Positions 1-64,000 of a DNA stretch of 64,000 nucleotides are shown here, piece by piece (within the stretch, counting starts at the first letter, position 1; every line of letters starts with the position of its first letter). A program made the translations under genes and the position numbers. Source of the stretch: an uncultured Polaribacter sp. (GTDB lineage Bacteria > Bacteroidota > Bacteroidia > Flavobacteriales > Flavobacteriaceae); the NCBI GenBank assembly GCA_913047375.1, contig CAJWTV010000005.1:1-64000 (forward strand), read 5' to 3'. The notes beneath the pieces were generated by a model, which saw nothing but the letters and a program-made list of their open reading frames with translations, did not search any database and was not told where the DNA came from.

Positions 1-54
1 CTGCGACCTCCTCGTCCCAAACGAGGCGCGATGACCGGGCTACGCTACACCCCG
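1..54 (-). tRNA. tRNA-Pro (UGG), 3' part cut by window edge
   Basis: Read on the minus strand this gives the 5' acceptor CGGGGTG, a D-arm, and the anticodon stem CCTCG/CGAGG around the loop TTTGGGA, so the anticodon is UGG (proline). The variable loop is followed by the window edge, so the T-arm and the 3' acceptor strand are missing. It follows tRNA-Ser by 15 nt on the same strand and probably shares its transcript. Confidence 0.93.
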
Positions 55-69
55 AGTGCAATTTCTTTG

Positions 70-153
70 CGGAGAGACAGGGACTCGAACCCTGGCGACA
101 GTTACCCGTCGACAGATTAGCAATCTGCTCCATTACCACTCTGGCACCTCTCC
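70..153 (-). tRNA. tRNA-Ser (GCU)
   Basis: On the minus strand the acceptor GGAGAGG pairs with TCTCTCC (one G-T pair), followed by discriminator G. The anticodon stem carries GCT between ATT and AAT, and the long variable arm (around GTCGACGGGTAACTGTCG) is the class II feature expected of serine tRNAs. CCA is not encoded. It is 84 nt long and stands first in a short tRNA transcript with tRNA-Pro behind it. Confidence 0.96.
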
Positions 154-196
154 TTTAGACATCAAAAATGAATTTTGATATTAAAAATTGCGAGTG

Positions 197-227
197 CAAA
201 TGTAGTATTACAATTACACTTTTGCAA
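197..227 (-). promoter_or_regulatory. Promoter of the tRNA-Ser/tRNA-Pro transcript
   Basis: On the minus strand a TTG (225-227) is followed after 20 nt by TACATTTG (197-204). This matches the Bacteroidota sigma-ABfr pattern of a -33 TTG/TTTG and a -7 TAnnTTTG box. The bases right after the -7 box, CACTCGC, are unusually G+C-rich and recur at the rplS promoter. Confidence 0.75.
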
Positions 228-254
228 GATTAATATAAAAAAATTATTATTATT

Positions 255-2306
255 TTACTCTGGATATTCTACTCGTAAATGATATATATTCATTAACTTT
301 TTCTTAATCACCTTTTTAATGATTTCTATCTCCTTAAAAGTAATATCAGAATTTAAAAACTGACCATCATTCATCTGTTTATTTATGATTTTATTGATCA
401 ATTCATCAATTAGTAAAGCAGTAGGTGTTTTAATACTTTTTGAAGCCGCTTCAGAAGCATCACACATCATTAAAATAGCAGTTTCTTTTGAAAAAGGGAT
501 AGGCCCATTATATTGAAATTTCTTAATATCAACATCTGGGTTATTTTCTTTTTCTTTCATATAGAAATAATAAGTAGTACTAGTACCATGATGTGTTCTT
601 ATAAAATCGATAATTCTATCTGGTAAATTATTTTTTTTGGCTATTTCTATTCCTTTAATCACATGGTCAGTAATAATTTTAGAACTGTCTGTATATGAGA
701 TATCGTTATGAGGGTTTACTGATGTTGTTTGATTTTCTGTAAAATACATTGGGTTAGACATTTTACCTATATCATGGTAGAGTGCTCCTGTTCTTACTAG
801 CATAGAATTTGCACCAATTTCGTTTGCTGCAGCTTCTGCTAAATTTGCAACTTGCATGGAATGCTGAAAAGTTCCAGGCGCTGTTTCATTTAGCTCTCTT
901 AACAACTTACTATTAGTATTTGATAGCTCTAACAAAGTAACATCAGAAACTAAACCAAATAATTTTTCGTAGATATAGATAAAAAAGATAGCTAAAAATG
1001 ATAGAACACCGTTAGCTGCAAACATCATAAAATAATATCTATTTATTTGCGATGCATCTCCTTCCTTAATAATAGAGAAAGCAAAATAAGTAAGCATATA
1101 AATAAGTGTAATTTGACCTATAGAAATAAATAAATTTGCTCTTTTATATAATTCTGAAACAGTAAGAATTGTTACAATACCTGCAATAATATGAAGGTAA
1201 ATAAACTCAAAACTATTTGGAACAATAAATCCTAAAAGCAAAATAGTTAATACATGAGTAAATAAGCCCAATCTAGCGTCAAAAAAAGCTTTTAATACAA
1301 TTGGTAAAATACTCAAGGGAACTACATATAAATAATCTGAATTATATTTAATAACCAAAGTCTGAATTAAAATCATTAAAAAAACATTCAGAAAAATAAA
1401 TGTCACCTTATTGTTATTATTATAAATTTCTATTCTGTATTTCTGTAGAAATAATAAAAGCATTAATAAGGCCAAAGATACTAGTATGGCGTAACCAAAA
1501 ATAATCCAATTATAAGAAGATTCTGTCCAAACTTTAGACTCAGATTCACTTTTGAAAGAGTTTAATACTGCTAACTTCTCCCCTTCTACTATTCCTCCTT
1601 TTGAGATAATTAACTTTCCTTTAGAAACCATCCCTTTTGTGTAAGAAATTTGATCTATCTCTAACTGAATCATTTTATCTGTAAGAAACCGGTCAAAGGA
1701 AACGTTAGGTTTTATAATTTCTGATAAAATATTTAAAATACTATTCTTTATATAGCTAGTTTGATCATCCTCTAACTCATTTTTTATTTCTAAAAACACT
1801 CTATTAGATGTTAATAGTGTTTTGTATGGAACATCTTGAATCTGATTGTTCTCTTTAAGCACTACCATAATATTTTCATCAGGGACCGCTCCTTCACTGA
1901 GTACTTCTAAAAAACCGCTAGCGTATATTTTCTTAATAATTTTATCTGCTTTAGAAGTATAAAAGTTAAAATCGCTGTCATTAATAGTATTCGTTAATAA
2001 ATTCAATCGGTTTTTAAAACTCTCTAAAACTTCTTTTTGAATAAACGAATTATAAAGAAAATAAAATTTTGCATTCTCTTTTATGAGTTGTTTCTCTATT
2101 ATAATTTCTTTATCTGTTTTCTGTATAGCAAAATTAAAAGTTGCATATAGATTATCATATTCCCAAACTTGACCATTTTTAAAATCATATTTAAACTGCC
2201 CTCCTTTTGGAAAAAGATAAACGATTGCAACTGTAGTTAACAAAAACAATAATACTTTATAGATAATGGTATTATTCTGATAAATTTTATTTACAACTTT
2301 ACGCAT
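255..2306 (-). CDS. 7TM-HD family membrane phosphohydrolase (PgpH-like)
   Basis: This 683-residue membrane protein has the PgpH layout: an N-terminal anchor (about residues 18-33), an extracytoplasmic 7TMR-HDED-type domain (to about 265), a block of roughly seven hydrophobic helices (about 268-450), and a cytoplasmic HD domain with HDIGK at about 511-515 plus further His/Asp metal ligands (THHGT, CDASEA). Characterised PgpH proteins hydrolyse cyclic di-AMP; that substrate is inferred from family and not visible in the sequence. It is transcribed alone, leftward toward the tRNAs, with a good -7 box 20 nt above its ATG. Length is typical for flavobacterial members. Confidence 0.9.
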   Translation of the reverse strand: MRKVVNKIYQNNTIIYKVLLFLLTTVAIVYLFPKGGQFKYDFKNGQVWEYDNLYATFNFAIQKTDKEIIIEKQLIKENAKFYFLYNSFIQKEVLESFKNRLNLLTNTINDSDFNFYTSKADKIIKKIYASGFLEVLSEGAVPDENIMVVLKENNQIQDVPYKTLLTSNRVFLEIKNELEDDQTSYIKNSILNILSEIIKPNVSFDRFLTDKMIQLEIDQISYTKGMVSKGKLIISKGGIVEGEKLAVLNSFKSESESKVWTESSYNWIIFGYAILVSLALLMLLLFLQKYRIEIYNNNNKVTFIFLNVFLMILIQTLVIKYNSDYLYVVPLSILPIVLKAFFDARLGLFTHVLTILLLGFIVPNSFEFIYLHIIAGIVTILTVSELYKRANLFISIGQITLIYMLTYFAFSIIKEGDASQINRYYFMMFAANGVLSFLAIFFIYIYEKLFGLVSDVTLLELSNTNSKLLRELNETAPGTFQHSMQVANLAEAAANEIGANSMLVRTGALYHDIGKMSNPMYFTENQTTSVNPHNDISYTDSSKIITDHVIKGIEIAKKNNLPDRIIDFIRTHHGTSTTYYFYMKEKENNPDVDIKKFQYNGPIPFSKETAILMMCDASEAASKSIKTPTALLIDELINKIINKQMNDGQFLNSDITFKEIEIIKKVIKKKLMNIYHLRVEYPE

Positions 2307-2325
2307 AGAAAAAAGTTTATATTAA

Positions 2326-2333
2326 CAAACTTA
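2326..2333 (-). promoter_or_regulatory. -7 box of the 7TM-HD gene
   Basis: Minus-strand TAAGTTTG fits TAnnTTTG and lies about 20 nt above the ATG at 2306. No convincing -33 box is visible. Confidence 0.5.
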
Positions 2334-2398
2334 CAGTAAAAAAAGCAGGGCTTAAAATTCACTGAAAGATATAAAAGTGAAAATTAATTAAAAATCGT

Positions 2399-2406
2399 TA
2401 TTTTCG
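2399..2406 (+). promoter_or_regulatory. Possible -7 box of the thiolase gene
   Basis: TATTTTCG followed by CAG differs from TAnnTTTG by one base and stands 37 nt before the thiolase ATG. It is divergent from the 7TM-HD promoter 66 nt away. Confidence 0.35.
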
Positions 2407-2442
2407 CAGTAGTAAAAATAATAAAAATTCATCTTATAAAAT

Positions 2443-3618
2443 ATGAAAGAAGTAGTAATTGTATCTGTTGCTAGAACACCTATCGGAAGTTTTATGGGCA
2501 GCTTATCCTCTGTGCCAGCAACACGATTAGGCGCTGTTGCTATAAAAGGAGCTTTAAAAAAGATTAACCTCCAACCGGAAATGGTTGACGAAGTTTATAT
2601 GGGTAATGTTGTTTCTGCAGGACTAGGACAAGCTCCTGCTAGACAGTCAGCAATTTATGCAGGAATCCCAGAGACTGTTCCTTGTACTACAGTAAATAAA
2701 GTCTGTGCATCTGGTATGAAATCAATCATGTTAGCGGCACAAAGTATCGCTTTAGGTGATTCTGATGTTGTTGTGGCCGGGGGAATGGAAAACATGAGTA
2801 TGATTCCGCATTACCAATACGCAAGAAATGGAAATAAATTTGGTCCAATTACTATAGAGGACGGAATGCAAAGAGATGGATTAGTAGACGCTTATGATAA
2901 AGTAGCAATGGGGGTTTGTGCAGATGCATGTGCCGCCAAATATAATTTTTCTAGAGAAGACCAAGATGCTTATGCTATACAATCTTATCATCGTTCTGCT
3001 GCTGCTTGGAAAGCAGGTAAGTTTTCAGATGAAATTGTACCAGTAGCAATACCTCAAAGGCGCGGTGAGCCAATTATTTTCTCAGAAGATGAAGAATATA
3101 AGAATGTAAAAATGGATAAAATTCCTAATTTACGAGCTGCTTTTAGTAAAGACGGAACTGTAACGGCTGCAAATGCATCAACAATTAATGATGGTGGTGC
3201 AGCGTTAATTTTAATGTCAGCTGAGAAAGCAAAGGAATTAAATATTACTCCTATAGCAAAAATTAGAAGTTATGCAGACGCCGCACAAGAACCAAAATGG
3301 TTTACAACTGCACCAGCGAAGGCATTACCAAAAGCTTTAAAGAAGGCAAATATTTCAATAAATGATGTAGATTATTTTGAGTTAAATGAAGCTTTTTCTA
3401 TTGTAGGTTTAGCTAACATGAAGATATTAGGTCTTTCAGATGATAATGTAAATGTTAACGGAGGGGCAGTTTCTTTAGGTCATCCTTTAGGAGTCTCAGG
3501 TGCAAGAATTGTAATTGCATTAACCTCTATTTTAAAACAAAATAATGCTAAAATTGGAGCTGCTGGAATTTGTAATGGTGGAGGTGGTGCTAGCGCTATG
3601 ATTTTGGAAAAAATTTAA
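2443..3618 (+). CDS. Acetyl-CoA C-acetyltransferase (thiolase)
   Basis: The enzyme condenses two acetyl-CoA to acetoacetyl-CoA or thiolyses 3-ketoacyl-CoA in the cytoplasm. All thiolase landmarks are present in 391 residues: nucleophile Cys88 in NKVCASGMKS, His347 in GHPLGVSGAR and Cys377 in GICNGGGGASA. The length and short-chain-type signature (GGMENMS) suit a biosynthetic-type thiolase II, but substrate chain length cannot be read from sequence. The next gene, an NlpC/P60 hydrolase, begins 15 nt after the stop, so the two are probably cotranscribed. Confidence 0.93.
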   Translation: MKEVVIVSVARTPIGSFMGSLSSVPATRLGAVAIKGALKKINLQPEMVDEVYMGNVVSAGLGQAPARQSAIYAGIPETVPCTTVNKVCASGMKSIMLAAQSIALGDSDVVVAGGMENMSMIPHYQYARNGNKFGPITIEDGMQRDGLVDAYDKVAMGVCADACAAKYNFSREDQDAYAIQSYHRSAAAWKAGKFSDEIVPVAIPQRRGEPIIFSEDEEYKNVKMDKIPNLRAAFSKDGTVTAANASTINDGGAALILMSAEKAKELNITPIAKIRSYADAAQEPKWFTTAPAKALPKALKKANISINDVDYFELNEAFSIVGLANMKILGLSDDNVNVNGGAVSLGHPLGVSGARIVIALTSILKQNNAKIGAAGICNGGGGASAMILEKI

Positions 3619-3633
3619 TTTTAAAAAACGATT

Positions 3634-4404
3634 TTGTTATACGGAATTTGTAATTTAAGTATTGTTCCTCTTCGTTTAGAAGATTCTGATATGTCAGAAA
3701 TGGTAAACCAAGTTTTATTTGGGGAACATTTTGAGGTTTTAGAAAAGGATAAAAAGTGGAGTAAAATTAAACTTCAACACGACAATTACGAGGGTTATAT
3801 TGATAACAAGCAATATGAAGAAATTACTCAAGATATATTCATTAAATTATCTGATGGAGAGAAGAAATATTCGGGAGAATTTGTTGATTTCATAACTGAT
3901 AACCAAAATAATCTAACTACAATCCCTATTGGATCTAGTCTTCCTTTTTTTGAAAATAATTCATTTTCTATAAACCAATCTGTATTTTCATATGATGGAA
4001 ATATTTTTAACAAAAAACTACCAAAAAAAGAACTAGTAAGTAAAGCACTTCTTTTTCTAAATTCACCTTATTTATGGGGTGGTAGAACTCCTTTTGGAAT
4101 TGATTGCTCTGGCTTTACACAAATGGTTTACAGACTATGTGGCTATGACCTATTAAGAGATGCTAAAGACCAAACCAAACAAGGAGAAGTTTTAAGTTTT
4201 ATTGAAGAAAGTGAAGCTGGAGATTTAGCTTTTTTTGACAACGAGGAAGGCAATATTACACATGTAGGAATTATTATGAATGATTACAACATCATTCATG
4301 CTCATGGTAAAGTCAGAATCGATACTTTAGATCACAGTGGTATTTATAATGTAGATTCTCGAAAACATACACACAAATTAAGAGTAATTAAAAAAATAAT
4401 ATAA
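3634..4404 (+). CDS. NlpC/P60-family (C40) peptidoglycan endopeptidase with SH3-like N-terminus
   Basis: This 256-residue protein probably cleaves peptide stems of peptidoglycan. The N-terminal half resembles bacterial SH3 domains (about 1-65 and a second weaker unit). The C-terminal NlpC/P60 domain has Cys158 in GIDCSGFTQ, His210 in ITHVGI and a third polar residue at His222/His224 (IIHAHG). The start is a TTG: the residues it adds, YGICNLSIVPLR, belong to the conserved SH3 fold, whereas the first ATG (residue 20) would delete them. I see no signal peptide, so export is unexplained. It is downstream of thiolase by 15 nt. Confidence 0.88.
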   Translation: MLYGICNLSIVPLRLEDSDMSEMVNQVLFGEHFEVLEKDKKWSKIKLQHDNYEGYIDNKQYEEITQDIFIKLSDGEKKYSGEFVDFITDNQNNLTTIPIGSSLPFFENNSFSINQSVFSYDGNIFNKKLPKKELVSKALLFLNSPYLWGGRTPFGIDCSGFTQMVYRLCGYDLLRDAKDQTKQGEVLSFIEESEAGDLAFFDNEEGNITHVGIIMNDYNIIHAHGKVRIDTLDHSGIYNVDSRKHTHKLRVIKKII

Positions 4405-4443
4405 CAAAAAAACCTAAACTTTAAAGTCTAGGTTTTTTGTTAT
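4401..4443. terminator. Bidirectional terminator between convergent genes
   Basis: ACAAAAAAACCTA pairs with TAGGTTTTTTGT around a short AT-rich inner stem ACTT/AAGT, with one mismatch. A-tract and T-tract flank the stem, so it can end both the NlpC/P60 transcript and the leftward gyrA-TPR transcript. Confidence 0.8.
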
Positions 4444-4459
4444 ATATAATTAATTAATA

Positions 4460-5704
4460 TTATTTCATTTCCTTGTAGTAAGCTCTAAATTCTTTTGACT
4501 TATCATCCATTTCTAAAGTATCATATATATTTAAAAGTGTCTTTACTGTATCCAATGTTCTTTTTATGCTATCTGCTTTTTCTAGGTGATATAAAGCTTT
4601 AGAACAAACATCTCTTTGCTTTTGCTCTAATTCATCATACTTTTTAAAGTCGCTTAAACTTTCATTCATTTCTTCGACTATGGCAACTCTTTCATTTAAA
4701 ATTGAATAAGCTAAATTTAAATGAGCGTCTCTATACTCTGGATCTAATTCAATGGCTTTTCTATAATACCCTTCTGCTTCTGCTTTCTTTTTTTGATTAT
4801 AATTAACAACCCCTAAATTAAAAAATAATGCAGGATTATTTGGGTCCATTTTAACAGCTTCTTCCATAAGCTCACCAAACTTATCCATTTTGTCTAATTT
4901 AATATATAATTCAGCTTCTGCTAAAAGTAAATTTATATCATTCGGGTTTGCTTCTCTTGCTACACTTAATGCTTTAATTGCTAAATCAACTTTACCTTGA
5001 TCCTTCAATATTAAAGCAATATTTTTAACAATAGTTGAGCTCTTAGATTCAGAGCTTTTATCTACTGGGTTAATATATAATCCCGATTTAACACCACCAT
5101 CCCTGAGTGCTTTTGAGTCAAAAGACTCTTCTAGACCAGATTTATTATTAGATGCAAAATACTCAATAACAATACCTGTATATCCAATCTTCTCTAATTC
5201 TTTATAATAACTGATAGCTGTATCATATTCTTTTGCTTGTGTAGCACTTACTGCTGCATTATACATAAAGGCTGTATCTTTGGGGCTTAACTTATAGGTT
5301 AAATAAAATAGCTGAGTCGCTCTACTAAAATCTTTTTCAACATTATATAGTTTTAAAGCTTTTTCTGAAACCTCTTTTGTCAATTGGCCTAACATTGGCA
5401 ATGCCTTACTAGAATATCTTTTTCTGCCTATTTCTTCTTCAAATGAAATGAGTTTATTAAAAGATTCTGCGGCAACTTTATATTTCTTTTGACCTGCAAA
5501 AGCTTGTCCTTTTAAAAAATAAAATTCTGCCTTATTTTTATCAGACATATTACCCATTAAAGACTCTGCGGATGAAATAGCAGTTATTGCTTCAGCAAAA
5601 ACTTTATTTTTAATTGCTTTTTTTGCGGCTTTTAGTTCATTTTTTTGTGCAAAAGCAACAATAGAAATTAGTACTAAAAACAATGTTATAATTTGTTTTT
5701 TCAT
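4460..5704 (-). CDS. Exported TPR-repeat protein
   Basis: A 414-residue protein with a clear signal peptide (KKQIITLFLVLISIVAFAQ, cleavage after about residue 19) followed by tetratricopeptide repeats; the best are near residues 235-330, including ALFFNLGVVNYNQKKKAEA and the following AEGYYRKAIELDPEYRDAH. It should act as a periplasmic or surface-associated scaffold, with no catalytic motif visible. It begins 25 nt after the gyrA stop, so it is probably the second gene of a gyrA operon. A functional link to gyrase is not implied by the sequence, since this protein is exported. Confidence 0.85.
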   Translation of the reverse strand: MKKQIITLFLVLISIVAFAQKNELKAAKKAIKNKVFAEAITAISSAESLMGNMSDKNKAEFYFLKGQAFAGQKKYKVAAESFNKLISFEEEIGRKRYSSKALPMLGQLTKEVSEKALKLYNVEKDFSRATQLFYLTYKLSPKDTAFMYNAAVSATQAKEYDTAISYYKELEKIGYTGIVIEYFASNNKSGLEESFDSKALRDGGVKSGLYINPVDKSSESKSSTIVKNIALILKDQGKVDLAIKALSVAREANPNDINLLLAEAELYIKLDKMDKFGELMEEAVKMDPNNPALFFNLGVVNYNQKKKAEAEGYYRKAIELDPEYRDAHLNLAYSILNERVAIVEEMNESLSDFKKYDELEQKQRDVCSKALYHLEKADSIKRTLDTVKTLLNIYDTLEMDDKSKEFRAYYKEMK

Positions 5705-5729
5705 TATTATTCTTAATTAAAATTTATTA

Positions 5730-8261
5730 TTATTCTTGATTTTCGTTAGATTCATTTACATCGTCTGAACTATTTTCATTTTCTTCCTCTAAACCTTCTT
5801 CATTGATATCTTCATCAGTATCCTCTTCGTGTGCAACTTTAGCAACAGCAGCGATACTATCTGAATCTTTAATATTTATTAAACGTACTCCTTGAGTTGC
5901 TCGTCCCATCACTCTTAAATCCTCAACAGCCATTCTAATTGTTAAACCAGATCTATTGATAATCATTAAATCATTAGAATCATCAACATTTTTTATAGCT
6001 ACTAAATTTCCTGTCTTTTCAGATATGTTTAAAGTTTTTACTCCTTTACCTCCTCTATTAGTGATTCTATAATCCTCTAATTTAGAACGCTTGCCATAAC
6101 CTTTTTCAGAAACAACTAAAATATTACTATCCATGTCATTTACTGCTATCATACCTATTAGTTCATCAGATTCACTTTGTAGAGTAATTCCTCGAACTCC
6201 AGAAGCTGTTCTTCCCATAGGTCGAGTTTTAGCTTCTTCAAAACGAATAGTTTTACCAGATTTTAAAGCTAACATTACTTGGCTATCACCAGTTGTTAAT
6301 TTTGCTTCTAATAATTCATCTCCTTCTTTAATTGTAATTGCATTAATACCATTTGTTCTTGGACGAGAATATTGTTCAAGAGAAGTCTTTTTAACTTGAC
6401 CTTTCTTTGTTGCCATAATTACATAATGACTATTGATATATTCTTCATCTTTTAAATCTTGTGTTACTAAAAAAGCTTTTACTTTATCGTCTTGCTCAAT
6501 ATTGATTAAGTTTTGCATAGCTCTACCTTTGGTGTTTTTACCACCTTCTGGTATTTCATATACTCGCATCCAGAATACTTTTCCTTTTTGAGTAAAGAAC
6601 ATCATATATTGATGATTTGTACCTACAAATAAATGTTCTAAGAAATCTTCATTTCTAGTAGTAGCACCTTTTTGTCCTCTTCCTCCTCTATTTTGGACTT
6701 TATATTCATCTAGATTTGTTCTCTTTAAATATCCTGCATTAGAAATTGTTACAACTACTTTGGTGTCAGGAATCATATCTTCAATTCGCATATCACCTCC
6801 AGCATATTCTATAACAGATCTTCGCTCATCCCCGTATTTATCTTTAATAAGGAGTAATTCATCTTTTATAATTTGATAACGTCTAGGTTCATTAGTTAAG
6901 ATATCTTTTAAATCTGAAATTGTTTCTATAATTGCATCAAATTCAGTACGTAATTTATCTTGTTCTAATCCAGTTAATTGACGTAAACGCATCTCTACAA
7001 TAGCCTTGGCTTGAATTTCTGACAATTCAAAACGAGTAATTAAAGCCTCTCTTGCCTCATCTGCATTACTAGAACCTCTAATTATTTTAATTACTTCATC
7101 AATATTATCTGATGCAATAATTAAACCCTCTAATATATGTGCTCTTGCTTCTGCTTTCTTTAATTCAAATTCTGTTCTCCTAACAACTACTTCATGTCTA
7201 TGTTCTACAAAATAATGAATTAACTGCTTTAAGTTTAGTTGCTCTGGACGTCCTTTTACCAAAGCAATATTATTTACACTAAAAGAAGTCTGTAATTGTG
7301 TGTATTTGTATAATTTATTTAAAACAATATTTGGAATTGCATCACGCTTTAAGATGTATACTACTCGCATTCCATTTCTATCAGACTCATCTCGAATATT
7401 TGAAATCCCCTCTAACTTTTTATCATTTACTAGTTCAGCAGTTTTCTTAATCATTTCTGCCTTATTCACCTGGTAAGGTATTTCTGTAACAATAATACAT
7501 TCTCTACCCTTAACCTCTTCTATAACTGCTTTAGCGCGCATTACAATACGTCCACGACCAGTATGAAAAGCATCTCTTACACCATCATAACCGTAAATAG
7601 TCCCTCCAGTTGGAAAATCTGGTGCAGTTATATGCTCCATCAATCCGTCTATATCAATATCATTGTTTTCAATATATGCAACAGTACCATTAATTACTTC
7701 AGTAAGATTGTGCGGAGCCATATTAGTAGCCATACCTACTGCAATTCCAGAAGCTCCGTTTACTAATAGATTAGGAATTCTGGTTGGTAAAACTGTTGGT
7801 TCCTGAAGTGTATCATCAAAGTTTAAACGATGATCTACAGTATCTTTTTCAATATCAGCTAACATATCTTCTGATATTTTCTGCATCCTCACCTCTGTGT
7901 AACGCATTGCTGCCGGAGAATCTCCATCAACGGACCCAAAGTTACCCTGGCCATCAACCATCATATAGCGAACACTCCAATTTTGTGCCATACGGACCAT
8001 AGAATCATAAACAGAAGTATCTCCATGTGGGTGATATTTCCCTAAAACTTCACCTACAATTCTTGCTGATTTTTTATAGGTACCGGTTGCTTTAATTCCA
8101 AGTTCATGCATACCGAACAATACTCTTCTATGTACCGGTTTTAGACCATCTCTTACATCTGGTAATGCTCTTGAAACAATAACTGACATCGAGTAATCGA
8201 TGTATGCAGATTTCATCTGCTCTTCAATGTTAATCGGAATTAACTTTTCTCCGTCTGCCAT
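5730..8261 (-). CDS. gyrA: DNA gyrase subunit A
   Basis: The 843-residue cleavage-religation subunit of gyrase. The active-site tyrosine is Tyr121 in [10 protein letters not shown]. The winged-helix segment reads [12 protein letters not shown], so the residue at the position of E. coli Ser83 is threonine and the Asp87 equivalent is kept. The C-terminal beta-pinwheel contains the GyrA-box NRGGRGQKG, which favours gyrase over topoisomerase IV ParC, and ends in an acidic tail (about 805-843) seen in many gyrase A subunits. The gene is divergent from clpC across a 262-nt spacer and is followed by the TPR gene. Confidence 0.97.
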
Positions 8262-8441
8262 ATAAATATTCTATTAATTTTTGTTATATTTTTTAGTATA
8301 GGCAAGATAGTATTTATATCAGTATTTACAAAGGTTTTAGCCTTTCTAAAACAGAAGAGTTATCAACATTATTTAATAATATTTTACATTATTTTATCTT
8401 ACTGATATTCAGTGGTTTTTATCATTATAAATAGGCAAAAT

Positions 8442-8463
8442 TGTCAGTTTTTTAAGCTTGGCA
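8442..8463 (+). promoter_or_regulatory. Candidate control element ahead of clpC
   Basis: The 262-nt gyrA/clpC spacer contains TGTCAGTTT (8442-8450) followed by TGGCA (8459-8463), about 60-80 nt before the clpC ATG. The same TGTCAGTTT in the same orientation lies just ahead of lon. A near -7 box TAAATTTA stands closer to clpC. No other gene or RNA is visible in this spacer. A regulatory role is inference from the sharing by two protease genes. Confidence 0.35.
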
Positions 8464-8523
8464 TATTTTTTGTGATTTTCTTGTAAAAAAAAGGAGTAAA
8501 TTTACAATATATATACACAAAGT

Positions 8524-11094
8524 ATGGACGACAATTTTTCACCAAAAGTTAGAGATGTAATTACATTTAGTAAAGAAGAAGCTTTACGTTTAGGAAATGA
8601 TTTTATTGGAACAGAACATCTTCTTTTAGGGTTAATTAGAAAAGACGATGGAAAAGCTATTGAAATTTTAACAACTTTTGATGTCGACTTAGTTCTTTTA
8701 AGAAAAAAACTAGAACAATTAAATCCTGCTGAACCTACTTTGTTAGCTAGAACAAGTAAGAAAAACCTACACCTAACTAGACAAGCCGAAAAAGCATTAA
8801 AAACAACTTTTCTAGAAGCTAAATTATATCAAAGTGAGGCAATAGATACAGCTCATTTACTTCTTTGTATTTTACGAAATGAAAATGATCCTGCCACAAA
8901 ATTATTACAGAAATATAATGTAAATTATGATGTAACCAAAGAACTTTATAAAGAGTTACATGTTGACAATGATTTACCTTTAAACCCCATTGCAGAAACA
9001 CCTTCAGATGATGAATTTTCATCGGAAAAAACAAATCCATTTGAACAACAGCAATCAACAAAAAAAGAGAAAGCTACAAAAAAATCTAAAACACCTGTTC
9101 TAGATAATTTTGGAAGAGACTTAACTGCTTTAGCTGAGTTAGGGAAGTTAGATCCAGTTGTTGGAAGAAAAAAAGAGATTGAACGTGTGTCTCAAATACT
9201 AAGCAGAAGAAAGAAAAATAATCCAATGTTAATTGGAGAACCAGGTGTTGGTAAATCTGCAATTGCAGAAGGTCTTGCACTAAGAATCGTTGAACGTAAA
9301 GTCTCTAGAATTTTATTTGACAAACGTTTAGTTTCCTTAGATTTAGCAAGCTTAGTTGCTGGCACAAAATACCGTGGCCAATTTGAAGAACGCATGAAAG
9401 CTTTAATGAATGAATTAGAAAAAAATGAAGATATTATTTTATTTATTGATGAAATTCATACTATAGTTGGTGCAGGTGCGGCTACAGGCTCATTAGATGC
9501 TTCTAACATGCTTAAACCTGCCTTAGCTAGAGGTGAAGTTCAGTGTATAGGGGCTACTACCCTTGATGAGTTCAGAACAAATATTGAAAAAGATGGAGCA
9601 CTAGAACGTCGTTTTCAAAAGGTAATAGTAGAGCCAACTTCAGTTGAAGAAACTATTCAGATTTTACAAAATATAAAAAGTAAATATGAAGAACATCATC
9701 ATGTAAATTATACAGATAATGCTATAGAGGCTTGTGTGAAATTAACTAACAGGTACATGACAGACAGGTATTTGCCAGATAAAGCTATTGATGCTTTAGA
9801 TGAGGCAGGATCTAGAATACATATCACAAACATTGTAGTCCCTCAACAAGTTCTTGATTTAGAAACGCAATTAGAAATTATTCGTAACAATAAAACGAAT
9901 GCTGTAAATGGGCAAAAATATGAGGAAGCTGCTAAGCTGCGTGATGACGAAAAAAATACAGAAGTTGCTTTAGATTCTGCTCAAAAACATTGGGAAGATG
10001 ACTCTAAACTAAATAGAGAAATGGTAACGGAAGATAATGTAGCTGAAGTTGTCTCTATGATGACTGGGATTCCTGTTAATAGAGTTGCAGAAGCCGAGAC
10101 TAACCGTTTATCTGAATTACCTCTATTAATAAAAGGAAAAGTTATCGGACAGGATGAAGCTGTCACTAAAGTTGTAAAAGCGATTCAAAGAAATAGGGTG
10201 GGATTAAAAGACCCTAATAAACCTATTGGTTCTTTTATTTTCTTAGGCCAAACTGGTGTTGGAAAAACACAATTAGCAAAAGTATTAGCTCGAGAATTAT
10301 TTGATTCTGAGGATTCTTTAATTAGAATTGATATGAGTGAGTATATGGAGAAATTTGCTATATCTCGATTAATTGGAGCACCTCCCGGATATGTTGGGTA
10401 CGAAGAAGGCGGACAATTAACTGAAAAAGTTAGAAGAAAACCTTATTCCGTTATATTACTTGATGAAATAGAGAAGGCGCATCCAGATGTATTTAATACA
10501 CTGCTTCAGATTTTAGATGATGGACATATTACAGATAGCTTAGGTAGAAAAATTGATTTTAGAAATACAATCATTATTATGACCTCTAATATTGGCGCTC
10601 GTCAATTAAAAGATTTTGGAGGTGGTGTAGGTTTTGGAACTACTTCTAAAAAAGAACAAGCAGATACACATGCGAAATCAGTTATAGAAGGTGCTTTGAA
10701 AAAATCATTTGCACCAGAGTTCTTAAATAGAATTGATGATGTAATCATATTTAATACGCTTGAGAGAAAAGATATCCATCTAATAATAGATATTGAATTA
10801 GACAAATTACTTAATAGGATATCTGATTTAGGCTATAAACTTAATTTAAGCGAAAAGGCAAAAGATTATATAGCTGACAAAGGATTCGATAAAAAATACG
10901 GAGCAAGACCTCTTAAAAGAGCTATCCAGAAATATATAGAAGATGCTCTAGCTGAAGAAATTGTAAATTCTAAACTATCCGAAGGAGATACTATTACAAT
11001 GGATTTAGATGAAAGAAAAGATGAACTTACTATAAAAATTAAAAAAGGTAAGAAAAAGCTTGAAACAAGAACAGAGTCAGAAACAGAATCTTAA
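8524..11094 (+). CDS. clpC: ClpC-type AAA+ unfoldase of the Clp protease
   Basis: An 856-residue Hsp100 ATPase that unfolds substrates for ClpP. Order of parts: paired Clp-N repeats (about 5-145), acidic/lysine linker, AAA1 with Walker A GEPGVGKS (about 238-245) and Walker B ILFIDEIHT, a UVR-like segment QKYEEAAKLRDDE (about 463-475), AAA2 with Walker A GQTGVGKT (about 575-582) and Walker B VILLDEIEKAHP, then the D2-small domain. The UVR-like middle and single short M region indicate ClpC rather than ClpB. There is no CtsR or McsAB neighbour as in Firmicutes. It converges on hutH with 9 nt between stops and no visible terminator. Confidence 0.95.
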   Translation: MDDNFSPKVRDVITFSKEEALRLGNDFIGTEHLLLGLIRKDDGKAIEILTTFDVDLVLLRKKLEQLNPAEPTLLARTSKKNLHLTRQAEKALKTTFLEAKLYQSEAIDTAHLLLCILRNENDPATKLLQKYNVNYDVTKELYKELHVDNDLPLNPIAETPSDDEFSSEKTNPFEQQQSTKKEKATKKSKTPVLDNFGRDLTALAELGKLDPVVGRKKEIERVSQILSRRKKNNPMLIGEPGVGKSAIAEGLALRIVERKVSRILFDKRLVSLDLASLVAGTKYRGQFEERMKALMNELEKNEDIILFIDEIHTIVGAGAATGSLDASNMLKPALARGEVQCIGATTLDEFRTNIEKDGALERRFQKVIVEPTSVEETIQILQNIKSKYEEHHHVNYTDNAIEACVKLTNRYMTDRYLPDKAIDALDEAGSRIHITNIVVPQQVLDLETQLEIIRNNKTNAVNGQKYEEAAKLRDDEKNTEVALDSAQKHWEDDSKLNREMVTEDNVAEVVSMMTGIPVNRVAEAETNRLSELPLLIKGKVIGQDEAVTKVVKAIQRNRVGLKDPNKPIGSFIFLGQTGVGKTQLAKVLARELFDSEDSLIRIDMSEYMEKFAISRLIGAPPGYVGYEEGGQLTEKVRRKPYSVILLDEIEKAHPDVFNTLLQILDDGHITDSLGRKIDFRNTIIIMTSNIGARQLKDFGGGVGFGTTSKKEQADTHAKSVIEGALKKSFAPEFLNRIDDVIIFNTLERKDIHLIIDIELDKLLNRISDLGYKLNLSEKAKDYIADKGFDKKYGARPLKRAIQKYIEDALAEEIVNSKLSEGDTITMDLDERKDELTIKIKKGKKKLETRTESETES

Positions 11095-11103
11095 ATTATT
11101 ACT

Positions 11104-12612
11104 TTATTCAAATAACTCATTATTATCAATTTCTAAAGAATTAATGAATTCAGATGCATTTACTATATCGTGATGCATCACTCTGTCTTGAGAAACAATA
11201 GTAACTTCTTGTCGAAATAAACTAACCATAGATTCTAAGAAAGGTGATGATTTTCCATTTCCAAAACTTAGAGCTTGTGAGGCAGTAAACATCTCTATGG
11301 CTAAAATAGTTTGAAGATTATCTACTACTTTTTTACATTTAGTCGCTGCGTTAGCACCCATTGAAACATGATCTTCTTGACCATTACTAGATTCTATAGA
11401 ATCTATACTAGCCGGAGTAGCGTATTGTTTATTCTGACTAACTATACTAGCTGCAGTATATTGTGGTATCATAAAACCAGAATTTAACCCTGGATTAGAA
11501 ACCAAAAAAGGTGGTAAATGTCTATGACCAGAAACTAGTTGATAAATCCTTCTCTCTGATATATTACCTAGCTCTGCGATTGAAATTGCAAGAAAATCTA
11601 ATCCTAATGCTAAAGGTTGGCCATGAAAATTTCCTCCAGATATAATTTCATTTTCATCAACAAAAATATTAGGATTATCTGTTACAGAGTTTATTTCTGT
11701 AAGAAAAGTTTCTGTCACAAATTTAATTGTATCCTTTGTAGCTCCATGAACCTGGGGCATACACCTAAAAGAATAGGGATCTTGGATATGTTTTTTTTCT
11801 TGTGATATTAAATTACTATCCTGAAGGAAACCTTTAATTCTTGCAGCAGTTTTTATTTGACCGTTGTGAGGCCTCACAGAATGAATCAAGTGACTAAAAG
11901 GTTCTATTCTACCATCAAAACCTTCCAAAGATATCGTTCCAATTAAATCTGCTAAATAAGATAGTTTATGTGATTTCAATAAACAATGAATCCCAAAGGC
12001 AGACATAAATTGTGTTCCATTCAGTAAAGCTAGACCTTCTTTTGACTGAAGATTAATCTTGTCCCAAGAAAAAATCTCCAACAATCTCTGACCCGATATT
12101 TTTTCGTTTTTATAAATTACCTCTCCTAAACCTATTAATGGTAGTGATAAATGCGCTAAAGGTGATAAATCTCCTGAAGCTCCTAATGATCCTTGAGAGT
12201 ATACAACAGGAAAAATATCATTATTATAAAAGTCGATCAATCTATTAACCGTAGCTAATTGTACTCCAGAATGGCCATAACTTAAAGCTTGTATCTTAAA
12301 AAGTAGCATTAATTTCACAACCTCATTAGTTATCTCTTCTCCAGCTCCACAAGCATGACTCATTACTAAATTCTCTTGTAGCTTTTGAAGATTATTTCCA
12401 TCAATTTTCACATTATATAAAGCCCCAAAACCTGTATTGATTCCATATATTGGTTTCGAAATAGATTTCATTTTTTCATTTAAGAAAACTCTGCACTTTT
12501 CAATTTTCTGAATAGCATTATTGGACAAAACTAATTTTGCTTCTGAAGAAATTATTTGATGAATTTTAGCTAAATCAAGTAATTTATTATCTATGTAGTG
12601 GAATGTGCTCAT
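11104..12612 (-). CDS. hutH: Histidine ammonia-lyase (aromatic amino acid lyase family)
   Basis: A 502-residue lyase that should convert histidine to urocanate and ammonia. The self-forming MIO prosthetic group comes from Ala145-Ser146-Gly147 in GSLGASGDLSPLAH. Two specificity regions favour histidine over phenylalanine or tyrosine: Ser-His at 85-86 (LVMSHACG) and the NGQEDHVSMG segment, where the Glu is the histidine-lyase residue. The catalytic Tyr lies in YGINTGFG (about 56). No hutU, hutI or hutG is next to it, so the rest of the histidine degradation path would have to be elsewhere; product naming rests on those motifs. Confidence 0.85.
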   Translation of the reverse strand: MSTFHYIDNKLLDLAKIHQIISSEAKLVLSNNAIQKIEKCRVFLNEKMKSISKPIYGINTGFGALYNVKIDGNNLQKLQENLVMSHACGAGEEITNEVVKLMLLFKIQALSYGHSGVQLATVNRLIDFYNNDIFPVVYSQGSLGASGDLSPLAHLSLPLIGLGEVIYKNEKISGQRLLEIFSWDKINLQSKEGLALLNGTQFMSAFGIHCLLKSHKLSYLADLIGTISLEGFDGRIEPFSHLIHSVRPHNGQIKTAARIKGFLQDSNLISQEKKHIQDPYSFRCMPQVHGATKDTIKFVTETFLTEINSVTDNPNIFVDENEIISGGNFHGQPLALGLDFLAISIAELGNISERRIYQLVSGHRHLPPFLVSNPGLNSGFMIPQYTAASIVSQNKQYATPASIDSIESSNGQEDHVSMGANAATKCKKVVDNLQTILAIEMFTASQALSFGNGKSSPFLESMVSLFRQEVTIVSQDRVMHHDIVNASEFINSLEIDNNELFE

Positions 12613-12696
12613 AAATGATCTTATTATTTTTCAAAAGTGCAAATTCGTATTTGTATATGCAAATGATTTTAACAATATTTCTATAGAAGAATATTC

Positions 12697-12704
12697 TATA
12701 TTTG
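12697..12704 (+). promoter_or_regulatory. -7 box of the TlpA-like lipoprotein gene
   Basis: TATATTTG followed by CAGTC is a perfect TAnnTTTG box 23 nt before the ATG at 12728. No clear -33 box is visible. Confidence 0.55.
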
Positions 12705-12727
12705 CAGTCAAATTTAAAAATTAAAGA

Positions 12728-13753
12728 ATGAAAGTATTAGCAATATTCCTTTTTAGTATAAGTATTTTAGTTTCATGTGTTAGTAAATCAACAGATTACG
12801 CTACAATTACAGGTAGATTAGAAAATAATAAAGACTCTTTAATTACAATCGGAGGTAGAAACGGGATTATTAAAACTATAAAAATAAATACTGATGGCAC
12901 GTTTAAAGATACTCTTAAAGTTAATAAAGTAGACATATATACTTTTCAAACGAGTAGATCTAAAAGAGCGCCTATTTATCTAAAAAATGGATTTAATATT
13001 AATCTAACTGGAGATTCAGAAAAATTTATGTCTAGCTTTAAATACTCTGGGAATGGTTCTGATAACAGTAATTACATATTATCTCAAATAGCAATGAGTC
13101 AGAGTATTGGAAATCCAGAATTAATTTTAAAACTAGATAAACAATCTTTTGATAGAAAAGTTGCTAGATTAAAAAAGGATTTTGATAGTATTTTAAATTT
13201 ATATAAAAACTTAGATAGTGCTTTATCTTTAGATGCAGTCAAACAGAGTGAGAAAATGGTAACTTATTTTCAAAGAGCATATTCTGATAATTTAAAGACA
13301 TCTATTGGTTCTACTTCACCAACTTTCTCGGATTATATGGATTATAATGGAGGTAAAAAATCTTTAAACTCTTTTTTAGGTAAGTATGTATATATTGATG
13401 TTTGGGCCACTTGGTGCGGACCATGTATTCAACAAATTCCTTCATTGGAAAAATTAATGAAAGAATATAAGAATAAAAATATCGAATTTATAAGTATATC
13501 TACTGATGATCAAAGAAGAAATGGGGGTTCTTGGGATGCTGCAGAAAAAAAATGGAGGAGCTTCATTAAAAAAAGGCAAATGGGTGGAACACAACTTTGG
13601 ATAGGAAAAGATAATTCGTTTCAACAAGCTTATAAAATAAATTCCATACCAAGATTTATATTAATTGATCCAAAAGGAAACATTGTTGATGCTAATGCTC
13701 CAAGACCCTCTGATCCAAGATTAAAAAGTTTATTTACTTCTTTAGGTATTTAA
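12728..13753 (+). CDS. TlpA-like thioredoxin-fold lipoprotein
   Basis: A 341-residue lipoprotein: the signal peptide ends in ILVSC with the lipidated Cys17. The middle (about 25-190) resembles the DUF4369-type beta domain found before thioredoxins in Bacteroidota. The C-terminal thioredoxin domain holds WATWCGPC (Cys at about 229 and 232) and a cis-proline segment SIPRF. It probably reduces or isomerises disulfides of envelope proteins. It is monocistronic, with its own promoter and a strong terminator 16 nt after the stop. Confidence 0.9.
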   Translation: MKVLAIFLFSISILVSCVSKSTDYATITGRLENNKDSLITIGGRNGIIKTIKINTDGTFKDTLKVNKVDIYTFQTSRSKRAPIYLKNGFNINLTGDSEKFMSSFKYSGNGSDNSNYILSQIAMSQSIGNPELILKLDKQSFDRKVARLKKDFDSILNLYKNLDSALSLDAVKQSEKMVTYFQRAYSDNLKTSIGSTSPTFSDYMDYNGGKKSLNSFLGKYVYIDVWATWCGPCIQQIPSLEKLMKEYKNKNIEFISISTDDQRRNGGSWDAAEKKWRSFIKKRQMGGTQLWIGKDNSFQQAYKINSIPRFILIDPKGNIVDANAPRPSDPRLKSLFTSLGI

Positions 13754-13769
13754 TATATAACCTAACTAA

Positions 13770-13822
13770 ATCATATAAAAAAACTCCTTTAACTAATTGT
13801 AAAAGGAGTTTTTTTATATGAT
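13770..13822. terminator. Bidirectional terminator between TlpA-like gene and ftsY
   Basis: A near-perfect inverted repeat of about 21 bp per arm (ATCATATAAAAAAACTCCTT at the left, its complement at 13802-13822) with an 11-nt loop. The GC-rich inner stem ACTCCTTT/AAAGGAGT is flanked by A7 and T7, so it works on both strands. Confidence 0.9.
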
Positions 13823-13829
13823 TTGAATA

Positions 13830-14783
13830 CTATTTAAAAAAAGAATCTACAAATTCATTTTTATTAAAAACTTGTAAATCATCTATTCCTTCTCCTACTC
13901 CAATATATTTTACTGGAATTTGAAATTGATCTGAAATCCCAATTACTACACCACCTTTTGCTGTACCATCCAGTTTTGTAACGGCTAAAGATGTAACTTC
14001 TGTTGCTTTTGTAAATTGCTTTGCTTGCTCAAATGCATTTTGACCAGTAGAACCGTCTAAAACTAGTAAAACCTCTTGAGGCGCATCTTCTACAACTTTC
14101 TGCATTACACGTTTAATCTTAGTCAATTCGTTCATTAGATTTACTTTGTTGTGCAAGCGTCCTGCTGTGTCGATAATTACTACATCTGCATTTTGAGTAA
14201 CTGCAGATTTTAAAGTATCAAAAGCAACAGAAGCAGGGTCAGAACCCATTTCTTGTCGCACAAGTGGCACACCTGTTCTATCTGCCCAAACCTGCAACTG
14301 ATCTATAGCCGCAGCTCTAAAAGTATCTGCTGCTCCTAAAACAACTTTCAATCCTTGCTTTTTAAACTGACTAGCTAATTTACCTATAGTTGTAGTCTTC
14401 CCTACACCGTTTACACCAACAACCATAATAACAAAAGGTTTTTGATTTGAAGGTATAGTAAATTCAGTTTCGTCGGCTAAGTTTGTCTCTGATAATAAAC
14501 CTGCTATTTCTTGCTTTAAAATATTATTTAATTCTTCTGTACCAACATACTTCTCTCTAGCGACCCTTTCCTCTATTCTATTAATTATTTTAAGAGTAGT
14601 ATCAACACCGACATCAGAAGCAACTAATATCTCTTCTAAATTATCTAATACATCGTCATCTACTTTCGATTTACCAGCAACAACTTTAGATAGTTTAGAA
14701 AAAAAACTTGTTTTTGTTTTTTCTAAACCTTTATCTAAGGTTTCTTTTTTTTCTTTTGAAAATATCTTTTTAAAAAAACTCAT
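13830..14783 (-). CDS. ftsY: Signal recognition particle receptor FtsY
   Basis: The 317-residue SRP receptor GTPase that docks ribosome-nascent chains at the membrane together with Ffh and the SRP RNA. The NG domain is complete: four-helix N domain, G1 GVNGVGKTT, the insertion-box DTFRAAA, G3 DTAGR, and G4 TKLDG near the end. The acidic A domain of E. coli FtsY is replaced by a short lysine-rich start, as in other Bacteroidota. It lies 161 nt below the DUF4295 gene, with a terminator hairpin in between, so it probably depends on readthrough or its own promoter. The SRP RNA gene is 7.5 kb away in this window. Confidence 0.96.
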   Translation of the reverse strand: MSFFKKIFSKEKKETLDKGLEKTKTSFFSKLSKVVAGKSKVDDDVLDNLEEILVASDVGVDTTLKIINRIEERVAREKYVGTEELNNILKQEIAGLLSETNLADETEFTIPSNQKPFVIMVVGVNGVGKTTTIGKLASQFKKQGLKVVLGAADTFRAAAIDQLQVWADRTGVPLVRQEMGSDPASVAFDTLKSAVTQNADVVIIDTAGRLHNKVNLMNELTKIKRVMQKVVEDAPQEVLLVLDGSTGQNAFEQAKQFTKATEVTSLAVTKLDGTAKGGVVIGISDQFQIPVKYIGVGEGIDDLQVFNKNEFVDSFFK

Positions 14784-14890
14784 ATTTTGAATGTATACTA
14801 TTTCTTAGAACTTAAAAGAAATCTCATATTATAATAAATAAAGCTAATTACTATTTTAAATAAGAATTTAGCCTAAAATGTAAATATATA

Positions 14891-14923
14891 AAAAAAGCTA
14901 CTTTCTGATTAGAAAGTAGCTTT
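14891..14923 (-). terminator. Terminator after the rpmB-rpmG-DUF4295 genes
   Basis: On the minus strand a 13-bp perfect stem (AAAGCTACTTTCT and complement) with a 4-nt loop is followed by a run of T. It lies between the DUF4295 stop and ftsY. Confidence 0.8.
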
Positions 14924-14944
14924 AAATATTTTATGAGTAAACTA

Positions 14945-15097
14945 TTATTTTTTTGCTAAAAAGTCATTTACTTTAGAAGGATCCATAATAGATTCTACAA
15001 ACATGTAAGCTCCGGTCTTAGGAGATTTTACCATTTTTATAGCTTTACTTAACCTTTTTGCTCCTGTCTGTAATGATGCTACTGATTTCTTTGCCAT
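14945..15097 (-). CDS. DUF4295 small basic protein, probable ribosomal protein
   Basis: A 50-residue, lysine-rich protein beginning MAKKSVASLQTGAKRL and ending NDFLAKK. It matches the DUF4295 family, restricted to Bacteroidota and normally found behind rpmG as here (gap of 8 nt). I believe this is the protein seen as bL38 in the Flavobacterium johnsoniae ribosome structure; that identification is from memory. The position behind bL28 and bL33 genes and its small basic character support a ribosomal role. Confidence 0.88.
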   Translation of the reverse strand: MAKKSVASLQTGAKRLSKAIKMVKSPKTGAYMFVESIMDPSKVNDFLAKK

Positions 15098-15105
15098 GAT
15101 CCTAA

Positions 15106-15288
15106 CTATTTAATTTCTTTGTGAACTGTCATTTTCTTTAAGATAGAATTGAATTTTTTGATTTCCATTCTATCTGGAGAATTCTTCTTATTCTTTGTTG
15201 TAATGTATCTTGAAGTCCCTGGTTTACCAGTTCCTTTATGTTCAGTACATTCTAATATTACTTGAACTCTGTTTCCTTTTTTTGCCAT
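15106..15288 (-). CDS. rpmG: 50S ribosomal protein bL33
   Basis: A 60-residue protein with the bL33 pattern [23 protein letters not shown] and a lysine-rich end. Only one of the four possible zinc cysteines is kept, so it is the zinc-free (C-minus) form. It is 26 nt below rpmB and 8 nt above DUF4295 in one ribosomal-protein transcript. Confidence 0.97.
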
Positions 15289-15314
15289 CTCTGTATATTT
15301 TTATTCAGGTGAGA

Positions 15315-15554
15315 TTACTTAGTTAAAAATCCGTTCGCTTTCGCGTCCTTAATAACTGCAGAAATACCTTTCCTATTAATGTTTTTTAATGCAGATGCTG
15401 ATATTTTTAGGGTAACCCATTTATCTTCTTCTGGTATATAAAAACGCTTAGTCATAAGATTAGCGTTAAATTTTCTTTTAGTTCTATTCATGGCATGAGA
15501 AACATTATTCCCAACCATTGCTTTTTTTCCTGTTAATTCACAAACTTTTGACAT
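15315..15554 (-). CDS. rpmB: 50S ribosomal protein bL28
   Basis: A 79-residue bL28: [17 protein letters not shown] at the start, then KRKFNANL and [15 protein letters not shown]. It is the first gene of the rpmB-rpmG-DUF4295 transcript and has a complete promoter 42-70 nt upstream. Confidence 0.97.
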
Positions 15555-15595
15555 CTTCTGGATCGCTTTTTATTGTGTTATCTCTAAACGAGGTG

Positions 15596-15627
15596 CAAAT
15601 TTACATATTTTTTTAAGTTCAAACAAA
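15596..15627 (-). promoter_or_regulatory. Promoter of the rpmB operon
   Basis: On the minus strand TTTTG (about 15624-15627) is followed after 20 nt by TAAATTTG (15596-15603). The bases after the -7 box, CACCTCG, resemble those after the tRNA and rplS promoters. Confidence 0.7.
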
Positions 15628-15636
15628 ACTATTCTG

Positions 15637-16881
15637 CTAATTTTTTAGAATTTCTATTGATAATAATTCTAGTGCTTTATTTACAGTTCTCTTTATTACT
15701 TTCTCTCTGGGTTGGCCAAAATTAAACTCATTTGTTAAAACTCCATTTTTTGATGCAATAGTAATATAAACTAAACCGATACTTTTATCATTATGATCTT
15801 TTGATGGTCCGGCATTACCGGTTACTGAAATTGCATAATCTGTTTGTAATTTCTCTCTTACATTAATTGCCATTTGCTCAGCAACTTCTTTACTGACTAA
15901 AGAATATTTGTCAATTATATTTTTTGAAACATTTAGGAGCTTTTGTTTAAGCTCAGCTGAATAAGCAACTATACTTCCCTTAAAATAAGATGATGCACCG
16001 GGTATTTCAACTAAGTTTGCAGCAATTCTTCCACCAGTAATACTCTCTGCTGAACAAATTGTTTGATTTCTTTCTTTTAGTAATTTTCCAACTTTATTCT
16101 CTATTGTTCCTGTCTCATCTAAACCTGAAATAATATCCGGAATCAATTGATATAATTGTTTTAATAAATCTTCTAGCGTTGATTCTAAAATATTTTTATT
16201 ATCACCTTTTGCCGTTAGTCTTAATCTAACTCGTCCATAGTTTGGTAAATAAGCTAATTTTATAAAAGGAGGTAAATTATTCTCGAAGTCAGAAATTCTT
16301 TGCGAAACAACGCTTTCACCCTGTCCGTAAGTCATAACCGTTTTATGAATTATGTGAGGTAAATTAAATTCATCCTGTATTTTAGGAAGTACATACTTAC
16401 GCATCAAATTTTTCATTTCATTGGGAACTCCTGGCATTGAAATAAATATCGTTTTATTTTCTAAAAACCACATTCCTGGTGCTGTTCCAATATCATTCTT
16501 AAGGTATAGTGCTTTTGAGGGCATCATTCCTTGTAAACGATTCATTTCACTAAAAGGAATATTATAGGTTTTAAATAATTGCTCTATGTGAGATACTACT
16601 TCTTGATTTAATACTAAAATATCTTTAAAATATTCTGTAATTGTATGTTTGGTAATATCGTCTTTTGTTGGACCTAATCCACCAGTAATAAAAACAATAT
16701 CAGCTCTATCTTGAGCCTCTTTTAATGCATTTAAAATATGTTGTTTATCATCTTGGATAGATGATATTTGATAAACAGAAACTCCTATTTGATTTAACTT
16801 TGTACTAATCCACTGAGAATTGGTATCAACGATTTGACCAATTAAAATCTCATCTCCTATGGTTATTATTTCTGCTTTCAT
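15637..16881 (-). CDS. cinA: CinA family: nicotinamide-nucleotide amidohydrolase / damage-inducible protein
   Basis: A 414-residue two-domain protein. The N-terminal MoCF-like (COG1058) domain has GDEILIGQIVDTNS, FITGGLGPTKDD and SMPGVPNEM. The C-terminal CinA domain (about 260-414) has SAESITGGRIA, SSYFKGSIVAYS and VTGNAGPS, which in characterised members deamidates nicotinamide mononucleotide in pyridine-nucleotide recycling. Length matches full-length CinA. It is the last gene behind menD-S1-menB-FAH, 57 nt after FAH. Confidence 0.93.
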   Translation of the reverse strand: MKAEIITIGDEILIGQIVDTNSQWISTKLNQIGVSVYQISSIQDDKQHILNALKEAQDRADIVFITGGLGPTKDDITKHTITEYFKDILVLNQEVVSHIEQLFKTYNIPFSEMNRLQGMMPSKALYLKNDIGTAPGMWFLENKTIFISMPGVPNEMKNLMRKYVLPKIQDEFNLPHIIHKTVMTYGQGESVVSQRISDFENNLPPFIKLAYLPNYGRVRLRLTAKGDNKNILESTLEDLLKQLYQLIPDIISGLDETGTIENKVGKLLKERNQTICSAESITGGRIAANLVEIPGASSYFKGSIVAYSAELKQKLLNVSKNIIDKYSLVSKEVAEQMAINVREKLQTDYAISVTGNAGPSKDHNDKSIGLVYITIASKNGVLTNEFNFGQPREKVIKRTVNKALELLSIEILKN

Positions 16882-16938
16882 TTATTTTAATTTTTAAAAT
16901 TCAAGTTATTTCTTGATAATTTTAAACCCTAGTAGTTA

Positions 16939-17547
16939 TTATTTTACTCTGATATTAAAAGCTTCTTTACCTTCTAATGTACCAATTAAAACATCGTTTT
17001 CTATAACTCTACCTACTCCTGAAGGAGTACCTGTAAAAATAATATCTCCCTTTTTTAAGGTGAAGTATTGTGAGACGTAAGAAATTAATTCATCAATTTT
17101 CCAAAGCATACCATTTGTATTTCCATCTTGAACTAACTCTTTATTTTTTTTTAATTGAAATTTAAGGTTATCTAAATTAAATTGTTCTTTTGCATAAAAC
17201 TCACCTAGAACAGCACTACCATCAAAAGCTTTTGCTTTTTCCCAAGGCAAACCTTTTTCTTTACACTTCTCTTGAACATCTCTTGCTGTGAAATCTATCC
17301 CTAAACCAATCTCATCGTAATATTTATGCGCAAATTTCTCTGAAATATGTTTACCTACTTTATTAATTTTCACTAAAACCTCTACCTCATAATGAATATC
17401 ATTAGAAAATGGAGGTATAAAAAATGGATTTTTTCTTGGAAGTATAGCTGAATCTGGCTTTAGAAAAACTACAGGGCTGTCAGGCTTCTCATTTGCTAGC
17501 TCCTCAATGTGTTTCGCGTAATTGCGCCCAATACAAATTATTTTCAT
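16939..17547 (-). CDS. Fumarylacetoacetate hydrolase-family protein
   Basis: A 202-residue FAH-fold enzyme. The metal-binding acidic residues appear in HYEVEVLVKI, and the active-site stretches GLGIDFTARDVQ, AKAFDGSAVLG and IIFTGTPSGVG are intact. Such short single-domain members hydrolyse or decarboxylate acylpyruvate-type compounds (for example oxaloacetate decarboxylase, acylpyruvase); the actual substrate is not decidable here. It sits 55 nt after menB and 57 nt before cinA, in the same leftward run. Confidence 0.88.
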   Translation of the reverse strand: MKIICIGRNYAKHIEELANEKPDSPVVFLKPDSAILPRKNPFFIPPFSNDIHYEVEVLVKINKVGKHISEKFAHKYYDEIGLGIDFTARDVQEKCKEKGLPWEKAKAFDGSAVLGEFYAKEQFNLDNLKFQLKKNKELVQDGNTNGMLWKIDELISYVSQYFTLKKGDIIFTGTPSGVGRVIENDVLIGTLEGKEAFNIRVK

Positions 17548-17602
17548 AAGTCACCTTTAAATCATATTAGGCTACTGTTATTTTGAGATCATTAAAATAC
17601 CT

Positions 17603-18442
17603 CTATGGTATCCACTTTTTAGGGAAATTAGGCTTTCTTTTTTCTAAGAAAGCATCTCTTCCCTCCTTTGCTTCGTCTGTCATGTAAGCTAAACGAGTTG
17701 CTTCTCCAGCAAAAACTTGTTGACCGACCATACCATCGTCTGTTAAATTCATAGCAAACTTCAACATTTTTATAGACATAGGGGATTTTTCTAAAATCTC
17801 TTGTGCCCATTGAAATGCTGTGTCTTCTAATTCATCATGTGGAATAACCGCATTCACCATTCCCATTTCATAAGCTTCTTGTGCAGAATAATTTCTTCCT
17901 AAAAAAAAGATTTCTCTTGCTCTTTTTTGTCCTACCATTTTTGCTAAGTATGCTGAACCATAACCTCCATCAAAAGAGGTTACATCTGCATCTGTTTGTT
18001 TAAAAATAGCATGTTCTTTTGACGCTAAAGTTAAATCACAAATAACATGCAAACTATGACCGCCACCTACAGCCCATCCGGGAACTACTGCGATAACGGC
18101 TTTTGGCATAAAACGAATTAAACGCTGTACTTCTAATATATTTAAACGATGATAACCATCATCCCCAACGTAACCCTGTTGTCCACGGGATTTTTGATCA
18201 CCTCCTGAACAAAAAGAATACACACCATCTTTGGTACTTGGTCCTTCTGCTGATAATAATACAACACCAATTGAGGTATCTTCTCCTGCATCATAGAATG
18301 CATCATATAATTCTTTAGTAGTTTTTGGTCGAAAAGCATTTCTAACATTTGGTCTGTTAAATGCAATTCTAGCTACTCCATTTGATTTTTTATAAGTAAT
18401 ATCTTCATATACTTTTGCAGTCTTCCAATTAGGTTTTATCAT
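17603..18442 (-). CDS. menB: 1,4-dihydroxy-2-naphthoyl-CoA synthase
   Basis: A 279-residue crotonase-fold enzyme that cyclises o-succinylbenzoyl-CoA in menaquinone synthesis. MenB-specific stretches are present: ITYKKSNGVARIAFNRP, FRPKTTKEL, CSGGDQKSRG, oxyanion-hole GWAVGGGHSLHV, and TDADVTSFDGGYGSAY. The ending KRKPNFPKKWIP is the usual MenB C-terminus. It lies 3 nt after the S1-domain gene and in the same operon as menD, confirming the pathway. Confidence 0.96.
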   Translation of the reverse strand: MIKPNWKTAKVYEDITYKKSNGVARIAFNRPNVRNAFRPKTTKELYDAFYDAGEDTSIGVVLLSAEGPSTKDGVYSFCSGGDQKSRGQQGYVGDDGYHRLNILEVQRLIRFMPKAVIAVVPGWAVGGGHSLHVICDLTLASKEHAIFKQTDADVTSFDGGYGSAYLAKMVGQKRAREIFFLGRNYSAQEAYEMGMVNAVIPHDELEDTAFQWAQEILEKSPMSIKMLKFAMNLTDDGMVGQQVFAGEATRLAYMTDEAKEGRDAFLEKRKPNFPKKWIP

Positions 18443-18445
18443 AAT

Positions 18446-18868
18446 CTATGCTTTAATTAGCTCTATCCTGTCTGATTTAATAATAATCTGTTTTTGTTTA
18501 TATAAATTCCCTACCGCTTTCTTAAATGATTTTTTACTCATTTTTAAATGAAATTTAATTGATTCTGGAGAACTTTTATCAGTTAATAAAATAAAACCCT
18601 CCCTACTATCATTTAATTTGGTAAGAATCTTATCCACATCAGAATTTATAACATTTCTAAAACCTTGAGGACGCAACGAAACATCTATTTTACCGTCCTC
18701 TCTAATTGTTTTTATGTAACCAATTACCTCCATGTTTTCTTCCAATTCTTGGAAAATCTCATTTCTATATAACAATCCGTCAAATTCATCATCAATTAAA
18801 ACAGTATAACCAAGAGTTGTCTCTGTTTCAATTATTAGCTGCACTTTATCTCCTTCTTGTAAATCCAT
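18446..18868 (-). CDS. S1-like / winged-helix protein (CvfB-related) between menD and menB
   Basis: A 140-residue protein with an S1/OB-like N-terminal domain (about 1-70, MEVIGYIKTIREDGKIDVSL) and a C-terminal winged-helix-like part (MSKKSFKKAVGNLYKQKQI). This matches the C-terminal half of CvfB, an RNA-binding regulator. Its start codon overlaps the menD stop by one base and menB follows after 3 nt, so it is translationally coupled to both. No catalytic motif is visible, and a role in menaquinone synthesis is suggested only by position. Confidence 0.82.
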   Translation of the reverse strand: MDLQEGDKVQLIIETETTLGYTVLIDDEFDGLLYRNEIFQELEENMEVIGYIKTIREDGKIDVSLRPQGFRNVINSDVDKILTKLNDSREGFILLTDKSSPESIKFHLKMSKKSFKKAVGNLYKQKQIIIKSDRIELIKA

Positions 18869-20526
18869 TATTTTATATAATTAAAATATTCTTTTAAAAT
18901 TAAATCATTTTTAGCACTTGGGGTGAAAATTTCTAAAATTTTTGGTTTTTCTGAGATTTCATAAAATCCTTTTAGACTGCTATTTAAATTTTCTGTAGAT
19001 GAAGCAACCTGGTATTCAAAGCCATACATTTCACACAAGTGTCTAGCTGTCAAACAATGAGGTGTTTCAAAGTATTTAATTGCATTAGTTGTAGAAGGTC
19101 CAGGAATGATTTTGAAGATTCCTCCTCCAGAATTATTAATTAATATAATTCTAAAATCAACAGGTATATGCTTATTCCACAATGCATTACTATCGTAGAA
19201 AAAACTTAAGTCACCAGAAATAAAAATAGTTTGTTTTTTTGATTCGAAAGCAGCGCCAATTGCTGTACTAGTACTCCCATCAATACCACTAGTTCCTCTA
19301 TTGCAGTATACAGCTATCCGTTTATTAATAGAAAATAATTGTGCGTACCTGATAATGGAGCTATTACTAATTTGTAATTGAGAATTCTCAGGAATACTAT
19401 CTATTACTTGTTCAAAAACTTTAAAATCTGAGTGCTCAATATTATTTAAATATTCTTGGTGTTTTATTCTTTTATGATCTCTAAAGGTTAACCATTTTTG
19501 CTGATAGTTACTTTCTATTTTTTTAGTGTTAGGATTAAAACTTCTAAAAAAGTCAATGGGTTTTTGCTTAATAAACTCTGTCAAACAAAAAAATGTATTT
19601 GTTGCTTTATTCTGATCTATATTCCAATGATGCTTTGGCTGATGATTTCTTAAAAACTGTTTTACTCTTTTAGATATTATCATTCCTCCAAAAGTTATCA
19701 GAATATCCGGTTTTAAGTCTTTAAATTGATCTTCATTTAAAGAAAAAATAAGCTGATCTATTGAGTCAACTATATTTTTATGACTTAAGTTAGAAGTAGT
19801 TTCTGTCAATATTAAAACAGAAGTATCATTTACATAAAAATTAATAAGTTGATTTATTTGTTCGTCGGGATAACTTACACCTACTAAAATTATTTTCTTT
19901 TTTGCTTTGTTCCAAATATCTGTGAAAAAAGAATAATCAATATTTGAATTACCTAAAGGACTTATAGAAGCAGGTGGTAAATGAAATTTTTCTAAAACAT
20001 CTACTGTCTCATATAAAGGCTCATCAAAAGGAACATTTATATGAACTGGCCCTTGTTCTGAAACGGAAGTCTTTAGTGCCTCAACTATTAAATATATATT
20101 TTGAGTTTTAAGCTTTGGATTCTCAATTAGGTTTGCCGAAAATAGAATGTGATTTTCGAAAACATTTTCTTGTCGAATTGTTTGTCCATCGCCAATATCT
20201 ATTAGGTGTTTTGGCCTATCTGCAGAAATAATAACTAGAGGGATATTACTGTAAAAAGCTTCTGCTATTGCAGGGTAATAGTTTAATAAAGCTGAGCCAG
20301 AGGTACATAAAACAGCAACCGGTTTTTTAATTTGTTGCGCTATACCTAAAGCAAAAAAAGCGGCACAGCGCTCGTCAACAATACTGATAGTTTTAAAATC
20401 TTTATGATTAGAAAATCCAATTGTTAATGGAGCACTTCTAGAACCTGGAGAAATTACCACTGTATCAATATTGAATTGATCGCAAGCAGCAATAACTAAT
20501 TGGGCTAATTCTTTTTTTGGATACAT
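18868..20526 (-). CDS. menD: MenD: SEPHCHC synthase, menaquinone biosynthesis
   Basis: A 552-residue thiamine-diphosphate enzyme that joins 2-oxoglutarate and isochorismate. The N-terminal signature VVISPGSRSAPLTIGFSNH includes the catalytic Glu region that follows (DERCAAFFALG), the central domain carries LVGVSYPDEQ, and the cofactor-binding stretch near the end is ISGDLSFFYDSNALW and INNSGGGIFKIIPG. It heads the men operon here, 57 nt after the transaldolase stop. No entC/menF, menC or menE is in the window. Confidence 0.95.
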   Translation of the reverse strand: MYPKKELAQLVIAACDQFNIDTVVISPGSRSAPLTIGFSNHKDFKTISIVDERCAAFFALGIAQQIKKPVAVLCTSGSALLNYYPAIAEAFYSNIPLVIISADRPKHLIDIGDGQTIRQENVFENHILFSANLIENPKLKTQNIYLIVEALKTSVSEQGPVHINVPFDEPLYETVDVLEKFHLPPASISPLGNSNIDYSFFTDIWNKAKKKIILVGVSYPDEQINQLINFYVNDTSVLILTETTSNLSHKNIVDSIDQLIFSLNEDQFKDLKPDILITFGGMIISKRVKQFLRNHQPKHHWNIDQNKATNTFFCLTEFIKQKPIDFFRSFNPNTKKIESNYQQKWLTFRDHKRIKHQEYLNNIEHSDFKVFEQVIDSIPENSQLQISNSSIIRYAQLFSINKRIAVYCNRGTSGIDGSTSTAIGAAFESKKQTIFISGDLSFFYDSNALWNKHIPVDFRIILINNSGGGIFKIIPGPSTTNAIKYFETPHCLTARHLCEMYGFEYQVASSTENLNSSLKGFYEISEKPKILEIFTPSAKNDLILKEYFNYIK

Positions 20527-20583
20527 TTATTACAGTAACAAAGGAGCAAAATTTTGTTATTACCTAACTTTACTTCTTTTTTT

Positions 20584-21237
20584 CTAATTGCCTTTCTTAT
20601 AATCTGCTAAAAATTTAGCTAATCCGATATCAGTTAGAGGATGTTTTAATAAGCCTTCGATAGCACTTAAAGGACCGGTCATTACATCGGAACCTAATTT
20701 TGCACAATCTATAATATGCATTGTGTGACGAACAGATGCTGCTAAAATTTGAGTTTCAAATCCATAATTATCATAAATCAATCTTATCTCAGAAATCAAA
20801 TTTAAACCATCGGTAGAAATATCATCTAATCGACCAATAAAAGGTGAAACATATGTAGCTCCAGCTTTAGCGGCTAATAATGCTTGACCAGCAGAAAATA
20901 CTAGGGTTACATTAGTTTTGATTCCTTTTGATGAAAAATATTTACATGCCTTAATTCCATCTTTTATCATTGGTAATTTTACAACGATTTGAGGGTTTAA
21001 AGCGGCTAAAGCTTCACCTTCTTTTACCATTCCATCAAAATCAGTAGCTATTACTTCAGCTGAAACATCACCGTCTACCAATTTACAAATTTCTTTGTAA
21101 TGGCCGATAATATTCGCTACTCCTGTTATTCCTTCTTTAGCCATTAGAGAAGGGTTAGTAGTAACCCCGTCTAAAATACCCAAAGCCTGTGCTTCTTTTA
21201 TTTGATCTAAATTTGCTGTGTCTATAAAAAATTTCAT
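20584..21237 (-). CDS. Small (MipB/TalC-type) transaldolase or fructose-6-phosphate aldolase
   Basis: A 217-residue class I aldolase of the short transaldolase subfamily. The Schiff-base lysine lies in [12 protein letters not shown] (about Lys87), preceded by [13 protein letters not shown] and GVTTNPSLM. The later segment [17 protein letters not shown] is characteristic. Short members are either transaldolase of the pentose phosphate pathway or fructose-6-phosphate aldolase, separated by a Phe/Tyr/Gln change that I cannot place with certainty. It has its own -7 box upstream. Confidence 0.9.
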
Positions 21238-21276
21238 TTATATATATTTAGTTCCTAATAATTTATTTAATAAATA

Positions 21277-21284
21277 CAAAGATA
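21277..21284 (-). promoter_or_regulatory. -7 box of the transaldolase gene
   Basis: Minus-strand TATCTTTG is a perfect TAnnTTTG, 39 nt above the ATG. No -33 box is evident. Confidence 0.5.
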
Positions 21285-21352
21285 CTTAGATGTAATTTAT
21301 TTTTTTAATGGAATAAAAAGTATTTACTATCATTTATAAACAATTAAACGAA

Positions 21353-22156
21353 TTATAATTTATAATGATTCATTAATAATTTTTCATAAATTTTATCTGG
21401 TAAAATTCTTTTTAAAACAATAGAAAACTTCTCCATATTGCTCCCAACCTTGTAATGAATTTTAGGTTTTTTTGTATTGATGATTTTAAAAACTTTTTTT
21501 GCCATTTCTGATGGATTCATTCCACGGTCAACATGCGCATCAATTAAATCTAAATTTGCTTGATAATTCTCTTTGTAAGCAGAATTTTCGAAAACAGGAG
21601 TATGATATCTACTAAAAGCAATGTTGGTAGCAAAATCTCCTGGAGCTACATTCACAATATCAATACCAAAATTTTTAATTTCTATTCTTGCCGCTTCAGT
21701 AATAATTTCTAGTGCTCCCTTTGTGGCTGAATAAACACCTCTATATGGCAAACCCATATAACCTGCAATTGAGGTTATATTAATTATAATTCCAGAATTT
21801 TGAATTCTCATTTGAGGTAAAACAGCCTTCATCACATCAATGGCGCCAAATAAATTAGTATTAAAAACTTTACGCATTTCTTCTGTTGGTGTGTCCTCAA
21901 CAGAACCAGTCATCCCCATCCCTGCATTATTGACTAAAACATCTAACTTACCTTCTTTTTTAATCACTAAATTAATAGCTTCAATTATAGATTTATTATT
22001 CAATACATCTAAAGCTATTAAATGAAATGTTAAGGGTTCGATATTTTTAGGATTGCGACTTGTTCCGTATACTATGTAGCCTTTTTTTTGTAAAAAAATT
22101 GCAATTGCTTTTCCTATCCCTGACGATGCTCCTGTAATTAAAACTACTTTAGACAT
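21353..22156 (-). CDS. Short-chain dehydrogenase/reductase
   Basis: A 267-residue classical SDR with cofactor motif TGASSGIGKA (residues 7-16), NNAGMG at about 90, the catalytic Ser in NITSIAGYM, and YSATK. A basic residue after the glycine motif (TSRNP) suggests NADP(H). The C-terminal part resembles SDRs of lipid or ketone reduction. The substrate is unknown. It stands alone, divergent from nothing obvious, with the SRP RNA gene upstream on the same strand. Confidence 0.9.
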   Translation of the reverse strand: MSKVVLITGASSGIGKAIAIFLQKKGYIVYGTSRNPKNIEPLTFHLIALDVLNNKSIIEAINLVIKKEGKLDVLVNNAGMGMTGSVEDTPTEEMRKVFNTNLFGAIDVMKAVLPQMRIQNSGIIINITSIAGYMGLPYRGVYSATKGALEIITEAARIEIKNFGIDIVNVAPGDFATNIAFSRYHTPVFENSAYKENYQANLDLIDAHVDRGMNPSEMAKKVFKIINTKKPKIHYKVGSNMEKFSIVLKRILPDKIYEKLLMNHYKL

Positions 22157-22239
22157 AATAATGTATTATATTATAAATGTAAAGTTAAAAAAGTTTTGGA
22201 AGAAAAATACTAATTAATAGAACGAAACTTTAGGGCACA

Positions 22240-22342
22240 AAAAATGGCAAGCTATCTACATCACACCGCTACAACCTAATACCTTTGCTGCGTTCCCGCC
22301 CTGGAGGATTCAAAGGGAGCTAGTTGTGTAGGACTTGCCGGT
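22240..22342 (-). ncRNA. ffs: Bacterial small signal recognition particle RNA (4.5S type)
   Basis: On the minus strand the conserved SRP domain IV is intact: CCAGGGCGGGAACGCAGCAA followed by AGGTA, i.e. the GGAA and GCAGCA internal loops that bind Ffh. The ends pair as GGCAAG/CTTGCC with the arm in between forming the long hairpin, and the 3' end runs into T6, so the RNA carries its own terminator. About 100 nt long. Its protein partner's receptor, FtsY, is also in the window. Confidence 0.95.
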
Positions 22343-22343
22343 A

Positions 22344-22351
22344 CAAATTTA
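22344..22351 (-). promoter_or_regulatory. -7 box of the SRP RNA gene
   Basis: Minus-strand TAAATTTG is a perfect TAnnTTTG placed 2-6 nt before the expected RNA 5' end, which fixes the start near 22338-22342. Confidence 0.6.
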
Positions 22352-22445
22352 CAATCTATTTTTATTTATACAGTTAAAAAATAACAAAATTTATAAAAGT
22401 TCCTAGACTAATATTTTATTATAAAAAACTTCAATATCAATTTAA

Positions 22446-22453
22446 TATATTTG
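22446..22453 (+). promoter_or_regulatory. -7 box of the DUF4199 gene
   Basis: TATATTTG, a perfect TAnnTTTG, lies 21 nt before the ATG at 22475. Confidence 0.5.
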
Positions 22454-22474
22454 TAAAAATTAAAACTTAAAATA

Positions 22475-23005
22475 ATGAATGAACTTATCAAAACTAAAGG
22501 TATCAACTTCGGTTTATACTATGGCTTATTTCTAATTTCTCTACTTCTTTATGCATATGCAATTGATATTAACTTTTTTGTAAGCTACTGGTATGCGGGA
22601 CTTGTATTTGTTAGTTTTTTTGTCAATGGATTCTGGGTCTTGGGAAGTTTAAAAAAAGCGCAAGATGGTTTTATGAGTTTTAAAGAGGGTTTTTCTGTGT
22701 TCTTTATCTCTAACGCTTTAGCACTTCTTATATCTGCAGTTCTTACTTTTTTGATTTTTTCGGTCATAGATCCTGAATTACAAAATACTGTCAAAGAGTT
22801 AACTATATTGACAACAACTGAAATGATGGAGAATTTTAATGTACCAATGGATCAAATGGATCAGGCTATTGAAGATATCCGAAATCAAGATAATTTTTCT
22901 TTAGTTGCTCAAATTAAAGGATACTTTTCAACATTAGCAATATCTTCAATTATGGGATTACTTTTTGCCTTGATATTAAAAAAAAATAAAGAAGAAGAAT
23001 ATTAA
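22475..23005 (+). CDS. DUF4199-family integral membrane protein
   Basis: A 176-residue protein with four predicted membrane segments: about 14-32, 35-55, 74-97 and 146-168. The stretch LGSLKKAQDGFMSFKEGFSV after the second segment is the DUF4199 hallmark. The family has no known function. In flavobacteria it commonly sits before a GT2 glycosyltransferase, as here (88 nt), which may mean a shared role in envelope lipid glycosylation, but that is only context. Confidence 0.85.
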   Translation: MNELIKTKGINFGLYYGLFLISLLLYAYAIDINFFVSYWYAGLVFVSFFVNGFWVLGSLKKAQDGFMSFKEGFSVFFISNALALLISAVLTFLIFSVIDPELQNTVKELTILTTTEMMENFNVPMDQMDQAIEDIRNQDNFSLVAQIKGYFSTLAISSIMGLLFALILKKNKEEEY

Positions 23006-23093
23006 ATTCAAGTTAAAATAGATCAATTTTAGTTGAAAGGATAGAAGAAAAACTACTTTTGTTTTACTAAAAAGTAGATTCAATTTTTAAAAT

Positions 23094-24050
23094 ATGGATA
23101 TTTCGATAGTCATACCTCTTCTAAATGAAGAAGAATCTTTACAAGAATTATACGATTGGATTGCAACGGTAATGCATTCAAATGGCTATATCTATGAGAT
23201 CATCTTCATTGATGATGGTAGTTTAGATAATTCTTGGGGTATTATTAATAAATTATCCAACGAAAATAGTGCCATAAGAGGAATTCGTTTTCAGAAAAAC
23301 TATGGAAAATCACAAGCATTAGATGCTGGGTTCGATTTAGCGGAAGGGGATGTAGTAATTACTATGGATGCAGATTTACAAGATAATCCGGATGAAATTC
23401 CTGAATTATATGATTTAATCATTAAAGAAAATTTTGATCTTATCTCTGGTTGGAAAAAGAAACGTTATGACAATGTTATTACAAAAAATATTCCATCAAA
23501 ACTATTTAATGCTGCAGCAAGAAAAACTTCAGGATTAAAATTACATGATTTTAACTGTGGATTAAAAGCCTACAAGAAAGAAGTAATTAAAACGGTAAAA
23601 GTTAGTGGAGAAATGCACAGGTATATTCCTGTTTTAGCAAAAAATGAAGGTTTTACTAAAATTGGTGAGAAAGTAGTAAAACACCAAGCAAGAAAATACG
23701 GAGTAACTAAATTTGGAATGGACAGATTTGTTAATGGTTTTTTAGATTTAATAACGATCTCATTTTTATCAAAATTTGGAAAAAGACCTATGCACTTTTT
23801 TGGTCTTTGGGGAACATTTATGTTCTTATTTGGTATGACTTCAGCATTTTACATTGGTGTTCTAAAAATATATAAACTCTATAACGATTTTAAAACAATT
23901 TTAGTAACTGATAATCCTTGGTTTTATATTGCCTTAACATCAATGATATTAGGGACATTGCTGTTTTTAGCTGGTTTTATTGGAGAATTAATAATTAAGT
24001 CTAAAGACAGTGTAAAACATTATTCAATAAAAGAAAAACTCAATTTCTAA
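23094..24050 (+). CDS. Membrane-bound GT2 glycosyltransferase (DPM1/ArnC-like)
   Basis: A 318-residue family 2 transferase: SIVIPLLNEEESL, FIDDGSLDNSW and the metal-binding MDADLQDNPDEI in the catalytic half (about 1-215), then two membrane helices near 235-257 and 280-303. This layout is typical of polyprenyl-phosphate sugar transferases that charge undecaprenyl phosphate with a hexose or aminosugar. The following phosphohexomutase could supply the sugar phosphate. The sugar cannot be inferred. Confidence 0.92.
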   Translation: MDISIVIPLLNEEESLQELYDWIATVMHSNGYIYEIIFIDDGSLDNSWGIINKLSNENSAIRGIRFQKNYGKSQALDAGFDLAEGDVVITMDADLQDNPDEIPELYDLIIKENFDLISGWKKKRYDNVITKNIPSKLFNAAARKTSGLKLHDFNCGLKAYKKEVIKTVKVSGEMHRYIPVLAKNEGFTKIGEKVVKHQARKYGVTKFGMDRFVNGFLDLITISFLSKFGKRPMHFFGLWGTFMFLFGMTSAFYIGVLKIYKLYNDFKTILVTDNPWFYIALTSMILGTLLFLAGFIGELIIKSKDSVKHYSIKEKLNF

Positions 24051-24084
24051 ACTATATATTCGCATTTAATATTTTTTTTACAAA

Positions 24085-25800
24085 ATGAAAATAATCTTAG
24101 AAAAAGCAAAGCATTGGCTTACCTCTACTTTCGATTCTGAAACAAACAAAGAAATTCAGCATTTAATAGACACTAATTCACCTGATTTAGAAGACCGATT
24201 CTATAAGGATACAGAATTTGGGACTGGAGGAATGAGAGGTGTTATGGGAGCTGGGACAAATAGAATTAATAAATATACTCTTGGTAGAGCTACTCAAGGT
24301 TTATCTAATTATCTAATTAAAAATGTAAAAAAGGATCAGTTAAAAGTTGTTATAGCTTATGATTGTAGACACAACAGTAAAGAATTTGCAAAGTTGGTTG
24401 CTGATGTTTTTACCGCTAATAATATAAAAGTCTTTTTATTCGAAGATTTACGTGCAACGCCAGAACTTTCTTTTGCCGTTCGTTATTTAGATTGTGATGC
24501 TGGTATTGTTTTAACTGCTTCGCATAATCCACCAGAATATAATGGCTATAAAGTTTATTGGGCCGACGGAGGGCAAATAGTCCCACCTCATGATAATGGA
24601 ATTATAAACGAAGTAAAAGCAATAGATTTTTCTGAAATTAACTTTAATTCAAACAATGATTTAATAGAAGAAATTGGAAAAGATATCGATACTGCTTTTA
24701 TCAATGGATCTGTAAAAAATGGTTGTTTATCTCAAAATATTGATAGAGAAAAATTAAAAGTTGTATTTACTCCACTTCATGGTACTTCTATAGTTTCGAT
24801 TCCTGAAACATTAAAAAAAGCAGGATATACAGATGTTCACATCGTTGAAGAACAAAGATTACCAGATGGAAATTTTCCGACCGTAAAGTCTCCAAATCCA
24901 GAAGACCCTGAAGCTTTAAAATTAGCAATAGATTTAGCTGATAAAATTGGAGCAGATATTGTAATAGGTACAGATCCTGATTGCGATAGGTTAGGTGTTG
25001 CAGTTCGAGATACTAATGGAAATATGAAATTAATGAATGGTAACCAAACAATGGTTGTTATGACAAATTTCTTATTAAGGAAATGGAAAGAAGAAGGTAA
25101 AATTAATGGAAATCAGTTTATTGGCTCTACAATAGTTTCAACAGAACTTGTAAATAAACTTGCCTCTAACTATGGGGTAGAAACTAAAGTTGGTTTGACT
25201 GGGTTTAAATGGATTGCAAAAATGATTCAAGACCATAAAACAATGGATTTTATTGGAGGTGGTGAAGAAAGTTTTGGCTATATGGTTGGTGATTTCGTCA
25301 GAGATAAAGATGCTGTTACCGCTACCCTTCTTGCCTGTGAAGTTGCCGCTTATGCAAAGCAGCAAAAAAGTTCATTTTATGAAGAATTATTGAAAATTTA
25401 TTTAACAAATAATTACTACAAAGAATATCTAATTTCGATTGTTAAAAAAGGAATGGATGGTGCTGCTAAAATTCAACAAATATTAAGTGAGATGCGGAAT
25501 AATCCTTTAACACAAATTGATGGAGAAAAGATAGTAACACTGTCTGATTATAATTCTTCAATTGAAAAAAACTTTATTACCGGTAAACAAACAAAAATCG
25601 ATTTACCAAAATCAAATGTTTTAATTTACAAAACAGAAAAAGGAACGAGAATAGCAGCAAGACCAAGTGGTACAGAACCTAAAATTAAATTTTATTTTAG
25701 TGTAAACACTCCTTTAGATTCCATTAAAAATGCAGCGAAAATTGAATTAGGATTAGATGATAAAATTCAAAGGATAATTAAGGAAATGAAATTAAGTTAA
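24085..25800 (+). CDS. Phosphohexomutase (phosphoglucomutase/phosphomannomutase)
   Basis: A 571-residue alpha-D-phosphohexomutase. The four active-site loops are present: phosphoserine TASHNPPEYNG (about 143-153), metal loop GTDPDCDRLG, sugar loop GGGEESFGYM and phosphate loop RPSGTEPKIKF. Length fits the long PgcA-type that interconverts glucose 1- and 6-phosphate. It starts 34 nt after the GT2 and its last base overlaps the ABC exporter start (one-base TAATG overlap), so the three are one operon. Confidence 0.94.
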   Translation: MKIILEKAKHWLTSTFDSETNKEIQHLIDTNSPDLEDRFYKDTEFGTGGMRGVMGAGTNRINKYTLGRATQGLSNYLIKNVKKDQLKVVIAYDCRHNSKEFAKLVADVFTANNIKVFLFEDLRATPELSFAVRYLDCDAGIVLTASHNPPEYNGYKVYWADGGQIVPPHDNGIINEVKAIDFSEINFNSNNDLIEEIGKDIDTAFINGSVKNGCLSQNIDREKLKVVFTPLHGTSIVSIPETLKKAGYTDVHIVEEQRLPDGNFPTVKSPNPEDPEALKLAIDLADKIGADIVIGTDPDCDRLGVAVRDTNGNMKLMNGNQTMVVMTNFLLRKWKEEGKINGNQFIGSTIVSTELVNKLASNYGVETKVGLTGFKWIAKMIQDHKTMDFIGGGEESFGYMVGDFVRDKDAVTATLLACEVAAYAKQQKSSFYEELLKIYLTNNYYKEYLISIVKKGMDGAAKIQQILSEMRNNPLTQIDGEKIVTLSDYNSSIEKNFITGKQTKIDLPKSNVLIYKTEKGTRIAARPSGTEPKIKFYFSVNTPLDSIKNAAKIELGLDDKIQRIIKEMKLS

Positions 25801-27629
25801 TGAGTTATTTTAAAGATATTCTAAAGTATGAAAGACGATATAGAAAATACACCGTTCTAAATGTTGTGTTTAACATTTTGTATGCAATTTTTAATGTTCT
25901 TTCTGTATTGGCATTTATTCCTGTTTTGGGTATTTTATTTGGGATAGAGAATAAAGTAACTGTTAAACCTTTGTATGAAAGCATCACCAAAATTGGAAGC
26001 TATTTAAAAGATCTTTTTTACCATTTTATATCCAACAAAATTGAAACACAAGGAAGCATAAAAACTCTTTTATTTATTTGTCTATTAGCATTGTCTTTAT
26101 TTTTCTTAAAAAACTTCTTTAGATATTTGGCCTCCTACTCTATTACATTCCTAAGAACTGGAATTGTACGAGATTTACGAAACCAACTATATAACAAAAT
26201 TGTAACCTTACAAATTGCTTATTTTTCAGAAAAAAGAAAAGGAGATATCATTGCGAGAATGACAGCAGATGTTCAAGAGGTTGAAGTTTCTATACTGACA
26301 TCCATAGAAACAATTGTAAGAGAGCCATTAACAGTAATAATAGCAATCGCTATCATGTTTTTCATGAGCGCCAAATTAACTCTTTTTGTTTTTATATTAT
26401 TACCCGTTTCTGGTTTTATAATTTCATCTATTAGTAAGAAGTTAAAATCAAAATCTGAAAAAGCTCAAAAAGAAACTGGTAATTTCTTGTCATTTATCGA
26501 AGAAACATTGTCTGGGTTGAGAATTATTAAAGGTTTTAATGCAGAAAATATAATAGAGAGTAAATTTAATGCTTCAACTAAGAAATTTAAAAATTTAATG
26601 ACAAGTGTCTTTCATCGACAAACATTAGCATCACCAATGAGTGAGTTTTTGGGTTCTGCAACTATTATTGCCATACTTTGGTATGGGGGCTCTGAAGTAC
26701 TCTCTAAAACAAGTGCTCTTCAACCAGATGAGTTTTTTGGTTATATCGTTTTATTCTACACAGTTTTAAACCCAATAAAACTTATCACAACTGCGTATTA
26801 TAAAATTCAGAAAGGAGAAGCATCTGCAGAAAGAATTATGCAAGTTTTGAATACTGAAAATGATATTAAAGAAAAGAAAAATGCAGTTATAAAAAGGGCC
26901 TTTACAAATAAAATTGAATTTAAAAATATTTCATTTAAATATAAGAATGATTTAGTATTAGAGGGTTTTTCGTTAACTATAAATAAAGGCGAGACGGTAG
27001 CTTTAGTTGGACAATCAGGAAGCGGGAAATCTACTTTAGCTAATTTAATAACTCGTTTTTATGATGTCAACAAAGGTGTTATATTAATCGATGGAGAGGA
27101 CATAAAAGACATAACAAAAAAATCTTTACGAGATTTAATGGGAATTGTATCACAGGAATCAATTTTATTCAATGACACTGTTGCTAATAATATTAAATTA
27201 GGCATGCAAAATGCAACAGAGAAGACTATTTTAGAGGCATCAGAAATAGCAAATGCAAATGAATTTATTCAACACTTACCAGAAAAATTTAATACTAATA
27301 TTGGTGATAGTGGAAATATACTTTCTGGGGGTCAAAAACAGCGCCTATCTATCGCTAGAGCTGTATTAAAGAATCCACCTATAATGATTTTAGATGAAGC
27401 TACATCAGCTTTAGATTCAGAATCTGAGCAATTAGTTCAAGTTGCATTAGAAAAAATGATGAAGAATAGAACTTCGTTAGTTATAGCACATCGATTATCT
27501 ACGATTCAAAAAGCAGACAAGATTCTAGTAATGAAGAAAGGAAAAATTGTTGAACAAGGGAAACACCAGGAATTACTCGAGAAAAAGGGTGAATACTTTA
27601 AATTAGTTTCCATGCAATCTTTAAGTTAA
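25800..27629 (+). CDS. ABC exporter (MsbA-like, fused membrane and ATPase domains)
   Basis: A 609-residue half-transporter: six membrane helices in the first about 330 residues (segments near 22-45, 92-112, 170-190, 193-212 and 285-330), then an ATPase with Walker A GQSGSGKST, Q-loop, signature LSGGQKQRLS, Walker B IMILDEATSALDS and H-loop IAHRLST. It resembles MsbA/lipid A or glycolipid flippases. Coupling to the mutase by a one-base overlap, and to the GT2, suggests export of a lipid-linked sugar; this is inference. Confidence 0.93.
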   Translation: MSYFKDILKYERRYRKYTVLNVVFNILYAIFNVLSVLAFIPVLGILFGIENKVTVKPLYESITKIGSYLKDLFYHFISNKIETQGSIKTLLFICLLALSLFFLKNFFRYLASYSITFLRTGIVRDLRNQLYNKIVTLQIAYFSEKRKGDIIARMTADVQEVEVSILTSIETIVREPLTVIIAIAIMFFMSAKLTLFVFILLPVSGFIISSISKKLKSKSEKAQKETGNFLSFIEETLSGLRIIKGFNAENIIESKFNASTKKFKNLMTSVFHRQTLASPMSEFLGSATIIAILWYGGSEVLSKTSALQPDEFFGYIVLFYTVLNPIKLITTAYYKIQKGEASAERIMQVLNTENDIKEKKNAVIKRAFTNKIEFKNISFKYKNDLVLEGFSLTINKGETVALVGQSGSGKSTLANLITRFYDVNKGVILIDGEDIKDITKKSLRDLMGIVSQESILFNDTVANNIKLGMQNATEKTILEASEIANANEFIQHLPEKFNTNIGDSGNILSGGQKQRLSIARAVLKNPPIMILDEATSALDSESEQLVQVALEKMMKNRTSLVIAHRLSTIQKADKILVMKKGKIVEQGKHQELLEKKGEYFKLVSMQSLS

Positions 27630-27853
27630 TTAGTAAAGTCTTTTTACTAAATTATTAAAAATATTACCTTATTTATTATTATTTTTATAACTACAGATCA
27701 TAACACTATAATCTTCCTCAAGGACAAGTTTTAGAAACACACAAAAAACTATTGACAACATACATAAAATTGTTTAGGTTGAATCAATAAGTCCTTAAAA
27801 CCAATCTTCAAATCTATTTTAATCAAAATAGCGTATGACTCTAAAATTTGTAT

Positions 27854-27886
27854 AAAAAAAACCACCATAAGAGGTGGTTTTTTTTT
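27854..27886. terminator. Terminator in the 277-nt spacer after the ABC exporter
   Basis: AAAAAAACCACC pairs with GGTGGTTTTTTTTT around a 6-nt loop, with A and T runs on both sides, so it serves both the rightward exporter operon and the leftward Omp28 gene. The rest of the spacer (27630-27853) holds only a weak AT stem TTAGTAAA/TTTACTAA right after the exporter stop; I see no gene or RNA in it. Confidence 0.85.
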
Positions 27887-27906
27887 ATTATATATATTGT
27901 TACTAT

Positions 27907-29238
27907 TTAATCAAATAGCATACTCTCATTAACTTTTGAAAACTGAGCATTTAAAACTACTTTCCCTGAGTCATCAACTAAAAAAGCAAGAACTGCAGCA
28001 TTCGAATAAGGATTTGGATTATCATCAGTAGGTGAGGTGAAATTATTAGCAGCTAAGTTAACAGAAAATGGCAAGTGCTTAACACCTATAGATGTATCTA
28101 TATTATCTCCTAAAACATCTGTTATGGAGTATCTTAATACATGGTTGTGTTCGAAGTTATTCAAATTACTTCCTCCACCATAATAACTTGTGTAATTAGA
28201 TTGACTAGCAATAATTCCATCTTCAAGAATAAAAATAACTAATTTAGTTCCACTGACATTTTCATTGAAACCAGTAGATACAAGAAGTTTTATTGTAGAG
28301 CCATCTAAAATTGATCCAACTGATAGCCCAACGTTAGCAACACCTGTTGCTTGATTAACTGCTTGAGCAACATTGTTTGGTTCAGGATAGGCCCATACTG
28401 CACTCCTATTTACATAGGCAGTTGGATAACCGGTTACTCCAAAAGCATCCTTAAGTGAGTTTGAATATGAGTTCTCCATAAAATCACCTATGTGAGCACC
28501 TACAGAAAAAACTTTATCTGTTTGTTCTTCAACCAAACTAATACCGTATGAAACTCTTGGACACCATCCACACCAGGTTCCTGTATAATCTTCTATAATT
28601 GCTTTTTTAGTAAAAGCTGAAGGAGCATCTACATTTGAAACTTGAATAATAATTTCGTTACTAATTTGAGGAGTTAAACTAGCTTTTATATTAAAACTAC
28701 CAACTGATTCAGCTAAGAAACTGCTTCCATTAACTACACCATCATTTATTATTAACGAACACTCATTAGTTTTATCCTGAGTAGACCCGTCACTATAATT
28801 TGCAATTACTGTAAATGAAGCAACTCCACCAATCTGTAGTTGTTGGTTAAGTGGATCAGTAGACATTGTTATAGATGTTATAGTAGGAGGTTCATTTACC
28901 GTTAAAAGTAAATCATTACTTGCAATTGAGTTATAAGTTGCTTGAACGGTATAGACTCCTGAAGAAGTCGGTGTATAAGTAAATCCGCTATTATTTGATC
29001 CATTAACAGTGAAAGAGGCATCTGAGGTTACTGTTGTACCTAAATTTGTTTTTACTTGAAAAAATACAGTATCTCCAGTTAAACAGGTAGAGTTATCAAC
29101 CGTCAATGAAATAGAGGTTACTGTCGTAACAGGAGGAGGAGTACCAGAGTTTCCTGGTTCCTCTGCTGATGAGCACGAAAAGAATAAAATGAATGCAAAA
29201 ACTGTAGTTAGTACATTTAGCAATTTGTGAAATTTCAT
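27907..29238 (-). CDS. Omp28-related lipoprotein with Ig-like repeats and a thioredoxin-like domain
   Basis: A 443-residue lipoprotein (lipobox ILFFSC, Cys22). Two Ig-like/BIG domains (about 40-115 and 117-198) precede an Omp28 domain that begins IEDYTGTWCGWCPR, with a thioredoxin-like Cys-x-x-Cys at about 222-225. Omp28 proteins are outer-membrane or surface-exposed in Bacteroidota. It is divergent from a TlpA-like thioredoxin and a DUF6029 beta-barrel protein, a grouping I know from other flavobacteria. Its function is unknown; the CxxC suggests a redox partner of the neighbouring TlpA. Confidence 0.88.
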   Translation of the reverse strand: MKFHKLLNVLTTVFAFILFFSCSSAEEPGNSGTPPPVTTVTSISLTVDNSTCLTGDTVFFQVKTNLGTTVTSDASFTVNGSNNSGFTYTPTSSGVYTVQATYNSIASNDLLLTVNEPPTITSITMSTDPLNQQLQIGGVASFTVIANYSDGSTQDKTNECSLIINDGVVNGSSFLAESVGSFNIKASLTPQISNEIIIQVSNVDAPSAFTKKAIIEDYTGTWCGWCPRVSYGISLVEEQTDKVFSVGAHIGDFMENSYSNSLKDAFGVTGYPTAYVNRSAVWAYPEPNNVAQAVNQATGVANVGLSVGSILDGSTIKLLVSTGFNENVSGTKLVIFILEDGIIASQSNYTSYYGGGSNLNNFEHNHVLRYSITDVLGDNIDTSIGVKHLPFSVNLAANNFTSPTDDNPNPYSNAAVLAFLVDDSGKVVLNAQFSKVNESMLFD

Positions 29239-29284
29239 AAAAATAAAGTTTTTTTAAATTATAATTTTATTAATAATATCAATA

Positions 29285-29292
29285 CAAAGATA
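29285..29292 (-). promoter_or_regulatory. -7 box of the Omp28 gene
   Basis: Minus-strand TATCTTTG, a perfect TAnnTTTG, 46 nt above the ATG at 29238. Confidence 0.45.
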
Positions 29293-29408
29293 TTATTATT
29301 CTATAAAGAAAATCATTTAAAAACAAGTAACCTATTTTTATATTAAAATGTTTAATTATTTAAGAAAATTATTAAACGAAATTATTAATTCTTTGCACTT
29401 ATAATATA

Positions 29409-29416
29409 TATATTTG
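29409..29416 (+). promoter_or_regulatory. -7 box of the TlpA-DUF6029 operon
   Basis: TATATTTG, a perfect TAnnTTTG, 23 nt before the ATG at 29440. Confidence 0.5.
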
Positions 29417-29439
29417 CTTTAAAATCATCAAAATTCCTC

Positions 29440-29922
29440 ATGAATAAACTATTATTTTTATGTTTCGTTATTTTCACAACAATAAATCATAGCCAAACAA
29501 AACTCCCAAATGTTAATTTAACAACACTAAATGGTAAAACGGTAAGTATAGATAGTCAAATTTCAAAAGACAAAATTACTGTTTTAGCTTTTTGGGCCAC
29601 ATGGTGTGTTCCTTGTATAAATGAATTAGATGCAATCAGTGATGTATATTCTGATTGGCAAGATGAAATAGATTTAGAAATAATAGCTATATCGACTGAT
29701 GATTCAAGAACTCAAAAAAGAATTAAGCCATTAATTAATGGAAAAGGATGGGACTATTTAATCTTACTAGACAAAAATCAAGAATTAAAAAGAGCTTTAA
29801 ATATCTCTTTAATTCCCCACGTAATTGTTTTAAAAGGGAATAAAATATTATACAGAAATACTGGGTATTCCCCTGGAGCAGAAGATGAGCTTTTTGAAAT
29901 TATAAAAAAATACTCAAAATAA
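29440..29922 (+). CDS. TlpA-family thiol-disulfide oxidoreductase, exported
   Basis: A 160-residue protein with a signal peptide (NKLLFLCFVIFTTINHSQ, cleavage about residue 19) and one thioredoxin domain carrying WATWCVPC (Cys56 and Cys59) and a cis-proline segment SLIPHV. It should be a soluble periplasmic thiol oxidoreductase. It is 17 nt upstream of the DUF6029 gene and divergent from Omp28. Confidence 0.92.
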   Translation: MNKLLFLCFVIFTTINHSQTKLPNVNLTTLNGKTVSIDSQISKDKITVLAFWATWCVPCINELDAISDVYSDWQDEIDLEIIAISTDDSRTQKRIKPLINGKGWDYLILLDKNQELKRALNISLIPHVIVLKGNKILYRNTGYSPGAEDELFEIIKKYSK

Positions 29923-29939
29923 AATACACAACATTATTT

Positions 29940-31583
29940 ATGAAAAAAATAACTACAATTATTTCTTTATTATTTACTCTTGTCGCTTTATCTCAAGAAA
30001 ATAGTAATATTTCTTATGGCTTTGAATCTAACTCACAATATTATTTAGATGATTCCAAAACAGGTGATTTTTTATTTTCTGATAGATTTAGGTCCAATAA
30101 TTATTTTAAAATAGATTACACCAATAATAACTTTTATGTTGGTTTGCAAACAGAGAGTTACGAACCAAGTGCTTTATTAAATTATTCTCCTAATCTAGAT
30201 AAAACTAATATTGGATTATTTTATTTAGGATACAAAACAGAAAAATTAAACCTAACCGTAGGACATTTTTACGAACAGTTTGGTAGTGGGTTAATCTTAA
30301 GATCATGGGAAGACAGGCAACTAGGGGTTAATAATGCTCTACGAGGTGCAAGAGTTAAATTCAGTCCAAAAGAATACTTACATTTTACAGGGTTGTATGC
30401 AAAACAACGTAAAGGATTTGATGTTTCTAAAGGTGAGATATATGGTCTTAATTCAGATATTGATTTATCATCAGCTTTTAAAATTGAAAACTCGTCTTTA
30501 AATGCCGGTTTTAGTTATGTTGGAAGAAAACAAGATGTAACAAATACTGATTTAGATATCAATAATTTAACAAACTTATTTTCTAGTAGACTAGAATACT
30601 CTAAAGATAACTTTTACTCAAATATAGAATATGTTTCTAAGGGAAATGATGCTGTATTTATTGCTAACCAAATAAGAAATGTAAAAAAGGGAGATGCCCT
30701 TTTGTTTAATTTTGGTTACGCAAAGAAAGGGTTAGGTATAAATGCTACATTTAGACGAATGGAAAACATGAACCTTTACTCAGAAAGAGAAGCAACAGGT
30801 AATATTTATAATGAAAGTGTTGTTAATTATATACCCGCTTTAACTAAACAACATGATTATTTGCTGACCAATATATATGTTTATCAAGCTCAGCCTCAAG
30901 TTTCTTTTCAAGATCCTAGCTTGCTGAAATCTGGTGAAATCGGTGGTCAAATAGATTTTTATTATAATGTAAAAAAAGGTACAAGTTTAGGAGGTAAATA
31001 TGGTGCTAAAATTGCTATAAATTCTTCATTTTGGTACGGTCTAAAAGGGGATTATAACTTTACTGGATTTGATTATGATACAGATTTTCTTGCCTTTGGT
31101 GAAAAGTATTTTACTGACTTTAGCATAGAGATTCGTAAAAAATGGTCAAAACAATTAAGTTCTATATTCTATTATGTAAACCAATCTTACAACAAAAGGT
31201 ATATTGAAGAAACTTTTGGAAAAATAGATGCAAATATTATTGTAACAGAAGCAACTTATAAATTAGGAAAAGGAAGGTCTGTTCGGTTTGAAGGTCAATT
31301 TTTAGCTACACAGGATGATAAAAAGAATTGGGCCGGTGCAACATTGGAATATAATGCAAATTCAAAATTAGGATTTTACTTAAATGATATCTATAACTAT
31401 GGCAATGATGAGACTAGCCAACAAATTCATTATTTTAATATTGGAGGAAGCTACTCTGTCGGTGCACATCGATTTGCTTTAAATTACGGAAGACAACGTG
31501 GAGGATTATTATGTGTAGGTGGGGTTTGCCGATATGTTCCTGAGAGTACTGGAGTTACAGCAAATATTGTCATGTCTTTTTAA
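29940..31583 (+). CDS. DUF6029-family outer-membrane beta-barrel protein
   Basis: A 547-residue protein with signal peptide (KKITTIISLLFTLVALSQ). The rest is rich in alternating aromatic/polar stretches (YKTEKLNLTVGHFYEQFG, RGARVKFSPKEYLHFTGLYA) and ends in VTANIVMSF, a terminal Phe typical of outer-membrane barrels. The family is of unknown function and specific to Bacteroidota. A lone pair of cysteines in GGLLCVGGVCRYVP near the C-terminus could be a disulfide handled by the TlpA gene 17 nt upstream. Confidence 0.85.
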   Translation: MKKITTIISLLFTLVALSQENSNISYGFESNSQYYLDDSKTGDFLFSDRFRSNNYFKIDYTNNNFYVGLQTESYEPSALLNYSPNLDKTNIGLFYLGYKTEKLNLTVGHFYEQFGSGLILRSWEDRQLGVNNALRGARVKFSPKEYLHFTGLYAKQRKGFDVSKGEIYGLNSDIDLSSAFKIENSSLNAGFSYVGRKQDVTNTDLDINNLTNLFSSRLEYSKDNFYSNIEYVSKGNDAVFIANQIRNVKKGDALLFNFGYAKKGLGINATFRRMENMNLYSEREATGNIYNESVVNYIPALTKQHDYLLTNIYVYQAQPQVSFQDPSLLKSGEIGGQIDFYYNVKKGTSLGGKYGAKIAINSSFWYGLKGDYNFTGFDYDTDFLAFGEKYFTDFSIEIRKKWSKQLSSIFYYVNQSYNKRYIEETFGKIDANIIVTEATYKLGKGRSVRFEGQFLATQDDKKNWAGATLEYNANSKLGFYLNDIYNYGNDETSQQIHYFNIGGSYSVGAHRFALNYGRQRGGLLCVGGVCRYVPESTGVTANIVMSF

Positions 31584-31601
31584 TGTAATAATAGATTATT
31601 C

Positions 31602-33014
31602 TCAAAAACCTAACTTTTTTCCTTGCAATAACATGAAGTCAAAAGAAGCTTGATATTCATTTGGTATTTTACCATCTAAAATTGCTTCCTTAATAGCTTC
31701 CTTAATTTGGCCTATCTCTCTACAGGGTTCTAAATTAAAAGCTTTCATTATAGCTTCACCAGATATTGGAGGCTGAAAGTTACGAACTCGATCTCGCTCC
31801 TCTACTTCTTTTATTTTAGAGCGAACCAATTCAAAGTTTTGATGATATCTTTTAAACTTCTTTGAATTCTTAGTAGTAATATCTGCCTCACAAAGAGTCA
31901 TTAAGGAATTAATATCGTCACTTGCATCAAATACTAAACGCCTTACAGCAGCATCTGTAACTTCACTAGCTAGCACTATTGGTCTTGAACTTAATAACAC
32001 CATTTTTTGGACAAATTTCATTTTATTGTTCAATGGCATCTTTAAGCGTTTAAACAAAGTATAAACCATTTTAGCTCCAACAAATTCATGAGAATGAAAA
32101 GTCCATCCTACCTTCTTACTAAACTTTTTGGTAGGTGCTTTTCCAATGTCATGTAATAATGCCGCCCATCGAAGCCAAACATTATCTGTATTTATAGAGA
32201 TATTATCTACGACTTCTAAAGTATGATAAAAATTATCTTTATGCTTTTGACCTTCTAATTCTTCTACACCTTTTAAATCAATTAGTTCTGGTAAAATTTG
32301 CTTTAATAAATTAGTCTTTTCTAACAATAAAAAACCAACTGACGGCATTGCTGAATTCATTATTTTATTTAATTCGTCTACAATTCTTTCACTAGTTATA
32401 ATTTCTAATCTAACTGAATTTTTAGTAATTGCATTAAGCGAGTTTTCTTCAATCGTGAAATTTAGTTGTGAAGCAAACCTAATTGCACGCATCATCCTTA
32501 AAGGATCATCTGAATAAGTAATATTTGGATTAAGAGGAGTTTTAATTATCTTATTAGTCAAATCATTAATACCACTGAAAGGGTCTAACAATTCGCCAAA
32601 ATTGTGTTCATTTAAACTTAATGCTAAAGCATTTATCGTAAAATCTCTTCTATTTTGATCGTCTTGTAAAGAACCTTCAAAAATTTCGGGATTTCTACTT
32701 TCTTTAGAATAAGATTCTTTTCTAGCTCCTACAAATTCGATATCAATATCATTATAACGCAGCATTGCTGTTCCATAAGTTTTAAAAACTTGAACTTTTG
32801 GTTTTTTTGGTAATAAATCTGCAACTTTTTCTGCCAAATCTATACCACTTCCAACAGCTACTATGTCGATATCTTTTACGCTTCCTTTTTTTAAGAAGTA
32901 ATCACGAACGAACCCACCTATCACATAACTATCAATACCTAATGATTTTGATGCATCTGAAATGATTTTAAAAATCTCTAATGAAATTGCTTCTTGATAA
33001 ATTTTACTTTGCAT
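31602..33014 (-). CDS. cca: CCA-adding / tRNA nucleotidyltransferase with HD domain
   Basis: A 470-residue enzyme that adds or repairs the CCA end of tRNAs, needed here since the tRNAs in the window lack encoded CCA. The head domain shows IGGFVRDYFLKKGSVKDIDI, the ERxxxE-type RRDFTINALALSL, and ITSERIVDELNKI. A downstream HD domain has LLHDIGKAPTKK. Its C-terminal part is that of Bacteroidota Cca/poly(A) polymerase family members. It starts 3 nt after tsaC. Confidence 0.93.
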   Translation of the reverse strand: MQSKIYQEAISLEIFKIISDASKSLGIDSYVIGGFVRDYFLKKGSVKDIDIVAVGSGIDLAEKVADLLPKKPKVQVFKTYGTAMLRYNDIDIEFVGARKESYSKESRNPEIFEGSLQDDQNRRDFTINALALSLNEHNFGELLDPFSGINDLTNKIIKTPLNPNITYSDDPLRMMRAIRFASQLNFTIEENSLNAITKNSVRLEIITSERIVDELNKIMNSAMPSVGFLLLEKTNLLKQILPELIDLKGVEELEGQKHKDNFYHTLEVVDNISINTDNVWLRWAALLHDIGKAPTKKFSKKVGWTFHSHEFVGAKMVYTLFKRLKMPLNNKMKFVQKMVLLSSRPIVLASEVTDAAVRRLVFDASDDINSLMTLCEADITTKNSKKFKRYHQNFELVRSKIKEVEERDRVRNFQPPISGEAIMKAFNLEPCREIGQIKEAIKEAILDGKIPNEYQASFDFMLLQGKKLGF

Positions 33015-33017
33015 GAA

Positions 33018-33569
33018 CTATGATCTTAAAACCTCAATCTGACTATCTACTATTTTAAAAATAGTAGATGGTTTAGAATTTTCTTTATTTTGATGCAAAT
33101 TTACTACATAATTGACATCATCCAAAATTGACTGACTAATTTCTTTGAATGATTTAGGAGTATCTTGCCCACTCACATTTGCTGATGATGAAATTATTGG
33201 TTTTTTAAACCTTTTAATAAGTTTTCTACAAAATTCATCCTTCACAACTCTAACTGCTATTGTTCCATCTAACGCTATTGTATTCTTAGCAAATCCCTCG
33301 GGATTCTTATAGATTATAGTTGTTGGTTTTTTTGCTTTTTTTAAAATATCTAAAGCTTTTGAAGGGACTGTAACGTATTTTTTTAACATATGAATAGAAC
33401 TAACTAGTACAATTAGACTCTTACTTTCAGTTCTGTTTTTAATTCTATAAATCTGAGAAACAGCTTTAAAATTTGTGGCATCACAACCTAATCCCCAGAC
33501 CGTGTCTGTTGGGTATAAGATTATATTACCTTTTTTTAAAACTTCTAAAGAATTATTTATTTCTCTCAT
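33018..33569 (-). CDS. tsaC: Threonylcarbamoyl-AMP synthase (Sua5/YrdC/TsaC)
   Basis: A 183-residue YrdC-fold enzyme that makes threonylcarbamoyl-AMP for the t6A37 modification of ANN-decoding tRNAs. Signature parts: ILYPTDTVWGLGCDAT, IYRIKNRTESKSLIVLV, and IISSSANVSGQDTPKSF. It is the single-domain form. Its first 17 nt lie inside the end of the Stealth gene, and cca follows after 3 nt. Confidence 0.94.
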   Translation of the reverse strand: MREINNSLEVLKKGNIILYPTDTVWGLGCDATNFKAVSQIYRIKNRTESKSLIVLVSSIHMLKKYVTVPSKALDILKKAKKPTTIIYKNPEGFAKNTIALDGTIAVRVVKDEFCRKLIKRFKKPIISSSANVSGQDTPKSFKEISQSILDDVNYVVNLHQNKENSKPSTIFKIVDSQIEVLRS

Positions 33570-34530
33570 TAAAATTCTTTTCTAATTTAAGATCTAACCA
33601 ATTTAAAATTAATTTTAATTTATGATTTGGCGCTTGATCTAAGCTTTGGGCACACAAAAATAGTTTATCTTTCTTTTGACTCAATGTATTTAACTTAAAC
33701 TTTAACCATAAAAATGGTTTTTTATAATTTTGAAAATATAACATCTGATAATCAAATTTTAAAACACAAGAATTATTTTGAATTTCTATGTGATTAACTA
33801 AACCTTGAGGTGTAAATTGATTATAATTTCTAAACCTATACTTGATATTAAGGTCTTCAATTTGTGGGTTTATTTTAAAGAAATTTTCAAATGTTGATTT
33901 CCTTAAGGGGTAAGGGGTATGATGAAATTTAAAGTATTTTTTAAACCCAATAATTTTAGCTCCTTTTTCTTGGGCAATTTTATGACCGGCTCTAGTCTTT
34001 TTATTTTTTGAAGAAAATATTTTTTTAAAAAACATATCTTCATTAAATTTAAGCCACTTACCCCTTAGAACAGGAACTCCTCTTATAAAGAAATCCTCTA
34101 AACTGACCTCTTTAATTAAAAACATATCATCATTAAAATAAATAAAATGCTCTGATAAATTTGGAATTTTATATAACCTAGTTTCTATAGGTCTACAATT
34201 AAAAACAGGCAAATAAGATTCCTTGTCTTTGAAAATAATATCATGATCAATGATTTTTACATTTTTATACTTATTTGTATCATTTTTGAGAAATATTGGT
34301 ATTTGGTTATCTGTAACTATGTATATATTTTTAATGAATTTCGCGAACTTCAATATAGAGTCTACTGCATACCTGATTTCTTCAACTTGATCAAATCTTG
34401 TTCTAAAGTTTTTATTTTTAAGAGCTCTTTTATCACTTAAATAAGGAGTTATCTTTTTTTGGTGATTTATATCACCTCCATCTACCCAAGTAATTACAGC
34501 ATCAACAGAAGTGATTAAAATTTTACTCAT
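33553..34530 (-). CDS. Stealth-family sugar-phosphate transferase
   Basis: A 325-residue protein with Stealth conserved regions in order: CR1 DAVITWVDGGD (about 10-20), CR2 EIRYAVDSILKFAKFIKNIY with IVTDNQIP, and then NLSEHFIYFNDDMF, a later HHTPYPL motif (CR3) and RFRNYNQFTPQ. Stealth enzymes transfer sugar-1-phosphate to make phosphodiester-linked capsule or surface glycans. It sits 10 nt after the TupA-like gene and its stop overlaps tsaC. The acceptor and donor cannot be read. Confidence 0.9.
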   Translation of the reverse strand: MSKILITSVDAVITWVDGGDINHQKKITPYLSDKRALKNKNFRTRFDQVEEIRYAVDSILKFAKFIKNIYIVTDNQIPIFLKNDTNKYKNVKIIDHDIIFKDKESYLPVFNCRPIETRLYKIPNLSEHFIYFNDDMFLIKEVSLEDFFIRGVPVLRGKWLKFNEDMFFKKIFSSKNKKTRAGHKIAQEKGAKIIGFKKYFKFHHTPYPLRKSTFENFFKINPQIEDLNIKYRFRNYNQFTPQGLVNHIEIQNNSCVLKFDYQMLYFQNYKKPFLWLKFKLNTLSQKKDKLFLCAQSLDQAPNHKLKLILNWLDLKLEKNFNERNK

Positions 34531-34540
34531 GTTCTATTAT

Positions 34541-35494
34541 TTAAAAATCAGTAATAATATCTTTACCAACTAGCTTAAATGGTAATTCAAAAAGATCTCC
34601 AATACTTTTATTGTATACTTCGGGGTAAAAATCTTTTCTTCCATCAGAGGGGTAAAAAGTCATTTCTCCAAATATTATATTATCATCTATTGAGTAAAAA
34701 TCGACTCTTACAAAAGGTAATTTATCCGATAATAATTCCGAAAGCTCTATCATTTTATTCAAAGTAGGTGGTTTTGGAATTTCCCTATCTATACTTTTTT
34801 CAACAGAAACATTTCTAAAAGCTAACTTATTAAAATCTAAATCATAAAATGCTCTCTTTTGATTATCTTCTCTATCTATGTGTACTTCAAGAAATTTAGC
34901 AATTCCCTTAAAGCAATAAAATTTGTAATCAATTAAAGAGCTTTCGTCTTTATCTTTTAAGAATTTTTCAACTACTAACCTTGGCTTAACATCTTTATAG
35001 GCCCACTCTTGGCCTGTCCTGTAATATTGATTTGTACCTAACCATTTTTTAAATAATCCCTTAAGTTTTCTTTTATCAATAGAACTTTTATCCTTTACAA
35101 TTAAATTATAGCTACTAGCATGTGTAGCTTTTATAACAAACTTATTTGGTAAAGTATCAAAATTTATTTCTGAAAAAGAATCATATACTCCGAAAATTTT
35201 ATTTAAATATTGGGACCCAATCTTCTGTTCCACATAGGATCGAACTGCATATTTATCGACTAATTGATTTAATATTTTTGGATGATAAAAAACCTTGTAC
35301 CATTGAATTTTTTCATTAAATTCTTTTGGATTATTTAAATCTAATTTTTTTTTTGTGTTGTACTCATATAAATAATGAACATATTTCGTTGGTGGCAAAA
35401 ATGTCATTTTCTTTAACATCCTCAATCTAAAATTAAAAATTGCCTTTGAAGGAATATTATTAGTTATTTTATTTAAAGTTTTAAGCATATTCAT
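34541..35494 (-). CDS. TupA-like ATP-grasp protein (teichuronopeptide/glycan modification type)
   Basis: A 317-residue protein of the ATPgrasp_TupA family: NPKEFNEKIQWYK and DKYAVRSYVEQKIG at the N-terminus, VIKATHASSYNLIV (substrate/ATP loop), LVVEKFLKD, IDYKFYCFKG and a final acidic LPFVRVDFYSI...FGEMTFYPSDGR with metal ligands. Members are thought to add amino acids or peptides to surface polysaccharides. The first Met or Met3 could be the start. It lies between a GT2 and Stealth in one transcript. Confidence 0.85.
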   Translation of the reverse strand: MNMLKTLNKITNNIPSKAIFNFRLRMLKKMTFLPPTKYVHYLYEYNTKKKLDLNNPKEFNEKIQWYKVFYHPKILNQLVDKYAVRSYVEQKIGSQYLNKIFGVYDSFSEINFDTLPNKFVIKATHASSYNLIVKDKSSIDKRKLKGLFKKWLGTNQYYRTGQEWAYKDVKPRLVVEKFLKDKDESSLIDYKFYCFKGIAKFLEVHIDREDNQKRAFYDLDFNKLAFRNVSVEKSIDREIPKPPTLNKMIELSELLSDKLPFVRVDFYSIDDNIIFGEMTFYPSDGRKDFYPEVYNKSIGDLFELPFKLVGKDIITDF

Positions 35495-35513
35495 ATATTA
35501 TTAATACAAAAAA

Positions 35514-36266
35514 TTAGTGTTTTTTTTTATTTAACTCCCCCAATTTCAAATATCTAGTATAAACACCATAAGCTTGAGTTTTTGCCACTAACAATCCCAA
35601 AAAACCATCTAAGAAACCCAATCGAACTATATAATGTATTAAAAAACGTACTGGTGGTTTTATTAAAAGATGGTAAATCCTAACTGTTTTATCTTGTTCA
35701 TGTAATTGCTTAGCACTTAGTTCAGCATAATGATTCAATTTAGCTATGTAATGGTCGTAATTCCTATAAGAATAATGATCTATTTTATTTTTAAAAAAAC
35801 CTACTTTACCTTTCGCCACTATAGTCTCGTGAACAGGGTTTCCGTTATATCTACAAAATTCTTTTAAAAATAAACGAATTACTTTATCTCTTTGAAAACC
35901 ACTATAATTTACTTTTTTGTTAGAAAAATAAAAGGCTCTTTTTACATAAAATCCTACGTATTCTCCTGGTTCCTTAACTGCATCAAGGATCTCTTTTTTA
36001 ACCTCTGTAGTAACTCTCTCATCAGCATCTAAAATATAAACCCAATCATGCTTGGCTTTATCTATTGCATAGTTTTTTTGTAATGAAAAATCATCAAATT
36101 CTCTTTTAATTATTTTAACATTAAACTCTCTTGCAATCTCTAATGTTTTATCTGTACTGAAAGAATCAATAACAATAATTTCATCAGCAAAACTGACAGA
36201 TTTTATAGCTTCTTGAATATGAATTTCTTCATTTAATGTTGGAATTATAGCAGTGATTTTTTTCAT
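35514..36266 (-). CDS. GT2 glycosyltransferase (WaaE/KdtX-like)
   Basis: A 250-residue family 2 transferase without membrane helices at the end: TAIIPTLNEEIHI, IVIDSFSTDKT, and the DxD in VYILDADERVTTEVKKE. The size, the KLGELNKKK end and the segment NPVHETIV match LPS-core beta-glucosyl transferases of the WaaE/KdtX type. It starts 10 nt after dapD, which is unusual company, and is followed by TupA. Confidence 0.9.
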   Translation of the reverse strand: MKKITAIIPTLNEEIHIQEAIKSVSFADEIIVIDSFSTDKTLEIAREFNVKIIKREFDDFSLQKNYAIDKAKHDWVYILDADERVTTEVKKEILDAVKEPGEYVGFYVKRAFYFSNKKVNYSGFQRDKVIRLFLKEFCRYNGNPVHETIVAKGKVGFFKNKIDHYSYRNYDHYIAKLNHYAELSAKQLHEQDKTVRIYHLLIKPPVRFLIHYIVRLGFLDGFLGLLVAKTQAYGVYTRYLKLGELNKKKH

Positions 36267-36276
36267 TATTTACTAA

Positions 36277-37092
36277 TTAAACAGCAACATCATATTCTCG
36301 TAAAGCATCATTTAATGATGTTTTTTTGTTAGTACTTTCTTTTCTTTTCCCTATTATTAATGCACAAGGAACATTGTATTCTCCTGCAGCAAATTTCTTT
36401 ACATAACTTCCAGGAATTACAACAGATCTTGCAGGTACTATACCTTTCATTTCTATTGGATGGCTTCCAGTAACGTCTATAATTTTTGTGCTCATTGTTA
36501 GCACAACATTCGCTCCTAGGACTGCTTCTTTTTCAACTTTCACCCCCTCTACAACAATACATCTAGACCCTATAAAAGCGCCGTCTTCAATAATAACGGG
36601 AGATGCCTGTAAAGGTTCTAAAACACCACCAATTCCTACACCTCCAGATAAATGCACATTCTTGCCAATTTGAGCACAGGAACCAACTGTTGCCCAAGTG
36701 TCTACCATAGTTCCTTCATCTACATATGCTCCTATATTAACATAACTAGGCATTAATATTGTCCCTGAAGAAATATAAGCGCCATGTCTTGCAACTGCAT
36801 TAGGTACAACTCGGATACCTCTTTCTGCAAAATTTCTTTTTAATGGTATTTTATCATGATATTCAAAAATACCAGCTTCTAAAGTTTCCATTTTCTGTAT
36901 TGGAAAATATAAAACAACGGCTTTTTTAACCCACTCATTTACTTGCCAGCCACCTGAAGTTGGTTCAGCAACTCTTAACTCTCCTTTGTCTAATAAATCA
37001 ACAACTTTTCTTATGGTATTTATTGTTGTTTCTTCCTTCAATAAATCACGATTATCCCAAGCTGATTCTATAATTTTTCTAATATTTTTCAT
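36277..37092 (-). CDS. dapD: Tetrahydrodipicolinate N-succinyltransferase
   Basis: A 271-residue hexapeptide-repeat acyltransferase that succinylates tetrahydrodipicolinate in lysine and diaminopimelate synthesis. The left-handed helix is evident in GTILMPSYVNIGAYV, MVDTWATVGSCAQIG, VHLSGGVGIGGVLEP and EDGAFIGSRCIVVEG. It is the first gene of the leftward run that includes GT2, TupA, Stealth, tsaC and cca, with gaps of 3-20 nt throughout. Confidence 0.96.
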   Translation of the reverse strand: MKNIRKIIESAWDNRDLLKEETTINTIRKVVDLLDKGELRVAEPTSGGWQVNEWVKKAVVLYFPIQKMETLEAGIFEYHDKIPLKRNFAERGIRVVPNAVARHGAYISSGTILMPSYVNIGAYVDEGTMVDTWATVGSCAQIGKNVHLSGGVGIGGVLEPLQASPVIIEDGAFIGSRCIVVEGVKVEKEAVLGANVVLTMSTKIIDVTGSHPIEMKGIVPARSVVIPGSYVKKFAAGEYNVPCALIIGKRKESTNKKTSLNDALREYDVAV

Positions 37093-37111
37093 GTTAATTA
37101 TTAAATTTTTA

Positions 37112-37144
37112 CAAATATAAATTTATCAATAAAATCAAGACAAA
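37112..37144 (-). promoter_or_regulatory. Promoter of the dapD-cca operon
   Basis: Minus-strand TTTG (37141-37144) is followed after 21 nt by TATATTTG (37112-37119); the ATG is 19 nt below. Both boxes fit the Bacteroidota consensus. Confidence 0.7.
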
Positions 37145-37186
37145 TATACGTTATTTAAACAAAATACCTTTCGTTGTTTAATTTCG

Positions 37187-37194
37187 TATTTTTG
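37187..37194 (+). promoter_or_regulatory. -7 box of ruvX
   Basis: TATTTTTG, a perfect TAnnTTTG, 16 nt before the TTG start codon of ruvX. It is back-to-back with the dapD promoter. Confidence 0.55.
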
Positions 37195-37210
37195 TAAAAA
37201 ACTTTATAAT

Positions 37211-37621
37211 TTGGGAAGAATTTTGGCTATTGATTATGGAAAGAAAAGAACTGGTATTGCTATTACAGACGAAATGCAAATTATCGCGTCTGGTCTAACA
37301 ACTATCGATACGAAAGATATTTTCATTTTTTTAAAAAAATATATTTCAACTGAGAAAGTTGATTTATTTTTAGTTGGAAAACCAAAGCAAATGAATAATT
37401 CTGACAGTGAAAGTGAAGAATTGATAGTTCCTTTTTTAAAAAAGTTAGAAAAGCAGATTCCACAAATACCGATGCTTAGAGTTGACGAGCGCTTTACTTC
37501 CAAAATGGCTTTTCAAACAATGATTGACAGTGGTTTAAATAAAACTCAACGTAAAAACAAAGCTTTAGTTGATGAAATTAGTGCCACAATAATTTTACAA
37601 TCTTATTTATATAATCAATAA
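37211..37621 (+). CDS. ruvX: RuvX/YqgF pre-16S rRNA nuclease (Holliday resolvase-like)
   Basis: A 136-residue RNase H-fold protein: ILAIDYGKKRTGIAITD with the first catalytic Asp, FLVGKPKQMNN, and DERFTSKMA followed by DEISATIILQSYL with the other acidic residues. Known members mature 16S rRNA. The start is a TTG: the next ATG would remove the catalytic Asp strand. The -7 box upstream fits this start. def follows after 95 nt with its own promoter. Confidence 0.93.
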   Translation: MGRILAIDYGKKRTGIAITDEMQIIASGLTTIDTKDIFIFLKKYISTEKVDLFLVGKPKQMNNSDSESEELIVPFLKKLEKQIPQIPMLRVDERFTSKMAFQTMIDSGLNKTQRKNKALVDEISATIILQSYLYNQ

Positions 37622-37663
37622 AAAATATTCAAATTCACTAAAAAATAAATTCACAATTTAAAA

Positions 37664-37695
37664 TTGAAGATTAATAATTGTAAATTGTATTTTTG
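37664..37695 (+). promoter_or_regulatory. Promoter of def
   Basis: TTG at 37664-37666, then 21 nt, then TATTTTTG (37688-37695) followed by CATTCCC. The ATG of def is 21 nt further on. Confidence 0.65.
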
Positions 37696-37716
37696 CATTC
37701 CCTAAAAGAAGAATAA

Positions 37717-38307
37717 ATGATATTACCAATTGTTGCTTACGGAGACCCTGTTTTAAGAAAAGTTGGGGTTGAAATCGATGATAACTATCCTGAGTTAGAA
37801 AAATTAATTTCTAACATGAAAGAGACAATGTATAATGCATCTGGAGTTGGTTTAGCTGCTCCTCAGATTGGGAAGTCTATTCGTTTGTTTCTTATAGATG
37901 CTTCTCCATTTGCTGATGACGATGATTTATCAGAAGAAGATAGAGACGTTTTAAAAAATTTCAATAAAGTTTTTATAAATGCAAAAATCATAAAAGAAGA
38001 AGGGAAAGAATGGGTTTTTAATGAAGGTTGTCTGAGTATTCCTGATGTTCGAGAAGATGTTTATCGACAAGAGAAAATCACGATTAAATATACAGATGAG
38101 AATTTTAAAGAACATACCGAAACTTTAAATGGATTAGCTGCTAGAGTTTTTCAGCATGAATATGATCATATTGAAGGTGTTTTATTTACTGATAAACTAT
38201 CTTCATTAAAGAAAAGAATTATAAAAAAGAAATTAGAAAACATCTCTAAAGGAAAAATAAAATCAGACTATAGAATGCGTTTTCCTAATTTAAAGAAAGG
38301 TAATTAG
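37717..38307 (+). CDS. def: Peptide deformylase
   Basis: A 196-residue metallohydrolase that removes the formyl group from nascent proteins. The three conserved motifs are GVGLAAPQIG, EGCLSIPDV (metal Cys) and QHEYDHIEGVLF (HExxH-type with two metal His). It starts a run with DUF5606 (30-nt gap) and mazG. Confidence 0.97.
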   Translation: MILPIVAYGDPVLRKVGVEIDDNYPELEKLISNMKETMYNASGVGLAAPQIGKSIRLFLIDASPFADDDDLSEEDRDVLKNFNKVFINAKIIKEEGKEWVFNEGCLSIPDVREDVYRQEKITIKYTDENFKEHTETLNGLAARVFQHEYDHIEGVLFTDKLSSLKKRIIKKKLENISKGKIKSDYRMRFPNLKKGN

Positions 38308-38337
38308 TCTTTTAATATAGATATAAAAAAAATACAA

Positions 38338-38760
38338 ATGGAATTTAATAAAATTATTGCAGTTACTGGAAAACCAGGTTTATTTAATGTTGTTTCCCAA
38401 ACAAAAACTGGTGTTATTGTAGAATCTTTAAATGATAAAAAAAGATTCCCAATCACTTCTACTCAAAATATTAGCATGTTAGAAAATATTGCTATTTACA
38501 CCTATGAAGAAGAGGTATTATTACTAGAAGTATTTAAAAAAATATTCACAAAAGAAGAGGGTAATAAGTCAATTTCTCATAAAGAAAGTAGTAAAAAATT
38601 AGAAAATTATTTTTCAGAAGTATTACCTGAATATGATGAAGAAAGAGTTTATACCTCTAACATCAAAAAAGTAATACAATGGTATAATATTTTAGTAAAA
38701 GCTGGTTTAGATTTTTCTAAAATTGAATCAACTTCTGAAGAAAAAGAAGTAGAAGTATAA
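38338..38760 (+). CDS. DUF5606-family protein
   Basis: A 140-residue protein restricted to Bacteroidota: an N-terminal beta-rich part (EFNKIIAVTGKPGLFNVVSQ, VESLNDKKRFPI) and a helical C-terminal part (VIQWYNILVKAGLDF). No signal peptide or catalytic motif is visible. It lies between def and mazG, one base before the mazG ATG, which is the usual arrangement for the family. Function unknown; the start resembles small beta-barrel domains. Confidence 0.85.
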   Translation: MEFNKIIAVTGKPGLFNVVSQTKTGVIVESLNDKKRFPITSTQNISMLENIAIYTYEEEVLLLEVFKKIFTKEEGNKSISHKESSKKLENYFSEVLPEYDEERVYTSNIKKVIQWYNILVKAGLDFSKIESTSEEKEVEV

Positions 38761-38761
38761 A

Positions 38762-39541
38762 ATGAATACAAGAAAAGATCAGTTAGCAGCTTTCAATCGT
38801 TTATTAGACATCATGGATGAGCTTCGAGAGAAGTGTCCTTGGGATAAAAAGCAAACTTTAGAAAGTCTTCGTCACCTTACAATAGAAGAAACATATGAAC
38901 TTGCTGATGCCATCCTAAAAAATGATTTACAAGAAATAAAAAAAGAATTAGGCGATATATTATTGCATATTGTTTTTTATTCTAAAATTGGAAGCGAAAA
39001 AGAAGCTTTCGATATTGGAGATGTTGCCAATTCGATTTCCGATAAACTTATAAGTAGACATCCACATATTTATGGTGGTGTAAAAGTTGAAAATGAGCAT
39101 GATGTAAAGCGAAATTGGGAACAATTAAAACTTAATGAAGGAAGAGAGTCTGTTTTAGAAGGAGTACCCAATGGTCTTCCTGCAGTTGTCAAAGCTTCTA
39201 GAATTCAAGAAAAAGTAGCTGGGGTCGGATTTGATTGGGAAGAACCCTCTCAGGTTTGGGAAAAAGTCCAAGAAGAACTAACAGAGTTAAATGAAGAGAT
39301 TAAGACAGGAAATAAAGAAAATACTGAAAAAGAATTTGGGGATGTTTTATTTTCTATGATTAATTATGCTCGTTTTATTGATGTAAATCCAGAAAATGCT
39401 TTAGAGAAAACAAATAAAAAATTTATAAATCGTTTTCAATTTTTGGAGAAAGCAGCAAAAAAAGAAGGCAAAAATCTTTCAGACATGTCTCTAGCTGAAA
39501 TGGATGTTCATTGGGAAAGTTCGAAAGAATTCTTTAAATAA
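38762..39541 (+). CDS. mazG: Nucleoside triphosphate pyrophosphohydrolase MazG
   Basis: A 259-residue two-domain MazG. The first domain has CPWDKKQTLESL, EETYELADAI and the metal-binding EELGDILLHI-type KKELGDILL; the second repeats the motif as KEFGDVLFSMINYA. It hydrolyses NTPs or dNTPs, thought to clear aberrant nucleotides. It is 1 nt after DUF5606 and 44 nt before the flavoprotein. Confidence 0.94.
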   Translation: MNTRKDQLAAFNRLLDIMDELREKCPWDKKQTLESLRHLTIEETYELADAILKNDLQEIKKELGDILLHIVFYSKIGSEKEAFDIGDVANSISDKLISRHPHIYGGVKVENEHDVKRNWEQLKLNEGRESVLEGVPNGLPAVVKASRIQEKVAGVGFDWEEPSQVWEKVQEELTELNEEIKTGNKENTEKEFGDVLFSMINYARFIDVNPENALEKTNKKFINRFQFLEKAAKKEGKNLSDMSLAEMDVHWESSKEFFK

Positions 39542-39585
39542 TTTATAAGAACACCATACTTTATTGTAACCACTTTTTAAATTAG

Positions 39586-40779
39586 ATGAAAAAGCTAACA
39601 ATTATCGGAGGAGGACCTGCTGCACTGATGCTTGCGGCTCAAATAAATATCGATAAATATCAAGTGGTAATATATGAAAAGAAAAAAACTGTTGGTAGAA
39701 AGTTTTTAGTGGCTGGGGAAGGTGGTTTAAACTTAACTTATAATTCATCTCCAGATGAACTTATAAATCAATATCACCCTAGTAAATTTATGGGTCCCAT
39801 AATTAATAAGTTTACTAATAAAGATCTTATAAACTGGCTTAATAAGGAAGATATCCCAACATTCATAGGATCAAGTAATCGAGTTTTTCCAGAATTTGAC
39901 ATAAAACCAATTCAGGTACTCAAAAAAATTATTGAGCTTATATCTGCTAAAAAAATAGAATTTCAATTAAATAAAAAATGGTCAGGTTGGGATGATGAAG
40001 GTAATTTAAACTTTGAAGATTCTGAGAGTATTAAATCTGATATTATTGTATTTGCTCTCGGTGGAGCTAGTTGGAAGGTAACTGGTTCTGACGGATTATG
40101 GAGTAATCAGTTTAAAGAAAAAGGCGTAAATATAGCACCATTCAGAGCAGCAAATTGTGCTTTTGAAGTAGACTGGAATAAAAAATTTATTAAAATACAT
40201 GAAGGAAAACCTTTAAAGAATATCGCTTTAGCTTTTGATGACTGCGTTTCTAAAGGAGAGTTAGTTGTTTCTAAGTTTGGCCTTGAGGGTAATGCTATTT
40301 ATGCTTTAAGTAAAAAAATACAAGACAAACTATTAAATCAAGTAAATGCTCAGATTTATTTAGATTTAAAACCTACTTTGACAATTGAGCAATTAAAAAT
40401 TAAATACAAAAATAGCCGAGAATCTAAGATAACAGATATTTTAAAAAAAGATTTAAATTTAGACAGAACTGCTATCAGTATTTTAAAACAATTCTCTGAT
40501 AAAAATACTTTTTCAAACCCTGATTTGATATTAAAAAAAATAAAAGCTATACCTATTATTATTAAGTCTGCCGGTAAATTAGAAGAAGCAATATCCTCCC
40601 TAGGTGGCATAGATTTAGATGAAATAAATGAAAACTTTCATTTAAAGAAAATAAATAATTCTTACGCTATTGGTGAAATGTTAGATTGGTATGCTCCAAC
40701 GGGTGGCTATTTATTACAAGGTTGTTTTAGCATGGGATTTTCACTTGCAAGCCACTTGAATAATTTAGATGTTAATTAA
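39586..40779 (+). CDS. NAD(P)/FAD-dependent oxidoreductase of the HI0933/BaiN (TIGR03862-like) type
   Basis: A 397-residue flavoprotein: dinucleotide-binding TIIGGGPAALMLAAQ at the N-terminus, GRKFLVAGEGGLNLTYNSS, ALGGASWKVTGSDG, and a C-terminal FAD segment YAIGEMLDWYAPTGGYLLQ. The GGGPAALM start is typical of the subfamily often called TIGR03862. The reaction is unknown. It ends the ruvX/def run and converges on lon across a 276-nt spacer. Confidence 0.9.
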   Translation: MKKLTIIGGGPAALMLAAQINIDKYQVVIYEKKKTVGRKFLVAGEGGLNLTYNSSPDELINQYHPSKFMGPIINKFTNKDLINWLNKEDIPTFIGSSNRVFPEFDIKPIQVLKKIIELISAKKIEFQLNKKWSGWDDEGNLNFEDSESIKSDIIVFALGGASWKVTGSDGLWSNQFKEKGVNIAPFRAANCAFEVDWNKKFIKIHEGKPLKNIALAFDDCVSKGELVVSKFGLEGNAIYALSKKIQDKLLNQVNAQIYLDLKPTLTIEQLKIKYKNSRESKITDILKKDLNLDRTAISILKQFSDKNTFSNPDLILKKIKAIPIIIKSAGKLEEAISSLGGIDLDEINENFHLKKINNSYAIGEMLDWYAPTGGYLLQGCFSMGFSLASHLNNLDVN

Positions 40780-40890
40780 CACTTGCACAGATTTTGTAGT
40801 TTAATTGTTGGCTCATTAGAAAACTTATAGCCTTTAGAACCTTATTAAAGCATTATTATAATCTTTACAACACTTATTATGAAGCTATTT

Positions 40891-40971
40891 TTAAAAGATT
40901 ATAAAAATAAATATTATAGATACAACTATAATTGAAACTATAATTTCAAATGTTGTAAATCTTCTTTTCAT
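40891..40971 (-). CDS. Possible 26-residue single-pass membrane peptide
   Basis: In the 276-nt spacer between the flavoprotein and lon, the minus strand has ATG-KRRFTTFEIIVSI then a run of Ile/Val/Phe and stop. A positively charged start plus one hydrophobic helix is how many real small proteins look, but AT-rich DNA yields such ORFs by chance. The spacer also holds a weak nested stem (TACAAC/GTTGTA around TTGAAA/TTTCAA, 40920-40958) that overlaps it. No terminator is apparent for either flanking gene. Confidence 0.2.
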   Translation of the reverse strand: MKRRFTTFEIIVSIIVVSIIFIFIIF

Positions 40972-41055
40972 TAATATGATTATTTGATAATATTAAAACT
41001 TTTTTAATAAAATTGGTTAATTATTCTCGATGTAGATTCAAGTCCTAGTTATTCT

Positions 41056-43512
41056 TTATAGTAATTTTTTAGCATTTTTCACCTTTTGCTTTGTTAGAGC
41101 AATATCTATTACTTCTTTCATTTCATTTACATAGTGAAATGTAAGACCTTTTAAATAACTTTCTTTTATTTCTAAAATATCCTTTCTGTTTTCTGCACAC
41201 AAAATTATTTCTTTGATATTTGCTCTTTTAGCTGCTAATATCTTCTCTTTAATCCCTCCAACAGGCAGTACTTTTCCACGCAAAGTAATTTCTCCTGTCA
41301 TTGCTAGTTTGTTTTTAACTTTACGTTGAGTAAATGAGGAGATTAAAGAGGTTAACATAGTAATACCCGCGCTTGGACCATCTTTTGGAGTAGCCCCTTC
41401 TGGTACATGAATATGTACATTATACTTCTCTAAAACCTCAGGTTTTACTCCAAATTCATCAGCGTTTGCCTTAATATATTCCATAGCAATTGTAGCAGAC
41501 TCTTTCATAACCTTCCCAAGATTACCTGTAATAGAAAGAGTTCCTTTGCCTTTGGATAAAATAGATTCAATGAATAAGATGTCACCTCCGACAGATGTCC
41601 AAGCTAAACCTGTAACGACTCCTGCTACCCCATTATTTTCATATTTATCTCTTTCTAAACGTGGGGGACCTAAAATATCTTCAATTTTATCTGTAGTAAT
41701 TATAATATTGTATTCTTCTTCTAAAGCTATAGATTTTGCTGCAAAACGGACTACTTTAGCTATTTGCTTCTCTAAACCTCTCACACCAGATTCACGCGTG
41801 TACCCAATAACAACTTTTTCTATTTGAGCTTTAGCTAACTTTAAATGATCAGAAGTTAATCCATGTTCTTTTAATTGTTTTGGTAATAAATATTTTTTAG
41901 CAATTTCTATCTTCTCTTCAATGGTATACCCTGTAACATTTATTAACTCCATTCTATCTCTTAGTGCCCAAGGCACTTGACCAATATTATTTGCCGTAGC
42001 AATAAATAGGACTTTAGATAAATCGAAACCTACTTCTAAGTAATTGTCATAAAAAGCAGTATTTTGCTCAGGATCTAATACTTCTAACATTGCTGAGGAT
42101 GGATCTCCTTGTTGACTTTGACCTATTTTATCAATCTCATCTAACACAAAAACAGGATTAGATGTTCCTGCTTTTTTTAAATTCTGGATCAACCTTCCTG
42201 GCATTGCTCCAATATATGTTTTTCTATGTCCACGGATTTCTGATTCATCACGTAAACCACCTAAAGACATTCTTACATATTTTCGTCCCAAAGCCTCTGC
42301 TACAGATTTACCTAAAGAAGTTTTACCTACTCCTGGAGGACCATATAAACAGATAATTGGTGATTTCATATCTTTCCTTAGCTTTAAAACAGCCAGATGC
42401 TCAATGATTCTTTCTTTAACTTTTTCTAAGCCGAAATGGTCTCTATCTAATATTTTTACAGCTCGTTTTAAATCAAATTTATCTTCAGAAAACTCTCCCC
42501 ATGGTAATTCTAATAATAATTCTAAATAATTACGTTGAACACCATAATCTGCCATTTGAGGATTCATTCTTCGTAATCTTGCTAGTTCTTTATCAAAAGT
42601 GTCTTTTACCTCTTTATTCCATTTTTTCTTTTTAGCTTTTAAACGCATTTCTTCTAACTCCTGGTCATTAGAAACACCACCCAACTCTTCTTGAATAGTT
42701 TTTAATTGCTGATTTAAATAATATTCTCTTTGCTGTTGATCTAGGTCCTCTCTTGTTTTAGATTGAATGTCATTTCGTAATTGTAATTTTTGAAGTTCTT
42801 TATTTAAGTTTTTCAAGGCCAATAAAGCGCGCTCTTTTAAATTATCTTTTTCTAAGATTAATTGTTTTTTAGCAACACTTAGATCCATATTTGATGAGAT
42901 AAAATTGATCAAAAAGGAATCTGATTGAATATTTTTTATAGCAAAAGATGCTTCTGAAGGCAACATTGGATTTTCTTTTATCACCTCTAAAGCTTGTTCT
43001 TTTATTGAATCAATAATAGCTTTAAACTCTTTTTCATCTTCAATTAATTTATCCTCAGTCGCTTCCTTTACGGTAGCTCTTAAATATGGTTTGTCTTGAA
43101 TTATAGTGTCAATTTGAAAACGTTTCTTACCTTGAATAATAACTGTTGTATTTCCATCAGGCATTTTTAAAACACGTAATATTTGAGCTACAACTCCTGT
43201 AGTATGAATATCTTTTAATGTTGGTTCTTCTACATCTTCATTTCTTTGTGCCACTACTCCAATTACTTTGTCACCTTTATTAGCATCTTTAATTAATTGA
43301 ATAGACTTATCCCTTCCGGCTGTAATCGGTATTACAACTCCTGGAAACAAAACAGTATTTCTTAGAGGCAAAATAGATAAAGTTTCAGGTACACTTTCTT
43401 TATTAATAATCTCCTCATCCTCTGGAGTCATTAAAGGGATTAACTCAGAATCTTCGTTAAGTACACTGTGTAAAGACATACTGTCTAAAGTGGTTATTTT
43501 TGGCTTACTCAT
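41056..43512 (-). CDS. lon: ATP-dependent protease Lon
   Basis: An 818-residue Lon: N-terminal substrate domain (about 43-240, [16 protein letters not shown]), coiled linker, AAA+ with Walker [11 protein letters not shown] (about 387-395) and Walker [11 protein letters not shown], then the protease domain with Ser714 in [10 protein letters not shown] and Lys755 in [11 protein letters not shown] forming the Ser-Lys dyad. All parts are intact. It degrades misfolded and regulatory proteins. The ATG is preceded by two inverted repeats that may be operators. It converges on the flavoprotein gene. Confidence 0.97.
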
Positions 43513-43524
43513 AGTTTATATATA

Positions 43525-43565
43525 TGTCAAACTGACATTTTTTTTTAATATTGATTAATCAATAT
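43525..43565 (-). promoter_or_regulatory. Two inverted repeats ahead of lon
   Basis: Minus strand: ATATTGATTAATCAATAT, a perfect 18-bp palindrome (43548-43565), then T9, then TGTCAGTTTGACA (43525-43537), whose arms TGTCA/TGACA mirror each other; the ATG is 13 nt below. TGTCAGTTT also occurs ahead of clpC. Both are good operator candidates, perhaps for stress control of proteases, though no regulator is identified. The rest of the 195-nt spacer has no gene. Confidence 0.5.
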
Positions 43566-43707
43566 ATGTTCTTTAATAAACAAATAACTAACAATCAGTT
43601 ACTTAATTATAGATTAATAGTTATTTATATACTATATTTCAATTCTTATGCCACTATCAAAAATGAATATAAATACTTTAGGGAAAGGTTATGAATGTAT
43701 GATTTTT

Positions 43708-44493
43708 TTAAACTTCAATCCTTAATCCATCAAAAGCTAAAAAAATATTTTCTGGTAATTCTTTTTGAACTTCATTATGTAAACCTAACTTGTGACTTAT
43801 ATGAGTGAAGTATGTTTTTTTAGGTTTAATTTCATCTACAAAAGCTAACGCTTCCTCTAAATTAAAGTGTGTAGGGTGCTCCTCAATTCTCAATGCATTC
43901 ACAATTAATAAGTCTAGATTCTTTAGTTTATTTTTTTCGATTGAACTTATCGTCTTTACATCTGTTAAGTATGCAAAATTATTAAAACGATAACAAGTGA
44001 TAGGTAACTCACCATGAAGAGCTTTAATAGGAATAACTTTTATGTTATTTAGCATAAACTGATTACTATCAACCATGTTTATTTGAATTCTAGGTGCACT
44101 TGGGTATCTATTCTCAATAGCAAAAATATATTGAAAACGCTGCTCCAGACTTTTTAAAGTTAATTTATCTAGATATACAGGAACTTCTCCTAATTGAAAA
44201 CAATAGGGTCTTAAATCATCTATACCAGCAGTATGATCGGAATGCTCATGTGTAAACAAAACACCATCGATAGAACGAATATTTTCGCGCAACATTTGCT
44301 GCCTAAAATCAGGTCCACAATCAATAACATAGTTAACATTATCCCAAGAAATTAAAATTGAGGAACGCAAACGTTTGTCTTTTTGATTTTCAGACATACA
44401 AACTGGATGATTATTAGCAATCATTGGTACTCCTGTAGAAGTTCCAGTGCCTAAAAAAGTAATCCTAAATTGTGTTGGATCTTGTTTTATCAC
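43708..44493 (-). CDS. MBL-fold metallohydrolase (PhnP/cyclic phosphodiesterase-like)
   Basis: A 261-residue beta-lactamase-fold enzyme: FLGTGTSTGVPMI at the start, metal motif FTHEHSDHTAGIDD, and later YLTDVKT, HISHKLGLH. The GTSTGVP start and the HxHxDH motif resemble PhnP and RNase Z-like phosphodiesterases. Start codon is GTG (44493); no ATG precedes the first conserved strand in frame. Substrate unknown. It reads toward lon's 5' side and is divergent from the next gene, with a promoter between. Confidence 0.9.
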   Translation of the reverse strand: MIKQDPTQFRITFLGTGTSTGVPMIANNHPVCMSENQKDKRLRSSILISWDNVNYVIDCGPDFRQQMLRENIRSIDGVLFTHEHSDHTAGIDDLRPYCFQLGEVPVYLDKLTLKSLEQRFQYIFAIENRYPSAPRIQINMVDSNQFMLNNIKVIPIKALHGELPITCYRFNNFAYLTDVKTISSIEKNKLKNLDLLIVNALRIEEHPTHFNLEEALAFVDEIKPKKTYFTHISHKLGLHNEVQKELPENIFLAFDGLRIEV

Positions 44494-44514
44494 ATAACAA
44501 AAATAGGATAAAAA

Positions 44515-44546
44515 TTGACGGATAGCATTCTAATTTACTACATTTG
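44515..44546 (+). promoter_or_regulatory. Promoter of the 482-residue conserved gene
   Basis: TTG at 44515-44517, 21 nt, TACATTTG at 44539-44546; ATG 22 nt further down. Both boxes match the consensus with good spacing. Confidence 0.7.
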
Positions 44547-44568
44547 TTAGAGTTTATAAAAATATATT

Positions 44569-46017
44569 ATGGCAATTTCTTTAAAAGGAGATCAAAAAAT
44601 AAGTAACATACCACCAACGAAAAGTAAATCTTTAAGGATTAACTTAAATACAGATATTTATGGAACATTTGCTGAAATTGGTGCTGGGCAAGAGACTGTA
44701 AGGAATTTTTTTAGAGCAGGTGCTTCTTCTGGTACTATTGCAAAAGCAATGAGTGCATATGATAAAGATTTTTCTGATGCGATTTACGGTATCGAGGAGG
44801 ACAAAAGATATGTTACAGAACCTCGTTTAAAAAGGATGCTTAGACACGAAATTGATTTAATTGAAGATCGTTTAAGTAGGAATAAACACCCAGGTAAATT
44901 ATTTTTCTCTTACGCAAATACGGTTGCAACTATAGATTTTGCTAAAAAATTTAAAGGTCATGGTTGGGTCGGAATTCGCTTTCAATTAGATCCTCTAGAA
45001 GAATACAACGAAATAGTTTTACACTTACGTTTTAAAGAAACTGACGCCAGACTTCAACAAGAAACATTAGGTATTCTGGGTGTAAATCTAATTCATGGTG
45101 CTTTTTACTTAAATGACAATCCTAAAGAATTAGTAAAATCTTTTTATGATAATTTAGATGCAGATCAATTAGAAATTGATATGGTTAATTTTTCTGGACC
45201 ACGTTTTATGTATGTAGATAATCGTTTGATGAGCCTACAACTACTTAAAAACGGAATGACAAACGCAGTTATGTTTGGGCCTGACGGAAACAATCTTTTA
45301 CCAGCTCAAGTTCTTTATAAAAAAAATATTTTAGCATTAAGAGGTAGTTTTAGACCGGTGACTAAAGTAAATATGGATATGTATGAAAAGTCAAAAAAAC
45401 TTTTCTTATCAGAAAATAAAGTTTCTGAAGAAAATACACAAGTCATTTTTGAAATTACACTTAGTAACCTTCGTGCGGAAGGAGAAATTAATGAAAGAGA
45501 TTTCTTAGATAGAGCTGAATTGTTATGTTCTTTAGGTCAAAATGTAATAATTACTAATTTTCAACAATATTTTAAATTAGTTGAATATTTTAGTGAGTTT
45601 ACCAAAGAAAGGATGGGTCTTGCAATGGGGGTGTATAATTTAATCCAAATTTTTGATGAAAAATATTATCGTGATTTAAGTGGTGGGATTTTAGAAGCAT
45701 TTGGAAAACTTTTCTACAGAGATTTAAAAGTATATATGTATCCGTATCACGATCAAAAAACAGGAGAATACATAAATAGTCAAAATCTAAAAGTCCACCC
45801 TAGAATGAAAGAGTTATATAAATTCTTCCATAAGAATGGTAAACTTGTGAATATTGATAATTTCGAGCCAGAAATTTTAGATATATTCTCTAGGACAGTC
45901 CTAAAAATGATTGTTAAAGGCGAAAAAGGTTGGGAAGAAATGTTACCCGAAGGAATCGCTAAAACTATAAAAGAAAAAAAACTTTTTGGATATTCTAGAG
46001 CAAAAGCTAGAAGATAA
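44569..46017 (+). CDS. Conserved Bacteroidota protein of unknown function
   Basis: A 482-residue soluble protein with no signal peptide and no membrane helix. I recognise it as a widely conserved flavobacterial protein that databases sometimes label nicotinate-nucleotide adenylyltransferase or TonB receptor; neither label is supported, since no HxGH nucleotidyltransferase motif or barrel is present. Notable stretches are GTFAEIGAGQETVRNFFRAG, SYANTVATIDFAKKFKGHGW, NLIHGAFYLNDNP, and ITLSNLRAEGEINERDFLDR. It has a good promoter of its own. A 58-nt gap separates it from the ECF sigma gene. Confidence 0.85.
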   Translation: MAISLKGDQKISNIPPTKSKSLRINLNTDIYGTFAEIGAGQETVRNFFRAGASSGTIAKAMSAYDKDFSDAIYGIEEDKRYVTEPRLKRMLRHEIDLIEDRLSRNKHPGKLFFSYANTVATIDFAKKFKGHGWVGIRFQLDPLEEYNEIVLHLRFKETDARLQQETLGILGVNLIHGAFYLNDNPKELVKSFYDNLDADQLEIDMVNFSGPRFMYVDNRLMSLQLLKNGMTNAVMFGPDGNNLLPAQVLYKKNILALRGSFRPVTKVNMDMYEKSKKLFLSENKVSEENTQVIFEITLSNLRAEGEINERDFLDRAELLCSLGQNVIITNFQQYFKLVEYFSEFTKERMGLAMGVYNLIQIFDEKYYRDLSGGILEAFGKLFYRDLKVYMYPYHDQKTGEYINSQNLKVHPRMKELYKFFHKNGKLVNIDNFEPEILDIFSRTVLKMIVKGEKGWEEMLPEGIAKTIKEKKLFGYSRAKARR

Positions 46018-46075
46018 TATTATCTGAATTAAACTTTTTCCTTATAAAATCGTCTAATATAAAAATTCAATATAC

Positions 46076-46621
46076 TTGATAGACGAAGTAACATTAGTTA
46101 AACAATTAAAAAATAAAAAAAATAAAGACGCAGCCTTTCGTGATTTAATATCACAATATAAAGAGGCGCTTTATTGGCATATTCGTAAAATTGTAATTTC
46201 ACATGATGATGCTAATGATGTTTTACAAAATACTTTCATTAAAGTTTTTAAAAATATAGATACATTTAAAGAAGAAAGTAAATTATATTCATGGATGTAT
46301 AGAATAGCATCAAATGAATCTTTAACATTTATAAAAAAGAGAGCTAAAGAAAAAAAAATAGATATTACTGAGGTATATATAGATTTAGCGTCAAATCTTC
46401 AAAGTGATATTTATTTCTCTGGAGATGAAATTCAAATAGTTTTACAAAAGGCAATAGCAACATTACCACCTAAACAAAAATTAGTTTTTAATATGAAATA
46501 TTATGATGACTTAAAATATAATCAAATATCAGAAATATTAGAAACTTCTGTTGGTTCACTCAAAGCGTCATATTTTCACGCTGTAAAAAAGATAGAGAAT
46601 TTTATTAAAAAAACCGATTAA
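46076..46621 (+). CDS. ECF-type RNA polymerase sigma factor
   Basis: A 181-residue sigma-70 family protein containing only regions 2 and 4: region 2 in DDANDVLQNTFIKVFKNID and SWMYRIASNESLTFIK, region 4 in IATLPPKQKLVFNMKYYDDL and ETSVGSLKASYFHAVKK. The start is a TTG; no ATG is available ahead of region 2. It is followed after 31 nt by a single-pass membrane protein and then a periplasmic protein, the classic ECF/anti-sigma layout. Its target promoters are unknown. Confidence 0.92.
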   Translation: MIDEVTLVKQLKNKKNKDAAFRDLISQYKEALYWHIRKIVISHDDANDVLQNTFIKVFKNIDTFKEESKLYSWMYRIASNESLTFIKKRAKEKKIDITEVYIDLASNLQSDIYFSGDEIQIVLQKAIATLPPKQKLVFNMKYYDDLKYNQISEILETSVGSLKASYFHAVKKIENFIKKTD

Positions 46622-46652
46622 ACCTTTTTTTAAACTAAAAGTCTAAGTAATA

Positions 46653-47198
46653 ATGAACAAAGATAAATTAAATAGCGAAAATTTTATCTACCAAAAGGTT
46701 GGAAAAGAATCAGGATTCACTGTTTCTTTAAACTATTTTGAAGAAATAGAAAATGATTTTTCAATTCGTTTATTTCAAGATGAAAATATAAAGAAAAAGT
46801 CGTTTGAAATACCATCAGATTATTTCGATAATTTAGAGGAAAAAATTACTAGAAAAATAGAATTAAAGCAACGAAAAGAAAAATTAATTTCTTTTAAAAA
46901 ATTGGCTTTAAAAATTATTCCTATTTCTGCAGCTGCTTCTATTATTTTATTTATTGGGGTAAATTCTTTTAATTATAATAAAACAAATCTAATCGATTTT
47001 AGTTCTATTACAAATAATGAAATAGAAAATTGGTTAATGAATAACTCAAATAGTATTAATGATGAAGACATAAACTCTTTAATCTATGATGTTAACTCGT
47101 TAGATGACGATTTAGAATTTACATATATTGATAACCTTAAAATTGAAGATTATATATATACTGATTATGATTTAATAATTATAAATGAACTGTACTAA
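46653..47198 (+). CDS. Probable anti-sigma factor, single membrane segment
   Basis: A 181-residue protein: a charged cytoplasmic part (1-85, with FEIPSDYFDNLEEKITRKIE, a motif seen before the membrane helix in flavobacterial anti-sigma-like proteins), one hydrophobic helix (about 90-107, IIPISAAASIILFIGV), and an acidic outer part (108-181). The layout and the place between an ECF sigma gene and an exported Spy-like gene indicate an anti-sigma. It has no zinc-binding anti-sigma motif, so the family assignment is by context. Confidence 0.75.
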   Translation: MNKDKLNSENFIYQKVGKESGFTVSLNYFEEIENDFSIRLFQDENIKKKSFEIPSDYFDNLEEKITRKIELKQRKEKLISFKKLALKIIPISAAASIILFIGVNSFNYNKTNLIDFSSITNNEIENWLMNNSNSINDEDINSLIYDVNSLDDDLEFTYIDNLKIEDYIYTDYDLIIINELY

Positions 47199-47199
47199 A

Positions 47200-47643
47200 A
47201 TGAAAAAATACATATTTAATCTTTTTGTGATTTTCGCTTTTTGCTCCGCTCTAAGCGCACAGGATAAAGATCGAAAAGAGACAATTAAGAGTCTAAAAAT
47301 AGGCTACTTAACAAAGGAGCTAGATTTAACTATTGAAGAAGCAGAAAAATTTTGGCCAGTCTACAATTCTCACCAAAGAAATATTTATAATAGTAGAAAT
47401 ATTATAATGAAAAAGTTTAATAGCAAATTGGAAGCTAAAAAAAATTATAATTCCCTTTCAGAATCTGAAGCTAAAAAATTAGTAGAAAAAGATTTAGACG
47501 CTTCCGAAAAAGTTTACATTGAAAGAAAAAAGTTTCTCAAAAAATTAACGAGTATCATTTCTTATAAAAAAATCTTAAAATTACAAATTGCCGAGAGGGA
47601 TTTTGGTAGAAAAGTAATGAGGAAGTTTAGAGGCAGAAAATAG
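47200..47643 (+). CDS. Exported Spy/LTXXQ-like sensor or chaperone
   Basis: A 147-residue protein starting at the ATG at 47200, giving the signal peptide KKYIFNLFVIFAFCSALSAQ; an in-frame ATG 15 nt earlier would lie inside the previous gene and before the lysines, so the later one is preferred. The mature part is helical and highly charged (LTKELDLTIEEAEKFWPVYN, ending RKVMRKFRGRK), resembling Spy/CpxP-type periplasmic proteins. It follows the anti-sigma gene by 1 nt, so a role as the sensing component is likely but inferred. Confidence 0.82.
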   Translation: MKKYIFNLFVIFAFCSALSAQDKDRKETIKSLKIGYLTKELDLTIEEAEKFWPVYNSHQRNIYNSRNIIMKKFNSKLEAKKNYNSLSESEAKKLVEKDLDASEKVYIERKKFLKKLTSIISYKKILKLQIAERDFGRKVMRKFRGRK

Positions 47644-47649
47644 TATATT

Positions 47650-47844
47650 TTACTTAATCAAATTCATGCAAATATGTAGTTCTGGCTTATTATTTATGAA
47701 TAGTTTTAGCCATATACTCAATTCATTTATTTCGTGAGGCAATAATCTTGCTAAGGCTTTTTCTAATTCCTTACAGAACAAATCTGAACTAAAACTAACC
47801 TTTTTAAGAACCGTTTTGGAGTACTCGAACATTGCTCTTGCCAT
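47650..47844 (-). CDS. Small conserved flavobacterial protein of unknown function
   Basis: A 64-residue protein: MARAMFEYSKTVLKKVSF at the start, CKELEKALARLLPHEINEL and LHICMNLIK at the end. I have seen closely similar proteins across flavobacteria, which supports a real gene despite its size. No signal peptide, helix-turn-helix or metal motif is obvious. It converges with the Spy-like gene with a 6-nt gap, and its promoter is not clear. Confidence 0.72.
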   Translation of the reverse strand: MARAMFEYSKTVLKKVSFSSDLFCKELEKALARLLPHEINELSIWLKLFINNKPELHICMNLIK

Positions 47845-47901
47845 ATAAATTTAAAATCATTTATACAATAACGAAAACTTACGTTAAATATTGTTGTAAA
47901 C

Positions 47902-47931
47902 AAAAACGATTCTCAAAATGAGAATCGTTTA
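47902..47931 (-). terminator. Terminator of the 88-residue gene
   Basis: A 12-bp perfect stem (AAACGATTCTCA and complement) with a 3-nt loop, followed on the minus strand by a T-run, 23 nt after the stop of the 88-residue gene. Confidence 0.85.
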
Positions 47932-47953
47932 AATAAAATTTAATTTCCTTGTC

Positions 47954-48220
47954 TTATAAAGCGTTAATTTTAGAAACTAAAGCAGAAGCTTTTGTCTCTA
48001 ATTCTGAACTTATTCCTTGAAAATGTGCTTTTTTGTTTTCTACATTTTTAGCGTTTAATTTTGCAATTAAATCGTCAAAAGTAGCAATTGCATCATCAAT
48101 AAGTGCTTCAGAAGCTTTTACATCTGCTTTTGGGTTTAATAATTGATAAACGTAACATTCTTCAATTAAATCTCCTAAAGTATAATTGATATCTTTTTTT
48201 AAGTTTTTTATGCTTGCCAT
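47954..48220 (-). CDS. Small helical conserved protein of unknown function
   Basis: An 88-residue protein, almost all helical and acidic/lysine-rich: SIKNLKKDINYTLGDLIEEC at the start and ALIDDAIATFDDLIAKL in the middle, ending ETKASALVSKINAL. It has no signal peptide or known motif. It has its own -7 box and a strong terminator, so it is an independent short transcript; that organisation and the length suggest an abundant small protein. Known in other flavobacteria as a hypothetical protein. Confidence 0.8.
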   Translation of the reverse strand: MASIKNLKKDINYTLGDLIEECYVYQLLNPKADVKASEALIDDAIATFDDLIAKLNAKNVENKKAHFQGISSELETKASALVSKINAL

Positions 48221-48241
48221 AATATTTTTTATTTATTGTTG

Positions 48242-48249
48242 CAAAAATA
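48242..48249 (-). promoter_or_regulatory. -7 box of the 88-residue gene
   Basis: Minus-strand TATTTTTG followed by CAAC, a perfect TAnnTTTG, 21 nt above the ATG and downstream of the HAD stop. Confidence 0.55.
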
Positions 48250-48259
48250 GTTTATTTAT

Positions 48260-48964
48260 TTAAAAGAGCGTTAAAACTTCTTTTATATTTAAAACAGTTT
48301 TATAATCTATTAATGATTTCTCTAGTTCAGAAATTTCTTCATGAATCCAAGTGGTGTGAAAAGGTATATGAATTGCTTCTGCACCTATCTCTATCAATGG
48401 TAAAACGTCAGATTTCAAAGAGTTCCCAATCATCAATAACTCGTTTGGTTTAATATCTAAACATGCTATTAACTTAAGATAGTTTATTGCTTTTTTATCA
48501 CTCATTACTTCTACATGATGAAAATATTTTAACAAACCGGATTTTTCTAACTTTCGTTCTTGATCTAATAAATCTCCTTTAGTAGCTAATATGACTTTAT
48601 AATTAGTCTGTAATGATTGTAATACAAGTTCTATATCATCTAATAGTTTTATTGGCTTATCGAGCATAGCTTTACCAATATTTAATATTTTGCCAATATC
48701 CTCTTGATTAATTTGATAATTAGAAATCTCTAATGCAGATTCTAACATCGATAACACAAAACCTTTAACTCCATATCCATAGAGTTTTAAATTTTCTATT
48801 TCTTTATTAAAAAGCTCATTGTCTATTTTTATTTTAGATTGATATTTAGATAATATTGTAGCAAATTCTTGTTCTGCATCTCTAAAATAGGTTTCATTTG
48901 CCCATAATGTATCATCTGCATCAAAAGCAATTACTTTTATGTCCTTGTAAATTTTAAGATTCAC
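48260..48964 (-). CDS. HAD-superfamily hydrolase
   Basis: A 234-residue HAD phosphatase: motif I AFDADDTLWANE, motif II LATKGDL (Thr), Lys in the motif III region, and motif IV IGNSLKSDV. The C1 cap is helical. Its start overlaps the kdsB stop by one base, so it is coupled to the CMP-KDO enzyme, but it is not the usual small KdsC type; substrate unknown. Confidence 0.9.
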   Translation of the reverse strand: MNLKIYKDIKVIAFDADDTLWANETYFRDAEQEFATILSKYQSKIKIDNELFNKEIENLKLYGYGVKGFVLSMLESALEISNYQINQEDIGKILNIGKAMLDKPIKLLDDIELVLQSLQTNYKVILATKGDLLDQERKLEKSGLLKYFHHVEVMSDKKAINYLKLIACLDIKPNELLMIGNSLKSDVLPLIEIGAEAIHIPFHTTWIHEEISELEKSLIDYKTVLNIKEVLTLF

Positions 48965-49695
48965 TATAAATTCAGATGTTTTTTAGCTTTTTCTAAATCT
49001 TCCGGAGTATCAATACCAATAGATTCAATTTCAGTTTCAATCATCTTAATTTTTTTACCTACTTCTAAATAACGTAAAGCTTCTATTTTTTCTGAAGCTT
49101 CAAGTGGTGTTAAGTCCGTATGATAAAAATCTATTAAAGTCTTTTTTCTAAAAGCATAAACTCCTTTATGTTTATAATATTTTACATTAAGATCATTAGC
49201 TCTATTAAATGGAATTATACTTCTAGAGAAATATAACGCAAATCCAAAATTATCTGTAATTACTTTTACATTGTTAGGGTTAAGAATATCATCTTTATTT
49301 AAAATTTCTACTTTTAATGAGGCTAAATCTATCTCTTTATTAATATCATTTTTAAAAACTTCTATCAGCTTAGATAAAGAGACAACATCTATAAATGGTT
49401 CATCACCTTGAACATTAACAACAACATCTACATCTAAATTTTCGACAACTTCTGCAATTCTATCAGAACCACATTCATGATCTTTTATACTCATGATTAC
49501 TTTTCCTCCAGCTTCAGAAATATTATTAAAAATAATTTCAGAATCTGTTACTACATAAACCTCATCAAATAAGTTGGTGTTTACAGTAGCTTCATAGGTG
49601 GTTAGAATAACTGTTTTTCCTCCCAAATTTTTCATTAATTTACCAGGAAAACGAGTTGCACTATATCGTGCAGGAATCATTGCAATTATTTTCAT
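48964..49695 (-). CDS. kdsB: 3-deoxy-manno-octulosonate cytidylyltransferase
   Basis: A 243-residue enzyme that activates KDO as CMP-KDO for lipid A/core assembly. Signatures: [36 protein letters not shown] and [10 protein letters not shown]. It proves an LPS-making outer membrane. It is 7 nt after queD and overlaps the HAD gene by one base. Confidence 0.96.
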
Positions 49696-49702
49696 ACTTT
49701 TT

Positions 49703-50116
49703 TTATTCTCCAGAATATGTCACAAAATTCCTTGGAGTTTCATACAATGTAACTTTTAAATCTAAATTATTAGGTAAAAGCTTTCTTAATTTACCATAAA
49801 TAACAACTGAAATGTTTTCAGCTGTTGGATTTAAGTCTTTAAACTCCGGAACTTCAATATTTAAGTTCTTATGATCAAAAGCCTCTTCTATTTCAGATTT
49901 TATATGATTTTTCAAAATACCTAAATCATAAACATAACCTGTTTCTTGGTCAATATCTCCAGTTAAAGATACTATTAATTCATAATTATGACCATGAAAA
50001 TGGGGATTACTACACTTATTAAAAACTTCAAAGTTTTTTTCATTGGACCAATCTTTTCTGTATAATCTGTGTGCACTATTAAAATGTGCTTTTCTGTGTA
50101 CGGTAACTTTAGGCAT
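49703..50116 (-). CDS. queD: 6-carboxytetrahydropterin synthase family protein
   Basis: A 137-residue tunnelling-fold enzyme: [12 protein letters not shown] with the first zinc His, then [13 protein letters not shown] with the two other zinc His, and [13 protein letters not shown]. It matches QueD (queuosine/preQ0 precursor synthesis) or 6-pyruvoyl-tetrahydropterin synthase; the short loop and Cys in FNKCSNPH favour QueD. Its start overlaps the idi stop by 8 nt. Confidence 0.9.
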
Positions 50117-50627
50117 TTTTTAATTTTTGATAAGATTCTTTAAAAATAATTTTAAACCAAGCTGTATATATCTCTGGTTTGTCTTCAATATCTTTTTTTA
50201 CGTCTTCTAAAAGCATCCATTTGTAATTTTCCACTTCTTCAAGATTTATGTCAGGTACCCCTTCAAAACTACCTACCATAACATGATCTAACTCATGCTC
50301 TGTTAAGCCGTTATCAAAAGCCGCTTTGTACACAAAAGAAAAAACTTCTTTTAAATTAGTTTTTATACCCATTTCTTCTTGTAATCTTCTTTTACCAGCG
50401 TCCAAGTTGGTTTCTTCATCTCTTTGATGTGAACAGCAAGTATTTGTCCAAAGTAATGGCGAATGGTATTTATGAGCAGCTCTTTGCTGTAACATTAACT
50501 CTCCTTTTGTATTAAAAACAAAAACTGAAAATGCTCTGTGTAAAATAGCTTTTTCATGTGCTTCCATTTTTGGCATCAATCCAATTTGATTGTCGTTTTC
50601 ATCTACCAGAATCACTTGTTCTTCCAT
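50109..50627 (-). CDS. idi: Isopentenyl-diphosphate delta-isomerase, type 1
   Basis: A 172-residue Nudix-fold isomerase that interconverts IPP and DMAPP. The active-site Cys lies in LWTNTCCSHQ, followed by AGKRRLQEEMG (metal and catalytic Glu) and the tail with EHELDHVMVG. An in-frame ATG 30 nt upstream would give MIFDFIIFVN; it is rejected since the -7 box TATATTTG lies between the two ATGs, so that start could not be transcribed from this promoter. First gene of the idi-queD-kdsB-HAD run. Confidence 0.93.
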   Translation of the reverse strand: MEEQVILVDENDNQIGLMPKMEAHEKAILHRAFSVFVFNTKGELMLQQRAAHKYHSPLLWTNTCCSHQRDEETNLDAGKRRLQEEMGIKTNLKEVFSFVYKAAFDNGLTEHELDHVMVGSFEGVPDINLEEVENYKWMLLEDVKKDIEDKPEIYTAWFKIIFKESYQKLKNA

Positions 50628-50632
50628 ATTTA

Positions 50633-50640
50633 CAAATATA
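50633..50640 (-). promoter_or_regulatory. -7 box directly ahead of idi (leaderless position)
   Basis: Minus-strand TATATTTG ends only 5 nt before the idi ATG. With the usual distance to the start point, transcription would begin at or within a few bases of the ATG. Confidence 0.6.
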
Positions 50641-50748
50641 ATGAAATCAAATATCATTAATTGATAAAAAAAATAGAAAACAACTTAAATTAATAATTTA
50701 TTTATGCTGATGATTTATATTTACAAATACTAAAAATAAGTTTCGAAT

Positions 50749-51438
50749 ATGAAATTTCCTGTAATAATTCCTTTTATTATTTCATTAATAACTTTTTATC
50801 AGTGTCAATTAAAAGAAAATAATATCTCTCCTGCTGAAGATATAATTTCTTATGAAATGCCTGTGAAAAAAGAAATTAAAAAAGCTTGGGATAGTTTAAA
50901 TAAAAATAATGTCACTAGTTTTTTTAAAGAATATGGTCAACAAAATAAGGACACGAAAGTTATAATAAAAACTGATTACGGGAATATTAAAATTAAATTA
51001 TACAACGACACACCTTTACACAGAGCAAATTTTATTTTTCTAACTAAAATCAAATACTTTAACACTACTGTTTTTTATAGAATTGCGAAAAACTTTGTTA
51101 TTCAAGGAGGAAATTCCGATAATTTTCAGACAGTAAAAGATAGATATAAATATGGTAATTATAAATTACCTAGAGAATTTAGAGAAAATAGAAAACATAA
51201 ATATGGTGCATTAGCCGCCGCAAGAAGTTGGAAAAAAAACCCACTTAAGGTATCTAGTCCATTTGAGTTTTATATTGTTCAAAATAGGAATGGAGCTCAT
51301 CATTTAAATAATGAACATACTGTTTTTGGTGAAGTTATTTCAGGATTTTCTACCATGGATAAAATCGCAAAATTAAAAGTCGGAGTTGACGAATGGCCAG
51401 AGGAAGATGTAAATATGGAAGTCGAAATTTTAGATTGA
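50749..51438 (+). CDS. Cyclophilin-type peptidyl-prolyl isomerase, probable lipoprotein
   Basis: A 229-residue exported PPIase: hydrophobic signal (FPVIIPFIISLITFYQC, Cys20, a weak lipobox), an about 50-residue linker, then a cyclophilin domain with VFYRIAKNFVIQGGN, a lysine-rich loop RYKYGNYKLPREFRENRKHK and a conserved FEFYIVQNR. Some catalytic positions are altered relative to CypA (for example the usual FHRVI is FYRIA), so activity may be reduced. It is upstream of prfC by 44 nt, but prfC has its own promoter. Confidence 0.86.
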   Translation: MKFPVIIPFIISLITFYQCQLKENNISPAEDIISYEMPVKKEIKKAWDSLNKNNVTSFFKEYGQQNKDTKVIIKTDYGNIKIKLYNDTPLHRANFIFLTKIKYFNTTVFYRIAKNFVIQGGNSDNFQTVKDRYKYGNYKLPREFRENRKHKYGALAAARSWKKNPLKVSSPFEFYIVQNRNGAHHLNNEHTVFGEVISGFSTMDKIAKLKVGVDEWPEEDVNMEVEILD

Positions 51439-51465
51439 TAATTGCAGTTGTAAAACGTATCTTTG
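51435..51465 (+). promoter_or_regulatory. Promoter of prfC
   Basis: TTG (51435-51437) at the very end of the upstream gene, 20 nt, TATCTTTG (51458-51465), followed by CATCC. The prfC ATG is 17 nt further on. Confidence 0.65.
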
Positions 51466-51482
51466 CATCCTAATTTTCATTA

Positions 51483-53075
51483 ATGAGTTTTTTAGAAGAA
51501 ATTAAACGTAGAAGAACATTCGGAATTATTTCGCATCCAGATGCTGGAAAAACAACCTTAACAGAAAAGTTATTACTTTTTGGTGGTGCTATCCAAGAGG
51601 CAGGTGCTGTGAAAAATAATAAAATAAAAAAAGGTGCCACATCTGATTTTATGGAAATTGAACGTCAACGTGGGATTTCTGTTGCTACTTCTGTTTTAGC
51701 TTTTATTTATAAAGATAAAAAAATAAATATTCTTGATACTCCTGGTCATAAAGACTTTGCAGAGGACACTTTTAGAACTTTAACAGCTGTTGACAGTGTA
51801 ATTGTAGTAATTGATGTTGCTAAAGGTGTAGAACCACAAACTGAAAAGTTAGTTCAAGTATGTAGAATGCGTAGCATACCAATGCTTGTTTTTATCAATA
51901 AATTAGATAGAGAAGGTAAAGATGCTTTTGATTTACTTGATGAAGTAGAGCAAAAATTAGGGTTACGTGTTACTCCAATGAGCTTCCCGATAGGTATGGG
52001 ATACGACTTCAAAGGAATTTATAATATTTGGGAAAAAAAATTGAACCTTTTTTCTGGTGACAATAAAACATCTATTTCTGAAGGAATAGAATTTAACGAC
52101 TTATCAAATAGTCAGTTAGACGAAATTATTGGAGAGAACTCTGCACAAACTTTACGTGAAGATGTTGAATTAATTGATGAAGTATATCCTAATTACAATC
52201 AAGAAGAATATTTAAACGGGAAATTACAACCTGTTTTTTTTGGTTCTGCTCTTAATAATTTTGGTGTGAAAGAATTATTAGACGCGTTTATTGAGATTGC
52301 TCCCGCCCCACTTCCTAAAAAAGCCGAAGAACGTTTGGTAGATTCCAAGGAAGAAAAAATGACAGGATTCGTTTTTAAAATTCATGCAAATATGGATCCT
52401 AAACATAGAGATAGATTAGCTTTTATAAAGATAGTTTCCGGAATATTTAAAAGAAATTCTCCTTATCTACACGTTAGAAATGGTAAAAAAGTAAAATTTT
52501 CTAGTCCCAATGCTTTTTTTGCTGAAAAGAAAGAAATTGTAGACGAATCTTTCCCTGGAGACATAGTTGGAATTCATGATACTGGTAGTTTTAAAATTGG
52601 AGATACACTCACTGAAGGAGAGCAATTAAACTTTAAAGGAATCCCTAGTTTTTCTCCAGAACATTTTCGTTATGTAAATAATGCAGATCCAATGAAGTCT
52701 AAACAATTATTTAAAGGTTTGGACCAATTAATGGATGAAGGTGTTGCTCAATTATTTACCCTAGATACTAATGGAAGAAAAGTAATTGGAACAGTTGGAG
52801 CACTTCAATATGAAGTAATACAATATCGTTTAGAACACGAATATGGTGCAAAGTGTAGCTATGAAAACCTTCAAGTTCATAAAGCTTGTTGGGTAGAGCC
52901 TGAGGATTTTAAAAATGCAGAATTTATTAACTTTAAAAGAGTTAAGCAACGCTTTTTAGCAAAAGACAAACAAGGTCAATTAGTGTTTTTAGCAGATTCT
53001 GCTTTTACTATACAAATGACACAGAGTAAATACCCAACAGTAAAATTACATTTCACAAGCGAATTTAAAAACTAA
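51483..53075 (+). CDS. prfC: Peptide chain release factor 3
   Basis: A 530-residue translational GTPase that recycles RF1/RF2. GTP motifs: G1 HPDAGKTTLTEK, G2 region RGISVATSV, G3 DTPGHKDFAEDT, G4 NKLDREG. The family-specific segment EPQTEKLVQVCRMR and C-terminal EVIQYRLEHEYGA are present. It is followed 13 nt later by the cyclophilin-FKBP gene. Confidence 0.96.
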   Translation: MSFLEEIKRRRTFGIISHPDAGKTTLTEKLLLFGGAIQEAGAVKNNKIKKGATSDFMEIERQRGISVATSVLAFIYKDKKINILDTPGHKDFAEDTFRTLTAVDSVIVVIDVAKGVEPQTEKLVQVCRMRSIPMLVFINKLDREGKDAFDLLDEVEQKLGLRVTPMSFPIGMGYDFKGIYNIWEKKLNLFSGDNKTSISEGIEFNDLSNSQLDEIIGENSAQTLREDVELIDEVYPNYNQEEYLNGKLQPVFFGSALNNFGVKELLDAFIEIAPAPLPKKAEERLVDSKEEKMTGFVFKIHANMDPKHRDRLAFIKIVSGIFKRNSPYLHVRNGKKVKFSSPNAFFAEKKEIVDESFPGDIVGIHDTGSFKIGDTLTEGEQLNFKGIPSFSPEHFRYVNNADPMKSKQLFKGLDQLMDEGVAQLFTLDTNGRKVIGTVGALQYEVIQYRLEHEYGAKCSYENLQVHKACWVEPEDFKNAEFINFKRVKQRFLAKDKQGQLVFLADSAFTIQMTQSKYPTVKLHFTSEFKN

Positions 53076-53088
53076 AAATTAATTAATT

Positions 53089-54021
53089 ATGAATAATGGT
53101 ATATATGCAAAATTCACTACTTCAAAAGGTGATATTTTAGTAAAATTAGAAGAAGAAAAAACACCAGGAACCGTAGGTAACTTTGTAGCTTTATCTGAAG
53201 GGAATTTAGAAAACTCAGTAAAAGCTCAAGGAACGCCATATTATGACGGATTAAAATTCCATAGAGTTATTCCAGATTTTATGATTCAAGGGGGCTGTCC
53301 TCAAGGAACTGGAACTGGTAACCCAGGATATAAGTTTGATGATGAATTTCATACAGATTTAAAACACGATACTCCAGGGAAATTAGCAATGGCGAACTCT
53401 GGTCCTGCAACAAATGGAAGTCAGTTTTACATAACTCACATTCCAACCCCATGGCTAGACAATAAACATACTGTTTTTGGAAGCGTAGTTGAAGGGCAAG
53501 ATATAGTTGATACAATTGGACAAGGCGATGAATTAACTTCAGTGAAAATCCTAAGAATAGGTGCAGATGCGGAGAAATTCAACGCTGTTGAAGCTTTTAG
53601 AACTTTTGAAGGATCTAGAGAAGGACGTGAAGCAGAAGAAAAAGCAAAACAAAAAGCTTTGCTAGATACAGTTGCAGCAGGATATGATGAAACCGATAGT
53701 GGTTTACGTTATCAAATATTACAAAAAGGAACAGGAAAACAAGCAACAAAGGGTGCTGGTGTTTCCGTACATTATAAAGGTCAATTGTTAGATGGTACTG
53801 TTTTTGATTCTTCATACAAAAGAAAAGAGCCAATAGATTTTAATGTAGGTCTAGGTCAAGTAATCTCAGGTTGGGATGAAGGAATTCAATTATTAAAAGT
53901 TGGAGATAAAGCGCGTTTTGTAATTCCGTCGGACCTCGCCTATGGTGATGCTGGTGCTGGTGGAGTAATTCCTCCGGGTGCTACTTTAATTTTTGATGTT
54001 GAATTAATGGATGTAAAATAA
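53089..54021 (+). CDS. Dual-domain immunophilin: cyclophilin fused to FKBP
   Basis: A 310-residue cytoplasmic protein (no signal peptide) with two complete PPIase folds of different classes. Cyclophilin, about 5-160: FHRVIPDFMIQGGCPQ, MANSGPATNGSQFYI and WLDNKHTVFG carry the catalytic Arg, Gln and active-site loops. Linker with charged helix (about 165-205). FKBP, about 210-310: GVSVHYKGQLLDGTVFDSSY and ending PPGATLIFDVELMDV. Fusions of this order are known in Flavobacterium as CFBP-type dual immunophilins. Placed 13 nt behind prfC, ahead of a terminator. Confidence 0.93.
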   Translation: MNNGIYAKFTTSKGDILVKLEEEKTPGTVGNFVALSEGNLENSVKAQGTPYYDGLKFHRVIPDFMIQGGCPQGTGTGNPGYKFDDEFHTDLKHDTPGKLAMANSGPATNGSQFYITHIPTPWLDNKHTVFGSVVEGQDIVDTIGQGDELTSVKILRIGADAEKFNAVEAFRTFEGSREGREAEEKAKQKALLDTVAAGYDETDSGLRYQILQKGTGKQATKGAGVSVHYKGQLLDGTVFDSSYKRKEPIDFNVGLGQVISGWDEGIQLLKVGDKARFVIPSDLAYGDAGAGGVIPPGATLIFDVELMDVK

Positions 54022-54043
54022 TTTCAACTCTTTTTTAATAATT

Positions 54044-54076
54044 AAAAGCTCAGTTTCAAAACTGAGCTTTTTTTTT
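54044..54076 (+). terminator. Terminator after the cyclophilin-FKBP gene
   Basis: AAAAGCTCAGT pairs with ACTGAGCTTTT around 6 nt, followed by a long T-run. It closes the prfC transcript. Confidence 0.9.
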
Positions 54077-54128
54077 ATTTTAAATTATAAATTTTATCTG
54101 ATTTTACTAAGAATTGAGTTAAATTTAT

Positions 54129-54848
54129 ATGATGAAAAAAATTACTATTCTTTTATTATTTACTGCTTTACTAATCTCAAATAATAGTGTTGGACAAAAG
54201 TTCAATACTGATAAAAAATACACTTTTAAAATTGGAGATAATAACGGAATTGGAAAGTGGTACATGGGCAGAGAAATTGCCTATGTAATGGGATTTGAAG
54301 GAATTGGTTGGCTTGAAAGATCCGATCGAGAAAAAGAAGAAAATGTTTCTAATTTGATTAAAAACATGAGAATTAAATTAAATGATACTATTGCAGATAT
54401 TGGAGCTGGTTCTGGGTATCATGCTTTTAGGATGGCACCGTTAGCTAAAAAAGGCCTGGTTTATGCAGTGGATATTCAAGAAGAAATGTTAATGGCGATT
54501 GAAAAGAGCAAAGAGTCTCGCAAAATTAGAAATATTGAAACAATTCTAGGAAGTGAAAAAGGTGTTCATTTACCTAAAAATTCAGTTGATAAAATTTTAA
54601 TGGTTGACGTATATCATGAGTTTAATTTCCCTTCAGAGATGATTGCTTCAATGAAAAACGCATTGAAGCCCAATGGACAATTATTCTTAATAGAATATAG
54701 AGATGAAGATTCAAAAGTTCCTATCAAAAAAATACATAAAATGACTGAAAAACAAGCTGTTAAAGAAATGGAAGCTGCTGGTTTTAAACTTAAAGAAAAT
54801 ATTGAGAATCTTCCTTGGCAGCATTGTATGGTTTTTGTTAAAGAATAA
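54129..54848 (+). CDS. SAM-dependent methyltransferase fold protein with signal peptide
   Basis: A 239-residue protein that begins with a convincing signal peptide (MMKKITILLLFTALLISNN, cleavage about after VGQ at 23) and continues as a class I methyltransferase: motif I IADIGAGSGYHAFRMAPL, YAVDIQEEML, a KILMVDVYHEF post-motif and LKPNGQLFLIEYRDE. SAM is cytoplasmic, so an exported enzyme of this fold is puzzling. If the start were downstream, the first conserved motif would still be intact, so the signal could alternatively be a membrane anchor. It has a weak upstream -7 box and stands between a terminator and trmD. Confidence 0.85.
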   Translation: MMKKITILLLFTALLISNNSVGQKFNTDKKYTFKIGDNNGIGKWYMGREIAYVMGFEGIGWLERSDREKEENVSNLIKNMRIKLNDTIADIGAGSGYHAFRMAPLAKKGLVYAVDIQEEMLMAIEKSKESRKIRNIETILGSEKGVHLPKNSVDKILMVDVYHEFNFPSEMIASMKNALKPNGQLFLIEYRDEDSKVPIKKIHKMTEKQAVKEMEAAGFKLKENIENLPWQHCMVFVKE

Positions 54849-54902
54849 AAAACCTAATTAATTGAATAATAATAAAGTTTATTTATTCTTTAACAAAAAT
54901 CA

Positions 54903-54910
54903 TACATTTG
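54903..54910 (+). promoter_or_regulatory. -7 box directly ahead of trmD (leaderless position)
   Basis: TACATTTG, a perfect TAnnTTTG, ends 4 nt before the trmD ATG. Confidence 0.6.
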
Positions 54911-54914
54911 TAAT

Positions 54915-55598
54915 ATGCGAATAGATATTATTTCAGTAGCACCAGGATTATTAGAAAGTCCATTTAATCATTCTATAATTAAGCGTGCAAAAGAAAAAGG
55001 TTTAGCAGAAATTATAATTCACGATTTACGTGCTTATGGTTTGGGCAATTACAAACAAATAGATGATACTCAGTTTGGCGGGGGCGCAGGAATGGTAATG
55101 ATGATAGAGCCTATAGCTAATTGTATTAAAAAATTACAATCAGAACGAGTTTATGATGAAGTTATTTATATGACTCCTGATGCAAAAACACTCAATCAAT
55201 CGAGTGCAAACACCCTTTCATTAAAAAAGAATATCTTAATATTAACTGGTCACTATAAGGGAGTAGATCAACGGATTAGAGACATCTACATAACCAAAGA
55301 GATTTCTATTGGTGATTATGTTTTAACGGGTGGGGAATTAGCTGCAGCTGTTTTAGTAGATGCTATTGTTCGTCTAATTCCAGGAGTAATAGGAGATGAG
55401 CAATCAGCTTTGACAGATTCATTTCAAGATAATTTATTATCCCCTCCGGTATATACAAGACCCTCTGATTTTGAAGGAAATAAAGTGCCAGATATTTTAT
55501 TATCTGGAAATTTTCCTAAAATTGAAGATTGGAGGAGTGACAAAGCGTATGAAAGAACAGAACAAATAAGACCTGATTTATTAGATAAAATCACCTAA
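54915..55598 (+). CDS. trmD: tRNA (guanosine-37-N1)-methyltransferase
   Basis: A 227-residue SPOUT methyltransferase that makes m1G37, preventing frameshifts. Knot signatures: [39 protein letters not shown], and [16 protein letters not shown], and the PEDYTRP-type [12 protein letters not shown]. It is followed by a GT39 gene after 20 nt, not directly by rplS. Confidence 0.96.
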
Positions 55599-55618
55599 AA
55601 ATTCCATAAATAAATCAT

Positions 55619-57097
55619 TTGAAAAAAATAAAAGAGATCATAAAGAGTAATAAATTAATCTCTTGTGTTATAGGTTTTCAGCTATTTAGATTGGTTTTAC
55701 TTCCATTTATGGGATTGATGCCTCAAGATGCCTACTATTATTTATATGGTCAAAATTTATCATTATCATATTTTGATCATCCAGGAATGATTGGTTTCAT
55801 ACTTCGCTTTTTTACGGAGATCTTTGGAACTTCAATTTTTGTATTAAAATTTACTGATTTCTTTATTACTTCTCTAACCATATTGAGTTTTTATAAATTA
55901 GCATTCTACTTCTTATCAAAGCAAAAGTTACAAAGAGCTATTGTATTAGTGAGTTCAACAATTTTTATATCTATACTATCATTTAACTCTACCCCAGATG
56001 TTCCTTTATTGTTATTCTGGACACTTAGTTTATTATGTCTTTATAAAGCTATTTTTGAAGAAAAAAAATGGTTTTTTATTTTAGGAGGAATCGCAATGGG
56101 ATTGGCTTTTAATTCAAAATACACTGCTCTTTTATTGCAAATTGGACTAATATCTTTTATTTTATTCTCTAATAAATACAGAAAACTAATACTATCTCCT
56201 TGGTTATGGTTTTCTATTATTATTTCTTTGGCTGCTTCATTTCCTGTTTGGTATTGGAATTATCAAAATGAATTTGCATCATTTGTATTTCAATCCTCCG
56301 AAAGAACTAATTCTATATCTGAATTTAATATTTCACCAAAAAACTTTTTTGGAGCTATTGGGCATCAAATGCTTTTATTAATTCCAGTATTATTTTTAGT
56401 CATTATAACTTTTACATATAAATACTGCAAGAGGGCTATCTTGAAATATAAAATTCCACAATCAAAAACTTTATTTTTATTAGCATTTTTTATACCAACC
56501 TTTGTTGGTTTTTTTGCGCTTACCCCAATTTATTGGGTTAAATTAAATTGGATGATGCCTTCTTATATCACAGGAATAATATTGGCAGCAATGTTTATCA
56601 AAAAAAAATTATTAAATATTCAAATAATTATTTCTGTTGCTTTTCACATAATAGCTAGTATTCAAATTATATTCTATGTAATACCCATTAAAAGTGATGA
56701 TACCTGGGTTGGTTGGAGAGAGCTAGCTAAAGAGATAAGTAATTTAAAAAAAGGAGAAATTGATACATTTGTTTTCTCTAATGACAATTACAAAACAACT
56801 GCCTGTTTAAATTTTTTCATGGAAGAAAAAGTATATGCACAAAATATTATTGATTTACCCGCGTTACATTTTGATTATTTAGGTGATGATTTATCAGCTT
56901 TAAACAAACAAAATGCACTATTCATTGATTCTGATAAGAAATTTAAGAATAATGATAAATTAGGAAGACATAATCCTATTTTGGACAATTACTTTGAAAA
57001 TATTACTGAATTAGAGCCTATCATTATCAAAATAAATGGAAAAGAAAGTAGAAAATTTTGGATTTACTATTGCTCTAACTATCAGACTAAAAAATAA
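55619..57097 (+). CDS. GT39-family (ArnT-like) membrane glycosyltransferase
   Basis: A 492-residue polytopic protein. The first lumenal loop carries the DxxYY/DHP type motif PQDAYYYLYGQNLSLSYFDH, the family's catalytic acid region, followed by about nine to ten hydrophobic helices up to residue about 365 and a soluble tail. Members add a sugar from a polyprenyl phosphate carrier to lipid A, glycans or proteins in the periplasm. The start is a TTG; using the first ATG would delete the first helix. It lies between trmD and rplS, 20 nt after trmD. Confidence 0.85.
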   Translation: MKKIKEIIKSNKLISCVIGFQLFRLVLLPFMGLMPQDAYYYLYGQNLSLSYFDHPGMIGFILRFFTEIFGTSIFVLKFTDFFITSLTILSFYKLAFYFLSKQKLQRAIVLVSSTIFISILSFNSTPDVPLLLFWTLSLLCLYKAIFEEKKWFFILGGIAMGLAFNSKYTALLLQIGLISFILFSNKYRKLILSPWLWFSIIISLAASFPVWYWNYQNEFASFVFQSSERTNSISEFNISPKNFFGAIGHQMLLLIPVLFLVIITFTYKYCKRAILKYKIPQSKTLFLLAFFIPTFVGFFALTPIYWVKLNWMMPSYITGIILAAMFIKKKLLNIQIIISVAFHIIASIQIIFYVIPIKSDDTWVGWRELAKEISNLKKGEIDTFVFSNDNYKTTACLNFFMEEKVYAQNIIDLPALHFDYLGDDLSALNKQNALFIDSDKKFKNNDKLGRHNPILDNYFENITELEPIIIKINGKESRKFWIYYCSNYQTKK

Positions 57098-57103
57098 TTA
57101 GTT

Positions 57104-57138
57104 TTTGTTTTAGTAACAAAAAAAAAATCCTATTTTTG
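57104..57138 (+). promoter_or_regulatory. Promoter of rplS
   Basis: TTTG (57104-57107), 23 nt, TATTTTTG (57131-57138), followed by CACTCGC, identical in that segment to the tRNA-Ser promoter. About 66 nt of leader precede the ATG; it holds two small stems (ACGA/TCGT at 57160-57172 and GTTTT/AAAAC at 57180-57191). Confidence 0.7.
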
Positions 57139-57208
57139 CACTCGCTAAATTAACCTCTGACGAATAAATCGTGAACGTTGTTTTACAAAACCTATTAAAT
57201 TAAAAGAT

Positions 57209-57559
57209 ATGGAATCTTTAATAAAATTTGTTCAAGACGAATTTGTAACAAAAAAAGAATTTGCTGAATTTGCAGCTGGTGATACAATTACTGTGTATTA
57301 CGAAATTAAAGAAGGAGAAAAAGTAAGAACTCAGTTTTTTAGAGGAGTTGTTATTCAAAGGAGAGGAACTGGACTTTCTGAAACTTTTACAATCAGAAAA
57401 ATTTCTGGAACTGTAGGGGTCGAAAGAATTTTCCCTGTAAACCTACCATCTATTCAAAAAATTGAAGTAAACAAAAGAGGAAAAGTTCGTAGAGCTCGTA
57501 TTTTCTACTTTAGAGGTCTTACTGGTAAGAAAGCTAGAATTACTGAAAAAAGAAGATAA
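57209..57559 (+). CDS. rplS: 50S ribosomal protein bL19
   Basis: A 116-residue bL19: [47 protein letters not shown] and [19 protein letters not shown]. It sits at the 30S-50S interface. It has its own promoter, leader and terminator, so it is monocistronic. Confidence 0.98.
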
Positions 57560-57581
57560 TCTCTTTTATATAAAGGTATTT

Positions 57582-57613
57582 AAAAGCGTTGTGATTAATC
57601 ACAACGCTTTTTT
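57582..57613 (+). terminator. Terminator of rplS
   Basis: A 14-bp perfect stem (AAAAGCGTTGTGAT and complement), 2-nt loop, then T-run, 22 nt after the stop. Confidence 0.92.
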
Positions 57614-57695
57614 CATTAACAAATGTTAACAACACTAGTTAATATCTTGTTGATTTCTAATTAGTTAAAAACAATATATTATTTAAAATAATATA

Positions 57696-58062
57696 TATAT
57701 TTGATTATTATTATAAATTATTACAACAAAAAGTTCTTTAATATATTGTTTGAATTCAAATCTTTACTAAAAATAAAGTTATGTCTAAGTATTGTAAAAT
57801 TATGAAGGTAATGAGCTATACTAAAATTCATAATTACTAATTATAGAAAAGAAGAGAATAAAACAATCGAAACATTAATAAAACCAATATTGTTTAATTA
57901 CAATATTCGCAAGGATGTTTCAACTACGAAATAGCAGCTATAATTTCTTTGCAAAAAGAAATATAAGAAGAGATTCTTATTTGATTTTATAGAAATATAA
58001 AGCACTATAAAAACTATTTCCAGAAGCCATATTCTATAAGAAATTATCGAATATGGCTTTTA
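57696..58062 (+). other. Gene-free stretch with promoter-like box, stems and terminator-like hairpin
   Basis: Between the rplS terminator and icd (57614-58241) there is no ORF of normal size. It holds TATATTTG (57696-57703), a 19-codon ORF (57781-57840, MSKYCKIMKVMSYTKIHNY), a stem AATATTGT/ACAATATT (57886-57907) and a hairpin GCCATATTC/GAATATGGC (58026-58057) followed by T-rich sequence. This is what an independent short transcript would look like, perhaps a structured RNA or a micro-ORF. No known RNA family is recognised. The remaining part up to 58241 shows nothing notable. Confidence 0.3.
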
Positions 58063-58226
58063 TTTTTGAATAAAAACTCAATATTCAGTCATTTAATTCC
58101 GAATTCAGCAAAAAAACCTTCTAATTAATACCATTTTAATGGTAAAAATATCAGTCTTAATTCATAGATTTGCCCAGCTTATTTTTAAGCATATTTCAAT
58201 CGATTTCGAGCCAATAGGCATATTAA

Positions 58227-60458
<2,232 letters not shown>

Positions 60459-60478
60459 AAGTTAATATACTTTAAGTT

Positions 60479-60507
60479 AAAGAGTGCTTATCAGCACTCT
60501 TTTTTGT
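60479..60507 (+). terminator. Terminator of icd
   Basis: AAAGAGTGCT pairs with AGCACTCTTT around a 4-nt loop, followed by T-run. Confidence 0.92.
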
Positions 60508-60572
60508 TTTACCTTAACTGATAATTAACGTTTTATTATCATTTTGATCTTTTATTCTGTTTGCCATTCACT

Positions 60573-60580
60573 TATTTTTG
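60573..60580 (+). promoter_or_regulatory. -7 box of the TonB-dependent receptor gene
   Basis: TATTTTTG, a perfect TAnnTTTG, 18 nt before the ATG at 60599. It also covers the TTG that an ORF finder would use as start, ruling that start out. Confidence 0.55.
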
Positions 60581-60598
60581 TTTAAAAAAACAGACCTA

Positions 60599-62980
60599 AT
60601 GTATTACTTAAAAAAAACACTCTTTCTTTTGACTCTTTTTTTTTCATTCTGTTTCTATGGGCAAGAAAAACTGACTATAAGCGGTATAGTATATGATCAA
60701 GCTAGTAACGAAACACTTATTGGAGTATCAGTATATTTTCCTGATTTGAAATCGGGAACGAGTACAAATGAATATGGGTTCTACTCTATTACAATTCCAA
60801 AAGGAAATTATAAAATATCTATTAATTATTTAGGATATAAAACAATTAATGAAAATATAAGCTTATCTAAAAAAACTTCAAAAGATTTTTATCTATTTGA
60901 AGATACAGAAAATCTTGACGAAATTGTAATTGAAACTAACATAGAAAAATTAAATATTAAGACTCCACAAATGAGTGTTAATAAATTATCAGTTAAAACT
61001 ATTAAACAAATTCCAGTTGTTTTAGGGGAAGCTGATATTATAAAATCCATTATTCTATTACCAGGAGTAACAAGTGCTGGTGAGGGAGCATCTGGCTTTA
61101 ATGTAAGAGGTGGTTCTGCAGACCAGAATTTAATATTATTGGATGAAGCTATCGTTTTTAATTCATCTCATGTGTTTGGACTTTTTTCAGTTTTTAATCC
61201 AGATGTCATTAAAGACGTACAATTATATAAAGGTGGAATTCCTGCTAGATATGGAGGGCGACTCTCCTCTGTTTTAGACATCTACCAAAAAGATGGAAAT
61301 AATAAAAATTTTAAAATAACTGGAGGTATCGGTTTAGTATCCAGTAGACTAGTGCTGGAAGGACCAATTAAAAAGAAAAAAAGTTCTTTTTTGATTGGTG
61401 GTAGATCTTCTTATGCTCATCTTTTCTTACCTCTTATAAATAACGATAACGAAGCTTACTTTTACGATTTAAATAGTAAGATAAATTATCGTTTTGATAA
61501 AAAAAACAATTTATTTTTCTCTACTTATTTTGGTAAAGATGTATTTGGAATTAATGAAAGTTTTATTGCTAAGTATGGTAATAACGTAGTGAATATTCGC
61601 TGGAATCATCTTTTTTCAGATAAATTATTCTCTAATTTATCTTTAATTTATTCTGATTATTTTTATGGATTAACAATAGATTTTGTTGGTTTTGAATGGG
61701 ACTCTGGGATCACAAATTATAATTTAAAATATGATTTTGATCATTATATAAAAGATAATTTTAAGTTGAGTTATGGTATTAATAATATATATACAAAGTT
61801 TAATCCTGGAGAAATACTTCCTAATAGAGAAGATTCAGGTATTCTTCCTAGTAAATTAACAGATAAATATGCGAATGAATTTGCAGCTTATTTAGAGGCT
61901 AGTCATAAAATAAACTCTCATTTCACCTTAAGATATGGAATTCGTTATAGTAATTTTTCACGTTTAGGCCAAAATGAAATAAATACATATGAAAATAATA
62001 GTCCAGTAATCTTCAATCAAACATTACAGAAATACGAATCAGCTATAGCTAATGGTGTTGAAATATATAAGCGAAGTGATGTGTTAGCAAGTTTTAATAA
62101 TTTTGAACCAAGAGTTTCTTTTTCATTTTTGTTAAATGATTACACTTCTTTAAAAGCTAGCTATAATAGAATGTCGCAATATTTACATTTATTGTCAAAT
62201 ACGGCCTCACCTACTCCTTTAGATATTTGGGCACCAAGTGGAACTTTTATTAAACCTCAAATTTTAGATCAGTATGCAATTGGATATTTTAAAGATATAA
62301 AAGATGCTCAATACTCTTTTGAAACAGAAGTCTTTTATAAGGATATTCAAAATAGAATAGATTATATAAATGGCGCTAATTTAGTAGCTAATAATTATAT
62401 TGAAACTGTCATACTAAACGGAAAAGCAAGAGCATATGGCTTAGAGGTTTTATTAAAAAAAAATGAAGGAAAAGTAAAAGGATGGGTTTCATATACTTTA
62501 TCTAAATCTGAACAAATTACAACCGGTAGAAATGAAAATGAACCTGGTATAAATAATAGTAAATGGTATAATACTCCTTATGACAAGACCCATGACCTGT
62601 CTATCAACCTAAGTTATGAACTAAATAAAAAATGGAAATTGAGTTCTAACTTTCTTTTGCAAACTGGTCAACCTACAAATTACCCAGTAGGGCAATACCA
62701 ATTACAAGGCTTAAACATACCTATTTATGACGATAATAGAAGAAATGCAGACAGATTACCATCATATCATAGATTAGATCTATCTGCTACCCTAACGCCA
62801 ACCAAAAACAGAGACAGAAAGTGGCAAGGTGAATGGGTTTTTGGATTTTACAATATTTATAATCGTAAAAACGCAGCTTCAATTTCTTTTACTCAAAATC
62901 AAGAAACATATAGAAATGAAGCTATAAAAACATCAATTTTTGGTTTAGTTCCTTCAATAACATATAATTTTAAAATCTAA
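60599..62980 (+). CDS. TonB-dependent outer-membrane receptor with N-terminal carboxypeptidase-like domain
   Basis: A 793-residue receptor starting at the ATG at 60599: signal peptide (YLKKTLFLLTLFFSFCFYGQ), a CarboxypepD_reg-like beta domain (about 25-105, TISGIVYDQASNETLIGVSV), the plug (about 110-215, IILLPGVTSAGEGASGFNVR and LILLDEAIVFNSSHV) and a 22-strand-type barrel to the end, closing in ITYNFKI. It imports an unidentified substrate across the outer membrane. The DUF4249 lipoprotein gene follows after 3 nt and is the usual partner for this receptor class. No SusD homologue is present. Confidence 0.93.
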   Translation: MYYLKKTLFLLTLFFSFCFYGQEKLTISGIVYDQASNETLIGVSVYFPDLKSGTSTNEYGFYSITIPKGNYKISINYLGYKTINENISLSKKTSKDFYLFEDTENLDEIVIETNIEKLNIKTPQMSVNKLSVKTIKQIPVVLGEADIIKSIILLPGVTSAGEGASGFNVRGGSADQNLILLDEAIVFNSSHVFGLFSVFNPDVIKDVQLYKGGIPARYGGRLSSVLDIYQKDGNNKNFKITGGIGLVSSRLVLEGPIKKKKSSFLIGGRSSYAHLFLPLINNDNEAYFYDLNSKINYRFDKKNNLFFSTYFGKDVFGINESFIAKYGNNVVNIRWNHLFSDKLFSNLSLIYSDYFYGLTIDFVGFEWDSGITNYNLKYDFDHYIKDNFKLSYGINNIYTKFNPGEILPNREDSGILPSKLTDKYANEFAAYLEASHKINSHFTLRYGIRYSNFSRLGQNEINTYENNSPVIFNQTLQKYESAIANGVEIYKRSDVLASFNNFEPRVSFSFLLNDYTSLKASYNRMSQYLHLLSNTASPTPLDIWAPSGTFIKPQILDQYAIGYFKDIKDAQYSFETEVFYKDIQNRIDYINGANLVANNYIETVILNGKARAYGLEVLLKKNEGKVKGWVSYTLSKSEQITTGRNENEPGINNSKWYNTPYDKTHDLSINLSYELNKKWKLSSNFLLQTGQPTNYPVGQYQLQGLNIPIYDDNRRNADRLPSYHRLDLSATLTPTKNRDRKWQGEWVFGFYNIYNRKNAASISFTQNQETYRNEAIKTSIFGLVPSITYNFKI

Positions 62981-62983
62981 AAA

Positions 62984-63805
62984 ATGAAAAAAATAACTGT
63001 ATTTTTATTTTTATCAACCTTTCTCTTTAGTTGTGAAGAGGTAGTCGATATTAAGGTTCCCTCTGGAGAGCCAAAATTAGTAATAGAAGCTGTTTTCGAA
63101 GTGTTTTTTGATGATATACCAATTACAGCTTATACTGAAGTAAAGTTAAGTTTATCAACAGACTATTTTGAAGAAGATATACCTATAGTTACGTCTGCTA
63201 TTGTAACTTTAAAAAATTTATCTGATGGTGTTATTATTGACTTTGAAGATTTAGATTTAGATGGTAACTACTTGCCTGTTATATCTTTTATTCCAGAAGA
63301 TAATATAGAATACGAACTATCTGTAATTTATAATAACGAAATTTACAAAGGGATAGCTAGTAAGATAAGAACCCCTAAATTCATCAATGTAGAGCAAGGT
63401 GTAAAAACACTTTTTTCAGGAAAAGAAACAGAAGTAATTGTAGAATTTCCGGATGATGCTAACAAACAAAATTTTTATCTTTTTAACTTTTCAAAAAACT
63501 TTTATTTATCAATAGAAGATCGTTTTTTTAATGGATCTAATTATAATTTTTCCTTTTTTTATCAAGAGGATGAAGTTGAATTACCAACAAATGTCAAAAT
63601 AAAGATGTCTGGAGTTTCAAGAAATTATTATACTTATTTTAGAGTATTAGCAAATCAAAGTGGACAAAGTGGGGGTGCGCCTTTTCAAACCATACCAAGT
63701 TCTTTATTAGGGAATATTATAAATACAACCAATACAAAGAATTTCCCACTTGGATATTTTCATATAGCAGAAACAGATACTTATAATTTAAGTTTAATCG
63801 AATAA
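62984..63805 (+). CDS. DUF4249-family lipoprotein, receptor partner
   Basis: A 273-residue lipoprotein (lipobox FLFSC, Cys17) with a mostly beta structure: EVVDIKVPSGEPKLVIEAVF and LSTDYFEEDIPIVTSAIVTL are DUF4249 signatures. It lies 3 nt after the TonB receptor. The family is thought to sit on the outer membrane with such receptors, but substrate and exact function are unknown. Confidence 0.9.
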   Translation: MKKITVFLFLSTFLFSCEEVVDIKVPSGEPKLVIEAVFEVFFDDIPITAYTEVKLSLSTDYFEEDIPIVTSAIVTLKNLSDGVIIDFEDLDLDGNYLPVISFIPEDNIEYELSVIYNNEIYKGIASKIRTPKFINVEQGVKTLFSGKETEVIVEFPDDANKQNFYLFNFSKNFYLSIEDRFFNGSNYNFSFFYQEDEVELPTNVKIKMSGVSRNYYTYFRVLANQSGQSGGAPFQTIPSSLLGNIINTTNTKNFPLGYFHIAETDTYNLSLIE

Positions 63806-63856
63806 TTAAACTTAAATCAACAATAATTTCATGCTTCAAAAATGCGTTAAAAAGTG

Positions 63857-63864
63857 TATTTTTG
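63857..63864 (+). promoter_or_regulatory. -7 box directly ahead of murQ (leaderless position)
   Basis: TATTTTTG ends 4 nt before the ATG at 63869. Confidence 0.55.
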
Positions 63865-63868
63865 AAAT

Positions 63869-64000
63869 ATGCCATTCATAAAAACTACAGAACAAGATTC
63901 TAAATATAATAATTTAGAAAATATGTCAATATTAGAGGTCTTAACAAGTATCAATAATGAAGATAAAACTGTTGCTTATGCAGTCGAGAGAGCAATACCT
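63869..64000 (+). CDS. murQ: N-acetylmuramic acid 6-phosphate etherase, 5' part
   Basis: The window ends within the gene after 44 codons. The residues IKTTEQDSKYNNLENMSILE and VLTSINNEDKTVAYAVERAI match the MurQ start (TEQ.N..S..LD pattern, with catalytic region further on). MurQ cleaves the lactyl ether of MurNAc-6-phosphate in peptidoglycan recycling. The -7 box 4 nt before the ATG fits this start. Confidence 0.85.
   Translation, partial: MPFIKTTEQDSKYNNLENMSILEVLTSINNEDKTVAYAVERAIP

Follow-up and report, generated by a model that had tools for sequence, protein, structure and literature searches.

Can a methyltransferase that depends on S-adenosylmethionine (SAM) work outside the cytoplasm, and if so, how would the methyl donor reach it? 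The question is raised by one gene in a 64,000-nucleotide stretch of DNA from an uncultured Polaribacter sp., referred to here as the window. The gene encodes a class I methyltransferase with an export signal, while SAM is, to our knowledge, not known to be available in the periplasm. The original prediction had offered three ways out of this puzzle, namely loss of SAM use, an uncleaved membrane anchor, or movement of a methyl donor across the membrane. Among these, export of the methyl donor by the cell came out as the most likely. The gene and its 5' features are as follows.

54129–54848, plus strand: ATG-initiated coding sequence for the putatively exported class I methyltransferase, 239 amino acids and a stop codon
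54129–54194, plus strand: Sec/SPI-type signal peptide, residues 1–22 (MMKKITILLLFTALLISNNSVG), cleavage expected before Q23
54195–54197, plus strand: Q23, the expected mature N-terminus under the Q-rule, with pyroglutamate expected

The N-terminus of the window protein, MMKKITILLLFTALLISNNSVGQ, consists of a positively charged n-region and a hydrophobic h-region, followed by S20 at position -3, G22 at -1 and glutamine at +1. It carries the small residues and the +1 glutamine that define the Bacteroidetes Q-rule for Sec/SPI substrates, and the Sec-type export signal ascribed to this methyltransferase can be seen in its sequence. The "cleavable VGQ" of the original prediction was the right motif, placed at the wrong bond, as the predicted cut falls between G22 and Q23 (VG/Q). 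There is no cysteine in residues 1–23, which speaks against a Sec/SPII lipoprotein; many homologues, unlike the window protein, do have a cysteine closing the h-region. According to Bochtler and colleagues (PMC5837995), predicted signal peptidase I substrates of Bacteroidetes mostly expose a glutamine, on average 71% across species, which is later cyclised.

The aligned relatives show a signal of this kind. In alignment A2, comprising the window protein and 64 of 69 references, the Q23 column holds glutamine in 65/65 proteins between variable flanking columns, and position -1 is glycine, alanine or serine in 63/65. Five references were left out: L040, L047 and L063, for which the ATG had been chosen too late, and L052 and L056, near kin of rows kept, which were set aside without a separate test. 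Hydrophobicity was scored over a larger set, in which 90 of 96 loci (L001–L016 and L031–L110) were kept by a core pattern, giving 84 distinct proteins. The best 12-residue value within the first 40 residues reached at least 2.0 in 74 of these 84, but in 0/30 UbiE control proteins, which were drawn from organisms of the same family and peaked at 0.93. Six of the ten remaining proteins scored 1.6–1.9, and the lower values of the other four (L006, L040, L047, L105) are attributed to start choice or to a longer N-terminal extension. The six loci that failed the core pattern (L014, L091, L095, L099, L101, L103) nevertheless have frames showing signals that end in Q. Two of these, L103 and L014 (Aureisphaera galaxeae), also have a long in-frame tandem repeat of SLITHHS units upstream of the methyltransferase gene.

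The export reading would have been undermined by homologues that consistently start after the signal. Once the starts of four homologues with late ATG choices had been corrected, the family homologues read were seen to keep the N-terminal hydrophobic segment, and the search for the same architecture in Bacteroidota found signal and class I domain recurring across relatives. The earlier observation was right, if understated: members of this family as a rule carry a predicted export signal. A true start further downstream, leaving the enzyme in the cytoplasm and making the upstream segment an annotation artefact, is of almost negligible probability. Read by eye, the DNA of the window gene has no in-frame ATG, GTG or TTG after Q23 and before M46. 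In 66/70 homologues (the window gene, L001, included) the interval from Q+1 to the conserved block is free of start codons, so that restarting translation in the cytosol would cost the protein conserved residues. To the credit of the downstream start, a GTG does occur between cleavage site and block in 4/70 homologues, and two more distant relatives, L243 and L244, have no signal and look cytosolic; the signal-like N-termini of those family members that were read count against it.

The family extends well beyond the source organism, whose genome (1.48 Mb, 68% complete) holds a single copy of the gene at E 0.001. A scan of genome contigs yielded at least 559 relatives, of which the best 80 were mostly from Flavobacteriaceae with some from Marivirga, Roseivirga and Flammeovirgaceae; family-bearing genera among these 80 include Winogradskyella, Maribacter, Polaribacter, Arenibacter and Marivirga. 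Fifty-two of 395 genomes searched in the phylum matched at E 1e-20, as did 59 of 195 at 1e-25 in the class of genome G280, which we take to be perhaps Rhodothermia-like. The loci fetched from these two genome searches and read numbered 76, including 8 duplicates. An N-terminal hydrophobic segment was present in 68/68 distinct deeper homologues (65 at 2.0 or above, the rest at 1.75–1.97), a count that leans towards signals as starts were placed relative to the hydrophobic stretch; seven distinct rows were given a GTG start and L184 was left without a start codon. The lipobox pattern was matched by 36 of the 68. Since the hydrophobic segment is universal in this set and the lipobox is not, lineages seem to exchange one signal type for another, a signal peptidase I site giving way to a lipoprotein site, with export retained, and export is, by this comparison, probably older than the signal sequence itself.

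The same homologues bear on the proposal of an uncleaved N-terminal anchor, which would tether the domain at the periplasmic face or, with inverted topology, leave it in the cytoplasm. Lipobox matches in about half of the deep homologues indicate that tethering is tolerated, and a few, such as L181 and L187, show no obvious cleavage site along with their hydrophobic segment, so that an anchor is possible in those. For the window protein, by contrast, the conservation of Q23 and of a small -1 residue points to cleavage. Under the positive-inside rule, lysines before such a segment place the N-terminus inside and the C-terminus outside. Lysines do precede the segment here, so the domain would lie outside the cytoplasm even on an uncleaved anchor, which therefore does not solve the SAM puzzle. 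We consider this alternative highly improbable.

Homologues with N-termini judged signal-like by eye also occur on plasmids from other phyla. A cyanobacterial protein encoded on a Geminocystis plasmid is 45% identical to the window protein and a betaproteobacterial one from a Comamonas plasmid 41%, the latter being identical on three conjugative plasmids; more distant proteins of Methylosinus and Bradyrhizobium have such N-termini too. In a tree built from 85 chosen rows, the query family groups with the cyanobacterial and Comamonas rows (support 100/99). Viral carriage was rejected, as none of the 6 pattern matches in a scan of viral contigs was a relative.

More distant Bacteroidota relatives that combine a class I domain with a signal-like or lipobox N-terminus, judged by eye, fall into three groups on tree branches separate from the window family. 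Group B (L030, L245, L246, L255, L256, L258) has in most members a His-rich linker; it follows the export signal, as in KKHHGHGDG of L245, and is suggestive of metal binding. Group C (L017–L029, L257), found in Flavobacteriaceae, has motif I changed to DIGCHEG(Y), or DVGCHEGY in some, and carries a Q-rule signal. Group D comprises L247–L253, with L254 of unsure place. Generic labels of the type "class I SAM-dependent methyltransferase" can hide whole exported lineages. Among the matches listed in the open-access literature, no title or abstract start described such an exported family. As judged from sequence, the family is a putatively exported branch of the class I methyltransferases.

Whether the exported domain could still use SAM depends on the residues listed below.

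54219–54320, plus strand: family signature, residues 31–64, YTFK.GD.NGIGKWYMGREIA.VMG....WLER (G40, R48, I50, W61 and R64 at least 97% conserved, n = 135)
54396–54422, plus strand: SAM-binding motif I, residues 90–98, DIGAGSGYH (D90, G92, G94 and G96 each 135/135)
54471–54473, plus strand: D115, the acidic residue that closes beta-2 (D in 121 plus E in 14 of 135)
54612–54620, plus strand: Y162-H163-E164 after beta-4 (Y 135, H 134, E 135 of 135)
54693–54710, plus strand: E189-Y190-R191-D192-E193-D194, end of beta-5 (E189 134, E193 135, D194 134 of 135)
54735–54737, plus strand: H203 (H in 132/135)
54819–54824, plus strand: Q231-H232 (both 135/135)

Motif I, described as intact in the original prediction, is complete in the window protein from D90 to H98, and the SAM loop D-x-G-x-G-x-G is invariant in 135/135 distinct homologues. 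All 135 combine this glycine-rich loop with an acidic end of beta-2, as class I enzymes do; D115 is presumably the ribose contact. Y162-H163-E164 presumably lies on the active-site face of the fold, and the active-site residues as a whole (Y162, H163, E164, E189, E193, D194, H203, Q231, H232) are at least 97% conserved (n = 135). The Pfam domain Methyltransf_31 covers residues 85–210 (E 2e-14), and the protein scores above the cut-offs of both Methyltransf_31 (53.9 vs 27 bits) and Methyltransf_11 (50.8 vs 21.2 bits). An AlphaFold2 model (pLDDT 86.6), the structure prediction called for at the outset, has the Rossmann-like fold of class I methyltransferases, the signature block 31–64 being of moderate confidence (pLDDT 57–76). 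Its nearest neighbour is Aquifex 3dh0 (Z 23.4, rmsd 2.0, 187 residues); the next row has Z 19.0, and Foldseek ranks those two matches 1 and 2. The mature part is under purifying selection, with dN/dS of 0.09–0.17 in 6 pairs. Because the SAM loop is invariant, the active site nearly so and selection purifying, the proposal that the domain has lost SAM use is unlikely. The predicted SAM-type binding site is intact and strongly selected.

A subtler alternative keeps the fold and changes the ligand: the site would hold another adenosyl compound (SAH, decarboxylated SAM, methylthioadenosine or a nucleotide), or the protein would be an exported binder or sensor. Its attraction lies in the same absence of known periplasmic SAM from which we started, and class I folds with non-methylating roles do exist, the SpnF cyclase (4pne) and the RdmB hydroxylase (1xds) being among the fold neighbours of the model. 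SAM is moreover polar and poorly membrane-permeable, as described for mammalian cells (PMC8728568). However, it is not the SAM loop only that is conserved at 97% or more, but also the residues expected on the acceptor side (Y162, H163, E164, E189, E193, D194, H203 and H232), and catalysis therefore fits better than mere binding. We regard the alternative as unlikely, though it deserves more weight than the anchor.

The surroundings of the gene were searched for hints of function and of a SAM supply.

54044–54071, plus strand: terminator-like hairpin 5' of the methyltransferase gene (1 found; 0.4 expected in shuffles)
54825–54906, no strand assigned: inverted repeat with 31-nt arms, spanning the methyltransferase stop codon and ending just before trmD

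On the 5' side lie a release factor 3-like ORF, identified by eye, and a cyclophilin-FKBP fusion, and on the 3' side trmD. The fusion (53089–54021) puts prolyl isomerase domains of two kinds on a single chain, and a separate cyclophilin nearby (50749–51438) has a signal-like N-terminus. The arms of the repeat are 90% complementary and 20 nt apart, and its folding beats that of shuffled sequences (z -9.1); elsewhere in the genome only a 27-nt piece of it was found, with the repeat itself and its own other arm excluded. Among 8 relatives checked, a gene-end repeat was absent in 6, and L037 has an 18-nt repeat at the gene end. With the hairpin upstream and the repeat at the stop codon, the gene looks monocistronic within the window, as had been claimed. 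Counting the loci listed, window included, a same-strand ORF lies within 60 bp upstream in 26/78 and downstream in 13/80, so co-transcription is possible in some relatives.

No conserved operon emerged: the largest non-methyltransferase cluster of neighbours occurred in 10/81 loci (80 plus the window), in mixed orientations, and a scan of 53/61 operon-like neighbours gave no family in more than 2 members among the best 25 of 72 families. The operon was rejected as a guide to function for lack of a shared neighbourhood in flavobacteria, where the gene seems to act alone.

Outside the flavobacteria, the search of the class of G280 matched the methyltransferase in 11 genomes of families f44 and f54, and in 10 of these the gene is preceded on its own strand by a TerC gene, adjacent in nine and with one gene between in G634 (L196/L226); the TerC-methyltransferase loci are L141, L143, L188, L190 and L192–L197. 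Together with the conserved H/E/D cluster, this suggests a metal-assisted exported methyltransferase, in which manganese or another metal would be loaded in the course of export with the help of TerC and the cluster would form the metal site. The pair is kept in G419 and G617, two genomes of one genus that do not share the other neighbours, and TerC proteins metalate exoenzymes, loading Mn, in B. subtilis (PMC10550928). Most of the 10 genomes, on the other hand, have a larger gene block in common, and this lowers the weight of the inference; a tblastn search with one TerC protein over 222 loci and the window matched in 12 loci (10 genomes) only, none of them flavobacterial and none in the window; and H163 of the cluster is common to the cytosolic relative 3dh0. 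As a refinement of the exported, SAM-using enzyme, metal loading seems to us rather doubtful.

No SAM exporter was consistently linked across the loci. An EamA gene adjoins an exported methyltransferase in one Bradyrhizobium plasmid type only, the protein of which sits on a very long branch; at L115:2413–6552 the gene for a signal-bearing protein with a methyltransferase domain precedes those for an EamA transporter, an ABC ATPase and an FtsX-like permease, which might serve together to export a methyl donor. The Methylosinus protein is adjoined by an annotated amino acid permease. Being single cases, one of them on that long branch, these do not identify a SAM exporter by linkage and are kept only as leads.

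Taken together, we somewhat favour the view that the protein is an active SAM methyltransferase located in the periplasm or outer membrane and supplied with SAM that crosses the inner membrane. The Sec pathway would export it, signal peptidase I would cleave it ahead of Q23, the new N-terminus would probably be capped as pyroglutamate, and the mature protein would then fold in the periplasm or on the outer membrane. Because Sec moves unfolded chains, the enzyme cannot carry SAM along, and the donor would have to cross separately, which might occur through an inner-membrane carrier or by leakage; SAM transporters of the DMT type are known in obligate intracellular bacteria. In the envelope the enzyme would methylate a small molecule as a protective or processing step. 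Indirect signs favour such a substrate over protein or RNA, namely the fold, resembling 3dh0, UbiE and ArsM, the stand-alone gene, the patchy distribution and the presence on conjugative plasmids. A wider proposal, which we advance tentatively and would place slightly short of an even chance, is that bacteria of several phyla methylate with SAM outside the cytoplasm, exporting it to exported, possibly metal-loaded class I methyltransferases that act on envelope or incoming small molecules. Should these enzymes act at the site to which their signals direct them, SAM must be present in the periplasm, and this would imply a route of SAM export not yet described as well as methylated envelope products as a class. 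The window family offers a direct handle on the question of periplasmic SAM.

Among known systems, the Aquifex aeolicus SAM-dependent methyltransferase 3dh0, a solved structure whose title gives no function, is the best sequence match (E 1.3e-17; 3e-21 with the profile). Both proteins have motif I, the VYA.D.QEEM strand and H-E after beta-4. They differ at the N-terminus, since 3dh0 aligns only from query residue 51 and lacks both the signal and the beginning of the family segment, and after beta-5, where 3dh0 has a GPP region and the window protein VPIK..HKM. UbiE/MenG enzymes have the class I fold in common with the window protein and match it weakly by profile (TIGR01934, 39.5 bits vs a cut-off of 158.35), which excludes that identity; unlike the window family, the 30 flavobacterial controls have no N-terminal hydrophobic segment. 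The fold is also that of the ArsM arsenite methyltransferases, with 4fsd among the fold matches, but the score of 33.8 against the cut-off of 263 bits (NF008823) rejects ArsM as well. ArsM enzymes bind arsenic through cysteines, and these are not among the conserved residues of the window family. CmoB (TIGR00452) was likewise discarded, at 39.9 vs 275 bits. No NCBIfam model reached its cut-off among the best 25 of 42 listed or among the 20 of a second listing, thus no specific family name is visible among those models. The PilD prepilin peptidase/methyltransferase, compared here by description and not by sequence, is an integral membrane aspartic protease without the class I fold; by its description (PMC3584216), it is a bacterial methyltransferase acting on exported proteins, which is its point of resemblance to the window family.
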